Source of the DNA: Altererythrobacter aquiaggeris
Lineage (GTDB): Bacteria; Pseudomonadota; Alphaproteobacteria; Sphingomonadales; Sphingomonadaceae
NCBI RefSeq assembly: GCF_037154015.1
Contig: NZ_JBANRL010000001.1
Coordinates: forward strand, 310,001-374,000
DNA length: 64,000 bases
Direction: 5' to 3'
The translations under genes were made by a program, and so were the position numbers. How positions within the stretch are numbered: the stretch's first letter is position 1; each line of letters opens with the position of its first letter. The notes under the pieces are model-generated. The model was not told the origin of the DNA. It was given only the letters and a program-made list of their open reading frames with translations, and did no database searches. This document shows positions 1-64,000 of the stretch, one piece after another.

Positions 1-302
1 AGGCGTTCGCCGGTCGTGCGATTGTCAGCCGGATAGACATTGGCAATGACATGATCATGGACCAGGCGAACGAGCTGATCGACGAGGAATGATTGCCCGC
101 TGGTGCATTCATGCCCGGCTGACGGTTTATCCTGCAGCCGCGCCGCAATTTCAGCGCGGCCAGCCTCCAGCGCGCCTTTCAGCAAAGCGACTATCTGCGG
201 GCGTGCATCGCTCCCCGCCGCGGCGATTATCGCTTCGATCCGGCCCGCCAGTTCGCGGCGGTCGATGATCGCGCGTTGCCGGGCGATCTTGATCCCGCTC
301 AC
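1..302 (-). CDS. glnD: [Protein-PII] uridylyltransferase GlnD, N-terminal part
   Basis: This is the first 100 codons of a leftward gene that runs off the window. The visible part reads IARQRAIIDRREL near the start and later QSFLVDQLVRLVHDHV followed by YPADNRTTGER, the pattern just before the nucleotidyltransferase domain in alphaproteobacterial GlnD. GlnD uridylylates and deuridylylates PII proteins in response to glutamine. The start is a GTG at 302-300, whose GTGA overlaps the TGA of the upstream CoA ligase. An in-frame stop at 332-330 with no better start between supports it. The catalytic domain lies outside the window, so the call rests on N-terminal similarity only. Confidence 0.8.
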   Translation of the reverse strand, partial: MSGIKIARQRAIIDRRELAGRIEAIIAAAGSDARPQIVALLKGALEAGRAEIAARLQDKPSAGHECTSGQSFLVDQLVRLVHDHVIANVYPADNRTTGER

Positions 303-1996
303 GCGTTTGCCGAACCCGCCGTAAACTGGTCACGGACTGTGCGCTTGTCGATCTTCTGCGTGCCAAGTCGGGGCAGCGGCTCTTTCGCTTCCCACATTAT
401 TTCGGGAATTTTGAACTTCGCCAGATGCTCCGCGAGATAGGCGCGCAGGGCATCTTCGGTCAGTCCGCTGCCGGGTTTGGCATACCAGACAGCGCCGGGC
501 ACTTCGCCCAGCCGTTCGTCGGGCAAACCGAATACGGAGCATTCGACGATATCTTGATGGCCGTAGATCCCCTGTTCGACTTCGATGCAGGTGATATTCT
601 CTCCGCCGCGAATGATGATGTCCTTCTTGCGATCAACGATGAACAGATATCCGTCTTCGTCCAGATAACCCAGATCGCCGGTCAGGAAATAGCCGTCAGG
701 CAGGATAGCTTCTGCGGTGGCTTCGGGGTTTTCCCAATATCCGCCGAAATTGGCGATGGTCCTGATAGCGACTTCGCCGACCTTGCCCTGCGGCACCGGT
801 TTGCCGTCATCACTCAGAATCGCCATGTCCACCAGCGGCTGGCTGGGTTTGCCAGTGCTTTCGGGTTTGGCGAGATAGTTTTCGTTAAAATTGCCGCAGC
901 CCGCAGCATTGGTTTCGGTGAGGCCGTATCCCAGGAGCGGGAAACCGCCCGGAAATGCTTCCTTGATCCGGGTCACGTGTTCGACCGGACGCGGCGCACC
1001 GCCCGCGGCAAAGCTCATGCAGGCGGACATGTCGTATTTGGCGCGGTCGGGGTGAGTGGCGATCTCATAGCTCATCAGCGGCACACCGACAAAATAGGTG
1101 ACCTCTTCCGCCTCCATCATCCGCATGGCTTCGACAGCGTCCCATTTGGGAATAATCACCAGCTTGCGGCCGATCGCAAAGCTTTGCAGCAGCAGCGGAA
1201 TTTCGCCGGTTACATGGAATAGCGGCACCGCCACGAGCGCGCATGGCTGGCGCGTAGGCGCTTCGCCCTTTGCCGTCAGATAATGCAGGCTCATGACGGT
1301 TTGCGCGACGTAGTTGAACACCCCTTGCACCACCCCGCGGTGGTCGGACCAGGCACCTTTGGACTGGCCGGTCGAACCCGATGTGTAGAGAATTGTTGCC
1401 AGATCGTCCGGCCCCAGATCGGGCAAGGCGGTGGTTTGATCGCCGCCTTTCGACAGCAGAACCGCCAGACCCGTTTCAGGCGGTCCGTCGTGCGAGAATA
1501 CTACTATTTCGGCGCCATGATCGCAGCCATCGAGACGCGCGGCGCGGTCGGCATCGGCCAGGACGATGCTGCATCCGGCCAGTTTGATACCGCCGGTCAG
1601 TTCTTCACCGGTCCACCAGCCGTTGAGCAGCGTCGAACAGCCGCCCGCCATCATGATGGCCATATGCGTGATTATCCAGTTGGCTGAATTGCGCGCCGCA
1701 ATACCGATGCGGTCACCGCGCTTTACACCGTAGCCGGCAACCAGACCGCCAGCGACCTTGCGCGCCGCGGCATAGGTTTCGGCAAAGGTCAGGCGGATGT
1801 CGCCATCGACGATAAATGTCTTGTCGCCATGTTCGGCGCAATAATGGGCAAAATAATGTGCCATGCTTGGCGGGGCGTTCTTGAACGCAGGCAAATCACG
1901 GCCAAACCGCTGCACCGGTTCGGTTTCGAACATAGCCCCCGGCGCAGTCAACGCTGCCATGATATTCGTAAGAGCGGTGTCGAGCTCGGTCGCCAT
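299..1996 (-). CDS. Acyl-CoA synthetase (AMP-dependent ligase, class I)
   Basis: This 565-residue adenylate-forming enzyme should activate a carboxylic acid to acyl-AMP and then acyl-CoA. The phosphate-binding loop YTSGSTGQSKG lies at residues 204-214. It is followed by YGLTETNA, the hinge region GDLGYLDEDGY with VDRKKDIIIRGGENI, and a C-terminal GTQKIDKR carrying the catalytic lysine. The ATG at 1996 has GGAGA about 9 nt upstream. The stop overlaps the glnD GTG start, so the two are probably co-transcribed. The substrate cannot be read from sequence; a medium- or long-chain fatty acid is the default guess. Confidence 0.88.
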   Translation of the reverse strand: MATELDTALTNIMAALTAPGAMFETEPVQRFGRDLPAFKNAPPSMAHYFAHYCAEHGDKTFIVDGDIRLTFAETYAAARKVAGGLVAGYGVKRGDRIGIAARNSANWIITHMAIMMAGGCSTLLNGWWTGEELTGGIKLAGCSIVLADADRAARLDGCDHGAEIVVFSHDGPPETGLAVLLSKGGDQTTALPDLGPDDLATILYTSGSTGQSKGAWSDHRGVVQGVFNYVAQTVMSLHYLTAKGEAPTRQPCALVAVPLFHVTGEIPLLLQSFAIGRKLVIIPKWDAVEAMRMMEAEEVTYFVGVPLMSYEIATHPDRAKYDMSACMSFAAGGAPRPVEHVTRIKEAFPGGFPLLGYGLTETNAAGCGNFNENYLAKPESTGKPSQPLVDMAILSDDGKPVPQGKVGEVAIRTIANFGGYWENPEATAEAILPDGYFLTGDLGYLDEDGYLFIVDRKKDIIIRGGENITCIEVEQGIYGHQDIVECSVFGLPDERLGEVPGAVWYAKPGSGLTEDALRAYLAEHLAKFKIPEIMWEAKEPLPRLGTQKIDKRTVRDQFTAGSANA

Positions 1997-2135
1997 AGTG
2001 CATTCTCTCCAAGAGGATCATTTCAACCAATTAACTGGCTATTTGCTGAATAGCGGTCTTTCGCCGCCTCTCAGCCTATGCCAAAAGCCGCGCGAAAGTC
2101 CCGCGCGGCGGGCTATGTCTTAAGGGGTAAGCGCC

Positions 2136-3032
2136 TTGCTGTCACTATTGGCTGCGGCTTCCGCGCCGTTGCAATGGTCCGAATTGGGCCTCACGCCGGG
2201 AATCGATCTCGGATTCTTCCAGTTGCGCTACTATTCGCTCGCTTATCTTGGCGGAATTCTGTTCGCTTACTGGCATGTCGGGAAAATGATCAAGGCGCCC
2301 GGCGCGCCCATGGCGCAGCGGCATGTGGACGATTTGTTTTTCTACTGCACTCTGGGTGTGATTTTCGGCGGACGGCTGGGCTATGCCCTGTTCTACAAGC
2401 CCGAACTGTTCAGCACATTTACCGAAGGCGAATTTGTCAGTTACAATCTGCTGCGGCTGTGGGACGGCGGGATGAGCTTTCATGGCGGATTGCTGGGTGT
2501 GGTTCTCGCCATCGCTTTTGTCTGCTGGCGCGGTAATCTCAAGCTGCTGCGCGTTGCCGATTATATCGCCGTGCCGGTTCCCATGGGCATGATGCTGGGC
2601 CGGCTGGCAAACTTCATCAACGGGGAATTATGGGGGCGTGAAGCCGAACCGGGTCTGGCGTGGGCCATGATTTTCCCCGGCGCGGGCGACATTCCCCGCC
2701 ATCCCAGCCAGCTGTACGAAGCGGTTCTGGAAGGCGCGATTCTGCTGGTCATCCTGCTGTTTATGTTCTGGCGTACGCGCGCCCGCTGGCGGCCGGCTCT
2801 GCTTGTCGGTGTGTTCACAACGGGTATGGGGCTTGGCCGCTTCATCGTGGAATATTTCCGCCAGCCGGACGAGCATTTGACCGAGTTTGCGCTGCAATCC
2901 GGCCTTTCGATGGGCCAATGGCTGACGATACCCCTGATCCTGCTGGGAGCGGCGCTGATCATATGGTCGCTGACCCGGCCACCACTGGGCGCCGGCGACA
3001 TCAAACTGCCCAAGGAGCCTGCCGAGGCATGA
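2136..3032 (+). CDS. lgt: Prolipoprotein diacylglyceryl transferase
   Basis: Lgt is an inner-membrane enzyme that transfers diacylglyceryl from phosphatidylglycerol to the lipobox cysteine of prolipoproteins. The 298 residues contain about seven hydrophobic segments, the HGGLLG motif at 116-121, GRLANFINGELWGR at 155-168, then PSQLYEA and GRFIVEYFRQPD, all Lgt hallmarks. The start is TTG at 2136, chosen because AAGGGG lies at 2123-2128 and the protein lines up from its first transmembrane segment. Its stop overlaps the next gene by 4 nt (ATGA). Several lipoproteins in this window are its likely substrates. Confidence 0.96.
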   Translation: MLSLLAAASAPLQWSELGLTPGIDLGFFQLRYYSLAYLGGILFAYWHVGKMIKAPGAPMAQRHVDDLFFYCTLGVIFGGRLGYALFYKPELFSTFTEGEFVSYNLLRLWDGGMSFHGGLLGVVLAIAFVCWRGNLKLLRVADYIAVPVPMGMMLGRLANFINGELWGREAEPGLAWAMIFPGAGDIPRHPSQLYEAVLEGAILLVILLFMFWRTRARWRPALLVGVFTTGMGLGRFIVEYFRQPDEHLTEFALQSGLSMGQWLTIPLILLGAALIIWSLTRPPLGAGDIKLPKEPAEA

Positions 3033-4111
3033 ACGCGAGTTCGGGCGGCGACCTGACGGCAACCTTCCGCAGGTTGATTGCCAATAGCGGTCCGATTTCC
3101 GTCCAGCATTTCATGGGCGAAAGTAATGCCCGCTATTACGCCAGCAAGGATCCGCTGGGGCGCGCGGGCGATTTCGTCACCGCGCCGGAAATCAGCCAGA
3201 TGTTCGGCGAACTGATCGGTTTGTGGCTGGCCGATATCTGGATCCGTTCGGGCAAGGATGATCTGGTCCATTATGTCGAACTGGGCCCGGGGCGCGGAAC
3301 GCTGGCAAAAGACGCCATGCGAACCGCAAAACGTTACGGTTTGGAACCGCGCATCCATTTTGTCGAAGGGTCCACAACCTTGCGCGACCGGCAATTGGCG
3401 ATGGTGCCCGGCGCGCAGTTCCACCACGATTTATCGACCGTGCCGCTCGACGGAACCGTGCTGATTGTCGGTAATGAATTTCTCGACGCCCTGCCGATCC
3501 GCCAATTGGTAAAAACCAGAGATGGCTGGCGCGAAAGGATGATCGGGGTGGACCCCGAATATGCTTCGTTCATTCCGGTTGCCGGCACCCAACCGATGGA
3601 TGCAGCGGTGCCCGAAGATATGCGCGATGCGCCGCCGGAAACCATCATCGAAAGCTGTCCCGGTGCCGCAGCGGTGCTGTATGAGATAGCCGGACGGCTG
3701 AACGCGCAAGGCGGCGCGGCATTGCTGATCGATTACGGCTATACGAAAAAGCGCACAGGATCGACCTTGCAAGCCGTTGCCGACCACAAGAAGGTCAACC
3801 CGTTTGAAAATCCTGGAACGGCGGATTTAACCGCGCACGTCGATTTCGCCACGCTGGCGCAGATTGCGCAGTCGCGTGAATGCAAATGGCTGGGAACGGT
3901 AACGCAGGGCGACTGGCTGCGCGCATTGGGAATAGAAGCGCGGGCCGAAAATCTTGCCCATGCCGCCCCGCAATATGCGGCCGAACTGCAAGCAGCGAAG
4001 GACCGTCTGATCGGTGACAAGCAAATGGGCAGGCTGTTCAAGGTAATGGGTCTGTCGGCGCCGCATTGGCCTGACGGTGTGGGTTTTGCCGCCGCCCACA
4101 ATATCGCCTGA
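3029..4111 (+). CDS. MidA/NDUFAF7-family SAM-dependent methyltransferase
   Basis: This 360-residue protein belongs to the COG1565 (former DUF185) family, the bacterial relatives of mitochondrial NDUFAF7, a protein arginine methyltransferase needed for complex I assembly. Visible features are the N-terminal FMGESNARYYAS and GDFVTAPEISQMFGE segments, the SAM-binding ELGPGRGTLAKD, and LLIDYGYT near residue 235. The ATG at 3029 overlaps the lgt stop, which argues for one operon. A target in this organism is unknown; complex I subunit modification is inferred from the family. Confidence 0.88.
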   Translation: MNASSGGDLTATFRRLIANSGPISVQHFMGESNARYYASKDPLGRAGDFVTAPEISQMFGELIGLWLADIWIRSGKDDLVHYVELGPGRGTLAKDAMRTAKRYGLEPRIHFVEGSTTLRDRQLAMVPGAQFHHDLSTVPLDGTVLIVGNEFLDALPIRQLVKTRDGWRERMIGVDPEYASFIPVAGTQPMDAAVPEDMRDAPPETIIESCPGAAAVLYEIAGRLNAQGGAALLIDYGYTKKRTGSTLQAVADHKKVNPFENPGTADLTAHVDFATLAQIAQSRECKWLGTVTQGDWLRALGIEARAENLAHAAPQYAAELQAAKDRLIGDKQMGRLFKVMGLSAPHWPDGVGFAAAHNIA

Positions 4112-4113
4112 AG

Positions 4114-5649
4114 TCAATCAAGTCCCAGTTTCGCCGCGAGCTGCGCTGCGGCACGGGCCGGCGTTTGCTTGTCTTTGGTCCGATCGACTGCAAAATTCGC
4201 TTCGCGCATGGCCGCCACATCGATCGCGCCGATCAGCGGCTGCAATGCTGCCTTCAACTGATCGTTTTCGCTGTGCTGCGGTGCCAATATCAACAGCGCA
4301 TCGTAGGCCGGCAAAGCGTCCCGCGGGTCTTCCAGGACCAACAGCCGGTCAGCGGCGATCCGTCCATCGGAAGTATAGGCTGAGATCACATCCGCCTCGC
4401 CGCCGGTCAGCGCGTCATACATGAATGTGCTGGTGAAATTGCGCTGGCGGGCAAATTTCAGGCCGTAGGCATCTCGCACCGATTTCCATTCGGGACGTTC
4501 GAAAAACTCGACATCGCCGCCCATCACCAGCGTGGGCGCAGCGCGGGCCAGATCATCCAATGTGCGAATGCCCAGCTCGTCCGCGCGGCTTTGCTTCATG
4601 GCAAACGCATAAGCATTTTCAAAGCCCAGTGCGCCCAGCATCAGCGCGCCGCTGGTTTCCGCTTCCCAGCGTTTGATTTCAGACAGCATCTGCGCGGCGG
4701 GCAGATTGTCGGACCGGTTCAACTGATTGGTCCACAGCGTACCCGAATAGTCGATCGAGATATCGATCGCTCCGGTGGTCACCGCCTCGTGCACGACTGC
4801 CGAACCTAGCCCGTCGCGGTAGCGCACGTTAAAACCTGCGGTCTCGAGCCGCTGCCCGACGAGCCGCGCCAGAATATACTGCTCGGAGAAATTTTTTGCG
4901 CCGATTGTTACCGTGTCGTCATCGTCTGCCGTCTGGGATGCGAATGCAATTATCAGGCCTGTGGCAGCCAGTGCGCTGCCGGCCCAGACCATCCACCGCT
5001 GCCGGTCGCGCAACCCTTTTTCGACCAGACCAAGCAGCCCGTCGGTGGCAATCGCCAGCCCCGCAGCGGCGATGCAGCCAGCCAGAACCAGCGCCCAGTT
5101 CTGCGTTTGCAAACCGGCGAAAATCGGATCGCCCAGACTGGGTTGGCCGATCGTGGTGGACAGGGTGGCCGCACCGATTGTCCAGACGGCAGCCGTCCGG
5201 ATACCCGCCATCACGAAGGGCGCGGATAGCGGCGCCTCGACCAGTCGCAATTTCTGCCACTGCGTCATGCCCACCCCGTCGGCCGCCTCCAGCACGCCGG
5301 GGTCGAGATTGGCGCGCGCGGTTACCGCGTTTCGCAGGATCGGCAGCAAGGCATAAAGCGACAGTGCCAGCAACGCGGGTAAAAAGCCCAATGTGGGCAA
5401 CCCTTCGCCAAAGACAGCGCGCAGACTGAGCAGGATCGGGAAAAACAATGCCAGCAGGGCAAGTGCAGGAACCGTTTGGACGAGACTGGCAAAGCCGAGC
5501 GAGAGCCGCGCCACCATGGGCGAACGGCCTGCCCAGATCGCCAACGGCAAAGCGACCGCCGTACCCAGCGCCAGCGCCGCCGCGCTCAGGATCACATGCG
5601 CCGCGAGCCGGTCGCCAAGGCCCAGAAGCGCGGTCCAGACTTCGATCAT
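4114..5649 (-). CDS. Osmolyte ABC transporter, fused permease and substrate-binding protein
   Basis: One 511-residue chain joins two proteins that are often separate. Residues 1 to about 230 are a ProW/OpuCB-type permease with several membrane segments and the EAADGVGMTQWQKLRLVEAP coupling-loop region. Residues from about 245 are an OpuCC/OsmF-type binding domain starting VTIGAKNFSEQYILARLVGQ and containing IDISIDYSGTLW. The fusion would hold the binding domain at the outer face of the membrane. Glycine betaine, choline or a related quaternary amine is the expected substrate. The ATG overlaps the stop of the ATPase gene by 4 nt, so the pair forms a complete importer. Confidence 0.9.
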   Translation of the reverse strand: MIEVWTALLGLGDRLAAHVILSAAALALGTAVALPLAIWAGRSPMVARLSLGFASLVQTVPALALLALFFPILLSLRAVFGEGLPTLGFLPALLALSLYALLPILRNAVTARANLDPGVLEAADGVGMTQWQKLRLVEAPLSAPFVMAGIRTAAVWTIGAATLSTTIGQPSLGDPIFAGLQTQNWALVLAGCIAAAGLAIATDGLLGLVEKGLRDRQRWMVWAGSALAATGLIIAFASQTADDDDTVTIGAKNFSEQYILARLVGQRLETAGFNVRYRDGLGSAVVHEAVTTGAIDISIDYSGTLWTNQLNRSDNLPAAQMLSEIKRWEAETSGALMLGALGFENAYAFAMKQSRADELGIRTLDDLARAAPTLVMGGDVEFFERPEWKSVRDAYGLKFARQRNFTSTFMYDALTGGEADVISAYTSDGRIAADRLLVLEDPRDALPAYDALLILAPQHSENDQLKAALQPLIGAIDVAAMREANFAVDRTKDKQTPARAAAQLAAKLGLD

Positions 5650-6413
5650 CGTGTCAGGCCTGCCAATTGTGCGGCCTGATTTCGCGGCACAGCGACCATT
5701 CCTTGAGCAATTTCGCCGCCAGCGCCGGATAACAATGCCTGCGGAGTTTCGTCGGCAATCAAACTTCCCTGATCCATCACCAGCACGCGGTCAGCCAGCA
5801 GCAAGGCTTCGGCCATGTCGTGCGTCACCATAATCGTGGTCAGCCCCAGCCGGGCGTGCAGGCGGCGAACCGAAGTGCCCAGTGCATCGCGCGTGACCGG
5901 ATCAAGCGCGCCGAACGGTTCATCCATCAGCATCAGTTCCGGCTGCGCTGCCAAAGCGCGCGCCACGCCGATACGCTGGCGCTCCCCGCCTGACAGTTCG
6001 TGCGGGTAGCGGGGCTCGTAACCCTGATCCAGTTCGACCAGATCCAGCAGCGCGCTTAGCCGCCCGGTATTGTCCCGCTCTCCCGCGATCCGCCGGGTGA
6101 TGGAAAGATTTTCGCCGATGGTCATATGGGGGAACAGGCCGACCCCCTGAAAAACATAGCCGATTGACCGGCGCAATTGCGCGGGCGAGGCCGCCGCTAC
6201 ATCGGCCATCCCGAGCAGCACGCGCCCGCTGGTCGGTTCAACCAGACGGTTCACGGTTTTGAGTAACGTGGATTTTCCCGAACCCGAAGCGCCGACCAGA
6301 GCGGTAAAGCTGCCTGCTGCAATATCGAGCGATACGCCATCGACAGCGGTTATATTACTATAGGTCTTGTGGACCGCGTCAAAACGCAGCAACGGATCGG
6401 CGGGGCGGGGCAT
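5646..6413 (-). CDS. Osmolyte ABC transporter ATP-binding protein (OpuCA/ProV type)
   Basis: This 255-residue ATPase powers the fused permease encoded directly downstream. Walker A is GASGSGKST, the signature is LSGGERQR, and Walker B is LMLMDEPFGALD, followed by the H-loop MVTHD. It lacks the C-terminal CBS domains that many OpuCA/ProV proteins use for osmotic gating, so regulation must come from elsewhere. The ATG at 6413 has AGAGG upstream. The stop overlaps the permease start (ATGA), consistent with translational coupling. Confidence 0.9.
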   Translation of the reverse strand: MPRPADPLLRFDAVHKTYSNITAVDGVSLDIAAGSFTALVGASGSGKSTLLKTVNRLVEPTSGRVLLGMADVAAASPAQLRRSIGYVFQGVGLFPHMTIGENLSITRRIAGERDNTGRLSALLDLVELDQGYEPRYPHELSGGERQRIGVARALAAQPELMLMDEPFGALDPVTRDALGTSVRRLHARLGLTTIMVTHDMAEALLLADRVLVMDQGSLIADETPQALLSGAGGEIAQGMVAVPRNQAAQLAGLTR

Positions 6414-6466
6414 TGGACAGCCTCTACGCGGTCACCCGCTTTTTGCAAAGCGTGGCGCGCGGCCGC

Positions 6467-7978
6467 TTAGCTGGTGAGCGCGCTGCGCATTACCGTAAGT
6501 TCCACTTCGAGGCCTTCGGGATGCCATCTGCGTTCGAGAGATCCCTGCAACTGGCCCTTCACGCTCATTTCCATCAGCCGCGAGCCGAACCCGCGGTGGT
6601 CTGTTTCAACGATTTGCGGTCCGCCGGTTTCACGCCAGGCCACGACAACATTCTCGCCCGATTCCGAAATGTCGATGGCGACGCTGCCTGCGGGGGCGGA
6701 AAGCGCACCATATTTGGCCGAGTTTGTGGCCAGTTCATGGAACACCAGCGCCAACGGCGTCGCCGCCCTGACAGCCAGCGGAATATCGGCACCGGTTACC
6801 TTTGCACGTGCCTGATTACCGGTGCCATAAGGCGCCATCAGTTCCTTGAGCAGTCCGGCCAGAAATTCGCCCTTCTTGCTGTCGATCGGGCGGACAAAAT
6901 CATGTGCCCGGCCCAGCGCGGTAATCTTGCCGTTCAGTTCCTTGGAAAAGTCCGCGACTTCCGGTTTGCCTCGCGAAGACAAGGCTATCAGGCTTGATAC
7001 GACCGCGAATATGTTCTTGATCCGGTGGGAAAGTTCGCGGGTCAGAATTTCGTTGGTTTCGGATTCGCGGTATGTTTCATCGATATCCGTCAGCGTCCCG
7101 AACCACCGCTGCCCGCCCTTGTCCGATCCGAACGGCTTCACACGGGACAGCATCCAGCGCCATTCCCCGTCACCGTTTTGCAAGCGGTATTCACCTTCGA
7201 AAGGCAGACCCTGATCGACTGCGGCGTACCAGTCGGAAAATGTCGGCTCATGATCGTCAGGATGGATAAACGGGCGCCAGTCTTCGCTTGATGCCGGCGG
7301 TTCGGCGCGCGTGAAATCAAACCAGCCCTTGTTGTAAAATCCAAACGTTCCGTCGGGCTGCATGGTAAAGGTGATCTGCGGGATCAGATCGACCATCTCG
7401 CGCAAATCCTGCGCGGTTTCCTCGCGCTTGTTCTCCGCCGCCAGTGCTTCGCGCCGGTGCCGCATTCGCCGCATGACGCTGGCGGCCAGAACCTTGAGTC
7501 CGCGGCGCTGCAACGGGGTCAGTCCGGCGGGACGCGGTTCGACATCGATAACGCACAGCGATCCGATCGGCGCACCTTCGCCCGATATCAGCGGGGCCCC
7601 GGCATAGAAGCGGATATGCGGATGCCCGGTTACGAGCGGATTGTTTTCAAACCGCGGGTCGAGCATGGCGTCGGGGACTTCCATCAGTTCCGCTTGCAGC
7701 ATGGCGTGCGCACAAAACGACGTCGGTCGCGGTGTTTCGGTTTCCGTCACACCCTCGCGAGCGAGAAACCGTTGACGCTCTTTTTCCACAATCGAAACCA
7801 GAACAACCGGCGTATCGCACAGTTCTGCCGCGAATTTGGCGATCTCTGACAGCTCGGGATCGTCTTGCAACGCATCGAAACCATAAGTGGCCAGAATGCT
7901 GGCGCGCGCATCCTCACCGCAAAAACCGGGTTCGGGCGGGCGGCCGTCGGGCCAGGGCATGAGATCGGGCGTACGCAT
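6467..7978 (-). CDS. GAF-PAS HWE-type sensor histidine kinase
   Basis: A soluble sensor kinase of about 503 residues. An N-terminal GAF domain (about residues 35-150, with FCAHAML and IGSLCVIDVEPR) is followed by a PAS domain (about 190-305). The kinase core has the phospho-acceptor ELSHRIKNIFAVVSSL (His about 318), the N-box HELATNSAKYGAL, and WRETGGP, the W-x-E signature of the HWE family. Such kinases often feed alphaproteobacterial stress or light pathways. The start is placed at ATG 7978. A GTG at 8035 would add 19 residues unlike a GAF domain. No response regulator is adjacent, so the partner is unknown. Confidence 0.87.
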   Translation of the reverse strand: MRTPDLMPWPDGRPPEPGFCGEDARASILATYGFDALQDDPELSEIAKFAAELCDTPVVLVSIVEKERQRFLAREGVTETETPRPTSFCAHAMLQAELMEVPDAMLDPRFENNPLVTGHPHIRFYAGAPLISGEGAPIGSLCVIDVEPRPAGLTPLQRRGLKVLAASVMRRMRHRREALAAENKREETAQDLREMVDLIPQITFTMQPDGTFGFYNKGWFDFTRAEPPASSEDWRPFIHPDDHEPTFSDWYAAVDQGLPFEGEYRLQNGDGEWRWMLSRVKPFGSDKGGQRWFGTLTDIDETYRESETNEILTRELSHRIKNIFAVVSSLIALSSRGKPEVADFSKELNGKITALGRAHDFVRPIDSKKGEFLAGLLKELMAPYGTGNQARAKVTGADIPLAVRAATPLALVFHELATNSAKYGALSAPAGSVAIDISESGENVVVAWRETGGPQIVETDHRGFGSRLMEMSVKGQLQGSLERRWHPEGLEVELTVMRSALTS

Positions 7979-8110
7979 TTTTCGCTGATGAACGATAAGC
8001 CGTTGACCTGTAAAAGCAAATATAAAGAATCGCACGTCAAAAGCTTCATTGATTCCATACGATTTTTATTGTTTCAGCGCGCTTGCACAGCGCACCCGTC
8101 TTGCTATGCC

Positions 8111-8120
8111 GTTACGTAAC
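8111..8120. promoter_or_regulatory. 10-bp palindrome before the isovaleryl-CoA dehydrogenase gene
   Basis: GTTACGTAAC is a perfect palindrome placed directly upstream of the AGGAGA ribosome binding site of the leucine-degradation pair. Its TTACGTAA core recalls sites of MerR-type LiuR regulators of leucine catabolism, but only one short site is present and no regulator gene is nearby. The operator role is an inference. Confidence 0.4.
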
Positions 8121-8130
8121 AGGAGAGAGT

Positions 8131-9291
8131 ATGCGCGCGACCCCCGATTTCGATTTCCAGCTTGGCGAAACAGCCGGGATGATCCGTGAAAGCGCGGCAC
8201 GATTTGCCGACGAGCAAATTGCGCCGCTGGCCGACCGGGTTGACCGCGATGACTGGTTCCCGCGCGGACTGTGGACCCAGATGGGCGACCTCGGCCTCCA
8301 CGGGATTACCGTGCCGGAAGAAGACGGCGGTCTGGGGCTCGGCTATCTGGAACACGTGATTGCGGTGGAAGAAGTCAGCCGGGCAAGCGCCTCGGTCGGG
8401 CTGTCCTACGGCGCGCATTCCAACCTCTGCATCAACCAGATCAAGGCGTGGGGCAATGCCGCACAGAAGGCAAAATATTTGCCGGGCCTGATAAGCGGCG
8501 AACATGTCGGGTCGCTTGCCATGAGCGAAGCGGGCGCCGGGTCGGATGTGGTTTCCATGAAGCTGCGCGCAGAAGCGGTGCAGGGCGGATACATCCTGAA
8601 CGGCACGAAGTTCTGGATCACCAACGCGACCTATGCCGATACGCTCGTGGTCTATGCCAAGACCGGTGAGGGGTCGCGCGGCATCACCGCCTTCCTGATC
8701 GAGAAAGACATGGAGGGTTTTTCGATCGGTCAGAAGATCGACAAGATGGGGATGCGCGGTTCGCCTACGGCGGAACTGGTGTTCGACGATTGCGAAGTGC
8801 CCGAAGAAAACGTGATGGGGCCCGTCAACGGCGGCGTGGGCGTGTTGATGAGCGGGCTCGATTACGAGCGCGTCGTGTTGTCGGGCATCCAGCTGGGGAT
8901 CATGCAGGCCTGTCTGGACACAGTAATCCCCTATCTGCGCGAGCGGCAGCAATTCGGCAAACCCATCGGCAGCTTCCAGCTGATGCAGGCGAAGGTGGCG
9001 GATATGTATGTCGCGCTGCAATCGGCGCGGGCCTATACTTACGCTGTGGCGAAGGCGTGCGATGCGGGCCAGACGACGCGCTTCGACGCCGCCGGCGTGA
9101 TCCTGCTGGCGAGCGAGAACGCTTTCCGCGTGGCGGCCGAAAGTGTCCAGGCGCTGGGCGGCGCGGGCTATACGAAAGACTGGCCGGTCGAGCGATATTT
9201 GCGCGATGCGAAACTGCTGGATATCGGTGCAGGCACCAACGAGATCCGCCGGATGTTGATCGGGCGCGAACTGATCGGGGCAGCGGGATGA
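8131..9291 (+). CDS. ivd: Isovaleryl-CoA dehydrogenase
   Basis: This 386-residue FAD enzyme oxidises isovaleryl-CoA to 3-methylcrotonyl-CoA in leucine breakdown. Typical segments are [14 protein letters not shown] (about 91-104), [11 protein letters not shown] (130-140), [16 protein letters not shown] and the C-terminal [16 protein letters not shown]. The catalytic base is Glu246 in [12 protein letters not shown]; its placement there is diagnostic of isovaleryl-CoA dehydrogenases as opposed to short- and medium-chain enzymes. ATG 8131 follows AGGAGA at 8121-8126. The stop overlaps the next start by 4 nt, linking it to the carboxylase subunit that acts on its product. Confidence 0.94.
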
Positions 9292-10889
9292 CCGCTCCGA
9301 CACTCACTTCCAGGCTTGTCGCCGATTCGCCTGAAGCCAAAGCCAACGCCGCGCATAATCGCGCGCTCAACGAAGAGCTTCGCGCCAAGGTTGCGCAAAC
9401 GGCGCTGGGTGGCAGCGAAAAATCGCGTGAGCGGCACGTGTCGCGCGGCAAGCTGTTGCCGCGTGAGCGGGTGGAGCGGTTGCTCGATCCAGGGTCGCCC
9501 TTTCTTGAAATCGGCCAGCTTGCCGCGAATGGCATGTATGATGACGATATCGCAGCCGCCGGTATGATTGCCGGGATCGGGCGTGTGTCGGGCCGGCAGG
9601 TGATGATCGTTGCCAATGATGCCACAGTGAAGGGCGGCACGTATTATCCGCTGACGGTAAAGAAGCATCTCCGCGCGCAGGAAATCGCGTTGGAGAACCA
9701 TCTACCCTGCATCTATCTGGTCGATAGCGGCGGCGCGAACCTGCCACATCAGGCCGAAGTGTTTCCCGATCGCGATCACTTCGGACGTATCTTCTTCAAT
9801 CAGGCGAACATGTCGGCGGCGCAAATTCCGCAAATCGCTTGCGTGATGGGCAGCTGCACCGCGGGCGGGGCCTATGTGCCTGCCATGTCCGACGAGACTG
9901 TGATCGTCCGCAATCAAGGCACCATTTTTCTTGCCGGACCGCCGCTGGTGAAAGCTGCGACGGGCGAGGAAATCAGCGCCGAGGATCTGGGCGGCGGAGA
10001 TATGCATGGCCGCAAGTCGGGCGTGGTCGATCATGTGGCCGAAAATGACGAACATGCGCTCACCATTGTGCGCGATATCGTCAGCCATCTGGGCAAGGTG
10101 CATGAACCCGATGTCGAGCTGAAAGAGCCGCGCTCGCCCAAATTCGATGCGGACGAACTGTATTCGATCATCCCCGACGATGTCCGCGCGCCTTATGATG
10201 TGCACGAGGTAATTGCGCGGCTGGTGGATGGCAGCGAATTTCATGAATTCAAGGCGCTCTATGGTGCCACACTTGTCTGCGGTTTTGCGCATATCTGGGG
10301 GACGCCGGTTGCAATCCTCGCCAATAATGGCGTGCTGTTTTCAGAAAGCGCAGTAAAGGGCGCGCATTTTATCGAACTTGCATGTCAGCGCGGAATTCCG
10401 CTGTTGTTCCTGCAGAATATTTCCGGCTTCATGGTCGGGGGGAAATATGAACAGGAAGGGATTGCCAAACACGGCGCCAAGCTGGTGACAGCGGTTGCCA
10501 CGGCGCAGGTGCCCAAGATCACAGTCGTGATCGGTGGCAGTTTCGGCGCGGGCAATTACGGCATGGCGGGCCGGGCATACTCCCCGCGCTTCCTGTTCAC
10601 CTGGCCCAACGCGCGCATCAGCGTGATGGGCGGCGAACAGGCGGCGAGCGTATTGGCCACCGTTCACCGCGATGCCGACAGCTGGAGCGAGGAAGACGCG
10701 GAAGCTTTCAAGGCACCCATCCGGCAAAAATACGAAGACGAAGGCAACCCCTATTATGCCACTGCCCGGCTGTGGGATGACGGCGTGATAGACCCCGCGC
10801 AAACGCGCGACGTATTGGGATTGGCGTTCGCCGCGGCGCTGAATGCGCCAATCCCCGAACAACCCCGCTTCGGCGTTTTCAGGATGTAG
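9288..10889 (+). CDS. Methylcrotonoyl-CoA carboxylase, carboxyltransferase (beta) subunit
   Basis: This 533-residue carboxyltransferase takes CO2 from biotin to 3-methylcrotonyl-CoA, the step after isovaleryl-CoA dehydrogenase. The first half has [34 protein letters not shown] and [16 protein letters not shown]. The second has [27 protein letters not shown] and [16 protein letters not shown]. These fit the MCC beta family better than propionyl-CoA carboxylase. The ATG overlaps the ivd stop. The biotin-carrying alpha subunit and methylglutaconyl-CoA hydratase are not next to it and must be encoded elsewhere. Confidence 0.93.
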
Positions 10890-10892
10890 TAC

Positions 10893-11405
10893 ATGACCGC
10901 TGTCACAACCCGGAAGTCGCTTGCCCCGACAAAGCTCGACTACACGCTTGGTGTGCTTGCGCTCGCCATTCTGTCGGCAGCGGTTGTTGCGCTGTATCGC
11001 GGAATGGAAGAGTGGCACGAACTGGAACCGCGCCTGTGGTTTCATATCATCACGGTCATGATTGCCACCACGCTTACTCCGATTATGCTGTGGCGCAGAC
11101 GGGGTGACAAAAGCCACCGCGTGCTCGGCTATATCTGGGTGTTCTGCATGGTTTCGACGGCGCTGGTTTCGTTCACCCTGCGCTACATAAACGAAGGTAA
11201 TTTCAGCCCGATCCATTTACTGTCCGTCCTGACCCTGATTGTGTCATGGAAACTGGTGGCCAAGGCGCGGGCGCACAAACCGGTCGAACATCGCCGCGAA
11301 GTGCGCGGAATTGTGACAGGGGCGCTGCTGGTCGCAGGGTTTTTCACCTTCCCGTTCAACCGGCTGATGGGGATGTGGCTGCAGGGAATGCCAGTTTTCA
11401 ACTGA
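10893..11405 (+). CDS. DUF2306-family membrane protein
   Basis: A 170-residue integral membrane protein with four likely helices, near residues 18-37, 48-65, 75-97 and 137-157. Conserved-looking histidines sit in LWFHIITVM, DKSHRVLGYIW and SPIHLLSVL. This pattern matches the DUF2306 family, whose function is not established. It starts 3 nt after the carboxylase stop, so it is probably co-transcribed with the leucine genes, but the link may be only positional. Confidence 0.72.
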   Translation: MTAVTTRKSLAPTKLDYTLGVLALAILSAAVVALYRGMEEWHELEPRLWFHIITVMIATTLTPIMLWRRRGDKSHRVLGYIWVFCMVSTALVSFTLRYINEGNFSPIHLLSVLTLIVSWKLVAKARAHKPVEHRREVRGIVTGALLVAGFFTFPFNRLMGMWLQGMPVFN

Positions 11406-11477
11406 TTGCGGCCATTGGTATAAGCTACGGCATCGCATTCCTCCTGCATGATGCTAAACAGTTTGCGGAGAGAGTGC

Positions 11478-12122
11478 ATGACGAGCAATAATAAAGATCT
11501 CGCGATCCGCGAGCCGACACTACTCTCGCGCTTTGTGCGGCGGATCATCTGGGGCATTTACCGGCTCAGGGGATGGAAGCTGGACGGGCATCTGCCCGAC
11601 ATCCCGAAATATGTCATTGCCGGTGCACCGCATTCGTCGAACTGGGATTTCGTGTTTTTTATCGGGGCCACTGCCGAAGAAGGCATCCAGCCAAACTTCA
11701 TGGGAAAGCACACGCTGTTCAAAGGCATCATGCGCAATTTCATGTTCGATATGGGCGGTATTTCGATTGATCGCCGCAAGCGCGCCAACGCTGTCGAACA
11801 GGTGGCCGAAGAATTCGCCCGCCGCGACAAACTGGCACTGGTCATCGCTGCAGAAGGTACGCGCAGCAGCAACGGCGAATGGCGGTCAGGCTTTTATCAC
11901 ATTGCCGAAGCTGCAGGAGTGCCGGTGGTTCCGGCCTGGGTTTGCAACAAGCGCCGGATACTGGGCTTCGGGCCGCCGGTCTGGCCAACCGGCGATTATC
12001 CAGCCGACCTTGCCAGGATCGCCGCATTCATGCGCTCGAAATTGCCGGATTACGAGCGGTACAAAGTCATGGAAGCCCAGGCCGAGCGCCTGAAACTGGA
12101 ACAGGAGAATGACGATGATTGA
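11478..12122 (+). CDS. PlsC-like acyltransferase
   Basis: A 214-residue relative of 1-acyl-sn-glycerol-3-phosphate acyltransferases. The active-site HX4D motif is HSSNWD and the phosphate-binding motif is EGTRSSNGEW. FMGKHTLFKG and ISIDRRKR fit the intervening acceptor region. The enzyme would acylate a lysolipid at the inner membrane, but this subgroup, with Ser-Ser after the histidine, differs from canonical PlsC and the substrate is open. The ATG at 11478 follows GGAGAG; an in-frame ATG at 11448 lacks a ribosome binding site. Confidence 0.82.
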   Translation: MTSNNKDLAIREPTLLSRFVRRIIWGIYRLRGWKLDGHLPDIPKYVIAGAPHSSNWDFVFFIGATAEEGIQPNFMGKHTLFKGIMRNFMFDMGGISIDRRKRANAVEQVAEEFARRDKLALVIAAEGTRSSNGEWRSGFYHIAEAAGVPVVPAWVCNKRRILGFGPPVWPTGDYPADLARIAAFMRSKLPDYERYKVMEAQAERLKLEQENDDD

Positions 12123-12915
12123 ACTGTTGCTGGTCAACGCCGCCATTCTGGCCGCCGTAATGGTAGCTTTCTGGCTGATCTCGCTGAAGATAGACGACGT
12201 ATCCTTCATCGATTCGGTGTGGGGCGCAGGAATGGCGCTGATGGCTTTCGTCAGCTGGTTGCACTCCGGCTCTCCCGGCGCGCTCGCCGATATGATCATG
12301 GTCATGGCAGTGGTTTGGGGGCTGCGCCTCGCCGCGCATCTGTTTGTCCGGTGGCGCAAGGACGGCGAAGACCCGCGATATAAAAGGATGCTGAAGAAAG
12401 ACCGCGAGGCAGGGCATTTCGCGCGCGCTTCGCTGATCAAGATTTTCGGTATGCAGGCAGTCTTGCTGTTCATCACTTGCCTGCCCGCCCAGCTGGGTAT
12501 TCTGGCCAGCGCGGAGCCTGCACCCGTCACCGCGCTTGCATGGGCGGGGCTGGCGCTTTGGTTGGCCGGCATGTTTTTCGAAGTGGTTGGCGACTGGCAG
12601 CTCAAGCGGTTCAAGGCTGACCCTGCCAATGAAGGCAAAATCCTCGACACCGGCCTGTGGCGTTATACCCGCCACCCCAATTATTTCGGCGATGCCTGCG
12701 TGTGGTGGGGGATTTGGCTGGCCGCCGCATCAGCGGGTTGGGATATTGCGCTATACAGTGTGATCGGCCCGATATTCCTGACTTTTACGCTGACGAAGTG
12801 GTCGGGCGCAGCCTTGCTGGAAAGCGGAATGAAAAAGAAGCGCGGCGATAAATACGCGGATTACATTGGGCGCACATCGGCATTCATCCCATGGCCGCCC
12901 AAAAAATCAGTCTGA
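12115..12915 (+). CDS. DUF1295 steroid-5-alpha-reductase-like membrane protein
   Basis: A polytopic protein of 266 residues with about six membrane segments. The C-terminal part carries GLWRYTRHPNYFGDACVWWG, the NADPH-binding signature shared by DUF1295, steroid 5-alpha reductases and ICMT-like enzymes. It overlaps the acyltransferase by 8 nt. Of two in-frame ATGs (12109 and 12115) the second is preferred because AGGAG at 12103-12107 then sits 7 nt away instead of 1 nt. The reaction is unknown; coupling with the acyltransferase suggests lipid modification. Confidence 0.82.
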   Translation: MIELLLVNAAILAAVMVAFWLISLKIDDVSFIDSVWGAGMALMAFVSWLHSGSPGALADMIMVMAVVWGLRLAAHLFVRWRKDGEDPRYKRMLKKDREAGHFARASLIKIFGMQAVLLFITCLPAQLGILASAEPAPVTALAWAGLALWLAGMFFEVVGDWQLKRFKADPANEGKILDTGLWRYTRHPNYFGDACVWWGIWLAAASAGWDIALYSVIGPIFLTFTLTKWSGAALLESGMKKKRGDKYADYIGRTSAFIPWPPKKSV

Positions 12916-12974
12916 AGGATTTTTCCGGACCCATCACAGGTCTGGTTCGTTGCAATTTCAATGGAGGAAACAGA

Positions 12975-13415
12975 ATGAAGAAATTTACCCCGATCGCGCT
13001 TACTGCGCCGCTTGCACTTGCGCTGGCATCTTGCGGAAGCGACAAGGCCGAAGATACCCCTGCCGAAGCCGCAACGCCAACAGCTGTCGCGCCCGCTACG
13101 GCTGAACTGGCCCCGGTTGGCGCGGATGCCCGCACCACTGTCGCCTATGACGGTACATATTCAAAAACCATGGCTGACGGCACTCTGCGCAGCATAACAT
13201 TGAATTCAGCCGACGATACGTACAGCATGATCGATGGCAGCGGCCAACCCGTTACCGGAACATACAACTGGTATAGCGACAACAGCCGTATCCTGATCAA
13301 GAACGGCAATGAAACGATGGTGTTCGCCGTTGCCGACGGTGCTATTTACGAAATGGCTGATGCGGACGCTGCAGTAACAACCGCGAATGCCGAAAACGCC
13401 TATACGCGCAACTGA
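12975..13415 (+). CDS. Predicted outer-membrane lipoprotein, unknown function
   Basis: A 146-residue protein whose signal peptide ends in the lipobox LASC, followed by an Ala/Pro/Thr-rich linker (about residues 30-50). The globular part contains a short repeat-like beta pattern (YDGTYSKTMADGTLRSITLN and SGQPVTGTYNWYSDN). No family was recognised. GGAGG lies 7 nt before the ATG. An intrinsic terminator follows at once, so this is a monocistronic gene or the end of the lipid gene cluster. Confidence 0.8.
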   Translation: MKKFTPIALTAPLALALASCGSDKAEDTPAEAATPTAVAPATAELAPVGADARTTVAYDGTYSKTMADGTLRSITLNSADDTYSMIDGSGQPVTGTYNWYSDNSRILIKNGNETMVFAVADGAIYEMADADAAVTTANAENAYTRN

Positions 13416-13436
13416 CCGCACGATCGGATTGGCATG

Positions 13437-13472
13437 GGGCTCCGCTGGCGAATCGCTGGCGGGGCCCTTTTT
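13437..13472 (+). terminator. Intrinsic terminator after the lipoprotein gene
   Basis: A 9-bp stem, GGGCTCCGC (13437-13445) against GCGGGGCCC (13459-13467) with one G-U pair, has a 13-nt loop and is followed directly by five T residues. It lies 21 nt after the lipoprotein stop codon. Confidence 0.8.
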
Positions 13473-13505
13473 CTTGCCGCTAGCTTGATTGCGCGCGGTT
13501 TTCAT

Positions 13506-13527
13506 ACCAATTGCAGAGACAATTGGT
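13506..13527. promoter_or_regulatory. Inverted repeat, candidate operator of the adjacent TetR gene
   Basis: ACCAATTG (13506-13513) and CAATTGGT (13520-13527) are perfect inverted arms separated by 6 nt, ending 33 nt before the TetR-family start codon. The 22-bp length and position suit a TetR dimer binding its own promoter. Autoregulation is inferred from position only. Confidence 0.6.
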
Positions 13528-13560
13528 TATGTGGCAGGTGCATTCGAGGGAAGCGGACTG

Positions 13561-14187
13561 ATGGGTAACGGCGAGATGGATAGCGAGAGGCGCGAGCTGA
13601 TAACGCTGGCCATGCAATTGACCCAGCGGCGCGGTGAAGAAGCCTCTGTCGCGCATCTTGCCGCGCAGCCGGGCGTAACCAGGGCAATGGTCGCGCGTCA
13701 TTTTGCCGATGACAGCGAATTGTTCGATGCGGTGGTGGAAGCATGGTACGCGCCCGACATCGCCATCATGGAAGAAACGGTGGCGTCCGACCTGCCTGTA
13801 GAGCGAAAATTATACGAATTCTTTGCACGCCGGTTCGTTCGCGAAAGGGCAAGGTATCGCGAGGATCCGGCTTTGTTTGCCCTCTATTGCGAACTTGGTT
13901 CAGCGCGATTCGAGCAGGTTCGCGGCTATATCGATCTGGCCGATCATTATCTGAGCGAACTTATCGCGCAGGCTCAGGCCGAAGGCTATTTCAGCGGACT
14001 GACCATCAGCCGCGCTTTGACGCTGATCAACCAGATGGTGATTTGCTACACTTCGCCCCAATTGCTGTTGATGCTTGAAGAACGTCTGACCGAAAGCAAG
14101 CTGGCCGCCATTATCGACACGCTGTTTGCGGGCCTGGAAGGCGGCGATAGCAAGGCGGCGGGCGTTACCGGACTGCGGCTGGCCTGA
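13561..14187 (+). CDS. TetR-family transcriptional regulator
   Basis: This 208-residue regulator has an N-terminal helix-turn-helix around residues 28-62 (VAHLAAQPGVTRAMVARHFADDSELFDAVVEAWY; shown here in outline: ASVAHLAAQPGV, then VARHFADDSELFDAV). The recognition region is typical of TetR, and the all-helical C-terminal part is of the usual length. The ligand is not predictable. ATG 13561 has GAGGGA upstream. The perfect inverted repeat in its own promoter suggests autorepression. No obviously co-regulated gene is divergent to it, since the upstream gene ends in a terminator. Confidence 0.85.
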   Translation: MGNGEMDSERRELITLAMQLTQRRGEEASVAHLAAQPGVTRAMVARHFADDSELFDAVVEAWYAPDIAIMEETVASDLPVERKLYEFFARRFVRERARYREDPALFALYCELGSARFEQVRGYIDLADHYLSELIAQAQAEGYFSGLTISRALTLINQMVICYTSPQLLLMLEERLTESKLAAIIDTLFAGLEGGDSKAAGVTGLRLA

Positions 14188-14197
14188 ACCGCACAGG

Positions 14198-15937
14198 TTA
14201 ATCCCGCGGTGTTTGATCCGTCAGTCTGCCCGTCGCGGGCAATTGCCGCATTTCGGCAGCAGCAAACCACATTTCAAGCGAGTCCAGATCAAGCGGTCCT
14301 ACCACCGCGTCCGTGCCTTCATCAAACATGGTGAAGCTGTCCCCGCCAGAGGCAAGAAAACCGTTCATCGTCACGCGGTATTTCTTTTCAGGATCGAGCG
14401 GTGCACCGTTCAGAGTGACCGAACCGATACGCTGGCCCCCGGGCCTGGTCCGGTCATACGCAAAGCCAAACCCTTCGGAAACGGAGAATGTCTGGACCAC
14501 CCCCTTATCATCGAATTGCTGTTCAAGCAGCGCGATGACCTGCGCCCCGCTGAATGTCTTGGTGACCAGCGTGTTTGAAAACGGTTGCACACTGTAGATT
14601 GCGCCAAATGTGATTGTTCCGTCTTCTGCCGGAACCAGATCGGCGCGGATGCCCGTATTGTTCATCAACGCAATTTGCGCACCGGCACTGCGGGTGGCTG
14701 CCAATTGTGCATCGGCAATCAGATTTCCCAGCGCGGTTTCGCCCACCGCCGGCGGGTCGAGGGCGATCCCCGACAGCTTGCCGACAGCGCGTGTCGCAAA
14801 GCTGCTGGCGGCCTCGGCATATCGCGCGACATAGGCTGCAATCTCCGCATTTGCAGCAAAGCTTTGAAGCTCCGCCAGCGGTTCGGCAGCGCCCACCTGA
14901 CTGGTAATCCCGTCGTTCTGGACAATCACATTTTCGGCGCTTCGCGCGGTGACGTTGCCGCTGGCGGGATCGATTGTCAGCGCGATGTCAGTCAGCATGG
15001 TACCTGCCCATGACGCGCTCGTGACGAGAAAATTGCGCGTGGGATCGATTGCGGAATAATCGCAGATATATGCGCGGTGGGTGTGACCCGAAATAACCAG
15101 ATCTACCCTTGGATCGAGCTTCGCGAGAATGTCCAGCAAACGCCCGGACACGCCGGCGCAGCTTGCATCGTTATAGCCTGCTTCGGTGTACAGTCCCTGA
15201 TGGATCGATACCACGATGGCATCTGCGCCCTGCGCTTCCAGCTGCGGGATCAACGCATTGATCGTTGCGGATTCTTCGGCAAAGGTCAGCCCCTCGATAC
15301 CGCCCGGGGTGACCAGAGTGGGCGTGTCTTCCAGCGTCAGGCCGATTACGCCGACCGAAACTTGCGATGCGCCGGTGCCGAATTGCTTGATACCAAAAGC
15401 CGGGAATATGGTGCTGCCGTCAGGATTCGTCACATTGGCTGCGAGAAACCGGAAGTCTGCACCCCGATATGCTTCTACCCTGCATGGCTCGCGCGGCGTA
15501 TGGACTTCGCAGCCACCGTTCTGGATACGCTGCAATTCGGCAGATCCGCGATCAAATTCATGGTTGCCGACCGCGTTGAAATCGATCCCGATGCGGTTCA
15601 TCACGCCGATCGTCGGTTCGTCCAGAAACAGCGATGATACCAGCGGGCTGCCGCTGATCATGTCGCCCGCACTGATTACCATATAATTTTCGTTCTTCGC
15701 CTTGATCGATGCGATTGCACTGGCGAGATAGGCCGCCCCGCCTGCCGGTGCGCGCACTTCGCCGTCACCTTCGCCGCGGACTGTGACCGCGCGGACGGGC
15801 GGCTCCAGATTGCCGTGAAAATCGTTGATCCCGATGATGCGCACGGTGACCGGCGCAGTGATTTGGGTAGCGGTTGGAACGGTGGCACAGGCCCCGAGCG
15901 CGAGAACGGCCGGCACGGCAATGAGTTTGCGGATCAT
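14198..15937 (-). CDS. 5'-nucleotidase/2',3'-cyclic phosphodiesterase family lipoprotein
   Basis: A 579-residue exported metallophosphoesterase. The signal peptide ends in the lipobox LGAC near residue 18. The metallophosphatase domain carries the metal-binding motifs NDFHGN (about 38), GDMISGSP, GNHEFDRG and SGHTH. The C-terminal 5'-nucleotidase domain has NNTGIRADL and YSVQPFSNTL with GFLASGGDSFTMF, which form the substrate pocket in UshA-type enzymes. It would release phosphate and nucleoside from extracellular nucleotides. It ends 10 nt from the convergent TetR gene. Confidence 0.9.
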   Translation of the reverse strand: MIRKLIAVPAVLALGACATVPTATQITAPVTVRIIGINDFHGNLEPPVRAVTVRGEGDGEVRAPAGGAAYLASAIASIKAKNENYMVISAGDMISGSPLVSSLFLDEPTIGVMNRIGIDFNAVGNHEFDRGSAELQRIQNGGCEVHTPREPCRVEAYRGADFRFLAANVTNPDGSTIFPAFGIKQFGTGASQVSVGVIGLTLEDTPTLVTPGGIEGLTFAEESATINALIPQLEAQGADAIVVSIHQGLYTEAGYNDASCAGVSGRLLDILAKLDPRVDLVISGHTHRAYICDYSAIDPTRNFLVTSASWAGTMLTDIALTIDPASGNVTARSAENVIVQNDGITSQVGAAEPLAELQSFAANAEIAAYVARYAEAASSFATRAVGKLSGIALDPPAVGETALGNLIADAQLAATRSAGAQIALMNNTGIRADLVPAEDGTITFGAIYSVQPFSNTLVTKTFSGAQVIALLEQQFDDKGVVQTFSVSEGFGFAYDRTRPGGQRIGSVTLNGAPLDPEKKYRVTMNGFLASGGDSFTMFDEGTDAVVGPLDLDSLEMWFAAAEMRQLPATGRLTDQTPRD

Positions 15938-16050
15938 ATTGCGACATTAACCGCCGAAAGCGACGCGGCAAAGACTCTATCTGCGGCGAATTGCCTAAGC
16001 CGGCCGGCCCGCCTATCGCCAGACAAACAGAACCTGGCCGGGAGACCATT

Positions 16051-16791
16051 ATGAACAGTGAAGGCAAGCGCGTATGCCTGATCATGGGGGCCGGGGCGGG
16101 ACTGGGCAGCAGCCTGGCCCGCGCATTTGCGGCTGAGGGTCTGGCGGTCTGTATCACCCGGCGCGAACGCAATCTGCCCGAACTTGAAGCGCTCGCCGCA
16201 GAGATCGGCTCGGATGGCGGCGAAGCGCACGCTTTTGGCGTTGATGCCCGCGACGAGGACGCTGTCATGGCGCTGGTCGGCCGGATCGAGCGTGATATCG
16301 GCCCGCTGGAACTGGTGATCTTCAACATCGGCGCAAATGTCCGCTTCCCGGTCCGTGACACGACTGCCCGCGTCTATCGCAAGGTTTGGGAAATGGCTGC
16401 ATTCGCCGGATTTCTGACCGGGCGCGAGGCAGCGCGCGTCATGGTGCCGCGCGGGCAGGGCACGATAATCTTTACCGGCGCGACGGCATCGGTGCGCGGC
16501 AGTGCCGGGTTCGGCGCATTTGCCGGGGCCAAACATGCCTTGCGCGCGCTGGCGCAAAGCATGGCGCGTGAACTGGGGCCCCAAGGAGTGCACGTGGCGC
16601 ACACGATCATCGACGGGTTGATGGACGGAAAATTTGCCCGGGAAAATTTCCCCGACGCGGCGCAGCGTGCCGCCAGCGACAAAATACTGTCGCCTGATGC
16701 GGTTGCACAGGCTTATGTGAACCTGTGGAAACAGCCCCGCTCTGCCTGGACGCACGAGCTGGATATGCGCCCCTGGACGGAGAATTTCTGA
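16051..16791 (+). CDS. SDR-family protein with Phe in place of the catalytic Tyr
   Basis: A 246-residue Rossmann protein. The cofactor motif GAGAGLG is intact and the NNAG position reads NIGAN. Where classical short-chain dehydrogenases have Ser-Tyr-Lys, this one has TGATASVRGSAGFGAF followed by AGAKHAL, so the tyrosine position is phenylalanine while the lysine remains. GELGPQ-like RELGPQGVHVAH follows. Either the protein uses another acid or it is a non-redox binding protein. The ATG has GGGAGA upstream. The next gene starts 1 nt after the stop, implying a functional pair with the isomerase-like protein. Confidence 0.85.
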   Translation: MNSEGKRVCLIMGAGAGLGSSLARAFAAEGLAVCITRRERNLPELEALAAEIGSDGGEAHAFGVDARDEDAVMALVGRIERDIGPLELVIFNIGANVRFPVRDTTARVYRKVWEMAAFAGFLTGREAARVMVPRGQGTIIFTGATASVRGSAGFGAFAGAKHALRALAQSMARELGPQGVHVAHTIIDGLMDGKFARENFPDAAQRAASDKILSPDAVAQAYVNLWKQPRSAWTHELDMRPWTENF

Positions 16792-16792
16792 A

Positions 16793-17392
16793 ATGGCCAA
16801 AATCGCCGAATTGCTATTCGATTTCGTCAGCCCCAACGCCTATCTGGTATGGCAGCCGTTAAAGGATATCGCGGTCAGAACCGGTGCAACGCTAAAAGTT
16901 ACGCCGGTATTTCTGGGCGGGATGCACAAGCTGACCGGTAACGCGCCGCCATTTATCCGCGACGGCGAAGTAAAGGGCAAGAATGCCTATGCCATGCTGG
17001 AGATGAACCGTTTCATCAATGCGCATGGAATGGACCGGTTCACAATGAACCCGAACTTTCCGTTCAATTCCATCCTGCTTCAACGCCTACTGGTGGCAGC
17101 ACAGGATAGCGGACAGGAAATCGCCTTTATCGACTGTCTGCTCCCGCATATCTGGGAGCAGGGCGCCAATGTAGCGGATGCCGCGGTCGTTGCGGCGCTG
17201 CTTGCGGACAGCATTTTCGATGCCGATGCCCTTTTGGCCAAAACGCAGGATCCGGCGATCAAACAACGGCTGGTCGATAACACTGCCGACAGCGTCCAAC
17301 GCGGGGCGTTTGGTATTCCGACATTCTTTATCGGCGAGGACATGTTTTTCGGCAAGGAACGGCTTGGCCAGATCGAAGCTGCGCTGGCCTGA
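16793..17392 (+). CDS. 2-hydroxychromene-2-carboxylate isomerase family protein (GST kappa/DsbA-like)
   Basis: This 199-residue protein begins LLFDFVSPNAYLVW; the serine of the SPNAY motif at about residue 13 is the glutathione-activating residue in the GST-kappa/HCCA isomerase family. The C-terminal GAFGIPTFFIGEDMFFGKERL is the conserved thioredoxin-fold end. HCCA isomerase acts in aromatic ring degradation, but no naphthalene-type genes are nearby, so another glutathione-dependent reaction is possible. It starts 1 nt after the SDR gene. Confidence 0.85.
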   Translation: MAKIAELLFDFVSPNAYLVWQPLKDIAVRTGATLKVTPVFLGGMHKLTGNAPPFIRDGEVKGKNAYAMLEMNRFINAHGMDRFTMNPNFPFNSILLQRLLVAAQDSGQEIAFIDCLLPHIWEQGANVADAAVVAALLADSIFDADALLAKTQDPAIKQRLVDNTADSVQRGAFGIPTFFIGEDMFFGKERLGQIEAALA

Positions 17393-20496
<3,104 letters not shown>

Positions 20497-20510
20497 TTAC
20501 GATAAGCCTG

Positions 20511-22070
20511 ATGCAAAACAGCGAAACGGACAACTTTCTGAGCGCCGGATTCGGCTCCTATCCGGCGATGATCCGGCATTGGGGCAAGGTCCGGCCGGGC
20601 GCGATCGCCATGCGTGACATGACGCGGGAACTGACCTGGGGCGAATTGGCCGGTCAGGTCGACCGAATTGCCGCACGGTTGCAGGAAACCGGGCTGCAGC
20701 GCGGGCAATCGGTTGCGATACTGGGCCTGTCGGACATCGATTATGCGCTGGTTTTTCTTGCGGCGATCCATGCCGGCGGGGTGGCCGCTCCGCTGACCAC
20801 CAGCGCGAGCGCAGCCCAACTGGCCGCAATGGCAGCCGACAGCGGGGCGAGGCATCTGTTTATCGACCGGGCAAAGCTGGATGAGCTTGGCAGCGGCTTC
20901 ATGCCGGAAATGCAGCATATCATACTGGACGAGGAATTAGCCGGTTGGGCGGCGGAGACTGCGGCTTTGGCGGAACTGTTCGAGCCTGCGCCGGGCGATC
21001 CATTCAATATAATTTATTCGAGCGGTACGACAGGAACGCCCAAAGGGATTGTTCACAATCATGCGATGCGCTGGTTCCAGTTTGCCCCCACGGCCAGGGC
21101 TGCCTACAGCCCGCAGGCTCAGGCGCTTGCGGCGACACCGCTTTATTCGAACACCACGATGGTCGCGTTTCTGCCCGCAATTCTGGCGGGCGCCTGCGTT
21201 AATATCATGGGCAGATTTTCTGCGCTCGGCTGGCTGGAAACCGCGCAGCGTTTTGGCGTCACACATGCCATGCTGGTGCCGGTGCAATACAAACGGCTGA
21301 TGGAAGAACCCCGGTTTGGCGAATACGATCTTTCGTCGCTGGCGCTGAAATATTGCACATCGGCCCCGTTTTCGGCTGAACTCAAGGCCGAGGTTCTGCG
21401 CCGGATGCCGGGCGGCCTGATCGAGATTTACGGGATGACCGAAGGCGGGGTGACTTGCCTGCTTTACGCCCATGAACATCCTGACAAACTGCACACGGTG
21501 GGCCGGCCCGCTCCCGGTGGTCACGCAGTCAAAGTGCTGGATGACAACGATAATCAGCTTCCCGCCGGACAGGCGGGACAGATGGTCGGGATCAGCCCCG
21601 CGATGATGGCGGGTTACAAGAACCGCCCGGATGCAACGCGTGAAGCGACATGGACCGATCCGGCGGATGGTTCGGTGTGGATGCGGATGGGCGATATCGG
21701 CAGGATTGATGCGGACGGTTTTGTCGAGCTGGTCGGGCGCGCGAAGGATGTGATAATTTCGGGCGGGTTCAACATTTACCCGATCGATCTTGAACAAGCG
21801 CTGGAAAAGGATGCCAGAGTGGCGGAGGCCGCAGTGGTCGGAATGCCCAGCGAAAAGTGGGGCGAAACGCCGGTCGGATTTGTCAGGCTGGAGGCGGGAG
21901 CGGGCCGGGATCAGGTCGCTTCGGTACTTGCCGAAACCAATGCGGCACTGGGCAAGACGCAGCGGCTGGCCGCATTACATGCGCTGGACGAAATGCCGCG
22001 CAGTCATATCGGGAAATTACTGAAGACCGACTTGCGCGCACTTGCCGCCGAGATTGGCGGGATCGCCTGA
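20511..22070 (+). CDS. Acyl-CoA synthetase (AMP-dependent ligase, class I)
   Basis: A second adenylate-forming ligase, 519 residues from ATG 20511 (a start at 20463 would add 16 residues). The P-loop is YSSGTTGTPKGIVHNH, followed by IYGMTEGG, the hinge region MRMGDIGRIDADGF with GRAKDVIISGGFNIYP, and the end PRSHIGKLLK with the catalytic lysine. It is divergent from gyrB with a 146-nt gap and ends before a strong terminator. It is only distantly related to the ligase at the left end; the substrate is unknown. Confidence 0.87.
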   Translation: MQNSETDNFLSAGFGSYPAMIRHWGKVRPGAIAMRDMTRELTWGELAGQVDRIAARLQETGLQRGQSVAILGLSDIDYALVFLAAIHAGGVAAPLTTSASAAQLAAMAADSGARHLFIDRAKLDELGSGFMPEMQHIILDEELAGWAAETAALAELFEPAPGDPFNIIYSSGTTGTPKGIVHNHAMRWFQFAPTARAAYSPQAQALAATPLYSNTTMVAFLPAILAGACVNIMGRFSALGWLETAQRFGVTHAMLVPVQYKRLMEEPRFGEYDLSSLALKYCTSAPFSAELKAEVLRRMPGGLIEIYGMTEGGVTCLLYAHEHPDKLHTVGRPAPGGHAVKVLDDNDNQLPAGQAGQMVGISPAMMAGYKNRPDATREATWTDPADGSVWMRMGDIGRIDADGFVELVGRAKDVIISGGFNIYPIDLEQALEKDARVAEAAVVGMPSEKWGETPVGFVRLEAGAGRDQVASVLAETNAALGKTQRLAALHALDEMPRSHIGKLLKTDLRALAAEIGGIA

Positions 22071-22112
22071 AACTGCACCAATGCGACGCGGAAATCAGGC
22101 TGGGAAGAAATA

Positions 22113-22173
22113 GGCGGCCGCCCTCGTCTGTCTTGGGGACTGAGGGGGAGGGGAGGACGGCCGCCCGTCTTTT
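22113..22173. terminator. Strong hairpin terminator, probably bidirectional
   Basis: GGCGGCCGCCCTC (22113-22125) pairs with GAGGACGGCCGCC (22153-22165) over 13 positions with one mismatch. A T-rich tail follows on the plus strand, and a weaker T-rich tail lies on the other side. It separates the CoA ligase from a short leftward ORF and would stop both. Confidence 0.75.
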
Positions 22174-22185
22174 CCCGCTTGGCAC

Positions 22186-22269
22186 TCAGGTAAGCGTAGC
22201 GGAAAACATCAAGCCGCTTATCGATGTCGCGACGAGAATAGGCATAAATCTGATCATAAAGAGACGCAT
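22186..22269 (-). CDS. Candidate 27-residue hydrophobic small protein
   Basis: A 27-codon ORF, beginning MRLFMIRFMPILVATSISG and ending in a short Ser/Ala/Thr tail, starts at ATG 22269. AAGGAG at 22282-22277 sits exactly 7 nt upstream, a better ribosome binding site than most genes here have. Two arginines precede a single hydrophobic stretch, as in a one-pass membrane peptide. The ORF stops just before the hairpin terminator. No function is known to me. Evidence is the signal arrangement only. Confidence 0.5.
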   Translation of the reverse strand: MRLFMIRFMPILVATSISGLMFSATLT

Positions 22270-22570
22270 GAGGTTTCTCCTTCTTATGGCGCCGGAGCCG
22301 ACATGCACCGCCCGATTGGCCGCGATGTCAGCTTTCGATCCTTGAAATAATGTTTCGCGGCGCTTTCGCAATTGCGAAGAAAGCGGCCTGAGTTGCATAA
22401 AATTCAACTAAACGATGTTGCGTGCTTTCCCATCGCCAGCAGCGTCTGATACTGGATCGGCGCAGATTGGCCTGCCGATGACCAGAGCAAGCGGCATAAG
22501 AAAGCTGCCCGACAGAGCGGCCGGAGAGAGCGGCTGGACAGTTTGGCCGGGCCCACCTAATTCCGCCCGC
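22270..22570. other. Intergenic region before guaA
   Basis: About 300 nt separate the small leftward ORF from guaA. The guaA frame stays open upstream to 22415, but that stretch has no conserved guaA sequence. I looked for a purine riboswitch or a clear promoter and could not support one. Confidence 0.4.
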
Positions 22571-24175
22571 ATGACCGCTGCTGAAAAATCGCCCGAATCC
22601 AATCTCCCCGATTCTATTCTGATTGTCGACTTTGGCAGCCAGGTCACCCAGCTGATTGCACGGCGCGTGCGCGAGGCTGGCGTATATTCCGAAATCGCCC
22701 CTTTCAGCATGGCGGAGGAAGCTTTTCACCGGATGAAGCCCAAAGGGATCATTCTTTCGGGATCCCCCGCCGGAGTGCCCGAAGAAGGGAGCCCGCGCGC
22801 ACCGCAAATGTTGTTCGAGGCGGGCGTGCCGATCCTGGGCATTTGCTACGGCCAGCAAGTGATGACACATCAGTTGGGCGGTGAAGTGCGGCCCGGCCAC
22901 GAGACCGGAGCTGCCGGAAATCGGGGCGGCGAATTTGGCCGCGCTTTCCTGACGGTAACTGAAGAGTGCGCGCTATTCGACGGGCTGTGGAATGTCGGTG
23001 AGCGCCATCAGGTCTGGATGAGCCACGGCGACAAAGTGACCCGCTTTGCCGAGGGGTTTGACATCGTGGCCACCAGCGACGGCGCGCCATTTGCCGTGAT
23101 CGCCGATGAAGACCGCAAATTCTACGGCACGCAATTCCACCCGGAAGTCGTGCACACGCCGGACGGCGCAAAACTGATCGCCAATTTCGTGCGCCATGTG
23201 TGCGGGCTCAAGGGCGACTGGACGATGGCCGAATTTCGCAAGACCAAGATCGACGAAATTCGCGCGCAGGTCGGGACAGGCAAAGTCATTTGCGGCCTCA
23301 GCGGCGGTGTCGATAGCGCAGTTGCCGCCGTGCTGATCCACGAAGCGATCGGTGAACAGCTGACCTGCGTATTCGTCGATCACGGGCTGATGCGGATGAA
23401 CGAGGCCGAACAGGTCGTCACCCTGTTTCGCGACCATTACAATATTCCGCTGATCCACAAGGATGTAAGCGGGATATTTCTTGGCGGGCTCAAAGGCGAA
23501 ACCGATCCCGAAAAGAAGCGCAAGTTCATCGGCAAGACATTTATCGATGTGTTCGAAGCCGAAGCCAAGGCCATCGGCGGCGCAGATTTCCTCGCGCAGG
23601 GCACGCTTTATCCCGATGTAATCGAAAGTGTCAGCTTTACCGGCGGTCCCAGCGTGACGATCAAAAGCCACCATAATGTCGGCGGTCTGCCCGAACGGAT
23701 GAATATGCAGCTGGTCGAACCGCTGCGCGAATTGTTCAAGGACGAGGTCCGCGATCTTGGCCGCGAGTTGGGGCTGCCCGATGTGTTTGTCGGCCGGCAT
23801 CCATTTCCCGGTCCCGGCCTTGCCATCCGCATTCCCGGCGAAGTAACCGAGGAACGCTGTGATATCCTGCGCAAAGCCGACGCGATTTATCTCGAGGAAA
23901 TTCGCAATGCCGGATTGTATGACGCGATCTGGCAGGCATTTGCCGTGTTGCTACCGGTAAAAACGGTTGGCGTGATGGGCGACAGCCGCACTTACGATAA
24001 CGTCTGCGCGCTGCGCGCCGTGACCAGCACTGACGGTATGACAGCCGATATCTACCCTTTCGACGCCAGTTTCCTGAGCGCAGTTTCCACCCGCATCATC
24101 AACGAAGTGCAGGGGATCAACCGCGTGGTCTATGACTACACCAGCAAACCGCCGGGCACGATCGAGTGGGAGTAA
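22571..24175 (+). CDS. guaA: GMP synthase (glutamine-hydrolysing)
   Basis: GuaA converts XMP to GMP. This 534-residue chain has a class I glutamine amidotransferase domain with nucleophile Cys92 in GICYGQQ and QFHPEVVHT, then the ATP-pyrophosphatase domain with the PP-loop [12 protein letters not shown]. Near the dimerisation domain are [17 protein letters not shown] and the C-terminal [20 protein letters not shown] 22571 precedes the conserved [21 protein letters not shown] by few residues, so it is preferred, though its ribosome binding site is weak. Confidence 0.96.
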
Positions 24176-24223
24176 GACGGCGGGCACTGCGTCGAGCGGG
24201 AGCGCGGTGAGGGCCCGGTTGAC

Positions 24224-24248
24224 GGAACATTCGCTGTAAACGCACGTT
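24224..24248 (+). promoter_or_regulatory. EcfG-type (general stress sigma) promoter candidate
   Basis: GGAAC at 24224-24228 and CGTT at 24245-24248 are separated by 16 nt, the consensus for the alphaproteobacterial EcfG sigma factor. The -10 element ends 25 nt before the CHRD lipoprotein start, leaving room for the AAAGGAG ribosome binding site. One exact match per window of this size is expected by chance, so position is the main support. Confidence 0.6.
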
Positions 24249-24273
24249 GAAAAGTGAACAAAGGAGTTCCGAC

Positions 24274-24717
24274 ATGATCCGACACATCGCCCTGGCCGCC
24301 GCCGCAACTGTTACCCTGACCGGCTGCGAGACGTTGGAAGAAGCATATACCGAACGGACTTCTTCGACCTACCGGGCTGAACTGTCAGGGGCCAACGAAG
24401 TCCATGCGGGTGATCCCGATGGCTCCGGATCGGCAGAAATTAGCGTGGCGGATGAATTGACCCGTGTCTGCTGGGATCTGAACAAATTGCAAAACCTTGG
24501 CCCGATCACCGGAGCGCACGTCCACCGCGGTGCTGCCGGGACGGACGGACCTGTCGTTCTGGTGTTGCAACAGGCTACCGAAGGCGGATGGCGCGGATGC
24601 AGCAGCGACACGTCATGGGTGCAAAAGGCGTTTGACGAAGGATTGTCCAATTATTACGTCAACGTTCACACCGTAGAATATCCCAAAGGCGCGATACGCG
24701 GACAATTGCAGCGATAA
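24274..24717 (+). CDS. CHRD-domain lipoprotein
   Basis: A 147-residue exported protein with lipobox LTGC near residue 18. The body is a CHRD domain: YRAELSGANEVHAGDPDGSG, then GAHVHRGAAGTDGPVV and the C-terminal YYVNVHTVEYPKGAIRGQL. CHRD domains are beta-rich modules of unclear function in bacteria. The start at ATG 24274 is fixed by AAAGGAG 8 nt upstream. An EcfG-type promoter lies at 24224-24248, suggesting stress induction. Confidence 0.86.
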   Translation: MIRHIALAAAATVTLTGCETLEEAYTERTSSTYRAELSGANEVHAGDPDGSGSAEISVADELTRVCWDLNKLQNLGPITGAHVHRGAAGTDGPVVLVLQQATEGGWRGCSSDTSWVQKAFDEGLSNYYVNVHTVEYPKGAIRGQLQR

Positions 24718-24736
24718 TTGAAAGCTCACGGGTCGC

Positions 24737-25441
24737 TTGCAACTCTCACTGGGCTCTGATCCGCGAACCGCAACGCTGCGTATGATGCAGCAGGCGCTGA
24801 TTGGGCGTTTTGGCCGGATCGGACGCCAACATACCAAACGTACCGATCCGGTCTGGACGCTTGTTCAGGGCGTGATCGGTGCGCGCACCAAAACGGAAAT
24901 TTCCAACGCGGCGACCGATCAATTGCACATGACATTCGGGTCGTGGGAAGCGGTCGCTTCCGCCCCGCTCGATGCGTTAACCGATGTGCTTGCCAAACAA
25001 ACTTTTTCCGAACAATCTGCCCGGCGGCTCAAGGATTGTCTTGCGGCAATCATTGCCGAACGCGGCGAGGCCGACCTGCGCCATTTGTCGAACCAATCGA
25101 CGCCCGACGCGATGATGTGGCTGGAAAACTTGCCCGGCGTGGGACGCAAGATTGCCGCCGGAGTGATGAATACCAGCATCTTTGCCCGCAAGGCACTGGT
25201 GATCGACAGTCATCACCGGCGGATCATGCAGCGTATGGGGCTGGTCCCGGCCAAGGCCGACACCGCGCGCGCCTATGATGCGTTGATGCCGGCCATTCCC
25301 GACGAATGGTCCGCTGCCGAACTCGATGAACATCATTTGCTTGTGAAGCGGCTGGGGCAGGAAATCTGCCGCCCCTCAGCACCGCAATGCGCACGCTGTC
25401 CGGTTTCAGAAATGTGCGAGTTTGCTGCAGCTAGGCGCTGA
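24737..25441 (+). CDS. Endonuclease III-family DNA glycosylase/AP lyase
   Basis: A 234-residue HhH-GPD protein for base-excision repair. The helix-hairpin-helix is LENLPGVGRKIAAGV with the lyase Lys138, and the catalytic aspartate is Asp157 in VIDSHHRRIMQRM. The C-terminus has C-x6-C-x2-C-x5-C, the endonuclease III [4Fe-4S] spacing. It diverges from canonical Nth around the catalytic loop (DSHH in place of DTHV) and so may prefer another lesion. TTG 24737 is used; ATG 24782 is an alternative that would shorten the first helix. Confidence 0.83.
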   Translation: MQLSLGSDPRTATLRMMQQALIGRFGRIGRQHTKRTDPVWTLVQGVIGARTKTEISNAATDQLHMTFGSWEAVASAPLDALTDVLAKQTFSEQSARRLKDCLAAIIAERGEADLRHLSNQSTPDAMMWLENLPGVGRKIAAGVMNTSIFARKALVIDSHHRRIMQRMGLVPAKADTARAYDALMPAIPDEWSAAELDEHHLLVKRLGQEICRPSAPQCARCPVSEMCEFAAARR

Positions 25442-26408
25442 ACCCGACACCGGTCAGCTGCTCGGATTTTGTCCAGAGCCGCTGTGCCAGATCCTCGTCG
25501 CGGATGTGCGGTGATACGCCTGAGCCGCGGGGCGTATTCTCGTCGGCCATCGCGCCAATGTTGCAATCCTCGCAATAGACGCCGCCCATATCTTCCAGCA
25601 TTGGCGAGGTTGCGCACCAAACGCTGGTGGCGGCGCCTTGCTCGACCGTTTTGAAGGATTCGTGCGCATTACCGTCTTCGTCATACCAGCCCATCGCGAC
25701 CTGTTCTTCCATCGTCAGATGGCGCTGCAGCGGAGTGGTTATTCCGCCGGGATGGACCGCAAAGGCGCGCACGCCCCTGGCCTCGCCAATCTTGTCCAAT
25801 TGCAGCGCAAACAGCGCGTTGGCTGATTTGGCCTGACCGTAAGCAGGCCATTTTGCATATTCGCGCCGCTTCCAGTTCAGATCGTCGAGATCCAGGCCGT
25901 TCAGGCGGTGTCCCACCGATGATACCGCAACAACGCGTGCGGAGTCGCCACTTTTACCGGCCTCTGTCAGCAGCGGCCACAGCCGTGCGGTAAGCTGGAA
26001 ATGACCCAGGTGGTTAGTCGCAAACTGGCTTTCATAACCGCGCTCGTCGCGGGTCAGGGGGTTGGCCATGATCGCGGCATTGTTCACCAGAATGTCGATC
26101 CGGTCGAGCAGCTTCATTGCTTCACCCGCGAAGGCATCGATCGATTCAGGATCGGACAGATCGAGCGGCAGGATCGTGATGTTGCCCGGCATATCCGCGA
26201 GAACCTGCGCTGCGGTATCGGGCCTGCGCGCCCCGACGACCACATGCGCGCCCTTGTTCGCCAGTGCCCTGACGGTTTCGGTTCCCAGTCCCGAATAGCC
26301 TCCGGTTACGACCACGGTTTTGCCGGTGAGATCGATACCTTCGGCAACCTCAAGCGCGGTGGAGCGATTACCAAATGGTGAATTAATCGGCGTTTGCGGC
26401 GATACCAT
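25431..26408 (-). CDS. Short-chain dehydrogenase/oxidoreductase
   Basis: A 325-residue SDR of the retinol-dehydrogenase-like type. The cofactor motif is TGGYSGLGTETV, the structural motif NNAAIM, and the active site has SSVGH with Tyr and Lys in YGQAK. The C-terminal extension holds VYCEDCNIGAMA. The longer length compared with classical SDRs is usual for this group. ATG 26408 follows AAAGGA. It overlaps the endonuclease gene tail to tail by 11 nt. The substrate is unknown. Confidence 0.86.
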   Translation of the reverse strand: MVSPQTPINSPFGNRSTALEVAEGIDLTGKTVVVTGGYSGLGTETVRALANKGAHVVVGARRPDTAAQVLADMPGNITILPLDLSDPESIDAFAGEAMKLLDRIDILVNNAAIMANPLTRDERGYESQFATNHLGHFQLTARLWPLLTEAGKSGDSARVVAVSSVGHRLNGLDLDDLNWKRREYAKWPAYGQAKSANALFALQLDKIGEARGVRAFAVHPGGITTPLQRHLTMEEQVAMGWYDEDGNAHESFKTVEQGAATSVWCATSPMLEDMGGVYCEDCNIGAMADENTPRGSGVSPHIRDEDLAQRLWTKSEQLTGVGFSA

Positions 26409-26590
26409 GAATAATCCTTTGCAAAGGCACAACCGCGGGATGACGCTGCGGAATCAGGCATATCCTGCGTCAGATCACACGTTTCGACAAGGGTTTTGGG
26501 TGCCGCGCAAACAGGTCTGACCCTTGCACGGCGCGCATTTCTGGGTGATCCAGCCAACCGACAAACACACGACATCAACCGGAGAGCCTC

Positions 26591-27565
26591 ATGAAAACTG
26601 CCATCACCGAAATGTTCGGCATCCAGCACCCCATCATCCAGGGCGGAATGCACTGGGTGGGATTTGCCGAAATGGCTGCGGCGGTTTCCAACGCTGGCGG
26701 ACTTGGCACTATCACCGGCCTGACCCAGAAAACACCTGCCGATCTGGCCAACGAAATCGCCCGCTGCAAGGATATGACCGACAAACCCTTTGCAGTGAAC
26801 ATCACAATTCTGCCCACGCTAACCCCGCCCGATTATCCCGGTATCATAAGGGCGGTAATCGACGGCGGCGTGAAAGTGGTGGAAACAGCGGGACGCAATC
26901 CTGCCGAATTGTTGCCACCGCTGAAAGATGCCGGGATCAAGGTAATCCATAAATGCACCAGCGTGCGCCATTCGCTCAAGGCGCAGGAAATCGGCTGCGA
27001 TGCCGTTTCGGTCGATGGCTTCGAATGCGGCGGCCATCCGGGCGAAGACGATGTGCCCAATTTCATCCTGCTGCCGCGTGCGGCCGACGAACTGGAAATT
27101 CCGTTCGTATCAAGCGGCGGCATGGCGGACGGGCGCAGCCTTGTGGCGTCGCTCGCGATGGGGGCGCAGGGCATGAACATGGGCACGCGGTTCATCGCCA
27201 CGCAGGAAGCACCCGTTCACCAGAATGTGAAAGATGCCATTGTCGCGGCCAGCGAGCTTGATACGCGGCTGGTGATGCGCTCGCTGCGGAACACCGAACG
27301 TGTGCTCAACAACGATGCGGTCCAGCGCCTGTTGCAAAAGGAAAAGGAACTTGGCGACGCGCTGACGATCCAGGACATTTTGCCCGAGGTTGCAGGCGTC
27401 TATCCCTCGATCATGCAGGAAGGCGATATGGACAAGGGCGCGTGGAGCTGCGGGATGGTTGCCGGGCTGATCAGCGATATCCCGACCTGTCAGGAATTGA
27501 TCGACGGGATCATGGCTGATGCCGAAGCAATCCTTGGCCGGATGAACGCGATGCAGGCCGGCTGA
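26591..27565 (+). CDS. Nitronate monooxygenase family flavoprotein
   Basis: This 324-residue TIM-barrel FMN enzyme begins with FGIQHPIIQGGMHWVG and contains FECGGHPGEDD, where the histidine matches the catalytic base of nitronate monooxygenases, plus SSGGMADGRSLVASLAMGA for phosphate binding. It would oxidise alkyl nitronates or act as a related NADH:quinone reductase; the family cannot be split by eye. GGAGAG lies 6 nt before the ATG. Confidence 0.87.
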   Translation: MKTAITEMFGIQHPIIQGGMHWVGFAEMAAAVSNAGGLGTITGLTQKTPADLANEIARCKDMTDKPFAVNITILPTLTPPDYPGIIRAVIDGGVKVVETAGRNPAELLPPLKDAGIKVIHKCTSVRHSLKAQEIGCDAVSVDGFECGGHPGEDDVPNFILLPRAADELEIPFVSSGGMADGRSLVASLAMGAQGMNMGTRFIATQEAPVHQNVKDAIVAASELDTRLVMRSLRNTERVLNNDAVQRLLQKEKELGDALTIQDILPEVAGVYPSIMQEGDMDKGAWSCGMVAGLISDIPTCQELIDGIMADAEAILGRMNAMQAG

Positions 27566-27568
27566 CGC

Positions 27569-28120
27569 CTACCAGCTGAACCCTTCATCGATTGCGGCTT
27601 GTTCTTCCGGCGTCGTGTCGCGGTCCAGAACCTTGTTGCGGTGGGGAAACCGGCCAAATCGTGCGATCATGGCGTGATGGCTGTTCGCGTATTCCGAATT
27701 GCCTGGCAGATGGTCGGAAAAATACGCCAGGCTTGCCTCCTGATCAGCCAGGTCTTCGCTATGCATCAGCGGCATGGCGATGAACTGGCGTTGCTGATCG
27801 GGTAATTCGGCATCCCATCCCTGATCGATGACATGCCGGGCAATGTCGCGCGCCAACCCGTCATAGGCGAAGGCTGCGGCTTTTCCGCGATAGATATTTC
27901 GGGGAACCTGATCGAATAACAGGATTGCCGCCTGCGCGAGCTTCAGGTCGCGCGTGAAATTACTGGCGGGCTGCGCGCCCAACGCCATCAGCTTGCGTTC
28001 GAACCGCACGCGCAACAGATGGTCCATGCGGCTGTTGGGCTTGAACCAGTCGGCCGGTTCCATCTCTTCGAACCAGATATGCAACAGTTCGGCCGCCCAG
28101 GGGCGCTGTGCGGCTGCCAT
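27569..28120 (-). CDS. DUF924 family protein
   Basis: A 183-residue soluble protein with the DUF924 pattern: LLHIWFEEMEPADWFKPN at the start, ILLFDQVPRNIYRGKAAAF in the middle, and MPLMHSEDLADQE near the end. The family looks TPR-like and has no settled role. ATG 28120 begins at the conserved N-terminus; upstream codons to 28225 look like noncoding read-through. It ends 4 nt from the convergent monooxygenase gene. Confidence 0.83.
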   Translation of the reverse strand: MAAAQRPWAAELLHIWFEEMEPADWFKPNSRMDHLLRVRFERKLMALGAQPASNFTRDLKLAQAAILLFDQVPRNIYRGKAAAFAYDGLARDIARHVIDQGWDAELPDQQRQFIAMPLMHSEDLADQEASLAYFSDHLPGNSEYANSHHAMIARFGRFPHRNKVLDRDTTPEEQAAIDEGFSW

Positions 28121-28125
28121 ATTGT

Positions 28126-28548
28126 CTAATCCATCTTCTTGTAGGGAACGAAGTCGTTGAGCGTGACAAAGCCGCGAAGAAAGCCGGACCCACGATCGAT
28201 CATCTTTATGGGCTGGTTGTGGCATAACTGGTTGGTCCCGCGATATTCGATCAGCAGAACATCATCGTCATCCAGCGTTTCGGGATAATCGGGCACATTC
28301 ACGAATATCGTATTGCCACGCTTCATATAGAGCGCGGTCCTGTCGATGACCGTGAATTGTTGATTGCTTGCCGGGCTGATGCAGCGGACAGGTTCGCCGG
28401 CAATGTATCCTTCGGTAAGCTCTGCCAGTTTAAGCTGTCCGCGTTCGGCAGCGGCGGCGCGGGCGGCTTCGTTGCTGGTTGTGCAACCGCCGGCCAATGC
28501 CGTAAATGCAGCAACGGCCAAAACTACTGAAGCACGGGAACGGCGCAT
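28126..28548 (-). CDS. Predicted lipoprotein, unknown function
   Basis: A 140-residue protein with a signal peptide ending in LAGGC. The mature part has two cysteines (VRCISP and LCHNQP) that could form a disulfide, and an acidic patch PETLDDDDVLL. No family was recognised. AAGGAG 8 nt before ATG 28548 fixes the start. It lies just upstream of the DUF924 gene on the same strand and may be co-transcribed. Confidence 0.75.
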   Translation of the reverse strand: MRRSRASVVLAVAAFTALAGGCTTSNEAARAAAAERGQLKLAELTEGYIAGEPVRCISPASNQQFTVIDRTALYMKRGNTIFVNVPDYPETLDDDDVLLIEYRGTNQLCHNQPIKMIDRGSGFLRGFVTLNDFVPYKKMD

Positions 28549-28601
28549 CGGGTGTCTCCTTGAAAGCGGAGAGCCTATCATATCAGGCTGAACCGCTGCT
28601 G

Positions 28602-28850
28602 TCAGGATGCTGCCGAGCTGATATCGCGCAGTCCTGACTGGTCCGCCCCATCTGCGGGGCCGCCCTTCAGGATAAATCGCTTGTCGCAATATCCGCAGTC
28701 GACATAGCCATGTTCGTCGATTTCCAGCCAGACGCGCGGATGCCCCAGCGCGGACGGCGAAAATCCGCTGCCGCGCCGGATGGCGACCGCGCCGTCGCAT
28801 TGGACGCGGCGGGTTTCGACAAGGGCGGTTTCAGGTGGCGGTATCGACAT
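28602..28850 (-). CDS. Zinc-finger (zf-CHCC, NDUFS6-like) protein
   Basis: An 82-residue protein whose core, [20 protein letters not shown], followed by KRFIL, matches zf-CHCC, the family of the complex I accessory subunit NDUFS6. One histidine and two C-x2-C cysteines form the visible metal site, and an upstream Cys in RVQCDG is the fourth candidate. In alphaproteobacteria this protein probably accompanies NADH dehydrogenase; no nuo genes are nearby. The ribosome binding site is weak. Confidence 0.78.
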
Positions 28851-28914
28851 GGATGCCGCGATAATCGCTGCCAGTCATCCGCGCAATAGCAACCGCGCCA
28901 GACAGGCAGGGTAT

Positions 28915-29508
28915 TTATTTGTAATCGAGCCGGACCTCGAAGCTGCCCGAATAAACGCCCGGGGCCTGATTGGCGCCGACATTCAACGTGCCCCCGACAC
29001 GGAAGGCAAAGACGCCTGATGGGCTTAATATCTCGTACCGCACGAAACCCTTACCCTTGCCGCTCTGCACCAGCATCGGATCGCCATCGACCACGAAGCG
29101 GGTGACAGTCATGGCCGTACCCGGACCGGTTAGCGGGATGCTGTCGCCCGGCGGCAGTTTTATGCGGACAGTCTGCCGCGGGTCTCCTGCGCCGGTAAAC
29201 AGGGCTGGTTGGCATTCATTGACATGGATTAATCCGGCGCTCGGGGTGCAAGTGGCCGTGGCTGTAGGCACCATCACCACCGTTCCGGCGACGGGACCGG
29301 CTATACTGCCGAAATCCATGTCTTTCGCTTTGGTAATCGTCAATGCGCCGATAACCGAAACTTCGCTTTGTCCGGCGGCGGTATCCAGGCTCTGCGCGTG
29401 CACCGGTGCGGCTACCAGAACCGCCGCGATGGCGCCCATGGCAAGCGTGCGCGCAAGCCGCGCGGCAACGCCCGAAAGGCGCAGCGTGCCGATATTGGTG
29501 TGTTCCAT
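28915..29508 (-). CDS. Secreted DUF4402 protein (copy 1)
   Basis: A 197-residue exported protein. The signal peptide ends in APVHAQ. The mature part begins with LTITKAKDMDFGSIAG and ends with GVFAFRVGGTLNVGANQAPG and SFEVRLDYK, the DUF4402 pattern. Two cysteines (TATCTPS and NECQP) could pair. The start at 29508 is chosen at the signal peptide; an in-frame ATG lies 7 codons upstream. It is the second of two tandem paralogues and possibly fimbria- or surface-related, but this is not established. Confidence 0.82.
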   Translation of the reverse strand: MEHTNIGTLRLSGVAARLARTLAMGAIAAVLVAAPVHAQSLDTAAGQSEVSVIGALTITKAKDMDFGSIAGPVAGTVVMVPTATATCTPSAGLIHVNECQPALFTGAGDPRQTVRIKLPPGDSIPLTGPGTAMTVTRFVVDGDPMLVQSGKGKGFVRYEILSPSGVFAFRVGGTLNVGANQAPGVYSGSFEVRLDYK

Positions 29509-29614
29509 ATTCTGACTTTTACCCCGCATTGTCTGAAGGGGGCATAAGTCACTATGGTTACTATCGGGTTTACCGGCGCCGTTCACTGTCCGGCCCGGCC
29601 AGTATTGCCTGCAC

Positions 29615-30184
29615 TCAATTATACTCGACCGTGACTTCAAACTCGCCGGAGTAAATGCCGGGCGCCTGATTTGCCGCAACCAGCAACTGCCCGCCCACAC
29701 TGAATGCAAAGGCGCCATCGACACTGAAATTGTTCATCGCCGTGAAATTGCGCGTCAGCGCTGTCTGCGGTGTTGTGCCCGCGCGCAACCGGCGAAGGCG
29801 CATGGTTTCGGTTCCTCCATCGCGGGTCAGGTCGTAGAAGTTACGGTCAAGCTTTATGACCATGCCCTGATCGCCAACCCCGGCCCCCTCGAATTCGGCA
29901 GGCTGCGTCGTCCCGGAAAGGACCAGAATACCCCCGGTTGTGAGGATGGTGCCGTTCGGCCGCAAGGTTATGATGCCATCGATCGTCCCGGGCACAATTT
30001 TGCCGAAATCGAGGTCCTTGACCTTGATCAGCGTAAGCGGGACGACCACAATCGTCTCCGCTTCGGCAGAGGAAGTCTCCTCCGCCTGTGCCGGTGCTGT
30101 TGTAATGGCCAGAGCCCCTGCGATTAACATCGCGCTGCGCCCTGCATATGCCGCATATGCGGCAATCTGATGTGTCCCTGTCAT
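29615..30184 (-). CDS. Secreted DUF4402 protein (copy 2)
   Basis: A 189-residue protein with a signal peptide ending TAPAQA, then LTLIKVKDLDFGKIVPG and the C-terminal GAFAFSVGGQLLVAANQAPG with EFEVTVEYN. It aligns along its length with the neighbour downstream but lacks that copy's cysteines. It precedes copy 1 on the same strand with a 106-nt gap, so they are probably co-expressed. The start has no good ribosome binding site. Confidence 0.82.
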   Translation of the reverse strand: MTGTHQIAAYAAYAGRSAMLIAGALAITTAPAQAEETSSAEAETIVVVPLTLIKVKDLDFGKIVPGTIDGIITLRPNGTILTTGGILVLSGTTQPAEFEGAGVGDQGMVIKLDRNFYDLTRDGGTETMRLRRLRAGTTPQTALTRNFTAMNNFSVDGAFAFSVGGQLLVAANQAPGIYSGEFEVTVEYN

Positions 30185-30306
30185 GATGCCGCACTAATGG
30201 CCATTTCTGAAACCGTGATGAGCAGATCTGGTAACCAGCGTCTTAACCCGCAGGGCTGCGTTCAGCGCTCTTTACCTGCGCGCAACACTGCCCCAATGGA
30301 CGTTTG

Positions 30307-31251
30307 ATGACCACAGAAGCTGCCATTTCGATCCGCAATCTCGTAAAACGCTATGCCGGACAGGGCGGCGATCCTGGCAAGCTGGCGCTGGACGATGTCA
30401 GTTTCGATGTCCCGCAAGGCGGGATTTTCGGACTGCTTGGCCCGAACGGCGCGGGCAAATCCACGCTGATCAACATCCTCGCCGGGCTGGTTAACAAGAC
30501 CGGCGGCGAGGCTGAGATATGGGGTTTCGACATCGACAGCCAGCGCCGCAATGCGAAGGCAAGTATCGGGATCGTCCCGCAGGAAATCGTTTTCGATCCT
30601 TTTTTCACACCGTTTGAAGTGCTGGAAAACCAGTCCGGCCTGTACGGTGTTCCCAAATCCCGGCGCAGAAGCGAGGAATTGCTCAAGGCTGTTCACCTGT
30701 TTGACAAGCGTGATGCCTATGCCCGCACATTGTCAGGCGGGATGAAACGCCGCCTGCTGATCGCCAAGGCGCTGGTCCATTCGCCGCCGATTATCGTGCT
30801 GGACGAACCGACAGCGGGTGTCGATGTCGAACTGCGCCGCCTGCTGTGGGAAATGATCACCGACCTCAACCGCAAGGGCGCGACTGTTGTGCTGACCACG
30901 CATTATCTGGAAGAGGCCGAGCAGTTGTGCGACCGCATCGCAATTATCAATCACGGCAAACTGATCGCAAACAAGCCGACCCGGGACATGGTGGATATGG
31001 CACGCGAGAAGATTGTGGTGCTTTCGGTCGATCGCGATCTGGATGCGGCACCATCACACGAGGCATTCGTCAACAGCGAGCTGACCGGAGACCGGACAGT
31101 CGAAATCACTTACAACAAAGACAGCATGACAGCGGGGCAGATACTCAGCATTGTTCAGGCGCTGGGCTTTGCGATCGAGGATGTCACCACCCGCGAAGCC
31201 GATCTGGAAGATGTCTTCGTCTCGCTTACCAACGCTGGCGCTTCAGCCTGA
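30307..31251 (+). CDS. ABC transporter ATP-binding protein (ABC-2 type, orphan)
   Basis: A 314-residue exporter-type ATPase. Walker A is GPNGAGKST, the signature LSGGMKRRL, Walker B IIVLDEPTAGVD, and the switch histidine is in LTTHYLEEAEQLCD. The last 80 residues form the regulatory tail common in drug, lipid or polysaccharide ABC-2 exporters. No permease gene is adjacent, which is unusual. ATG 30307 is preferred to the TTG 3 nt upstream. Confidence 0.87.
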   Translation: MTTEAAISIRNLVKRYAGQGGDPGKLALDDVSFDVPQGGIFGLLGPNGAGKSTLINILAGLVNKTGGEAEIWGFDIDSQRRNAKASIGIVPQEIVFDPFFTPFEVLENQSGLYGVPKSRRRSEELLKAVHLFDKRDAYARTLSGGMKRRLLIAKALVHSPPIIVLDEPTAGVDVELRRLLWEMITDLNRKGATVVLTTHYLEEAEQLCDRIAIINHGKLIANKPTRDMVDMAREKIVVLSVDRDLDAAPSHEAFVNSELTGDRTVEITYNKDSMTAGQILSIVQALGFAIEDVTTREADLEDVFVSLTNAGASA

Positions 31252-31417
31252 CATTGGCCGACGGGTGCCGGTCGCGCACCCAGTCATTATTGCCGCGGCG
31301 CTGGATAGCCATGCCGCAGCGTTTGCAGTGGCCGACCAGTTCGCCATGCGCCTGGCGCACATGGTTGCGGCGGGGTTTGTGCCTGCCGAACAGGCATAGC
31401 GGGAAAAGGATGTTCAT
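31226..31417 (-). CDS. Small basic CxxC protein
   Basis: A 63-residue, strongly basic protein reading MNILFPLCLFGRHKPRRNHV and then GHCKRCGMAIQRRG. The C-x2-C pair with nearby histidines suggests a zinc ribbon half-site. Similar short CLFGRH...CGxxI proteins are, from memory, common in sphingomonads. It overlaps the end of the ABC ATPase tail to tail by 26 nt. Function unknown. Confidence 0.55.
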   Translation of the reverse strand: MNILFPLCLFGRHKPRRNHVRQAHGELVGHCKRCGMAIQRRGNNDWVRDRHPSANVRLKRQRW

Positions 31418-31530
31418 TATGTGCGACTCCGAAGCCCCCGGATACACCCCCGACCATGTCGCGCGCCTGGCGATAAATTGGCAAGCCCTTTTACATTGAA
31501 GCGTGCGCTTTCTGCGGCCATTACGCTGAA

Positions 31531-33117
31531 ATGACTGCAACCCAATATGATGTCCTCGTGATCGGATCCGGCGCTGCCGGCCTGACTGCTGCGCTTGCTC
31601 TGGCCCAAACCAGGAAAGTTCTGGTGCTGGCGAAGGGCTCGCTCACCGGCGGCAGCACCGCGTGGGCGCAGGGCGGCATCGCGGCGGTGCTGGATGCGGG
31701 CGATACATTCGACAACCATATCCGCGATACGATGGTGGCGGGCGCGGGACTGAACCGGCTGGAAACGGTCGAGTTTGTGATCGAACGCGCACCGCGCAGT
31801 ATCGACCGGCTGGTTGAACTGGGCGTGCCGTTCAACAAGCAGTCCGATGATCTTCATCTGACGCGCGAAGGCGGTCACTCGCACCGCCGGATCGTCCATG
31901 TCAATGATGCAACGGGGTGGGCGGTGCAGGAAGCCTTGCTGAACGCCGCCGATGCCAATCCCAACATCACGATGCTGGCGGGCCGCACCTGTGTCGATTT
32001 GATCACCGGCCGTAACGCCGAAAAATACTCCGGCTCGGGCCGCGTCTGGGGCGCTTATGCGCTTGATACCGAGACCGGAAAGGTCGAATCCCATGTCGCC
32101 AAGGCGACCGTGCTGGCGGCTGGCGGCGCTGGGCGCTGCTATCTGTTTTCCACTGCGCCGCGCGGCGCAACGGGTGACGGGATCGCTATGGCATGGCGCG
32201 CGGGGGCACGGGTTTCGAACATGGAATTCATGCAGTTTCACCCGACCTGTCTGTATAATGTCGATGTCAAAAACTTCCTCATCACCGAGGCTGTTCGCGG
32301 CGAGGGCGGGCATTTGCTGCATCCCGAAACGGGCCACCGCTTCATGAGCGATTACGATCCCGAACGCATGGAACTGGCCCCGCGCGACGTGGTTGCCCGC
32401 GCTATCGACGACCAGATCAAACGCTACGGCCTCGACTTCGTGCATCTGGATATCAGCCATCAGCCGCCCGAATTCGTGAAGGAACATTTCCCCACGATCC
32501 ACGAAAAACTGATGGGGCTGGGCATCGATATGACGGAACAGCCGATTCCGGTGGTGCCCGCGCAGCATTATACTTGCGGCGGGGTGCTGATCGATCTGGA
32601 AGGCCGGACAGATCTGCCGGGCCTGTATGCAGCGGGCGAAGTCACCGAAAGCGGCCTCCACGGGGCGAACCGGCTGGCATCGAACAGCCTGCTCGAATGT
32701 TTCGTTTTCGGCGAAGCATCGGCGGCCAGCATCCTTGAGAATTGGGACAGCTTCGACGCGCCGCCCGCAATCCGCCCATGGGATGAAAGCCGCGTGACCG
32801 ATTCCGACGAAGAGGTCGTGATCAAACAGAACTGGACCGAAATCCGCCGCTTCATGTGGAACTATGTCGGGATCGTGCGGACGACCAAACGGCTCGAACG
32901 GGCCAGCAACCGGATCGATCTGCTGCGCAAGGAAGTGGAAGATTACTACGGCAGCTTCCGCGTGACGACCGACCTCATCGAATTGCGCAATTTGCTGCAA
33001 GCCGCCGAACTGATCGTCGCCTCGGCCCTGCGCCGCCACGAAAGCCGCGGTTTGCATTACACGCTGGATTATCCCGAAACCGATTCCAAAGCGCGCGATA
33101 CGGTGTTGGTGCCTTGA
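31531..33117 (+). CDS. nadB: L-aspartate oxidase
   Basis: NadB oxidises aspartate to iminoaspartate, the first step of de novo NAD synthesis. The 528 residues show the FAD motif VIGSGAAGLTAALALA, GGSTAWAQGGIAA, HSHRRIVHVNDATGWAVQ, FMQFHPTCLYN, and the catalytic-loop LITEAVRGEGGHLL; near the end is GEVTESGLHGANRLASNSLLE. The long C-terminal helical domain separates it from succinate dehydrogenase. nadA and nadC are not adjacent, which is common in this order. Confidence 0.95.
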   Translation: MTATQYDVLVIGSGAAGLTAALALAQTRKVLVLAKGSLTGGSTAWAQGGIAAVLDAGDTFDNHIRDTMVAGAGLNRLETVEFVIERAPRSIDRLVELGVPFNKQSDDLHLTREGGHSHRRIVHVNDATGWAVQEALLNAADANPNITMLAGRTCVDLITGRNAEKYSGSGRVWGAYALDTETGKVESHVAKATVLAAGGAGRCYLFSTAPRGATGDGIAMAWRAGARVSNMEFMQFHPTCLYNVDVKNFLITEAVRGEGGHLLHPETGHRFMSDYDPERMELAPRDVVARAIDDQIKRYGLDFVHLDISHQPPEFVKEHFPTIHEKLMGLGIDMTEQPIPVVPAQHYTCGGVLIDLEGRTDLPGLYAAGEVTESGLHGANRLASNSLLECFVFGEASAASILENWDSFDAPPAIRPWDESRVTDSDEEVVIKQNWTEIRRFMWNYVGIVRTTKRLERASNRIDLLRKEVEDYYGSFRVTTDLIELRNLLQAAELIVASALRRHESRGLHYTLDYPETDSKARDTVLVP

Positions 33118-33203
33118 TTACACCGCGCTGCACCCTGTTTGCCCGCTCTGGACATTCGGGACCAATGCGGTGATCTAGCATTCAAGTCTCGCAAGGAAAC
33201 CTG

Positions 33204-34088
33204 ATGCCCCAGATTACCGCCAACAATATCGCCCTCGAATACGAAGAATATGGCGACAAAACAGCGCCGCCGATGTTGCTGGTCATGGGACTGGGCGCTC
33301 AATTAACCTTGTGGCCGATGGAGCTGGTCGAGGCATTGGTCGAGCGCGGTTACCGCGTGATCCGTTATGACAATCGCGACATCGGGCTGAGCCAGAAGAT
33401 GGAAGATGCGGGCAATCCGTCGATCCCCTGGACGGTGATCAAGGCGCGCTTCGGGATCAAGCCCAAGGTGCCTTACACTTTGTCCGACATGGCAGCCGAT
33501 GCGGTCGGCCTGCTTGATGCGCTTGATATCGACAAGGCGCATATCGTCGGCGCGTCGATGGGCGGAATGATTTCGCAGCTGATCGCGGCGGAATATCCCG
33601 ATCGTGTGCTGTCGCTGACATCCGTCATGTCCACCACCGGACACCGCAAGCTGCCGCCCGCCAGGAAAGAGGCGTTCAAGGCGCTGACCACGCGGCCCGC
33701 CAACACCGATGTCAAAACCATGATCGAGCACGGGCTGTATATCTCCCGCTCCATCGGCAGTCCCGGCTATCCGGCGGACGAAGCGCGTCTGCGCGAAAGG
33801 GCCGAGATCAATTTCAAACGCAGCTATTATCCAGCCGGGATGGCGCGCCAGATGGCCGCGATTATCGCTGACGGTGACCGCCGCGAAAGGCTGGCCAAAG
33901 TCACCGCGCCCACGCTGGTGGTTCACGGCGAAGCTGACCCGCTGGTAACTGTCGAAGGGGGCCATGATACCGCCAGGTACATCCCCGGCGCGAAGCTGAA
34001 AACCTTCCCCGGCATGGGCCATGATCTGCCGCTGGAGCTGGTCGAACCCATGGCCGACGCAATCGCGGAACACGCATCGGCGGCCTGA
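33204..34088 (+). CDS. Alpha/beta hydrolase
   Basis: A 294-residue hydrolase. The nucleophile is Ser118 in the elbow GASMGG, the oxyanion region is LVMGLGAQ, the acid is in HGEADPLV and the histidine in GMGHDLP. YDNRDIGLSQ marks the subgroup related to aclacinomycin methylesterase-like and epoxide-hydrolase-like enzymes. The substrate is unknown. AAGGAA lies 7 nt before the ATG. Confidence 0.87.
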   Translation: MPQITANNIALEYEEYGDKTAPPMLLVMGLGAQLTLWPMELVEALVERGYRVIRYDNRDIGLSQKMEDAGNPSIPWTVIKARFGIKPKVPYTLSDMAADAVGLLDALDIDKAHIVGASMGGMISQLIAAEYPDRVLSLTSVMSTTGHRKLPPARKEAFKALTTRPANTDVKTMIEHGLYISRSIGSPGYPADEARLRERAEINFKRSYYPAGMARQMAAIIADGDRRERLAKVTAPTLVVHGEADPLVTVEGGHDTARYIPGAKLKTFPGMGHDLPLELVEPMADAIAEHASAA

Positions 34089-34097
34089 ACGCGCTGA

Positions 34098-34137
34098 ACC
34101 CGCTGACCCCGGCCTGATCCCGCTGATCCCGGCCTGA
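34098..34137. repeat. Two-copy 20-bp tandem repeat
   Basis: CCCGCTGACCCCGGCCTGAT and CCCGCTGATCCCGGCCTGAA follow each other directly after the hydrolase stop codon. They differ at two positions. The repeat carries stop codons in the hydrolase frame and is probably a local slippage product. Confidence 0.6.
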
Positions 34138-34241
34138 AAATTTGATGTCATTCGGCGAACGTCATCCGCGCTTCGTCGCGGGGGCGCTTGCTCTGTAAAA
34201 TGAGTGTGTTAGTTTTATAGGGCAGTCATAGGGGAATTCAG

Positions 34242-35927
34242 ATGTTTTCGCGAAAAACGGTCATTATCGGCGCCGCAATGATCGGCGCGAGCTTGCTGCC
34301 AACCGCCGCTTTTGCCGCAGATGATGATATTGCCGCGCAGGTCGCGGCATTGCTCGAAAAATCCTATCCGGCAGAAGGGCCCGGTGCAGCGATCATCGTT
34401 ACCGATAATGGCGACGTGGTGTATTCTGGCGGGCAAGGCCTTGCCAATGTCGAAGCGGGTACGCCGATTTCACCCGACACCGTGTTCCGCCTCGCTTCAA
34501 TTTCCAAACAATTTGCCGCTGCAACCGTTTTGCGATTGGCAGAACAGGGCAAACTTTCGCTCGGCGACCCGCTATCGAAATTCCTGCCCGATTATCCTGC
34601 GCCGGGGGCTGATGTCACCGTACGCCAGTTGCTGAACCATACGTCGGGCATCCAATCCTATACCGGGATCGCCGGCTGGATGACAGAAGCCAACACCAGT
34701 CAGGTCATGACGACTAACGAACTGATTGCCGAGTTCAGCGACCTGCCTGCCAATTTCCCCGCCGGTCAGGCGTTCCTGTATAATAACAGCGGCTATGTCC
34801 TGCTTGGCGCAATCATCGAGAAGGTTACCGGAAACACGTGGCACGGCGCCATTGTCGATCAGATTGCCAGGCCGCTCGGGCTTGGCTCGATTGCCGGTTT
34901 CCATGATGAATCCGCGCTGCCCGGGATGGCAACCGGCTACTCGGTCGATAACAATGGCGCCGTTGTCGTCGCGCAAAAAATCCATGCCGATGTGCCGCAT
35001 GCCGCCGGTGGCCTGCGCGGGACAGTGCGCGATCTGGCGAAATGGGCTGCCGCGCTCCATGGCGGCAAAGTGATCGGTGATGCGTCTTACAAGATGATGA
35101 TTGCGCCGACAGTTCTGCCTGACGGCAAAACCGAAAATTATGGCTTCGGCATCGCGCCATCCAAATTGCGCGGGGCAGACGCCATCGGGCATAGCGGCGG
35201 CATTTTCGGTTTTACGACCGACAGTATCTATCTGCCCGAAGAAGACGTGTTCGTGGCTGTTTTCGTCAATAGCGATGCGCCGCCGGTTGGCGCGGGCACC
35301 TTGATGACCCGCGCAGCAGCAATTGCGATCGGCAGGCCGTTTGCAGAATTCACTGCCGTCGATCCCGATCTGGCAGAGCTGGCTGACAAATTCGGCGTGT
35401 ACCGGATCAATGAAACGGACACCCGCACATTTTATGAGCGCGGCGGCAAGCTGTTCACGATGCGCAGCGGCAATTCCGCAAGCGAGATATTCGCCACAGA
35501 TGACGGCACATTTTTCTATGGCCCCGATAGCCTGACGTGGTTTCGCATAAGCACCGACAAGGCCGGCCAGCAGGTTATGGAAATGCACCAGAACGGCGCA
35601 GATGAGGCAGAGCTTGCCGTATATGAAGGCCCGATTGTCGAGGATGAACTGGCGATTGTGCCGCGCGCGATTCTGGAAACCTATGTCGGCACATATACGA
35701 CAATTGCCGGGCCAATGGTGGTCACGTTGTCCGATGCCGATGTGCTGTCGGGCAAGCTGGGCGGACAGTCGCCCATTCCGCTCGCTCCACTCAGCGATAC
35801 CAAATTCAAAGTCACGGCCGTCGATGCGACAGTCACTTTCACTTCGGAAGGTGGTGCGGTGACCGGATTGGTCATCGAACAAGGCGGCCAGCAAATTCCC
35901 GGCGAACGTGTATCCGAAGCAGACTAA
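34242..35927 (+). CDS. Exported serine beta-lactamase-like hydrolase
   Basis: A 561-residue class C beta-lactamase/DD-peptidase-fold protein. A signal peptide ends at TAAFAA. The catalytic SxxK is Ser86-Ile-Ser-Lys89, YNN of LYNNSGY is the second motif, and HSGG the third. A C-terminal beta domain of about 190 residues follows, as in esterase- and peptidase-type relatives. It probably acts on a D-amino-acid peptide or ester in the periplasm. A true beta-lactamase role is unlikely given the length. Confidence 0.86.
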   Translation: MFSRKTVIIGAAMIGASLLPTAAFAADDDIAAQVAALLEKSYPAEGPGAAIIVTDNGDVVYSGGQGLANVEAGTPISPDTVFRLASISKQFAAATVLRLAEQGKLSLGDPLSKFLPDYPAPGADVTVRQLLNHTSGIQSYTGIAGWMTEANTSQVMTTNELIAEFSDLPANFPAGQAFLYNNSGYVLLGAIIEKVTGNTWHGAIVDQIARPLGLGSIAGFHDESALPGMATGYSVDNNGAVVVAQKIHADVPHAAGGLRGTVRDLAKWAAALHGGKVIGDASYKMMIAPTVLPDGKTENYGFGIAPSKLRGADAIGHSGGIFGFTTDSIYLPEEDVFVAVFVNSDAPPVGAGTLMTRAAAIAIGRPFAEFTAVDPDLAELADKFGVYRINETDTRTFYERGGKLFTMRSGNSASEIFATDDGTFFYGPDSLTWFRISTDKAGQQVMEMHQNGADEAELAVYEGPIVEDELAIVPRAILETYVGTYTTIAGPMVVTLSDADVLSGKLGGQSPIPLAPLSDTKFKVTAVDATVTFTSEGGAVTGLVIEQGGQQIPGERVSEAD

Positions 35928-35934
35928 CGCCAGA

Positions 35935-36474
35935 TCACGACTGCCGCTTGCAGCGCCTCGTTTCCGCACCGGAAGCGGGGCGCGTCCAGATGATCTCCAG
36001 GACAGGTATTCCGGGTATTGTTCCGCCAGTCGCGATAGCCTCGGGCTGATCGATCGCGAACAAACAATTGCGCGTTTGGGCCAGCCGCCTGATCGCAGAC
36101 AATGCATTGCCGTAACTGTCATGTCCTGCTGGCAATGATACGAAGCTGCCAGCGGTCCCGCCTGACGGAGGATAGAAAGCGTCATCGGCAAACAATGTGC
36201 TGTCGGGCAGATATACCGTATATCTACCGCGCATGATCCATCCGGTCATACTCTTCGAGGGCGTAATCGCTTCCAAGCGTGCGTCAGCCCGGAGCAGAAG
36301 CATGGATGTACGGGTCAGAGCCATGATCTCCGGATCGCGGCTTGGATAATTATCGACATAGGTGATCTGCTGGCTGCGACGTTTTATCCAATCCAGGTCC
36401 GCACCGCACAGCACGATGATCAGACAAACCAGTGCCAACCGCTTGTTGGTGTTGAACCGGAAGGACGGTTTCAA
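35935..36474 (-). CDS. Hypothetical protein with N-terminal membrane anchor
   Basis: A 179-residue protein with one hydrophobic segment at about residues 12-25 that contains a cysteine in VLCGAD and could serve as anchor or lipobox-like end. The rest is soluble, with GRYTVYLPDSTLFADDAFYPP and a C-terminal IPVLEIIWTRP. No family was recognised. It converges with the hydrolase upstream, 7 nt apart. Confidence 0.55.
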   Translation of the reverse strand: MKPSFRFNTNKRLALVCLIIVLCGADLDWIKRRSQQITYVDNYPSRDPEIMALTRTSMLLLRADARLEAITPSKSMTGWIMRGRYTVYLPDSTLFADDAFYPPSGGTAGSFVSLPAGHDSYGNALSAIRRLAQTRNCLFAIDQPEAIATGGTIPGIPVLEIIWTRPASGAETRRCKRQS

Positions 36475-36941
36475 GAATCGTTACCCTGCATTTGGTGATC
36501 AACGGAACAAGCGCCGCGAACGATCCCGAGCAGTAATATTTCACACCCTGATTCGAATGATTCAAAACCCGCCGCGAACACTTTTCCGCAAAAATTTTTT
36601 TACCGGATTCATTTCACCCCTTGCGCGATTCAAGACCCTAGGCTTTCCGGCGCGTCGCGGCGTTGCAACAATGTAATACACCCGCGCGCCGTAAGGTTAA
36701 TGCCGATTTACCCTCTTGCATCGCGATTCCACTTTGAGCACTATGGCTATGGGCCAGACGTTGGGGGACCTACTAGATACTGTTACCGAGTGTGATGCGC
36801 CAGATTCGCGTCCTCGGGCAGATTCGGGTGGTCAAACCCCATCATTGCACCCGACCGGGGAAAGAAAGGGGATAAGTTTTTCCCCTCTGCAGGGCCGGCT
36901 CATGGTAGGCAGGACAACAGTCCGCCGAATCGAACGAAAGC
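36475..36941. other. Long leader region before nrdA
   Basis: About 470 nt without a convincing gene. An open frame continuous with nrdA runs back to 36716, but it shows no conserved NrdA sequence. The region has AT-rich tracts near 36590 and a perfect 6-bp hairpin, AGGGGA at 36867-36872 with TCCCCT at 36881-36886. I found no NrdR-box pair or cobalamin riboswitch. Confidence 0.5.
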
Positions 36942-36967
36942 GGAACAGCGGTGCGGGCAAGCGCGTT
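36942..36967 (+). promoter_or_regulatory. EcfG-type promoter candidate before nrdA
   Basis: GGAAC at 36942-36946 and CGTT at 36964-36967 are separated by 17 nt. The -10 ends 24 nt before the ATG at 36992, which fits a short leader and supports that start. It would put ribonucleotide reductase partly under general stress control. Confidence 0.5.
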
Positions 36968-36991
36968 GTTCGAACAGGACGGGACGAGTTG

Positions 36992-39070
36992 ATGGAATTC
37001 AGAACTGGGGACGATGCGGCGATGGGGCTGGATCAGGAAAACGACACTGCGGTTACAGACAGCCAGGCTGCCAGGACAGTTTCCGGCAGCGCGTCCGATA
37101 AAACGCCCAAGGGCAAGAAAGCACAAGCGGCAATGACGATGGATAGAGACGACATGGGTAGCGACGGGCTTGTGGCAGAAAAGGCTGGCGAGGCACTGGC
37201 CGGCGCCATGAAACAAGCGGTCAAGGTCGAGGATGACAGCAAGCGCGTAAACGCGCGCCGTTTTGCTGTCGTGACCGATGAAACGCGCGATGCCTTGCTG
37301 ACCGAATTCGGCAAGGAAACGCTGATCGACCGCTATCTGCTTCCGGGCGAGAATTTTCAGGATCTGTTCGCCCGTGTGGCCGATGCCTATGCCGATGATC
37401 AGGAGCATGCCCAGCGGCTGTATGATTATATTTCGCGTTTGTGGTTCATGCCCGCAACGCCCGTGCTGTCCAATGGCGGCACCGGGCGCGGCCTGCCGAT
37501 CTCGTGCTATCTGAACTCCGTTTCAGACAGCCTCGACGGCATTGTGAACACCTGGAACGAAAATGTCTGGCTTGCTTCCAAGGGTGGCGGCATCGGTACC
37601 TATTGGGGCAATGTCCGCGGGATTGGCGAGCCGGTTGGTCTGAACGGCAAGACCAGCGGTATCATCCCGTTCGTGCGCGTGATGGACAGTCTGACGCTGG
37701 CAATTTCGCAAGGTTCGCTGCGCCGCGGATCGGCAGCGTGCTATCTCGACGTATCGCACCCTGAAATCGAGGAATTCCTCGAAATCCGCAAGGCATCGGG
37801 CGACTTCAACCGCAAGGCGCTGAACCTGCACCACGGCGTGTTGCTGACCGACAAGTTCATGGAAGCGGTCCGCGCGGGCGAGAAGTTTGACCTGCTGTCG
37901 CCCAAAACGGGCGAAGTGCGCGCCACCGTCGATGCGCGGGCCCTGTTCCAGAAACTGGTCGAAACCCGTCTGGCAACGGGTGAACCCTATATCGTGTTCA
38001 GTGACACGGTGAACCGCATGATGCCCAAGCATCACCGCGAGCTCGGCCTCAAGGTTTCGACCTCCAACCTCTGCAGCGAAATCACGTTGCCGACGGGCAT
38101 CGACCATCTCGGTAATGACCGTACGGCGGTATGCTGCCTGTCTTCGCTCAATCTCGAGAAATGGGATGAGTGGAACGAGGACAAGACCTTTATCGAAGAT
38201 GTCATGCGGATGCTCGACAATGTCCTGCAGGATTACATCGACCGTGCGCCGGCCGAAATGGCCCGTGCGAAATATTCCGCCATGCGCGAACGCAGCGTGG
38301 GCCTGGGCGTCATGGGGTTCCACTCCTTCCTCCAGTCCAAAAACATTACGCTAGAAGGATCCATGGCGAAGGTCTGGAACCTGAAGATGTTCAAACACAT
38401 CAGCGGCAAGGCCGAAGAAGCCTCGCTGATCCTGGCCAAGGAACGCGGCCCCTGTCCCGACGCGGAAGAAACCGGCGCGATGGAACGGTTCAGCTGTAAA
38501 ATGGCGATCGCACCGACCGCATCGATCAGCATCATTTGCGGCGGCACCAGCGCGTGTATCGAACCAATTCCGGCGAATATCTATACGCACAAGACGCTGT
38601 CAGGCAGCTTCGTAGTAAAGAACCCCTATCTGGAAAAACTGCTGCGCGATAAATCGAAGGATTCGACCAACGTGTGGAATTCGATTCTCGAAAATGGCGG
38701 CTCGGTCGCGCATCTCGATTTCCTGAGCGACGAAGAAAAGGCCACCTTCAAAACCAGTTTCGAAGTCGATCAGCGATATTTGCTCGAATACGCCGCCGAC
38801 CGCGCGCCATTCATCGATCAGGCACAAAGCCTCAACCTGTTTATCCCGGCCGATGTGGACAAGTGGGATCTGGCAATGCTGCATTTCCAGGCATGGGAAA
38901 AAGGCATCAAGTCGCTTTATTACCTACGCTCGAAATCGATCCAGCGCGCCGGTTTCGCCGGCGGTTCGGGGGGCGGTGTGGAAGCCGATAACACTGCCGA
39001 AGCCGCAAGGATCGAGCTTGCGGCGGTAGCACCGCAGACCGATTACGAAGAATGCCTCAGCTGCCAATGA
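36992..39070 (+). CDS. nrdA: Ribonucleoside-diphosphate reductase, class I alpha subunit
   Basis: The 692-residue catalytic subunit makes deoxyribonucleotides. Conserved sequence starts near residue 100 (RDALLTEFGKETLIDRYLLP). Cys172 in GRGLPISCYLNSV and the later cysteine in TAVCCLSSLNLE form the redox pair, TSNLCSEITLP holds the radical cysteine with its Asn and Glu neighbours, and the tail ECLSCQ relays reducing power. Residues 1-90 are Ala/Asp/Lys-rich and variable. nrdB lies 1.8 kb downstream, separated by four small genes, unlike the usual adjacent pair. Confidence 0.94.
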   Translation: MEFRTGDDAAMGLDQENDTAVTDSQAARTVSGSASDKTPKGKKAQAAMTMDRDDMGSDGLVAEKAGEALAGAMKQAVKVEDDSKRVNARRFAVVTDETRDALLTEFGKETLIDRYLLPGENFQDLFARVADAYADDQEHAQRLYDYISRLWFMPATPVLSNGGTGRGLPISCYLNSVSDSLDGIVNTWNENVWLASKGGGIGTYWGNVRGIGEPVGLNGKTSGIIPFVRVMDSLTLAISQGSLRRGSAACYLDVSHPEIEEFLEIRKASGDFNRKALNLHHGVLLTDKFMEAVRAGEKFDLLSPKTGEVRATVDARALFQKLVETRLATGEPYIVFSDTVNRMMPKHHRELGLKVSTSNLCSEITLPTGIDHLGNDRTAVCCLSSLNLEKWDEWNEDKTFIEDVMRMLDNVLQDYIDRAPAEMARAKYSAMRERSVGLGVMGFHSFLQSKNITLEGSMAKVWNLKMFKHISGKAEEASLILAKERGPCPDAEETGAMERFSCKMAIAPTASISIICGGTSACIEPIPANIYTHKTLSGSFVVKNPYLEKLLRDKSKDSTNVWNSILENGGSVAHLDFLSDEEKATFKTSFEVDQRYLLEYAADRAPFIDQAQSLNLFIPADVDKWDLAMLHFQAWEKGIKSLYYLRSKSIQRAGFAGGSGGGVEADNTAEAARIELAAVAPQTDYEECLSCQ

Positions 39071-39147
39071 TGTGGCTTGGCATCTTCGGGCCGCGATGCG
39101 GTTACCGGTCAGGCTCGAAAAACCGCGGGAAGTAACCCTGTGCCGAT

Positions 39148-39342
39148 ATGGCCACGCTGACATTCTATATCTTCGCGATTATCCTGCTTGCCATCCTCGG
39201 CTTCGTGATGTGGAGCGGTGTAGGCGCCAAGCGGAAAACGCTGGGGCGCGGGTTTGGTCTGATGGCATTTGTCGCCGCGGCATGGCTGGCGATGGAGCTA
39301 TACGACATCCTCACCTTAACCGGATTTGGAGATAAGGCATAA
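39148..39342 (+). CDS. Small two-helix membrane protein
   Basis: A 64-residue protein with hydrophobic stretches at about 4-22 and 38-52 and a basic loop GAKRKTLGRGF between them. It starts 77 nt after nrdA and ends at a convergent hairpin. The ribosome binding site is weak and no family was recognised. Confidence 0.5.
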   Translation: MATLTFYIFAIILLAILGFVMWSGVGAKRKTLGRGFGLMAFVAAAWLAMELYDILTLTGFGDKA

Positions 39343-39349
39343 ATTCGAA

Positions 39350-39393
39350 CCCCCGACCTCACGTTCCTGTTTCCAGGTCAGTGAGGCCGGGGG
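39350..39393. terminator. Hairpin between convergent genes
   Basis: CCCCCGACCTCAC (39350-39362) pairs with GTGAGGCCGGGGG (39381-39393), one mismatch in 13, with an inner CCTG/CAGG stem. There is no T run on either side, so it is a terminator-like or RNA-stabilising structure between convergent genes and not a classical intrinsic terminator. Confidence 0.5.
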
Positions 39394-39439
39394 CCCTATT
39401 GCTACTGTCCTTGCGGAGGAGTAGAAACCGGTCGGGTGC

Positions 39440-39664
39440 TTAGGCCTTTACGCCCGGCGGGATCGTCGCGTCCGCCTTCATATAAATGCGATTATCGTCG
39501 ATCTTCTCGATGTCGTCGATTTTGAGGAAGTGATGTGCATTGTCATCGCTGTCCGATTTGGTCAGCTTGATCGCATCATCCTTAACATGATCGACAGTGC
39601 CGATATGCTGACCCTTGCAATCGGTAACTTCCATGTGTTCCTTGATTCGTAGCTTCTCGAACAT
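39440..39664 (-). CDS. DUF2171 family protein
   Basis: A 74-residue, charged protein: IKEHMEVTDCKGQHIGTVDH, then DDAIKLTKSDS and FLKIDDIEKIDDNRIYM. This matches DUF2171, a PRC-barrel-like family often found in stress regulons. ATG 39664 follows GAGGAAA. A near-consensus EcfG promoter (GGAAC-N16-CATT, one mismatch) lies at 39726-39702 upstream. Confidence 0.83.
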   Translation of the reverse strand: MFEKLRIKEHMEVTDCKGQHIGTVDHVKDDAIKLTKSDSDDNAHHFLKIDDIEKIDDNRIYMKADATIPPGVKA

Positions 39665-39701
39665 AATTTCCTCTTTCGTTTTCAATTACCTATGCCTAAT
39701 C

Positions 39702-39726
39702 AATGGTTGGGGCGTTCAGTCGTTCC
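39702..39726 (-). promoter_or_regulatory. Near-consensus EcfG promoter before the DUF2171 gene
   Basis: Read leftward, GGAAC (39726-39722), 16 nt, then CATT (39705-39702), 37 nt before the start codon. The -10 differs from CGTT at one base, so this is weaker than the exact matches elsewhere in the window. Confidence 0.3.
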
Positions 39727-39863
39727 GCAGTTCATCGCGGATGATGCACGGCTGGTTTCGGCAACGCCGGACCCCGCAAAAAATCGCGCGTGCAATCCCC
39801 TCTTGCCCCAAATATTCTTTACTCTATGGGCTCTGGCAAACGGTTCGTACCTAAGGATTTCTC

Positions 39864-40253
39864 TTGCGCAAATGGCACCGCTGGCTGTCGGTCTTTTTCG
39901 GCATTTTCCTGTTTTTCATCGCAACGACCGGCTTGCTTAGCCAGGCCGCTGATCTGTGGCCGCAGCCTGAATTGACTGCGGCGCAGCTTGCGACGCAGGA
40001 ACCGCCAGCCGGCTTCGTATGTCCCGGGGGCTGGAACTGCCGCCCGCCAACAACCGATACCGGCATCGCATCATGGAAGGGATTTTTCCACCACATCCAT
40101 TCGGGCGAGGAGTTTGGACCTGTCGGCATCGCGATCTCGATCCTGTCAGGCGTCGCGCTGCTTTTTTTCAGCTTCAGCGGGCTGTGGATGTATGTGCGTA
40201 TGTGGTCTGCGCGCAAAACCGGCGGCGGCAATGGCGGGATGTTCTGGAAGTAG
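39864..40253 (+). CDS. PepSY-associated membrane protein
   Basis: A 129-residue protein with an N-terminal helix after RKWHRWLSVFFG and a second near residues 90-112 ending SGLWMYVRMW. The arrangement RKxHRW...HSGEEFG...SGLWMY is typical of short PepSY-TM proteins. A periplasmic loop contains two cysteines (FVCPGGWNC). It starts with TTG at 39864, supported by AAGGAT. Possibly linked to iron or redox processes in the membrane, as for the family; unproven here. Confidence 0.75.
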   Translation: MRKWHRWLSVFFGIFLFFIATTGLLSQAADLWPQPELTAAQLATQEPPAGFVCPGGWNCRPPTTDTGIASWKGFFHHIHSGEEFGPVGIAISILSGVALLFFSFSGLWMYVRMWSARKTGGGNGGMFWK

Positions 40254-40280
40254 CGCCGGGGAAGGCGCCATGCTGCCGCG

Positions 40281-40565
40281 CTACTTTTTTTCGGGTTTTT
40301 CGGGATTGGCGACCGGCTGCGTTTTCTTCGATGGCAGCTTCGGCGCGTCTTCCGCCTTCTTGTTCATCGAATCGGGTGTGTTGACCTCATATTGGTCATA
40401 GGCCTCGCCGCTGCGCCCATCGGACTGGTACTGCTGCCCGGGGGAGGCAAAATCGCCTCCGTCGCGCGCACTCAATTCTCCTCGTTCGGTACGCTGCAAA
40501 TCGCCGATGTCGATACCGTATTGCTGGCATTCGGTGCCGGGCTGGTTCAGATCATATTGCGCCAT
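40281..40565 (-). CDS. Small hydrophilic protein, likely stress-induced
   Basis: A 94-residue protein, rich in Gln, Asp and Lys and probably disordered. It begins MAQYDLNQPGTECQQYGID, and its tail is a run of Lys, Pro and Glu. No family was recognised. GGGAG lies upstream of ATG 40565, and an exact EcfG-type promoter lies at 40662-40637. Together these support a real gene. It converges with the PepSY gene. Confidence 0.55.
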   Translation of the reverse strand: MAQYDLNQPGTECQQYGIDIGDLQRTERGELSARDGGDFASPGQQYQSDGRSGEAYDQYEVNTPDSMNKKAEDAPKLPSKKTQPVANPEKPEKK

Positions 40566-40636
40566 AGCTGCACTCCCACTTGCGATTGTCGGGCAGTGAT
40601 TTGCCCGGTTAACCGGCTTCACCCTCTGTCCAATCC

Positions 40637-40662
40637 AACGGCTATGCGGGCCGATAAGTTCC
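40637..40662 (-). promoter_or_regulatory. EcfG-type promoter candidate (leftward)
   Basis: Read leftward, GGAAC (40662-40658), 17 nt, CGTT (40640-40637). It points to the small hydrophilic gene starting at 40565, 71 nt downstream. Exact consensus and correct orientation in an intergenic region are the support. Confidence 0.5.
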
Positions 40663-40758
40663 CCGTCCGCCTGTTTCACGGCGCGCGATATCGCGGGTTA
40701 AGGCCCTTATCCCCAGAACGCGTGCGGCAAATGTTTAGCCATCACCCGCAACTGCTCT

Positions 40759-40770
40759 AGGTTCGAACCT
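40759..40770. promoter_or_regulatory. 12-bp palindrome upstream of nrdB
   Basis: AGGTTCGAACCT is perfectly palindromic and lies 129 nt before the nrdB start in a 334-nt gap. It does not match the NrdR consensus. The remaining gap has AT-rich runs near 40811-40840 that could be promoter DNA but no element I can name. Confidence 0.3.
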
Positions 40771-40899
40771 CGAATCGGGGGATGCCCGCCAGATCACTGG
40801 CGCGCTGGCAATTTTTTGCAAAATTCCCATATAAAAGATTCACAAATGCAATTCAGGATGGCACTACAGATAGCTGTCCACCACTCGCGGAGATACCAG

Positions 40900-41961
40900 A
40901 TGTCGTTGCTCGAAGCCCGGAAGACCTACAAGCCCTTCGAATATCCCTGGGCTTATGACTTCTGGAAACGCCAGCAACAGATCCACTGGATGCCCGAAGA
41001 AGTTCCGCTGGGCGAAGACTGCCGCGACTGGGCGCAGAACCTCAGCGATCACGAGCGTAACCTGCTCACGCAAATCTTCCGCTTCTTCACCCAGGCCGAT
41101 ATCGAGGTGCAGGATTGCTACCACGAAAAATACGGCCGCGTGTTCAAACCCACCGAAATCAAAATGATGCTCGCCGCGTTTTCCAATATGGAAACGGTGC
41201 ACATCGCGGCCTATTCTCATCTGCTCGACACGATCGGCATGCCCGAAAGCGAATATGCCATGTTCCTCGAATATGAGGAAATGAAGGCCAAGCACGATTA
41301 TCTGCAGGAATTCGGCGTCGATACGGACGAGGATATTGCCCGCACGCTGGCGATGTTCGGCGGCTTCACCGAAGGGCTGCAACTGTTCGCCAGCTTCGCG
41401 ATGCTGATGAACTTCCCGCGCTTCAACAAGATGAAGGGCATGGGCCAGATCGTCAGCTGGAGCGTGCGCGACGAAAGCCTGCACTGCGAAGGCATCATCA
41501 AGATGTTCCATGCTTTCTGCGAGGAACGCCAGTGCCTGACCAAATCGGTCAAGGAAGACATTATGGATGCCTGTCAGAAAACTGTGCGTCTGGAAGACAA
41601 CTTCATCGATCTGGCGTTCAGCGATGGCCCCGTGCCCGGCATGACCGCGAAAGAAATCAAGAAATACATCCGCTACATCGCCGACTGGCGCCTGCAGCAG
41701 CTGGGTCTGCCCGCGATTTACATGGTGGAAGACCACCCGCTACCATGGCTCGCCCCGCTATTGAACGGTGTGGAACACGCCAACTTCTTCGAAACCCGCG
41801 CAACCGAATATTCAAAGGGCGCAACCAAGGGCAACTGGCAAGACGTCTGGTCCAGCTTCGACAACCGCAAAAAAGCAAAAGCGGGCGACGAGGCTAATGA
41901 CGAAGTGGTTGATGACGGACCGGGCCTGTTTGAGGATAGCGGGACGGTGGCTGCGGAGTAG
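40900..41961 (+). CDS. nrdB: Ribonucleoside-diphosphate reductase, class I beta subunit
   Basis: The 353-residue radical-generating partner of NrdA. The di-iron ligands can be placed by spacing against E. coli R2: Asp67, Glu98 and His101 in SNMETVHIAAY, with the radical tyrosine Tyr105 four residues after the histidine, and the second pair in SVRDESLHCEG. The C-terminal tail is acidic (GDEANDEVVDDGPGLFEDSG), fitting the peptide that docks on NrdA. Presence of the tyrosine excludes the tyrosine-less class Ic. GGAGA precedes ATG 40900. Confidence 0.95.
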   Translation: MSLLEARKTYKPFEYPWAYDFWKRQQQIHWMPEEVPLGEDCRDWAQNLSDHERNLLTQIFRFFTQADIEVQDCYHEKYGRVFKPTEIKMMLAAFSNMETVHIAAYSHLLDTIGMPESEYAMFLEYEEMKAKHDYLQEFGVDTDEDIARTLAMFGGFTEGLQLFASFAMLMNFPRFNKMKGMGQIVSWSVRDESLHCEGIIKMFHAFCEERQCLTKSVKEDIMDACQKTVRLEDNFIDLAFSDGPVPGMTAKEIKKYIRYIADWRLQQLGLPAIYMVEDHPLPWLAPLLNGVEHANFFETRATEYSKGATKGNWQDVWSSFDNRKKAKAGDEANDEVVDDGPGLFEDSGTVAAE

Positions 41962-41964
41962 TTC

Positions 41965-42016
41965 TTGACGAGAACGAAGTAAGAACATAGCAATGCGATC
42001 AGAGGGAGTATCGCAT
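41965..42016 (+). promoter_or_regulatory. Restriction-modification promoter region with LexA-like box and start-codon hairpin
   Basis: TTGACG (41965-41970) and TAGCAA (41988-41993), 17 nt apart, form a possible promoter. In the spacer GAAC-N7-GAAC (41972-41986) matches the alphaproteobacterial SOS box. ATGCGAT (41993-41999) and ATCGCAT (42010-42016) then form a perfect 7-bp hairpin with the ribosome binding sequence GAGGGAG in its loop and the first bases of the start codon in its stem. Confidence 0.5.
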
Positions 42017-42977
42017 GCATTCGATTGAATTTTGTGCTGGCGCTGGCGGACAGGCGCTCGGTCTTGAACAGGCCGGGTTCCGTCATGAGGCTTTGGTCGA
42101 GATCGAGCCTGAATTTGCGAAAACTCTGAGGCTAAACCGTCCAGAATGGGATGTACGCGCAACGGACATGGCCGAATTTGATGGCCGTCCTTTCAAAGGC
42201 GTTGAACTTTTAACAGCGGGCTTGCCTTGCCCCCCTTTCTCGGTTGCCGGGAAGCAACTTGGTGAGAAAGACGAACGCAACCTCTTCCCTGCCGCGCTGC
42301 GACTAATTGATGAAATTAGGCCGAAGGCGGTAATGATCGAGAATGTGCGTGGCTTTCTCTCGGCAGTTTTTGAGGACTACAGAAAACAACTCCGCACCCA
42401 ACTCTCTAAGCTTGGATATAAAACGGAATGGAGATTGCTCAATGCGTCAGATTTTGGCGTGTCGCAGCTACGTCCACGGGTTGTCATTGTAGCGATCCGA
42501 AATGACTTGGTTGATGCCTTTGAATGGCCTGAGGTCCAGCCGCACAATCCACCTTCGGTCGGGCAGCTTCTTCACGACCTTATGAAAGAGGATGGCTGGC
42601 GCGGAGCGGATAAGTGGGCAGCACAGGCCAGCGATATCGCGCCAACCCTTGTTGGTGGTTCCAAAAAACATGGTGGACCTGACCTTGGGCCGACCCGAGC
42701 ACGCAAGGCATGGGCATCGCTGGGTGTTGAAGGCAAGAGTTTGGCCAATGCTCCGCCTGAACGCGATTTCGTAGGGATGCCGCGACTGACTCTTCGAATG
42801 GCTGCACGGGTCCAGGGGTTTCCGGACGATTGGCAGTTCTCGGGCGGTAAGACTGTGAGCTATCGACAAATCGGCAATGCATTTCCGCCACCAGTTGCAA
42901 GGGCTGTTGCCAAGAATTTACGGATAGCTCTTGGCGTCAACCGAACAATTTCTGCCGCTAATTTTAAAGCCGCATGA
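42015..42977 (+). CDS. DNA (cytosine-5) methyltransferase of a type II R-M system
   Basis: A 320-residue C5 methyltransferase. Motif I is FCAGAGGQALGLE, motif IV has catalytic Cys72 in GLPCPPFS, motif VI is IENVRG, motif VIII QLRPRVVIV, and motif X YRQIGNAFPPPVA. The target-recognition part between VIII and X is short. It overlaps the endonuclease start by 4 nt. Base composition is lower in G+C than its neighbours (a sampled 60-nt line is 45%, against 63% in argB), fitting recent acquisition. It should protect the host from its partner. Confidence 0.93.
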   Translation: MHSIEFCAGAGGQALGLEQAGFRHEALVEIEPEFAKTLRLNRPEWDVRATDMAEFDGRPFKGVELLTAGLPCPPFSVAGKQLGEKDERNLFPAALRLIDEIRPKAVMIENVRGFLSAVFEDYRKQLRTQLSKLGYKTEWRLLNASDFGVSQLRPRVVIVAIRNDLVDAFEWPEVQPHNPPSVGQLLHDLMKEDGWRGADKWAAQASDIAPTLVGGSKKHGGPDLGPTRARKAWASLGVEGKSLANAPPERDFVGMPRLTLRMAARVQGFPDDWQFSGGKTVSYRQIGNAFPPPVARAVAKNLRIALGVNRTISAANFKAA

Positions 42978-43867
42978 CCCATTTGGGAGGCATTCAGCGG
43001 TTTCCCGTCGCGGCTGAACATCAAGACTTTGATCATCTACAAAAGTTAGAGTCAGACTTGTTGGAGGCTGTGGGCGGATGGCAGGCTTTTGAAGAAAAGC
43101 TGCGCGGATTTTTCAGGTCAGCAATTGATGAGGTGATTGATACGGCCCGTACCGGACGATTCTTTTTCTCGGATCTGGAAAAGACGGAGAAGACTTATCT
43201 GGGTACCAAATTTGAGATCATTCTCCGCGATTGGTTGGGCGTTCCGAAAGGAGTAAAGCTTGATCTGCTGATCGGCGGTGAGGAAGTCGATGTAAAAACG
43301 TCTACATCCGCTGCGAGAGGCGGTTGGATGATTCCACCAGAGGCATTTGAGCAATTATGCATTCTAATCAAAGTGAACGAGCTCAAAGCACGATGTGATT
43401 TTGGCCTTGTCCGCGCGCGATCTGATTATCTGCGGAGCAGTAGTAACCGGGACTCGAAGACTGGGTTGTCGGCTTCCGGAATGGCAAATATTTGGTGGAT
43501 GGCTAAAGATTTTGGATACACGCCGAACTTTTGGAGTTTGACAACTGCAGACGACCGTACAGCTATTATGACGGGCGGCGGTAAGCGTCGGCTCGCGACA
43601 CTGTTTGAAAGGTTCCAAGGCGTAGGGATCTCTCGCATCCAGATTGAAGCAGTGGCCTCGCAGGACGACTTCATGAAACGTCTTCGGAAGAATGGGGGCG
43701 CTCGTGATCTTCTCTCTCCGAAAAATATCGCGGTTCTTTATTCTGAGATAGATGCGCCCGTGATGAGAGAATTGGGCATCGCCTTTGGATCGCGTGAATT
43801 TGTTTCTTATCAGGCGAAAACGTCAGCTGAAATTGCTCTCCTGAAAAGTGCGGGCCATTTGGATTAG
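42974..43867 (+). CDS. NaeI-family type II restriction endonuclease
   Basis: A 297-residue protein. RTGRFFFSDLEKTEKTYLGT and GGWMIPPEAFEQL match the NaeI endonuclease domain. The active-site set Glu81, Asp97, Asp106, Lys108 (in KFEIILRDWLG, KLDLLIG and EVDVKTS) has spacings 16, 9 and 2, the same as NaeI Glu70, Asp86, Asp95, Lys97 as I recall them. The C-terminal part from about 170 would be the CAP-like second DNA-binding domain. If specificity is kept, the site is GCCGGC. It overlaps the next, convergent gene by 4 nt. Confidence 0.82.
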   Translation: MTHLGGIQRFPVAAEHQDFDHLQKLESDLLEAVGGWQAFEEKLRGFFRSAIDEVIDTARTGRFFFSDLEKTEKTYLGTKFEIILRDWLGVPKGVKLDLLIGGEEVDVKTSTSAARGGWMIPPEAFEQLCILIKVNELKARCDFGLVRARSDYLRSSSNRDSKTGLSASGMANIWWMAKDFGYTPNFWSLTTADDRTAIMTGGGKRRLATLFERFQGVGISRIQIEAVASQDDFMKRLRKNGGARDLLSPKNIAVLYSEIDAPVMRELGIAFGSREFVSYQAKTSAEIALLKSAGHLD

Positions 43868-44448
43868 CCACACCAAGCAATACGCTTCCCGCCCCATTCC
43901 TCGGCCAAACCTTCATCCACCAGCACATCACCAACACTTACGCCGCCGCGTTCGGCCACTCTTAGCAGCCGGTCGTAGCGGTCGCGGTTGGGGGTGCCGG
44001 GTGGGCGGGTGAGGGTGAAGCTACCTTCATTGAGCAGCGCCTGCATCCGGTCCGTCGCCTGATCGCCGAGTGATTTCTCGCGGTCGCAGCCAGCATTGCC
44101 CACTTCGGGCGTGTCGATATCGGCGATCCTAATCTTCTCGCCGCGGTACCAAATCGTGTCGCCGTCCACAATGCAGTTGCTCCGCGATCCGAAAGCGCAT
44201 TTGCTGAACTTTGCGGTGACCACTGTGCCGCCGTTCTCACTGCTTGCAATTGGTTCGCTTGCCTCGCCCGGCGGACCCGCACCCCACATAAAAACTGCAG
44301 TGAACACGCCAAGCGGCAATGCAGCGAAGAGCAGCATATTTAGAGGGGTGAGCCAGCCTATGTCCTCCTGCTTACCGGCGTGGCCATAGGCCGCTGACCC
44401 GGTCCATTTGGAGCGCGCTTGCCGGCGAAAAGGAACGATCTTGCCCAT
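43864..44448 (-). CDS. Membrane-anchored thermonuclease (SNase-like), copy 1
   Basis: A 194-residue protein with a basic N-terminus, one membrane segment at about residues 32-55, and a staphylococcal-nuclease domain. VDGDTIWYRGEKIRIADIDT followed by PEV carries the equivalents of SNase Asp21, Arg35, Asp40 and Glu43, and NRDRYDRLLRV the Arg87 region. Cysteines flank the domain (KCAFGSRSNC, GCDREK, IAWCG). The catalytic domain would face the periplasm. It meets the endonuclease tail to tail and has a close paralogue 0.5 kb upstream. Confidence 0.86.
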   Translation of the reverse strand: MGKIVPFRRQARSKWTGSAAYGHAGKQEDIGWLTPLNMLLFAALPLGVFTAVFMWGAGPPGEASEPIASSENGGTVVTAKFSKCAFGSRSNCIVDGDTIWYRGEKIRIADIDTPEVGNAGCDREKSLGDQATDRMQALLNEGSFTLTRPPGTPNRDRYDRLLRVAERGGVSVGDVLVDEGLAEEWGGKRIAWCG

Positions 44449-44576
44449 TGCGGCAGATTACCGCAGCTATGGTTTGCACTTCGTAAATGGGTGGGCGCTT
44501 GGTTCGGGCGCGAGTTAGTGGGGCAGCGCCAAGGTTCCGGGTGCTTGATTGTTGGTGTCTAACGTGAGGTGATGAG

Positions 44577-44803
44577 TTTTTGTTTTTTGTCCCTTCGGGA
44601 CGCCTCAAGCGCCGGGCGCGGCCCATCCGGGCCGCTTGGCTACGCGCCAAAAAGGCGCGGCGGCCAGTCGGCCTATGATTGCCGTGACCACGGTTCGGGT
44701 GTTAGCCGGATAGCTTGGAATGCTCGGTTTCTGACCAAGAAACCGAAAGGCCGACCGGCCGCCCGAGCTTATGCGAGGTAGGCAAGGGATGCGGATGCAT
44801 CCC
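44577..44803. repeat. Chain of perfect hairpins, probable dispersed intergenic element
   Basis: After a T-rich stretch (44577-44588) come successive perfect stem-loops: GTCCC/GGGAC (44589-44601), GCGGCCC/GGGCCGC (44618-44635), CGCGCC/GGCGCG (44643-44659), CGGTTTCT/AGAAACCG (44725-44745) and GGGATGC/GCATCCC (44786-44803). The gap between the two nuclease genes (44449-44927) holds nothing else I can name. A 70-codon frame crosses the element but looks incidental. It may be a structured RNA or a mobile intergenic repeat. Confidence 0.5.
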
Positions 44804-44927
44804 GCCCGCCGCTTGAGGGCCTAAACAAAAACCCCAACATCCGGCCCAACTCACCCGCGCTATCATTCACGCGCCCCTTGCAACCCGCGCCATACCTCAA
44901 GACCAGTCACTTTGAGCCGCACCCGAT

Positions 44928-45533
44928 CTACCTGCACCAGTAAATCCGCTCGCCGCCCCACACTTCGGCCAATCCTTCCGCCACCAGCGTATCGCCCACG
45001 CTAACGCCGCCGCGCTGGGCCACTCTTAACAATCTTTCATAGCGGTCGCGGTTGGGAGTTCCGGCGGGGCGGGTTAGCGTAAAATCACCTTCGTTGAGCA
45101 GCGCCTGCATCCGGTCGGTTGCGCGGTCGCCCATTTCTTTCTCGCGCGCACAGCCGGGTTTGCTTACCTCCGGCGTGTCGATATCGGCGATGCGGATCTT
45201 CTCTCCGCGATACCGGATCGTGTCGCCATCGATGATGCAATTGTCGCGCGCTCGGGCCGAACAGCGATGAAACTGTGCATCAACCAGGACCGTATCGTCC
45301 GCCGCGGCAAATCCGCCATCCGCCCCGCTCCGCCCGAAATTGAGCAGCGCAACTCCCAACAGAACTGCCCCAAGGAAAAACGGCAGGCCCAGAAACAGCG
45401 CGCTTCTGCGCGGCGACTTGCGACCATAATTGAACTTGGGCTGTTTGATCCGGGCGTATTTGCGCGGTGCCGGCCGGGCCCGCTTATCTGTCCGGCGCTT
45501 TTTTCGTACGTCGTATTTGTCGTTCCAGGCCAT
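44928..45533 (-). CDS. Membrane-anchored thermonuclease (SNase-like), copy 2
   Basis: A 201-residue paralogue of the nuclease 0.5 kb downstream. It has a very basic N-terminal 45 residues (RKKRRTDKRARPAPRKY), one membrane segment at about 45-65, and the nuclease core IDGDTIRYRGEKIRIADIDT followed by PEV and NRDRYERLLRV. The two catalytic domains are close to identical while the N-terminal halves differ, as expected if the anchor diverged after duplication. Confidence 0.86.
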   Translation of the reverse strand: MAWNDKYDVRKKRRTDKRARPAPRKYARIKQPKFNYGRKSPRRSALFLGLPFFLGAVLLGVALLNFGRSGADGGFAAADDTVLVDAQFHRCSARARDNCIIDGDTIRYRGEKIRIADIDTPEVSKPGCAREKEMGDRATDRMQALLNEGDFTLTRPAGTPNRDRYERLLRVAQRGGVSVGDTLVAEGLAEVWGGERIYWCR

Positions 45534-45702
45534 GGATTTGTGTAGCGAATTGTCCGCGCGCGTTCAAACGCCCCGTGGCAAAATATTGCTGCGCGGCAAC
45601 ATGGCGTTTTGCCATAACGCACCGGTGCCCGAATTGGGGGGGCATTGCGGCTGCGACCGAATTTTGCGACTGTGCGGTCGGGGCGCGTGGACGGGGGACA
45701 GG

Positions 45703-46608
45703 ATGATGGAAAACGCAAATGGCCGGGCGCGATCGGTCGAACAGTTTATTGCGCTGCAAGGCCGGATGGCGCCTCCGGTCGGCGAGGAAACGGGCTACAA
45801 ACCCTACGCCCCGCAGCCGGGCGATGTGTTCATCACCAGCTGGGCGAAAAGCGGCACCACGCTGATGCAGCAGATGTTCCACCAGCTCCGCACCGCCGAT
45901 CGCGGCGGCGACATGGATTTTGACGATATCAGCCGGGTGTTGCCGTGGAATGATACGGCGGAAATGCTCGGCTTCGATATGACCGCGCCGCAGCCCGCCA
46001 TGCCGCGCGGTTTCAAATCGCACAGACATTACGAAGGGCTGCCGGCAGGGATGCGCTACATCGTATCGCTGCGCGAGCCGAAGGACACGTTTGTCTCGTT
46101 CTACCGCTTCATGAACGGCTGGCATATCGAAGACGGCGCGATACCGATGGCTGAATTCCTGCCGATATGGATGAGCGGCGGGCCCGGCGGGGTCGATTAT
46201 TTCACCCATTTGCTCAGCTGGTGGAACAGGCGGAATCAAACCGATACGCTGCTGACAACTTACCGCGCGGTGGTGCAGGACCGGCCTGCCGCGATCCGCG
46301 GTATGGCGCAGTTTCTTGGTCTGGAAGTCACCAGCGAGGCGCTGGCAATGATCGAACAGCGCACCAGCCGCGAATTCATGTTCGAACATAAGGACCGCTT
46401 CGACGATGCGATGGTATGCGCTATGATGGAAAGGCGGGTGGGCATCCCTGCCGCCAGCGATTCCACCAAAGTGCAAGCGCAGGGCAGCGATCCGGAAATG
46501 ATCCCCGCACAAGTGGCCGACGCAATCGACGCGATGTGGGCGCAGCGGATCGCGCCGGTTACAGGTCACACCGGTTTTGCAGCGCTCGAGGCGGAACTGG
46601 CGGACTAA
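45703..46608 (+). CDS. Sulfotransferase family protein
   Basis: A 301-residue PAPS-dependent sulfotransferase. The 5'-phosphosulfate loop is [12 protein letters not shown] (about 47-58), and the 3'-phosphate region is in [18 protein letters not shown]. It would transfer sulfate to an alcohol, amine or lipid in the cytoplasm; the acceptor is unknown. Two adjacent ATGs (45703, 45706) follow GGGGGACAGG. The frame is open further upstream, but that sequence overlaps the divergent nuclease and is not conserved-looking. Confidence 0.85.
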
Positions 46609-46676
46609 CGTCACGCTTCCCTGACAGGCGAGGGCGCGCTAGTTGCGGCACCGCACAACAAATGAGGAACCGCGCA

Positions 46677-47570
46677 ATGGGCGCCGCCGACGACACTATC
46701 CGCAACAAGGCCGCCGTATTGATCGAGGCGCTGCCATATTTCCAGCGCTATGCGGGACGCAGCTTTGTCGTGAAATACGGCGGTCACGCGATGGGCGATG
46801 CCGATGCGGCGCGTGATTTTGCAGAGGACATCGTGCTGCTCAAGGCAGTCGGTATCAATCCGGTGGTGGTGCACGGCGGTGGCCCACAAATCGGTGCAAT
46901 GCTCAAAAAGCTGGGGGTAGAAACCAGCTTTGTGGACGGCTTGCGGGTGACCGACAAGGCCACCGCCGAAGTGGCTGAGATGGTGCTGTCCGGCGCGATC
47001 AACAAACAATTGGTCAGCTGGATTGCCAGAGCGGGCGGCAAAGCCATCGGCATTTCGGGCAAGGACGGCAACATGGTCACCGCGCGCAAGCTGCAGCGCA
47101 CCACCCGCGATCCCGAGAGTAACATCGAGCGGGTGCTTGACCTGGGATTTGTGGGTGAGCCCGACCATGTTGACACGACTATTCTGGAAACAGCCAGCGC
47201 ATCAGGCATGATCCCCGTCATCGCGCCGATTGCAACCGACGCGCAGGGTAACACCTACAACATCAACGCCGATACAATGGCCGGCGCTGTCGCGGCGGCA
47301 CTGGGTGCTGCGCGGTTGTTTCTCCTGACCGATGTGAAAGGCGTGCTGGACAAGCAGGGCAATTTGCTGACCGATCTGAAACCGGCCGATATCCAGAAAT
47401 TACGCATAGATGGCTCTATAAGCGGGGGTATGATTCCCAAACTCGAAACATGCGTCCATGCCGTCGAGGCAGGTTGTGAGGCCGCGGTTGTGCTGGATGG
47501 CCGTGTACCCCATGCCATGCTGCTGGAATTCTTTACTTCCAGCGGTGCAGGCACGCTGATCAGTGCTTGA
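46677..47570 (+). CDS. argB: Acetylglutamate kinase
   Basis: ArgB phosphorylates N-acetylglutamate in arginine synthesis. The 297 residues show [37 protein letters not shown], the substrate-binding [30 protein letters not shown] and [12 protein letters not shown], all typical. The last motif places it with the feedback-inhibited hexameric type. ATG 46677 follows GAGGAA; an ATG 15 nt upstream is inside the leader. No other arg genes are adjacent. Confidence 0.96.
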
Positions 47571-47644
47571 TCGGCACGAGGTGCTTTGCAAGCGTGACAC
47601 ACCCCGCTAATATGGTTGCAATCCCCCGTGAAAGGTAATTTTCA

Positions 47645-47938
47645 GTGCTGCTAATAACTTTAATCCAGATCATCGATATGCTGGTGAACGTGCTGGTCAT
47701 GCTGATTATCGTGCAATTTGTGATCGGACTGCTGTTTGCGTTCAATGTGATCAATGCGAGCAACGAATTCATGGTATCGGTCTATCGGTCGATCAATTCG
47801 CTGCTGGAACCGGTGCTTGGCCCGATCCGCCGCTTGATGCCTTCGACCGGCTCGATAGATTTCTCCCCGTTGGTGCTGATTATCATTCTCAATGTACTGC
47901 TGATTATCCTCACGAATATCGCCCGATCCGCGGTATGA
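47645..47938 (+). CDS. YggT family membrane protein
   Basis: A 97-residue protein with two hydrophobic halves (about 5-33 and 72-92) around [20 protein letters not shown], the YggT signature. The family is associated with membrane and osmotic functions but has no firm activity. It starts with GTG at 47645, supported by AAAGG, and its stop overlaps the folD start by 4 nt. Confidence 0.88.
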
Positions 47939-48831
47939 CCGCGGAAATTATCGACGGCAAAGCGTTTGCATTGTCATTGCGTGAGCGGGTCGGGGAAATA
48001 GCAGCCACATTTGCAAAGCAGACAGGCCGCAAGGCCGGTCTGGCGGTTGTGCTGGTGGGCGAAGATCCGGCCAGTAACGTTTACGTCCGTTCCAAAGGCA
48101 AGGCGACGCTGGCTGCCAATATGAACAGTTTCGAGCATCGCCTGCCCGAAACGGCAAGCGAGGCAGAATTGCTTAATCTGGTCGAGCGGTTGAACAACGA
48201 TCCTGCTGTGGACGGGATCCTGGTTCAGCTGCCGCTGCCCGGTCATCTCGATGAACAAACCGTCATAGCCGCAATATCTCCCGACAAGGATGTCGATGGG
48301 TTCCACGTGACGAATGCCGGGCGGCTGGCGGTCGGGCAGACGGGATTTGTACCTTGCACGCCGCTGGGTTGTATCATGTTGCTGACCGACAGGCTGGGCG
48401 ATCTGTCAGGGCTGGACGCTGTGGTTGTGGGACGCTCCAACATCGTCGGCAAGCCGATGGCGCAATTGTTGGTCCAGCAAAACGCGACGGTAACGCTTGC
48501 GCACAGCCGGACAAAAAACCTGCCCGAGGTCGTGCGCCGCGCCGATATCGTCATCGCCGCCGTCGGCCGCGCCGAAATGGTCAAGGCTGACTGGCTAAAA
48601 CCCGGAGCGACCGTAATCGATGTGGGTATCAACCGGCTTCCTGCGGCTGAGGGTGAAACCAAAGGCCGGCTGGTGGGCGATGTCGCATTCGAGGAGGCCA
48701 GCCAAGTGGCCGGCGCGATCACCCCGGTACCCGGCGGCGTGGGCCCGATGACGATTGCGGTACTGCTGCGCAACACTCTGGTGGCCGCCTATCGCAACGC
48801 AGGTTTGACGCTTGCGGATGATGCGCTGTGA
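47935..48831 (+). CDS. folD: Methylenetetrahydrofolate dehydrogenase/cyclohydrolase
   Basis: FolD interconverts 5,10-methylene-, methenyl- and 10-formyl-tetrahydrofolate with NADP. The 298 residues include the catalytic Tyr50 and Lys54 in [11 protein letters not shown], the [10 protein letters not shown] segment, DKDVDGFH, the cofactor loop [16 protein letters not shown], and the C-terminal [13 protein letters not shown]. It overlaps yggT by 4 nt and the following lipoprotein gene by 4 nt, so the three are one transcript. Confidence 0.96.
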
Positions 48832-49619
48832 AAATCGCCACCGCCACCGCCACCGCCACCGCCATCGCCGCTTGCGCTGCACTCGCTCTGGCCGGATGCG
48901 CGGGCGGGGGTAATCAGGGCAAAGCACGCGCGCAGGCAAATCAGGTGCTCGACCAGCTGAAACCCATCGCTGACCCGGGGCGGGTGGCGGCAGACGATCT
49001 GACGTTTGCCCGCGAAGCCCGCTTGGCAGGTATCGCGCGGGCCATCGATGATCATGCCGCCATCGCGGCGAAGGCGAGGATAAACGGATCTCCCTATCCA
49101 GCCGAACGCTGGATGATCCCGTCATCGGGGAAACAGACAGTCATTTGGGCTCCGCGGCTTGTGTGGTCCAGCTGCGATGGCTCGCTGGCGGTCACGACCG
49201 GCGTGTTCGCGCGTGAAGGTGCAAACTGGGGCCGCTATGCAAATGTGTGGGAACGGCAGGAAACCCGCGAATATGTGCTGACTTACAGCTTTGGCTTACC
49301 GGACGCGGATCTGACACGATTGAGGCGGGCACGGCCAGCTGACCAGACTGCGCCGGAGAACGAGATCGTGGTCGAGGGGTTGGACTTCATCGACGGAAAG
49401 GTGGCCGATTGCACGACCCCCCCGGTGGTTCAGCCAGCCGGGACGCCCGATGCAAATATTCTTGGCGCAGCAAGCGGCGCTGCGCGCGACTCGACGCTGC
49501 GCTGGTTTGTGACCTTCCTGAAAGACGGAAGCGCGCGTTTTACCAGCTATGTCTGGAACGGCTCTGCATGGGATAATGTGCAGCAATTGCCTCTTTCACC
49601 GTCCGGGAGTACCGGCTGA
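48828..49619 (+). CDS. Predicted lipoprotein, unknown function
   Basis: A 263-residue protein with lipobox ALAGC near residue 24. The n/h-region of the signal peptide reads [16 protein letters not shown] and is encoded by a hexanucleotide repeat. The mature part is soluble, with [20 protein letters not shown] and a C-terminal [20 protein letters not shown]. No family was recognised. It starts with GTG at 48828, overlapping the folD stop (GTGA), and the marC-type gene begins 1 nt after its stop. Confidence 0.78.
48837..48860 (+). repeat. Hexanucleotide repeat (GCCACC)4 in a signal peptide
   Basis: Four perfect GCCACC units, followed by GCC ATC GCC, encode alternating Ala and Thr in the signal peptide of the lipoprotein. 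Gain or loss of units would change signal length without shifting frame. Confidence 0.85.
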
Positions 49620-49620
49620 T

Positions 49621-50244
49621 ATGCTTGAATTGTTCATATCCGCGTTCATTACGCTGTTCGTGGTGATCGATCCGCCGGGCTGCGCACCAATCTATGCGGG
49701 ACTGACAAAGGGGGCGACAGCCGCACAATCGCGCTCGATGGCTGTCCGCGCGTGCATTATTGCCGCGATAATTCTGGTGGTCTTTGCGCTTTTCGGGGAA
49801 GATCTGCTCGGCGCGCTGCATATTGAACTTGACAGTTTTCGCATCGCTGGCGGCTTGATGTTGTTCTGGATCGCATTTGAAATGGTGTTCGAGAAGCGGA
49901 CCCAGCGGCGCGAAGAACGCGCCGAAAAGGTTGCCTCCACGCCGCAGGTCGAAGATGTTTCGGTATTCCCGATGGCCATGCCGATGTTGGCGGGACCGGG
50001 CGCAATCGCCGCCATAATGCTGCTGACAAACACGGCGCGGGGCACTGAAGAAACGCTGATCGTCCTGGCGGCACTGGGCGCGGTTCTGCTGCTGACGATG
50101 CTGGCATTGATCGGCGCGCGGCCGCTGATCCGTATGCTGGGCGACCGTGTGGAGGCAGTTATCACGCGCTTGCTTGGCGTATTGCTGGCAGCGCTTGCGG
50201 CGCAATACGTAATTGACGGATTAAAGGGATCGTTTGGTATCTGA
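49621..50244 (+). CDS. MarC family integral membrane protein
   Basis: A 207-residue protein with six predicted helices. FVVIDPPGCAPIYAGLTKGA and FPMAMPMLAGPGAIAAIM are the two conserved MarC family repeats. MarC proteins were once linked to antibiotic resistance, but the role is unsettled. ATG 49621 follows the lipoprotein stop by one base, so it probably belongs to the yggT-folD transcript. It converges with the LON-domain gene, 5 nt apart. Confidence 0.87.
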   Translation: MLELFISAFITLFVVIDPPGCAPIYAGLTKGATAAQSRSMAVRACIIAAIILVVFALFGEDLLGALHIELDSFRIAGGLMLFWIAFEMVFEKRTQRREERAEKVASTPQVEDVSVFPMAMPMLAGPGAIAAIMLLTNTARGTEETLIVLAALGAVLLLTMLALIGARPLIRMLGDRVEAVITRLLGVLLAALAAQYVIDGLKGSFGI

Positions 50245-50249
50245 CGCGG

Positions 50250-50870
50250 TTATTGCAAGGTTACGCGGCCATCACCATCATCGCCGCGAAGTCCGAAAAA
50301 CTGCATCAGCTGAACCATCAATTCACAGCGCTCGCCTAACGTATTTGCTTCCAGCAGCGCCTGTTTGGCGGCCGAATCGAAGGGGGCGATTTGCGAAACG
50401 CCGTTGATCAGTGCTGTATCGTCGAGCCGTTCGACAGAACCCCAGTCAACATCATAACCTTGCGATGCGGCAAAACGGCGTGCCTCCTGCTCGAAACCCG
50501 CGCGTTCGACCGAGCTGAGCGCTTCGTTTTCCGGATCGTCGATCAGTTCCGCTTCGACCTGGCGAAACGGGGTGGCAACGTCGAGTTCGCGGATGATACG
50601 GAACCGCTTCTCGCCCTCCAGCAGAACATTGAACCGGCCATCGTCCAGCGCTTCCACATCTCCGATCCGGCCGATACAGCCAATGTCGAACAGGGCAGGT
50701 TTCTCACCGCCGCCCTTTGGCTGGACCATCGCAATCCTGCGGTCTCTGGCCAATGCATCACTGACCAGCGCGCGATAACGCGGTTCGAAAAAATGCAGCG
50801 GCAATTGCAGCTCTGGAAACAGGATCGCTCCCGGCATCGGAAAGATGGACAGGCGGGTTTTCACGATCAT
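50250..50870 (-). CDS. LON substrate-binding domain protein
   Basis: A 206-residue protein consisting only of the N-terminal LON domain: SIFPMPGAILFPELQLPLHF, FEPRYRALVSDAL and a later FNVLLEGEKRFRI. No ATPase or protease part follows, so it may be a stand-alone substrate adaptor. ATG 50870 overlaps the thioredoxin gene stop (ATGA), and this pairing is common in alphaproteobacteria. Confidence 0.87.
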   Translation of the reverse strand: MIVKTRLSIFPMPGAILFPELQLPLHFFEPRYRALVSDALARDRRIAMVQPKGGGEKPALFDIGCIGRIGDVEALDDGRFNVLLEGEKRFRIIRELDVATPFRQVEAELIDDPENEALSSVERAGFEQEARRFAASQGYDVDWGSVERLDDTALINGVSQIAPFDSAAKQALLEANTLGERCELMVQLMQFFGLRGDDGDGRVTLQ

Positions 50871-51820
50871 CCAAACAAAATCCTCGAAAGCCGCCGGCGC
50901 GTGCCCACAACCCATTCGTCTTCCAGACCAACGGCTTCGAAAATCTGCAAGAGCTTTGCCCGCGCCGCGCTGTCATTCCACTCCCGGTCACTTTCGACCA
51001 TCATCAACAGAGTGTCGGCGGCATCGTCCCGCGCGTTTGCGGCAAATGCCGCATTGGCGAAGGCAAATTGCGCATCCATATTATCAGGGTCAGAAGCCGC
51101 TGCATCACGGAGCGCCTCCAATTCGGCCTGATCGGGGACATCGCTTGCCAGATCCATGACGCTTTTGGCCTGCGTGACCGCGGGGTCGTTTTTGACAGCT
51201 TCCGGAATTGCTTCGAAAGCCGCCCTCGCCTGATCAAGCTGGCCGGCTGCAACCAGTGATCTGACCAGACCGCCATGCGACGCCGCATTATCGGGCATCA
51301 TTTCGGTGATCTGTGCAAACACGGATGCCGCACGCTCAGCATCGCCGCCAATCAGCAATTCTTCACCCATCGCCAGCAGCGGTTCGATATCGGCTACCGG
51401 TTCTGCGGTCCCGGCCCCGGCCTCGACAGGCAATTGCTCGAGCAACTGGTCGATGTTTTGCCGTAGCTGCGATTCGCTGCGGGCGGCGGTGAGGTCGGCG
51501 ACCGGTTGCCCCTGGAACATGGCATACACCGTCGGGATCGATTTGACCTGGAATTGCGCGGCAATGAACTGCTGCTCATCGACGTTGATCTTGGCCAGAA
51601 TTACACCCTTGTCAGCGTATTCGGCAGCAACTTTTTCAAGCACCGGCGTCAGGGCCTTGCAGGGGCCGCACCATTCGGCCCAGAAATCGAGGATGACGAG
51701 CTTGGTCATCGACGGTTCGACCACTTCCGTTCGAAAGGTATCGACAGCTTTCTGCTCTTCGATGTTCAAGCCCATACTTGCCAAGTCGATTTCCTTGTTA
51801 ACGCTGGTTTCGTTGCTCAC
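50867..51820 (-). CDS. Thioredoxin-TPR co-chaperone (YbbN/CnoX-like)
   Basis: A 317-residue protein: a thioredoxin domain with an intact active site Cys51-Gly-Pro-Cys54 in FWAEWCGPCKAL, the cis-proline loop VKSIPTVYAMFQGQ, then a TPR-like helical region from about 145 to the end. This is the YbbN/CnoX architecture, which protects chaperone clients from overoxidation. Unlike the E. coli protein (SxxC), both active-site cysteines are present, so it should be redox-active. It is co-transcribed with the LON-domain gene. Confidence 0.88.
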   Translation of the reverse strand: MSNETSVNKEIDLASMGLNIEEQKAVDTFRTEVVEPSMTKLVILDFWAEWCGPCKALTPVLEKVAAEYADKGVILAKINVDEQQFIAAQFQVKSIPTVYAMFQGQPVADLTAARSESQLRQNIDQLLEQLPVEAGAGTAEPVADIEPLLAMGEELLIGGDAERAASVFAQITEMMPDNAASHGGLVRSLVAAGQLDQARAAFEAIPEAVKNDPAVTQAKSVMDLASDVPDQAELEALRDAAASDPDNMDAQFAFANAAFAANARDDAADTLLMMVESDREWNDSAARAKLLQIFEAVGLEDEWVVGTRRRLSRILFG

Positions 51821-51983
51821 TTATGTGGGCCTTCAGGGGCATTTGTGAAGGGGAGGCAGAGTCTTTGTGACCTGCCATTCGAAAAGCGGTGATTTTTGCT
51901 TGCCGGGTGTAGAGACCGATGCTAACCGCGCGCTTCCCCACCGACGCAGCCGGATTTTGGCTTGCTTCGGGGACGTCTAGTGA

Positions 51984-52058
51984 GCGGGCGTAGCTCAGGG
52001 GTAGAGCACAACCTTGCCAAGGTTGGGGTCGGGCGTTCGAATCGCCTCGCCCGCTCCA
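51984..52058 (+). tRNA. tRNA-Gly (GCC)
   Basis: The sequence folds as a complete cloverleaf. Acceptor arms GCGGGCG (51984-51990) and CGCCCGC (52048-52054) pair fully, with discriminator T and encoded CCA at 52056-52058. The anticodon loop TTGCCAA carries GCC at 52016-52018 between AACC and GGTT, and the T-loop is TTCGAAT. It reads GGC and GGT glycine codons. Confidence 0.97.
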
Positions 52059-52127
52059 TTTTCTCGGGACGATCTCTGATGGTTCTCGTCCTCGATGCGG
52101 CCGATGCCCAGGCACTGCCCGCGCAGG

Positions 52128-52151
52128 TCCGGTGCGTTTCGGCGCACCGGA
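52128..52151. other. Perfect hairpin between tRNA-Gly and the TonB receptor gene
   Basis: TCCGGTGCG (52128-52136) and CGCACCGGA (52143-52151) form a 9-bp stem with a 6-nt loop. No T run follows. It may end the tRNA transcript or protect its 3' end. Confidence 0.5.
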
Positions 52152-52220
52152 ACCCCCATTGGCCGAACCGCGTAACGATAACGCTTGCATAAATTGCCGT
52201 TCTGCATTTATCGGGGTGAT

Positions 52221-54383
52221 GTGATAATATATCATTACTCTCGATCTGCCAGAACCGGCCTTATGTCCTCCGCCGCGGCGGCATCGCTGCTTGTGGGTAT
52301 GCCTGCATATGCGCAGCAGCAGCCTGCGGAACCTGACGCTGAAAGTTTGCAGGACGATTTCCACGACCGCCGCGCGGCTGGTGAAATAATCGTGACGGGC
52401 GTTGGTCTGGACGAGCTGGATGTGCTTGCGGGTACTTCGGTGATGGAGGGGGTGGAACTGCAGCGTAATATGGCGGGCCAGATCGGCGATGTACTGGCCA
52501 AGCTGCCCGGTGTCTCGGCCTCCAGCTTCTCGCCGGGTGCCTCGCGACCTATCCTGCGCGGTTTTTCGGGTGAGCGGGTCAAGGTCCTCGTGGACGGAAT
52601 CGGTTCGATCGATGTGTCCAACACATCGGTTGACCATGCCGTAACCGTGGACCCGCTGACAGCCGACCGGATCGAAGTGCTGCGCGGTCCTGCCGTGTTG
52701 CTATACGGAAGTCAGGCCATTGGCGGCGCGGTTAATATCATCGACAAGCGTATCCCGCCCAGACGGCCAGACGAACCCGTTCATATCGATGCCATCGCAG
52801 GCGCCGATACCGCGTATGATTTGCGCGAATTCGGCGGATCTGTCGATCTGCCGTTGGGCAACGAACTGGCGTTTCATTTCGATGCGTCATGGCGCCAGAC
52901 CAATGATTTCCGGATTGCCGGTAATGCGGTAGCGCCCCAGCTGCGCGCAGACCTGCTTGCGGAAGCGCAGGCCGATGAAGCGGACGATCCGGAAGAGGCC
53001 GCGGAATTACGCGCAGCCGCCCTCCAAAGCGGTACAGTGCCCAACAGCGCTACAGAGACATTCAGCGCGGGCGCGGGCATCGCATTATTCTCTGGCGGAA
53101 ACGAGCTAGGCTTCGCACTCGGCATATATGACACCGCATACGGTATCCCGGCGCGGCCAGGCGCCGGACACGCGCATGACGAAAACGCATCCGAAGCCGA
53201 GGAACCGGAGGGGGAAGAGCGCGTATCGATCGATCTGCGTCAGACCCGCGCCGATTTGCGGGGCCTGTTTCAATTGGGCGGACTGTTCGAAGAGGCACGC
53301 CTGCGCCTGGGTTACAGCGATTACACACACACTGAATTCGAAGGTGATGAAGTTGGCACCGTGTTCGATGTGTCCGGGTTTGAAGGGCGCGCAGAACTGG
53401 TTCAACAGGACCGCAACGGATGGCGCGGCACGGTTGGCGGCCAGTTCTATTATCGTGATTTCGGCGCAGAAGGCGCAGAAGCCTACGTTGCCCCCAATAT
53501 CACCAGCCAATATGCCTTGTTCGCACTTCAGGAATTTGATGTCGGTCAAATCCAGCTGGAGCTGGCAGGCCGGTGGGATCGCAGCGATGTCCGATCGCAA
53601 ACACTGGCCGTGTCCCGCAGTTTCGACAGCTTTTCCGGCGCATTGGGTGCGGCTTACGAAACGAATTCCGGTTTGCGTTTCGGCGTGAACGCGTCGCGCG
53701 CGGAACGTGCCCCCAGCGCCGAAGAACTGTTCAGCAATGGCCCGCATATTGCCACCCAGGCATTCGAAATCGGCGATACCGCGCTGTCAGCCGAACACGC
53801 GCTGGGTCTGGAAGGTTTTGTCCGCGGCGCGGTCGGCCCCGCCAGTGTCAGCGTTGCAGTTTTCAGCAACTGGTTTAGCGATTATATCTATCTGAGCGAG
53901 ACCGGAGCCAGCGAAGACGGTCTGCCCGTTTTCCAGTACCTGCAGGGCGACGCGGACTATTACGGACTTGAAGGGGAGGTTAAACTCCCGCTTGTGAGCA
54001 CCGGCAGCTGGCGATTGGACGCAGAACTGCGCGGCGACTATGTGAACGCCAAATTGAAAGACGGCACCCCGCTCCCGCGTATACCACCGGTCAGTTTGCT
54101 TGGCGCTCTGGAGGGCGGGGCCGGTGGGTTTGACGGCAGGATCGAAGTGCAATGGTCGGCGCAGCAAAAACAGACCGCCCCGTTTGAAACCCGAACCGGC
54201 AGCTTCGCTTTCGTGAATGCATCACTTGCGTGGAAACCGATCCGCGGGAAAGACAATGTCACGTTTATTCTGCAAGCGGATAATATCTTCGATATCACCG
54301 GCCGCCGGCACGCCAGCTTTACAAAGGATTTCGTGCCCTTGGCGGGACGAAACATAAAGCTGAGCGCACGGGCCAGTTTCTAG
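52221..54383 (+). CDS. TonB-dependent outer-membrane receptor, zinc-type (ZnuD-like)
   Basis: A receptor of about 720 residues. A signal peptide with Ser-Arg-Ser-Ala-Arg before LMSSAAAASLLVGMPAYA is followed by the plug (GQIGDVLAKLPGVSASSF, RPILRGFSGERVKVLVDG, VLRGPAVLLYGSQAIGGAVN) and a barrel ending in Phe. A loop with GHAHDENASEAEEPEGEE is rich in His and acids, as in zinc receptors. The start is uncertain: GTG 52221 keeps the basic n-region, ATG 52263 loses it, and TTG 52185 is also open. An AT-rich box at 52222-52234 may be a Zur site. Confidence 0.85.
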   Translation: MIIYHYSRSARTGLMSSAAAASLLVGMPAYAQQQPAEPDAESLQDDFHDRRAAGEIIVTGVGLDELDVLAGTSVMEGVELQRNMAGQIGDVLAKLPGVSASSFSPGASRPILRGFSGERVKVLVDGIGSIDVSNTSVDHAVTVDPLTADRIEVLRGPAVLLYGSQAIGGAVNIIDKRIPPRRPDEPVHIDAIAGADTAYDLREFGGSVDLPLGNELAFHFDASWRQTNDFRIAGNAVAPQLRADLLAEAQADEADDPEEAAELRAAALQSGTVPNSATETFSAGAGIALFSGGNELGFALGIYDTAYGIPARPGAGHAHDENASEAEEPEGEERVSIDLRQTRADLRGLFQLGGLFEEARLRLGYSDYTHTEFEGDEVGTVFDVSGFEGRAELVQQDRNGWRGTVGGQFYYRDFGAEGAEAYVAPNITSQYALFALQEFDVGQIQLELAGRWDRSDVRSQTLAVSRSFDSFSGALGAAYETNSGLRFGVNASRAERAPSAEELFSNGPHIATQAFEIGDTALSAEHALGLEGFVRGAVGPASVSVAVFSNWFSDYIYLSETGASEDGLPVFQYLQGDADYYGLEGEVKLPLVSTGSWRLDAELRGDYVNAKLKDGTPLPRIPPVSLLGALEGGAGGFDGRIEVQWSAQQKQTAPFETRTGSFAFVNASLAWKPIRGKDNVTFILQADNIFDITGRRHASFTKDFVPLAGRNIKLSARASF
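52222..52234. promoter_or_regulatory. Candidate Zur-type operator
   Basis: TGATA-ATA-TATCA is a perfect AT-rich inverted repeat at the start of the TonB receptor gene. Such boxes resemble Zur/Fur-family sites, and the receptor's His-rich loop fits zinc control. The match is by shape and context only. Confidence 0.45.
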
Positions 54384-54387
54384 CTTT

Positions 54388-55569
54388 CTAGTCTTCCACC
54401 GAAAAGCTGATTTCAGCGTTTTCTTCCAATCGCTTAACCAATGTTTCGCCCAGAAATGAACCCGGCGTGCCGATCCCGCCCGCAGCATCGCTGTGCGAAA
54501 GCGCGATCGCTGTTTCGGCAATCATCCGGCTGGTTGATCCATAACCCGGGTCGTACCGGCCTTTGACGCCGTAATTCAGTTTTTCGCCATCAGTCGTTTC
54601 GCCGATGAAAACCACATCGTAAAAGCCGTTTTCACGTTCTTCCTTGCTTGGCCCTTCACCCGGCGCGGGCGGCTTGGCACCAAACGGATTGGCCATCATG
54701 CCGGCAACAGCTTTGGCCGCCTTTTCACCCATTTCGCCCGCGCTGGTGAGCATCATCTCGTCATATTTGAAGTCTTCCCCGTAAGGGTGGCCCAGCAGGA
54801 AATTGGTTCGGTGAACATTTTTGGTGTTGATCGTCGCCATGATAAACGGTGCGGCCCATTTTCCCAGGTCCTTGTCATATTCGGGGATCATGCCGGAGGG
54901 CTGCTTGGGACCTTCGAAGCCGGGCGTCAGTCCGAACGAGCTTTGTAATACGCCGATCAGCTTGGGATTTTTGGCGACTGCCTTCATGGTTTCTTTCATG
55001 CTGGCAACCGTTCCGCCCGAAGGACCGCCCTGCATGCCCCGCACACGGCCTTTTACCCGGCTGGCAGGCTTGCCAAACCGCTTCACGGATTCCTTCTGCA
55101 GCATGAGTACACCCAGGTCGAAGGGTACGGAATCGAAGCCCGACGAGAAACAGATACGCGCACCGCTGGCCTTTGCGGCATCGCTGTATTTCTCGATCAT
55201 CTGGTACATCCACGTCGGTTCGCCCGAAAGATCGCAATAATCCGTGCCCGCTTGTGTGCAGGCCGCGACCAATGGCTCGCCGTAGAGGATGTAAGGGCCC
55301 ACCGTCGTCAAAACCACGCGGGTCTGTTCGCACATGGCTTTCAATGTTTCGGGTTTGTCCGCATCGGCCACGACCAGCGGGGTGTCACTTGGTGCGCCGA
55401 TCAGATCGCGTACTTCGGCAAGCTTTTGCGCGCTCCGCCCGGCCATGGCCCATTTGGGTGCGTCTGTGCGCCCTTTGTAATGTTCGGTCAGATATTCGGC
55501 GACAAGACGCCCGGTATATCCTGTCGATCCATAAACGATAATATCGAACGGGCGGCCGGCTTTGCTCAT
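54388..55569 (-). CDS. Saccharopine dehydrogenase-like NAD(P)-binding protein
   Basis: A 393-residue protein of the saccharopine dehydrogenase/trans-acting enoyl reductase family. The Rossmann motif is VYGSTGYTGRLVAEYL, then VVLTTVGPYILYGEPLVAAC, YCDLSGEPTWM and FSSGFDSVPFDLGV, all family hallmarks. Homologues act in lipid or polyketide reduction in actinobacteria; the role here is unknown. AGGAGAG lies 7 nt before the ATG. It meets the TonB receptor gene tail to tail. Confidence 0.88.
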   Translation of the reverse strand: MSKAGRPFDIIVYGSTGYTGRLVAEYLTEHYKGRTDAPKWAMAGRSAQKLAEVRDLIGAPSDTPLVVADADKPETLKAMCEQTRVVLTTVGPYILYGEPLVAACTQAGTDYCDLSGEPTWMYQMIEKYSDAAKASGARICFSSGFDSVPFDLGVLMLQKESVKRFGKPASRVKGRVRGMQGGPSGGTVASMKETMKAVAKNPKLIGVLQSSFGLTPGFEGPKQPSGMIPEYDKDLGKWAAPFIMATINTKNVHRTNFLLGHPYGEDFKYDEMMLTSAGEMGEKAAKAVAGMMANPFGAKPPAPGEGPSKEERENGFYDVVFIGETTDGEKLNYGVKGRYDPGYGSTSRMIAETAIALSHSDAAGGIGTPGSFLGETLVKRLEENAEISFSVED

Positions 55570-55659
55570 TGTAAACTCTCCTGTTGCGTAGCCTGAATGC
55601 GCGCAGAGCGCGGGCGTGTCAAAGCCGTTACGAAAGCGGGCGCCGGTTGAGCGGCGGTT

Positions 55660-56214
55660 CTAGAGTTTGGGTAAGGTAACGCCGCGCTGGCGCATATATT
55701 TTCCGGCACGGTCCGCGTAGGTTGTCTCGCAAGGTTCATTGCCTTTGAGAAACAGGAACTGGCAAGCACCTTCGTTGGCGTAGATTTTTGCCGGCAGCGG
55801 AGTGGTGTTGGAAAATTCCAGCGTGACGTGGCCTTCCCAGCCCGGCTCCAGCGGCGTGACGTTCACGATGATGCCGCAGCGCGCGTAAGTCGATTTGCCC
55901 AGACAGATGACCAGAACATCATTGGGCACACGAAAATATTCGACCGTTCTGGCCAGCGCAAAACTGTTGGGCGGAATGATGCAGACGTCGGTTTCGCGAT
56001 CGACGAAACTGTCCGGGTCAAATTGTTTGGGATCAACGACACTGCTGTTTACATTGGTGAATATCTTGAACTCCGGCGAAACGCGCGCATCATAGCCGTA
56101 GGAACTGAGCCCGTACGAGATGCAACCATCGCGGCGCTGCGCTTCCACGAAGGGTTCGATCATCTTGTGATCGCGGGCCTGTTGCCGGATCCATTTATCG
56201 CTGAGAATCGCCAT
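55660..56214 (-). CDS. dcd: dCTP deaminase
   Basis: Dcd converts dCTP to dUTP, the main route to dTTP precursors. The 184 residues show [12 protein letters not shown] at the start, [20 protein letters not shown], the nucleotide-binding [20 protein letters not shown], and [20 protein letters not shown] with the catalytic Glu. ATG 56214 is the conserved start. The upstream gap contains no clear promoter. Confidence 0.95.
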
Positions 56215-56289
56215 GCGGGCACCATCGCTGCACTTGGCCAAGCGTTCAAGGCAGCGGCTGTTTTATCCGCAACCTATCCGGCGCCGCAC

Positions 56290-56817
56290 CTACTTGACGG
56301 GTTTTGCGCCAAGCTGGGGATTGAGCGACGCAATGTGGTTGAGCCATTGTTTTGGCCGCCGCAGCATTTTCTTGGGATACGCCACTTCAACCCCGATCAT
56401 CTGGGCCATTTTACCCACGAAGTGGATGCAGTTGCGACTGTCGAGGTCGTAATATTTCCCCGGCGCATCGCGCCAGCGGACCATTTCAGCCACCAGCGCA
56501 CGGTATTTGTCGTCGCTGACGGTAATCGTGAAATGGCGGTTGGTGCTGTTGACGTATTTCTGTTTCTCGGTCCCGATTTCATGCGCCACAGGGCCCGACA
56601 GGATGGCCGGCGAGACACTTTTGGCGGTGAATCCGTAATTCTCGTTCACTGCCGTTCCGTCATCCAATGTGCCTTCGAACACAACAAAGGTATGCGGGTA
56701 CCGGCCGACCAGCACCGACCCGTTGAAGCTGTGAAAGGACACTTTGACATCCGCCAGCGCGGCAGGGGACCAGCACAGGGCGATCAGCGACAGGACAAAT
56801 ATTGTTAATCTGGACAT
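56290..56817 (-). CDS. Secreted protein with possible papain-like catalytic pair
   Basis: A 175-residue protein with a signal peptide cut near ALA-D23. The mature part has His42 in RYPHTFVVFEGTL and Cys130 in DLDSRNCIHFVGKMA. The order His first, then an Asn-Cys pair, is that of permuted NlpC/P60 or LRAT-like folds, so it may be a hydrolase of cell-wall or lipid substrates. No family was recognised with certainty. AGGAAG precedes ATG 56817, and the longer frame upstream overlaps putA. Confidence 0.65.
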   Translation of the reverse strand: MSRLTIFVLSLIALCWSPAALADVKVSFHSFNGSVLVGRYPHTFVVFEGTLDDGTAVNENYGFTAKSVSPAILSGPVAHEIGTEKQKYVNSTNRHFTITVSDDKYRALVAEMVRWRDAPGKYYDLDSRNCIHFVGKMAQMIGVEVAYPKKMLRRPKQWLNHIASLNPQLGAKPVK

Positions 56818-56860
56818 GGCCTGCTTCCTAACCGCCAACCACCTGAACCGGAAGTGAAAC

Positions 56861-59800
56861 TTAACCCGCAAGCAGCGAAGCGTTTCCGCCCGCCGCAGTT
56901 GTATCGATGCAGACCACACGTTCTGTTGCAAAGCGGGCAACGTAATGCGGGCCGCCGGCTTTGGGTCCGGTGCCCGACAAGCCTTCGCCGCCAAACGGCT
57001 GGCTTTCGACCACCGCGCCGATCTGGTTGCGATTGACGTAAAAGTTGCCCACTTTTGCCCGCTCTTCGACAAATCTGCGGGTGGCTTCGATCCGGCTGTG
57101 TAATCCCAGCGTCAGGCCGAACCCGGTTTCATTTATATCGCCGACTACCTGTCCGAGTTCGTCTGCCTTGAAGCGCGCAACATGGAGCACCGGACCGAAG
57201 TTTTCGCGTTTCAGGTCGAGGATAGAGCCAAGCTCGATAATCGTCGGGGCGACAAAACAGCCGTCTGTCAGGCCGCGCGGCAGCTCGCGGCGCCACACCG
57301 CGAAACCGGCTTTCTTGCGGCGCGCCACATGGCGTTCCAGTGCTGCCTTGGCATCGGGGTCGATAACCGGCCCTACGTCGGTCGCCCGGATCGCCGGGTC
57401 GCCGATATTGAGCGCTTCGAATGCCCCGCGGATCATGGCCAGCATATCGTCTGCGATGTCATCCTGCAGATAGAGCATCCGCAGGGCCGAACATCTTTGA
57501 CCCGCGCTCTGGAACGCGCTGGCAATCACATCGCGCGTGACCTGTTCGGGCAATGCGGAGGAATCGACGATCATTGCGTTCTGGCCGCCGGTTTCTGCAA
57601 TAAACGTGGCAATGGGTCCTTCGCGCGCGGCCAGTGACCGGTTGATTGCGCGGGCAGTATCGGTCGATCCGGTGAATGCAACGCCGGCCAGCCGCGGGTC
57701 GGAAGTGATCATCTCCCCGACATCCCCGGCGCCGGGCAGTAATTGCAGAACTTCTGCGGGAATGCCTGCTTGGTGGCACAGTTTCACTGCCAGCGCGGCG
57801 ATCAGCGGCGTTTGTTCGGCAGGCTTTGCAATCACGGCATTACCGGCGGCCAGTGCAGCCGCGGCTGGCCCGATGAAGATCGCCAACGGAAAATTCCACG
57901 GGCTGATCGTGGCGAATACGCCGCGCCCCACCAGCGACAGGCGATTTTCTTCACCGGTCGGGCCGGGCAAAATGGTCGGAGCAGTGAATTGTCGCCGCGC
58001 TTCGGCCGCGTAATAACGCAGGAAATCGACTGCCTCACGCAATTCCAGAACCGCATCCGGCAGGGTTTTACCGGCCTCGCGCTGACACAGCGACAGAAAC
58101 TCGTCCGTATGATCCTCGAACAGGTCAGCCGCCGTTTCCAGCAGCGCCGCCCGGCGCTCGCCGCCCAGCGCGTTCCAGCCGGGCTGGATTTCCTGCGCCA
58201 GACTGATCGCGCCGGTAACTTCTACCGGCAAGGCATCGCGCCTTGTTCCGACTTCGCTGGCAAGGTCCTGCGGCATGGTTATCGGTGCCACTTCTCCATC
58301 ATCACCCGACAGGAAAGTCGGCTGCGCGCTCCAGTGCAGGCTGGTCAGCCCGGCCAGCCGCGCAGTCAGCGGCTCGAGAACCAGCGGATCGCTCAGATCC
58401 ACCCCGGCGCTGTTGACCCGGTCTGCAAAGATATTGGCCGGCAGAGGTATTGCAGGGTTCCGCTTGGGCTCAAGCGCAGCAAGGTCAGCAACAGGGTCGG
58501 TGGTCAATTCTTCCGGCGGAACGTCGGCATCTGCCATCCGGTTGACGAAGGACGAGTTTGCACCGTTTTCGAGCAGGCGGCGGACCAGATAAGCCAGCAG
58601 GTCCTTATGCCCTCCGACGGGCGCATATATCCGGACGGGCGTGATGCGATTGCCCGCGCCGCGTTCCACTGCGGCAAGCTCTGCGAAAACATCTTCGCCC
58701 ATGCCGTGAAGCCGCTGGAATTCAAACTCGGTATGATCACCCGCCAACGCCTTGATCGCGCCCACCGTATAGGCATTGTGCGTGGCGAAGGCGGGATAAA
58801 CCGCGTCCGATGCCTCGATAAGCCGCGCAGCACAGGCGAGATACGATACATCCGTCGCAAGTTTGCGCGTAAATACGGGGAAATCCGTGAAGCCGCCAAC
58901 CTGGCTCAGCTTGATTTCGGTATCCCAATAAGCGCCCTTGACCAGCCTTACCATCAGTCTGCGGCCGTTTTTCCGCGCCAATCCGGCAATCCAGTCGCAC
59001 AGCGGCACGGCCCGTTTCTGGTATGCCTGCACCGCCATGCCAAAGCCGGTCCAGCCGCCAGCGAACAATTCGTCATCACCGGCCAGAGCTTCGATGATAT
59101 CCATCGACAGTTCGAGCCGGTCGGCTTCTTCTGCATCGATTGTGAAGTGGATGTCCGCATCGCGCGCCTTCATGGCCAGATTTTTTACGACCGGGACAAG
59201 GTCGGCAACAACTTCCCTGGCGTGCAGGAATTCATAACGCGGGTGCAACGCTGAAAGTTTTACCGAAATGCCCGGCGAACGCACCACGCCGTCGCCCGCT
59301 TCTGCGGCCAGACGGTCAAGGGCTGTTTCATAAGACAGGCGGTAGCGTTCGGCATCTGCAAATGTCATCGCCGCTTCGCCAAGCATATCGAAGCTGTGGG
59401 TCAAACCGTCCTCGCGCTCGGGCCTTGCCCGCTTCAAAGCCTCGTCGATGGTCCGGCCAAACACAAATTGCCCGCCAAGGATCTTCATCGCCTGCAAGGT
59501 TGCCTTGCGGATCACCGGTTCGCCCAGCCGGCCGACTGTGCGCTTCAGCGTCGCGCCCATGCCGCGCTGGTGTTTCTCGGGCCGATCCAGCACTTCGCCT
59601 GTCAGCATGAGCGAGAATGTCGCGGCATTGACGAAAGTGGACGAGCTTTCACCCATATGTTCGGACCATTCGATACCGCCCAGCTTGTCGCGGATCAACG
59701 CATCGGCAGTGGCGTGATCGGGCACGCGCAGCAGCGCTTCGGCCAGACACATGAGTGCGATGCCTTCATCGGTCGCGAGGCCATATTGATGCAGAAAGGC

Positions 59801-59986
59801 GTCGATCCCGCTGGCCTTGCGGCGGCGTGCGCCCACGATCAGCTTGGCGGCCAGATCCGACGCTTGGCCATGAATGGCCGATGCCGGGGCAGCATGTTCC
59901 ATCCGCTCTGCCGAGCAGGCATTTTCATCTTGCCGGTAGGCGAGGCGAAAGGCTGTACGATCGGGGAACGGGGACGCATGTGACAT
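56861..59986 (-). CDS. putA: Bifunctional proline dehydrogenase/P5C dehydrogenase
   Basis: PutA oxidises proline to glutamate in two steps. The 1041 residues have a proline dehydrogenase barrel (SVKLSALHPRYEF, RLMVRLVKGAYWDTEIK, FATHNAYTVGAI, YAPVGGHKDLLAYLVRRLLE) and an aldehyde dehydrogenase domain (ATISPWNFPLAIFIGPAAAA, the Glu in IAETGGQNAMIVD, the Cys in SAGQRCSALRML). No ribbon-helix-helix domain precedes it, so it is a short, non-regulatory PutA. ATG 59986 lies next to a hairpin; ATG 59902 is an alternative start. Confidence 0.95.
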   Translation of the reverse strand: MSHASPFPDRTAFRLAYRQDENACSAERMEHAAPASAIHGQASDLAAKLIVGARRRKASGIDAFLHQYGLATDEGIALMCLAEALLRVPDHATADALIRDKLGGIEWSEHMGESSSTFVNAATFSLMLTGEVLDRPEKHQRGMGATLKRTVGRLGEPVIRKATLQAMKILGGQFVFGRTIDEALKRARPEREDGLTHSFDMLGEAAMTFADAERYRLSYETALDRLAAEAGDGVVRSPGISVKLSALHPRYEFLHAREVVADLVPVVKNLAMKARDADIHFTIDAEEADRLELSMDIIEALAGDDELFAGGWTGFGMAVQAYQKRAVPLCDWIAGLARKNGRRLMVRLVKGAYWDTEIKLSQVGGFTDFPVFTRKLATDVSYLACAARLIEASDAVYPAFATHNAYTVGAIKALAGDHTEFEFQRLHGMGEDVFAELAAVERGAGNRITPVRIYAPVGGHKDLLAYLVRRLLENGANSSFVNRMADADVPPEELTTDPVADLAALEPKRNPAIPLPANIFADRVNSAGVDLSDPLVLEPLTARLAGLTSLHWSAQPTFLSGDDGEVAPITMPQDLASEVGTRRDALPVEVTGAISLAQEIQPGWNALGGERRAALLETAADLFEDHTDEFLSLCQREAGKTLPDAVLELREAVDFLRYYAAEARRQFTAPTILPGPTGEENRLSLVGRGVFATISPWNFPLAIFIGPAAAALAAGNAVIAKPAEQTPLIAALAVKLCHQAGIPAEVLQLLPGAGDVGEMITSDPRLAGVAFTGSTDTARAINRSLAAREGPIATFIAETGGQNAMIVDSSALPEQVTRDVIASAFQSAGQRCSALRMLYLQDDIADDMLAMIRGAFEALNIGDPAIRATDVGPVIDPDAKAALERHVARRKKAGFAVWRRELPRGLTDGCFVAPTIIELGSILDLKRENFGPVLHVARFKADELGQVVGDINETGFGLTLGLHSRIEATRRFVEERAKVGNFYVNRNQIGAVVESQPFGGEGLSGTGPKAGGPHYVARFATERVVCIDTTAAGGNASLLAG

Positions 59987-59987
59987 A

Positions 59988-60019
59988 AGGCGGCGAATCC
60001 TGTGGTGGTTTCGCCGCCT
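59988..60019. other. Perfect 10-bp hairpin between the thiolase and putA genes
   Basis: AGGCGGCGAA (59988-59997) and TTCGCCGCCT (60010-60019) form a 10-bp stem with a 12-nt loop, one base upstream of the putA ATG and 53 nt after the thiolase stop on the same strand. It could end the thiolase transcript, although no T run follows, or influence putA translation. Confidence 0.5.
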
Positions 60020-60072
60020 CTGCTCCCAGTTTCATCTGTAATCAAGCGGAGTGGATACCGGCGCGCGGTTTG

Positions 60073-61326
60073 TCAGACCCGCTCGACAATAATTGCCGGC
60101 GCCATGCCGCCTGCCGCGCACATGGTGACCAGTCCGTAGCGCTTACCCTGACGCTCCAACTCGTCCACCATGGTCCCGATCAGCATCGAGCCGGTTGCAC
60201 CAATTGGATGACCCAGCGCAATCGCGCCGCCATTTACATTGACCTTCTCTATATCGAGATCGAGATCGCGGATGAATTTTGCCGCGACCACCGCGAAGGC
60301 TTCGTTAATTTCCCATAGATCGATGTCGTCTTTGGTCAGGCCGGCTTTCTCAAGGACCTTTTTCGCAGCCGGGACCGGCGCGTTCAGCATCAGCGTGGGA
60401 TCATCGCCCATGTTTGCGGTGGCCACAATCCGCGCGCGCGGTTTGAGCCCATGCTTTTCGGCATAATCGCCGGAAGTGATCAGCACCGCTGCAGCGCCAT
60501 CGACCACGCCCGAAGAATTGCCCGCATGATGAAAGTGCCGGATGTCCAGATCGGGGTATTTCTGGTTGATCAGCTTGCGAAAAGTGGTGCCATTCTGATC
60601 GAGCGGCATATCGGCGATCTTGGCAAAACTGGGCTGCAATTCGGCCAGTCCCTCGGCGGTGGTTTGCGGGCGGGGAAACTCCTCATGGTCGAGCAGCACT
60701 TCACCGTCGTCGCCCAGCACGGGAACCAGGCTCTTGTCGAACCGGCCTTCCTTGATCGCAATATCGGCACGCTGCTGGCTACGCAGACCGACCGCATCAA
60801 GCTCTTCGCGGGTAAAGCCTTCCATGCTGGCAATCGCATCGCCGCAAATCCCCTGATGCGACTGCGGGTGCACCTGTTGCAGGCGCTCGTTACCCGACCC
60901 CATCATCGGCGGCGCGAAGCCGGCAGCCATTTCCTTTTGCGTGATGTCCGAGGTAAAGCTCATCATCTCGGTTCCGCCAGCCACCACGCAGTCGGCCATG
61001 CCGCTCATCACCTGCGCCGCGGCAAGATTTACAGCCGTGATGCCGCCGCCGCAGAACCGGTCCAGCGTCATGCCCGAACTGGTAATGTCATAGCCCGCAT
61101 CGAGCGCCGCCATGCGGCCAAGATCGCCGCCCTGTTTGCCCTTTTGCGTGGAAGTGGACCAGATAACATCATCGACATCGCCGGTATCGAGCGAGCTGCG
61201 TTCAGCCAGAGCCTTGAGCACGGTTGCGGCCAGATGCTGGGGATGGCGGTCGGCCAGCGCGCCCTTGCCGACCTTGCCGATACCGCGGGGGGTGCGGACT
61301 GCGTCGATAATATAGGCATCTGTCAT
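60073..61326 (-). CDS. Acetyl-CoA C-acyltransferase (thiolase)
   Basis: A 417-residue thiolase. The nucleophile is Cys92 in TLDRFCGGGI, the acid/base group includes NEAFAVVAAKF and GGAIALGHPIGATG, and the second cysteine lies in CAAGGMAPA. It should cleave 3-ketoacyl-CoA to acetyl-CoA and a shortened acyl-CoA. It is divergent from the enoyl-CoA hydratase gene across a 103-nt gap holding a perfect palindrome, so the two sides are probably co-regulated. Confidence 0.92.
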   Translation of the reverse strand: MTDAYIIDAVRTPRGIGKVGKGALADRHPQHLAATVLKALAERSSLDTGDVDDVIWSTSTQKGKQGGDLGRMAALDAGYDITSSGMTLDRFCGGGITAVNLAAAQVMSGMADCVVAGGTEMMSFTSDITQKEMAAGFAPPMMGSGNERLQQVHPQSHQGICGDAIASMEGFTREELDAVGLRSQQRADIAIKEGRFDKSLVPVLGDDGEVLLDHEEFPRPQTTAEGLAELQPSFAKIADMPLDQNGTTFRKLINQKYPDLDIRHFHHAGNSSGVVDGAAAVLITSGDYAEKHGLKPRARIVATANMGDDPTLMLNAPVPAAKKVLEKAGLTKDDIDLWEINEAFAVVAAKFIRDLDLDIEKVNVNGGAIALGHPIGATGSMLIGTMVDELERQGKRYGLVTMCAAGGMAPAIIVERV

Positions 61327-61352
61327 GGGTTTTTCCTTATGGGGTGGACATG

Positions 61353-61370
61353 TTTAATCGCTCGATTAAA
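61353..61370. promoter_or_regulatory. 18-bp perfect palindrome, shared operator candidate
   Basis: TTTAATCG-CT-CGATTAAA is fully symmetric and sits in the middle of the divergent promoter region between the thiolase (start 61326) and enoyl-CoA hydratase (start 61430). Length and symmetry suit a TetR-family repressor of acyl-CoA metabolism. No regulator gene is visible in the window next to it. Confidence 0.7.
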
Positions 61371-61429
61371 TATGCTGCCGAACGCAGAACCGCAAGGGTG
61401 GTTTTGCAGCAATTCCGAAGGGATGAATA

Positions 61430-62191
61430 ATGACCGAAGAAGTTCTCACCCAGATAGATGACGGCATTCTGATTATCACGATCAACCGGCCCGAGGCCAA
61501 AAACGCCATGACCAAGGCGGCATCCGAGGGAATCGCTGCGGCGCTGGACCGGCTCGATGCGGAAGACGATCTGAGGGTCGGCATCCTGACCGGCGCTGGC
61601 GGTACGTTCTGTTCGGGCATGGATCTGAAAGGTTTCCTGCGCGGTGAAAGCCCCAGTGTCGAAGGGCGCGGGTTTGGCGGGCTGACCGAAAAGAAGCCGG
61701 TCAAGCCGCTGATCGCTGCGGTCGAGGGATATGCGCTTGCCGGCGGCCTCGAACTGATGATTGCCTGCGATCTGGTTGTGGCGAACAGCGGATCGCAATT
61801 CGGCATTCCGGAGGCAAAGCGCGGACTGGCCGCTGCTGCCGGCGGACTGATGGTTTTGCCCGACCTGATCCCTCACAAAATCGCCATGGAACTGGCGTTG
61901 ACGGGCGATTTCATCGGGGCGGAACGGGCGCATCAGATCGGCTTGATCAACCGCGTGACCGACGGTCCGGCGCTCGATGCCGCCAAGGAGCTTGCCCGGT
62001 CGATTACCGCCAACGGTCCGGTCGCGGTCCGTGTTTCAAAACAGATCATCGAAGAATCGCGCAGCTGGCCGATTGCAGAGCGTTACGAGAAACAGGCGGC
62101 GCTGTTGCCGCAGGTGTTCATGTCGCAGGATGCGCGTGAGGGTTCGGCTGCATTTGCTGAAAAACGCAAACCGAACTGGACGGGCAAATAG
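61430..62191 (+). CDS. Enoyl-CoA hydratase/isomerase (crotonase family)
   Basis: A 253-residue crotonase: TINRPEAKNAMTKAASEGIA, the oxyanion segment FCSGMDLKGFL, VEGYALAGGLELMIACDLVV and FGIPEAKRGLAAAAGG, which hold the two positions of the active-site glutamates. It probably hydrates trans-2-enoyl-CoA. It is followed at 4 nt by the methylacyl-CoA racemase gene. Confidence 0.9.
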   Translation: MTEEVLTQIDDGILIITINRPEAKNAMTKAASEGIAAALDRLDAEDDLRVGILTGAGGTFCSGMDLKGFLRGESPSVEGRGFGGLTEKKPVKPLIAAVEGYALAGGLELMIACDLVVANSGSQFGIPEAKRGLAAAAGGLMVLPDLIPHKIAMELALTGDFIGAERAHQIGLINRVTDGPALDAAKELARSITANGPVAVRVSKQIIEESRSWPIAERYEKQAALLPQVFMSQDAREGSAAFAEKRKPNWTGK

Positions 62192-62195
62192 GCTG

Positions 62196-63347
62196 ATGGC
62201 TGGCCCGCTTTCCGGTCTCAAAATTGTCGAATTTGCCGGTATCGGTCCGGGCCCGTTTTGCGGGATGATGCTGGCTGATCACGGTGCCGAAGTCATCCGG
62301 ATCGACCGTCCGGCCGGCCGCGCCAGCGTTATGGGCCCTTCGGCAAAGGATATTCTGGGCCGGAGCCGCAAATCGGTTGTCGTCAATCTGAAGTCGGACG
62401 AAGGCCTTGCGGCTGTTCGCCGGATTTGCGCTGCCGCCGACGGCGTTATCGAAGGCTACCGGCCGGGCGTGATGGAGCGTTTGGGGCTTGGGCCGGATGT
62501 TTTGCTCGGGGATAATCCGAAGCTTGTTTATGGCCGGATGACGGGTTGGGGCCAGACCGGCCCCTATGCCCAGGCTGCGGGTCACGATATCAATTACATC
62601 GCATTGGCCGGCGCGCTTCATCATTTCGGGCGCGAGGGCGAAAAGCCGACTCCGCCGATCAATCTGGTGGGGGATTTTGGCGGCGGCGGGATGATGCTCG
62701 CTTTTGGTATGGTTTCCGCGCTGCTCAATGTGCAGCGCGGCGGCGCGGGCCAGGTGATCGATTGCGCCATGACTGACGGCACTGCCATTTTGATGGGCAT
62801 GATCCAGGGGATGCACAATATGGGCGTGTGGGCCGACGAGCGGGGGACCAACCTTCTGGATACGGGCGCGCATTTTTACGACACGTACGAATGCGCTGAT
62901 GGCAGGTACATCTCGATCGGATCGATTGAACCGCAGTTCTATGCCGAACTCAGACGGATCGCCGGTCTCGAAAATGACCAGGAATTCGACGCCCAGATGG
63001 ACAAGCGGAAATGGCCTGCCCTGAAGGCGCGGCTGGAAAGCCTGTTCAAGACCAGAAGCTGTGACGAATGGTGCAGTATGATGGAGGGGACCGACGTCTG
63101 CTTCGCGCCAGTGCTGACGCTGGGTGAAGCGCCCGACCATCCGCATAACAAGGCGCGCGGAACATTCGTCGATCTGGGCGAGGGCGGGATCCAGCCTGCG
63201 CCCGCTCCGCGCTATTCCGCGACGCCCGCCGATATGCCGCGTCCAGCGGGTGCAGCGCCCGGCGGCGATACCGATACCGTGCTCCGCGATTGCGGCCTGA
63301 CTGACACCGACATTTCGCAACTGCGCGCTTCGGGCGCGGTCGCCTGA
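62196..63347 (+). CDS. Alpha-methylacyl-CoA racemase-like CoA transferase family III protein
   Basis: A 383-residue CaiB/BaiF-family protein. GWGQTGPYAQAAGHDINYIA and NLVGDFGGGGMML match alpha-methylacyl-CoA racemases; His130 and Asp160 have the 30-residue spacing of the catalytic His126 and Asp156 of the mycobacterial enzyme. It would epimerise 2-methyl-branched acyl-CoAs so that beta-oxidation can proceed. ATG 62196 lies 4 nt after the hydratase stop. Confidence 0.9.
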   Translation: MAGPLSGLKIVEFAGIGPGPFCGMMLADHGAEVIRIDRPAGRASVMGPSAKDILGRSRKSVVVNLKSDEGLAAVRRICAAADGVIEGYRPGVMERLGLGPDVLLGDNPKLVYGRMTGWGQTGPYAQAAGHDINYIALAGALHHFGREGEKPTPPINLVGDFGGGGMMLAFGMVSALLNVQRGGAGQVIDCAMTDGTAILMGMIQGMHNMGVWADERGTNLLDTGAHFYDTYECADGRYISIGSIEPQFYAELRRIAGLENDQEFDAQMDKRKWPALKARLESLFKTRSCDEWCSMMEGTDVCFAPVLTLGEAPDHPHNKARGTFVDLGEGGIQPAPAPRYSATPADMPRPAGAAPGGDTDTVLRDCGLTDTDISQLRASGAVA

Positions 63348-63370
63348 ACGCCTGCAAGGAACCATCCACC

Positions 63371-64000
63371 ATGATGCTCGATACCTCTCGCCGCTTTGCC
63401 TACAATCAAGATCACGCCATGTTTCGCGACACCGTTCGCAAGGTGTTCGATCAACATATGGTCCCGTTCCTCGATAAACACGAGCAGGACGGGATTGTGG
63501 GCCGCGAGGCATGGCTGGCGCTGGGCGAGGCAGGAATGCTGTGCCCGACAGTGTCGGAGGAAAACGGCGGGCTGGGCCTCGATTTCGGTTACAATTCCAT
63601 CGTCAATGAGGAGCAGGCCTACATCGGTTCTGCCGCCGGCTTCACCTTGCAAAGCGACATCACCGCCAATTATTTCGAGCGGCTGGGTACTGATGAACAG
63701 CGCGCAAAATATCTTCCCGGCATGGTGTCGGGCGAAGTCATCACCGCGATTGCCATGACAGAGCCGGGCGCCGGATCCGACCTCCAGGGAATTCGCACCA
63801 CTGCCAAACGCGACGGTGACGATTTCATCATCAACGGGTCGAAAACATATATCACCAACGGCCAGAACGCCGATGTCGTGATCGTGGTTGCCAAAACCAA
63901 TCCCGACGAAGGCGCAAAGGGCACGTCCTTGCTTCTGGTCGAGGCGGGTACGCCCGGATTCGAAAAGGGCCGCAATCTCGACAAGATCGGCCAGCATTCG
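63371..64000 (+). CDS. Acyl-CoA dehydrogenase, N-terminal part
   Basis: The first 210 codons of an acyl-CoA dehydrogenase that continues past the window. It shows FRDTVRKVFDQHMVPFLDKH, EENGGLGLDFGYN, the FAD/substrate segment AMTEPGAGSDLQGIRT and INGSKTYITNGQNAD. The catalytic glutamate lies outside the window. AAGGAA precedes ATG 63371, 23 nt after the racemase stop, so it completes a hydratase-racemase-dehydrogenase operon. Chain-length preference is unknown. Confidence 0.92.
   Translation, partial: MMLDTSRRFAYNQDHAMFRDTVRKVFDQHMVPFLDKHEQDGIVGREAWLALGEAGMLCPTVSEENGGLGLDFGYNSIVNEEQAYIGSAAGFTLQSDITANYFERLGTDEQRAKYLPGMVSGEVITAIAMTEPGAGSDLQGIRTTAKRDGDDFIINGSKTYITNGQNADVVIVVAKTNPDEGAKGTSLLLVEAGTPGFEKGRNLDKIGQHS

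Follow-up and report, generated by a model that had tools for sequence, protein, structure and literature searches.

The 64-kb stretch of DNA analysed here (the window) very probably holds two regulatory systems: a LexA operator at nrdA, and EcfG promoters at the genes for a CHRD-domain lipoprotein, a DUF2171 protein and a 94-aa protein. On sequence evidence nrdA is most likely repressed by LexA and induced by DNA damage, because the repeat GAAC-N7-GAAC was found in 72 of 81 nrdA leaders and the same repeat stands before lexA, recA and other SOS genes. The motif, its spacer specificity, its conservation, the repeat before SOS genes and the presence of lexA, recA, ecfG, nepR and phyR were read from the sequence.

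The repeat in the nrdA leader

The gene nrdA (36992-39070, + strand) encodes the large subunit of a class I ribonucleotide reductase of 692 aa (Pfam Ribonuc_red_lgC, E 2.7e-116, plus lgN). By repeat scan and conservation we identified in its leader a predicted LexA-type SOS operator, GAACGAAAGCGGAAC, at 36932-36946 (+), with the form GAAC-N7-GAAC. An EcfG-like match lies at 36942-36967 (+). Its GGAAC (36942-36946) doubles as the 3' half of the repeat, which the first-pass annotation had overlooked, and its CGTT is located in a possible hairpin arm. We concluded that the GGAAC earlier read as an EcfG -35 element is mainly half of a conserved predicted SOS operator, and that an EcfG function of the match at 36942-36967 is unlikely.

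The bare repeat is not rare, with three occurrences in the window and 1.59 expected. In the 81 nrdA leaders, any spacer other than 7 in the range 0-24 was present in 0-4 leaders, and nine leaders were without the SOS repeat. In more distant members of the family the repeat was found in 14 of 20 nrdA leaders, with other spacers in at most one; the remaining six did not contain it in forward orientation, and the exact EcfG spacing before nrdA was detected in none of these 20. Among all 20 nrdA leaders taken from the order, other spacers reached at most 4. Within the order, two further families had the repeat reversed, GTTC-N7-GTTC, in 8 of 8 nrdA leaders, as would be expected if it acts as a DNA operator and not as RNA. 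Elsewhere in the class the spacer-7 repeat occurred in 4 of 19 nrdA leaders, no more often than spacer 2, and we therefore make no claim there.

In the organism's own genome GAAC-N7-GAAC was also present upstream of lexA, recA, uvrA, uvrD, rmuC and mmcB (genes assigned by Pfam). Across the genome the bare pattern has 74 sites, of which 45 fall within genes, and the pattern read backwards has 55. When the 74 sites were ranked with a matrix built from 71 other nrdA leaders, the top 11 were all non-coding and the lexA site was tied third. The boxes of recA (-2.9), uvrD (-5.4) and mmcB (-12.1) scored low, and the matrix is therefore partly nrdA-specific.

LexA bound to the operator at 36932-36946 would block transcription of nrdA. 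Upon DNA damage, RecA filaments would lead to self-cleavage of LexA, nrdA would rise and more dNTPs would be supplied for repair synthesis. The small-subunit gene nrdB (40900-41961, +, Pfam Ribonuc_red_sm) has no SOS box in its leader; the spacer-7 repeat was found in 1 of 70 nrdB leaders, not above other spacers. EcfG promoters had been proposed around the nrdA-nrdB region, but none of the exact matches in the window is directed towards nrdB.

EcfG-type promoters before three small genes

Scanning both strands of the window for GGAAC-N16/17-CGTT gave exactly three matches, at 24224-24248 (+), 36942-36967 (+) and 40662-40637 (-), the same sites and coordinates as in the first-pass annotation. 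Measured from the final T of the motif, the distance to the ATG was 25 nt for the CHRD gene, 24 nt for nrdA and 71 nt for the 94-aa gene, in agreement with the range of 24-71 nt given earlier. Dinucleotide shuffles of the window yielded a mean of 0.87 exact matches (sd 0.98), with at least three in 7 out of 100; the three matches are weak evidence by number alone for that reason. Three well-placed matches had been called suggestive: the number was weak support for this, but placement was strong genome-wide. Of the 39 exact sites in the genome, 26 were non-coding and 25 were within 300 nt upstream of a start on the same strand; for control sites with a wrong spacer the corresponding values were 4 of 30 and 1 of 30. 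The genome-wide raw count was rejected as evidence, because the reversed pattern has 74 sites and the 39 exact ones are thus no excess, and it is therefore the placement of the sites that carries the evidence for EcfG.

A search for the EcfG/NepR/PhyR locus, suggested in the first-pass annotation, found all three by Pfam. A NepR gene is directly followed by a sigma factor gene (nepR-ecfG), and PhyR was identified by its PhyR_sigma2, PhyR_sigma-like and receiver domains; the exact EcfG motif was present upstream of nepR-ecfG and of phyR. The kinase described earlier as HWE-type indeed carries GAF, PAS and HWE_HK domains (Pfam).

The CHRD gene (24274-24717, +, 147 aa; Pfam CHRD, E 2.5e-22) is preceded by a GGAAC-N16-CGTT promoter candidate at 24224-24248 (+). 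Near the N-terminus its product contains LTGC, which by eye we took as a lipobox. The exact motif was found at 11 of 29 homologue loci, own locus excluded, and four more had GGTT or TGTT at equal spacing. For the DUF2171 gene (39440-39664, -, 74 aa; Pfam DUF2171, E 1e-21) the annotated one-mismatch copy GGAAC-N16-CATT was present at 39726-39702 (-), with one mismatch in the -10 element, ending 37 nt upstream of the start codon at 39664; chance alone would give 1.26 matches to this form in the window. Among its relatives 19 of 32 had the exact motif, a count that leaves out one spacer-15 match and one match at an impossible position in a truncated locus, and 10 of the remaining 13 had a one-mismatch form starting 55-66 nt upstream of the gene.

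The 94-aa hydrophilic protein (gene at 40281-40565, -) belongs to no known family, with no match in Pfam or NCBIfam. It has the string YDQYEVN in common with proteins whose genes occupy the equivalent place in some relatives. Its promoter candidate, GGAAC-N17-CGTT at 40637-40662 (-), had an exact counterpart in 17 of 18 relatives picked by protein start only (16 at spacer 17 and one at spacer 16), with no matches at other spacers from 8 to 29. In the compared loci of two genus relatives no match to the 94-aa gene or the DUF2171 gene was detected.

The three genes look controlled by EcfG, which would transcribe them as predicted members of the PhyR-NepR-EcfG general stress regulon. Conservation before orthologues, the check proposed with the original EcfG reading, thus bore that reading out for the CHRD, DUF2171 and 94-aa genes but not for nrdA (7 of 81 leaders with EcfG spacing). 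The sites resemble those of known EcfG regulons in their GGAAC-spacer-CGTT/GTT form: in Sphingomonas melonis Fr1 GGAAC-N16-CGTT is described before nepR2-ecfG1 and -10 boxes are described as flexible (PMC7083833), and for Sphingopyxis granuli TFA the motif is given as GGAAC-N17-20-GTT, with CATT examples included (PMC6599016). A word search of the main texts of these two papers found no mention of DUF2171 or CHRD; the string nrd did not occur in the main text of PMC7083833, nor nrdA in that of PMC6599016.

Other readings of the nrdA leader

In the genus, a single GGAAC might serve both as second LexA half-site and as EcfG -35 element, with LexA occluding a stress promoter. We regard such a dual site as possible but improbable. 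All three genus genomes compared contain both elements, but the CGTT can also be read as part of a 3' stem arm pairing with the operator's GAACA, and the predicted fold of the organism's own nrdA leader pairs these GAACA and CGTT arms. Furthermore, GTT was equally common at offsets 20-21 and 17-18 (12 of 61 each), which EcfG leaves unexplained. If the dual site were true, LexA would cover the stress promoter, and general stress could therefore raise dNTP synthesis only with DNA damage also present.

That nrdA is simply an EcfG target and the SOS-like repeat incidental, as the original account held in full, is very unlikely. The exact motif 24 nt upstream of the start codon does resemble the other EcfG sites of the genome, and GGAAC-N17-CGTT is kept in both genus relatives despite diverged spacers. 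In the 81 leaders CGTT was found at spacers 16-17 in seven, where a rough base-composition estimate gives 0.6, and at spacers 8-15 in none. Against this stand the 72 leaders with GAAC-N7-GAAC, the absence of the motif from all 20 more distant family members, and the DUF2171 relatives, which keep the motif far more often (19 of 32; p 5e-8 by Fisher's test). EcfG as the main control of nrdA was rejected on this conservation.

A structured RNA leader in place of a LexA operator is the least probable reading and hardly credible, since the repeat also precedes SOS genes and is reversed in other families, the nrdA leader has no Rfam match at the gathering cut-off (the window's sole match, a tRNA, lies elsewhere), and RNAalifold gave no consensus structure on 47 leaders. 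These are 47 of 58, the 11 omitted being mostly near-duplicates; in the same set a 6-pair helix upstream of the repeat was 80.9% paired, compared with 31.9-59.5% when slid, and upstream of the repeat 70 leaders folded better than shuffles, with a mean z of -1.8, less so downstream (-1.2).

LexA control of nrdA and known regulons

The preferred reading, a LexA operator at nrdA, relies on a repeat already described: GTTC(N7)GTTC is given as the exact LexA consensus of Caulobacter crescentus (PMC12907096), and the repeat and spacer in this genome, including those at lexA and recA, are the same. The difference from the alphaproteobacterial LexA regulon lies in the target, here the aerobic ribonucleotide reductase and its large subunit. 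A word search of the main text of PMC12907096 and of that of PMC6473078 found no occurrence of the string nrd, and searches of an open-licence library brought up no paper in which LexA controls nrdA in Alphaproteobacteria. For Sphingopyxis granuli, nrdA is not named among the SOS genes listed as anoxia-induced (PMC6472365).

Damage induction, proposed here for nrdA, has been described for nrdAB in other bacteria. In Vibrio cholerae mitomycin C is reported to raise nrdAB (PMC5963079), and for Escherichia coli a UV-induced rise of nrdAB is cited by PMC11002266, whose own nrdA increase was not significant. The routes differ from the LexA operator predicted here: the nrdA promoter of V. cholerae is reported not to be bound by LexA (PMC5963079), and for nrdAB of E. 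coli control by DnaA, Fis and IciA is described (PMC8203912). A rise of bacterial nrdAB after DNA damage is thus known, and it is a direct LexA operator on nrdA that would differ from V. cholerae.

EcfG scans in Alphaproteobacteria that are based on GGAAC collide with LexA half-sites (GAAC). If the predicted operator is real across many sphingomonads, dNTP supply would be a true SOS function there.

The SOS-type repeat in the nrdA leader

An exact EcfG motif, GGAAC-N16/17-CGTT, lies at 36942-36967 (+) ahead of nrdA (36992-39070, +), and its GGAAC forms the 3' half of an SOS-type (LexA) repeat, GAAC-N7-GAAC, at 36932-36946 (+). The repeat was present in 72 of 81 nrdA leaders (the window and the 80 closest of 595 candidate loci) and any other spacer from 0 to 24 in 0-4 leaders. 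It was missing at loci L043, L051, L053, L057, L074, L075, L076, L089 and L093, the last possibly with a misplaced leader, because the match begins within the protein. The EcfG spacing was found in 7 of the 81 leaders, compared with 72 for the repeat, and the proposal of nrdA as an EcfG target was thus not borne out by conservation before orthologues. Because the 80 loci were the closest candidates, a distant same-family sample was added (20 of the 21 lowest-scoring among 34 genomes). Here the forward repeat occurred in 14/20 leaders, the reverse repeat in 4, other spacers in at most one and the EcfG spacing in 0/20. Among 20 leaders from other families of the order the reverse repeat was detected in 8 (family f5, 6/6; f6, 2/2) and was absent from those sampled in f2 (3), f4 (2), f7 (2) and f8 (5); other spacers reached at most 4, at spacer 15, and one repeat lay far upstream, at -362. 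Twenty leaders were also taken from the remainder of the class; 19 could be aligned, and 4 of these contained the repeat, a frequency no higher than at spacer 2.

GAAC-N7-GAAC, identical to the LexA consensus published for C. crescentus (PMC12907096), occurs 74 times in the genome versus 55 for the reversed pattern. The non-coding copies (29/74) include ones preceding lexA, recA, uvrA, uvrD, rmuC and mmcB, genes confirmed by Pfam. When the 74 sites were ranked with a scoring matrix trained on 71 other nrdA leaders, nrdA came first, lexA tied third and the top 11 were all non-coding; the recA, uvrD and mmcB sites scored low on this matrix. No report of LexA control of nrdA in Alphaproteobacteria was found in the open-licence literature searched. 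An excerpt on SOS genes induced in anoxia in Sphingopyxis granuli names lexA, recA, imuAB-dnaE2 and others, nrdA not among them (PMC6472365), and DnaA has been proposed as regulator of C. crescentus nrdAB (PMC8203912).

The part of the leader 5' of the operator (36850-36931) holds more conserved elements: a GGGATAAGTTTTTCCC-like box, a GCTAG-like box and a GC inverted repeat. In most of the 72 leaders (52 matches) a G[CGA]TAG element begins 26-29 nt ahead of the SOS-type repeat, and in 5 a GCTA element begins 29 nt past its first base; from alphaproteobacterial -10 elements we presume these to be a putative promoter adjoining or overlapping the operator. A 6-pair inverted repeat ahead of the operator was 80.9% paired over 47 of 58 leaders, but RNAalifold gave no consensus structure for these 47.

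A second SOS-type repeat, GAACGAAGTAAGAAC, was observed at 41972-41986, 28 nt ahead of a C5 cytosine methyltransferase gene. It lies directly past nrdB (40900-41961, +) and is followed by a NaeI-type restriction enzyme gene, the pair being placed at 42015-43867; both had low codon-model scores, as expected of foreign DNA. The restriction system may possibly be under damage control.

The CGTT downstream of the putative operator

GTT was equally frequent 3' of the operator at offsets 17-18 and 20-21 (12/61 leaders each), and the predicted fold of the window leader pairs a GTTGTTC-like arm with the operator GAACA. We infer that the CGTT in the 7 leaders could be part of such an arm. A dual LexA/EcfG site at nrdA is possible from the sequence, since both genus relatives retain the EcfG spacing.

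EcfG motifs and the EcfG system in the genome

The three exact EcfG motifs reported for the window by the first-pass annotation, at 24224-24248 (+), 36942-36967 (+) and 40662-40637 (-), were all present. The count alone is weak, because shuffled windows averaged 0.87 and 7/100 reached three or more. The whole genome contained 39 exact motifs, below the count for the reversed control pattern (74). According to a gene caller built for the present analysis, 26/39 were non-coding and 25/39 lay no more than 300 nt ahead of a same-strand start, compared with 4/30 and 1/30 for the spacer 11/12 control (30 of 38 sites, those available as loci; Fisher p = 8.6e-6 for non-coding placement).

The suggested search for an EcfG/NepR/PhyR locus elsewhere in the genome succeeded: Pfam identified PhyR, and NepR with an ECF sigma factor encoded directly after it; nepR (2298105) and phyR (2295429) are each preceded by an exact EcfG motif. 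Judged from sequence, the EcfG promoters of A. aquiaggeris appear to be real despite the weak count. A CHASE-HWE histidine kinase gene (Pfam; 13369-15018 of L142, the own-genome locus; C1 near 2296-2298 kb) separates phyR from nepR-ecfG and is divergent from nepR. Its position makes the product a more probable PhyR partner than the kinase encoded at 6.5-8.0 kb of the window.

Probable EcfG-type promoters of three window genes

The nrdA-nrdB gap of 1.8 kb is filled by small genes on both strands (39440-40565), and 10/80 relative loci carry at least two minus-strand matches to the exact EcfG-type motif past nrdA. For the DUF2171 gene (39440-39664, -), 32 relatives were collected by protein similarity within the 80 nrd loci. 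The exact motif precedes 19 of them, with spacer 16 in 7 and spacer 17 in 12. A one-mismatch form starting 55-66 nt upstream is present in 10 of the remaining 13. The window copy ends in CATT, a -10 also found in the S. melonis list (PMC6599016).

The 94-aa protein (gene 40281-40565, -) matched no family in Pfam or NCBIfam, and alignable relatives were few (9/80 loci at a loose cut-off). A set chosen by protein start comprised 18 loci with a minus-strand ORF beginning MG[EQ]Y[EA]P, to which the assignment of the window protein rests on position and a common YDQYEVN stretch. The exact motif precedes 17/18 of these ORFs (16 at spacer 17, one at 16), and no matches were found at other spacers from 8 to 29.

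A homologue of the CHRD lipoprotein (24274-24717, +) was found in 47/149 family genomes and in neither genus relative. The homologue search gave 30 loci, one from the own genome; among the other 29, the exact CGTT occurred in 11, with GGTT or TGTT at identical spacing in a further 4. The claim of stress promoters, unsupported for nrdA on its EcfG spacing, is supported for the CHRD, DUF2171 and 94-aa genes by the motif before their relatives, and these three genes fit the reading of EcfG promoters.
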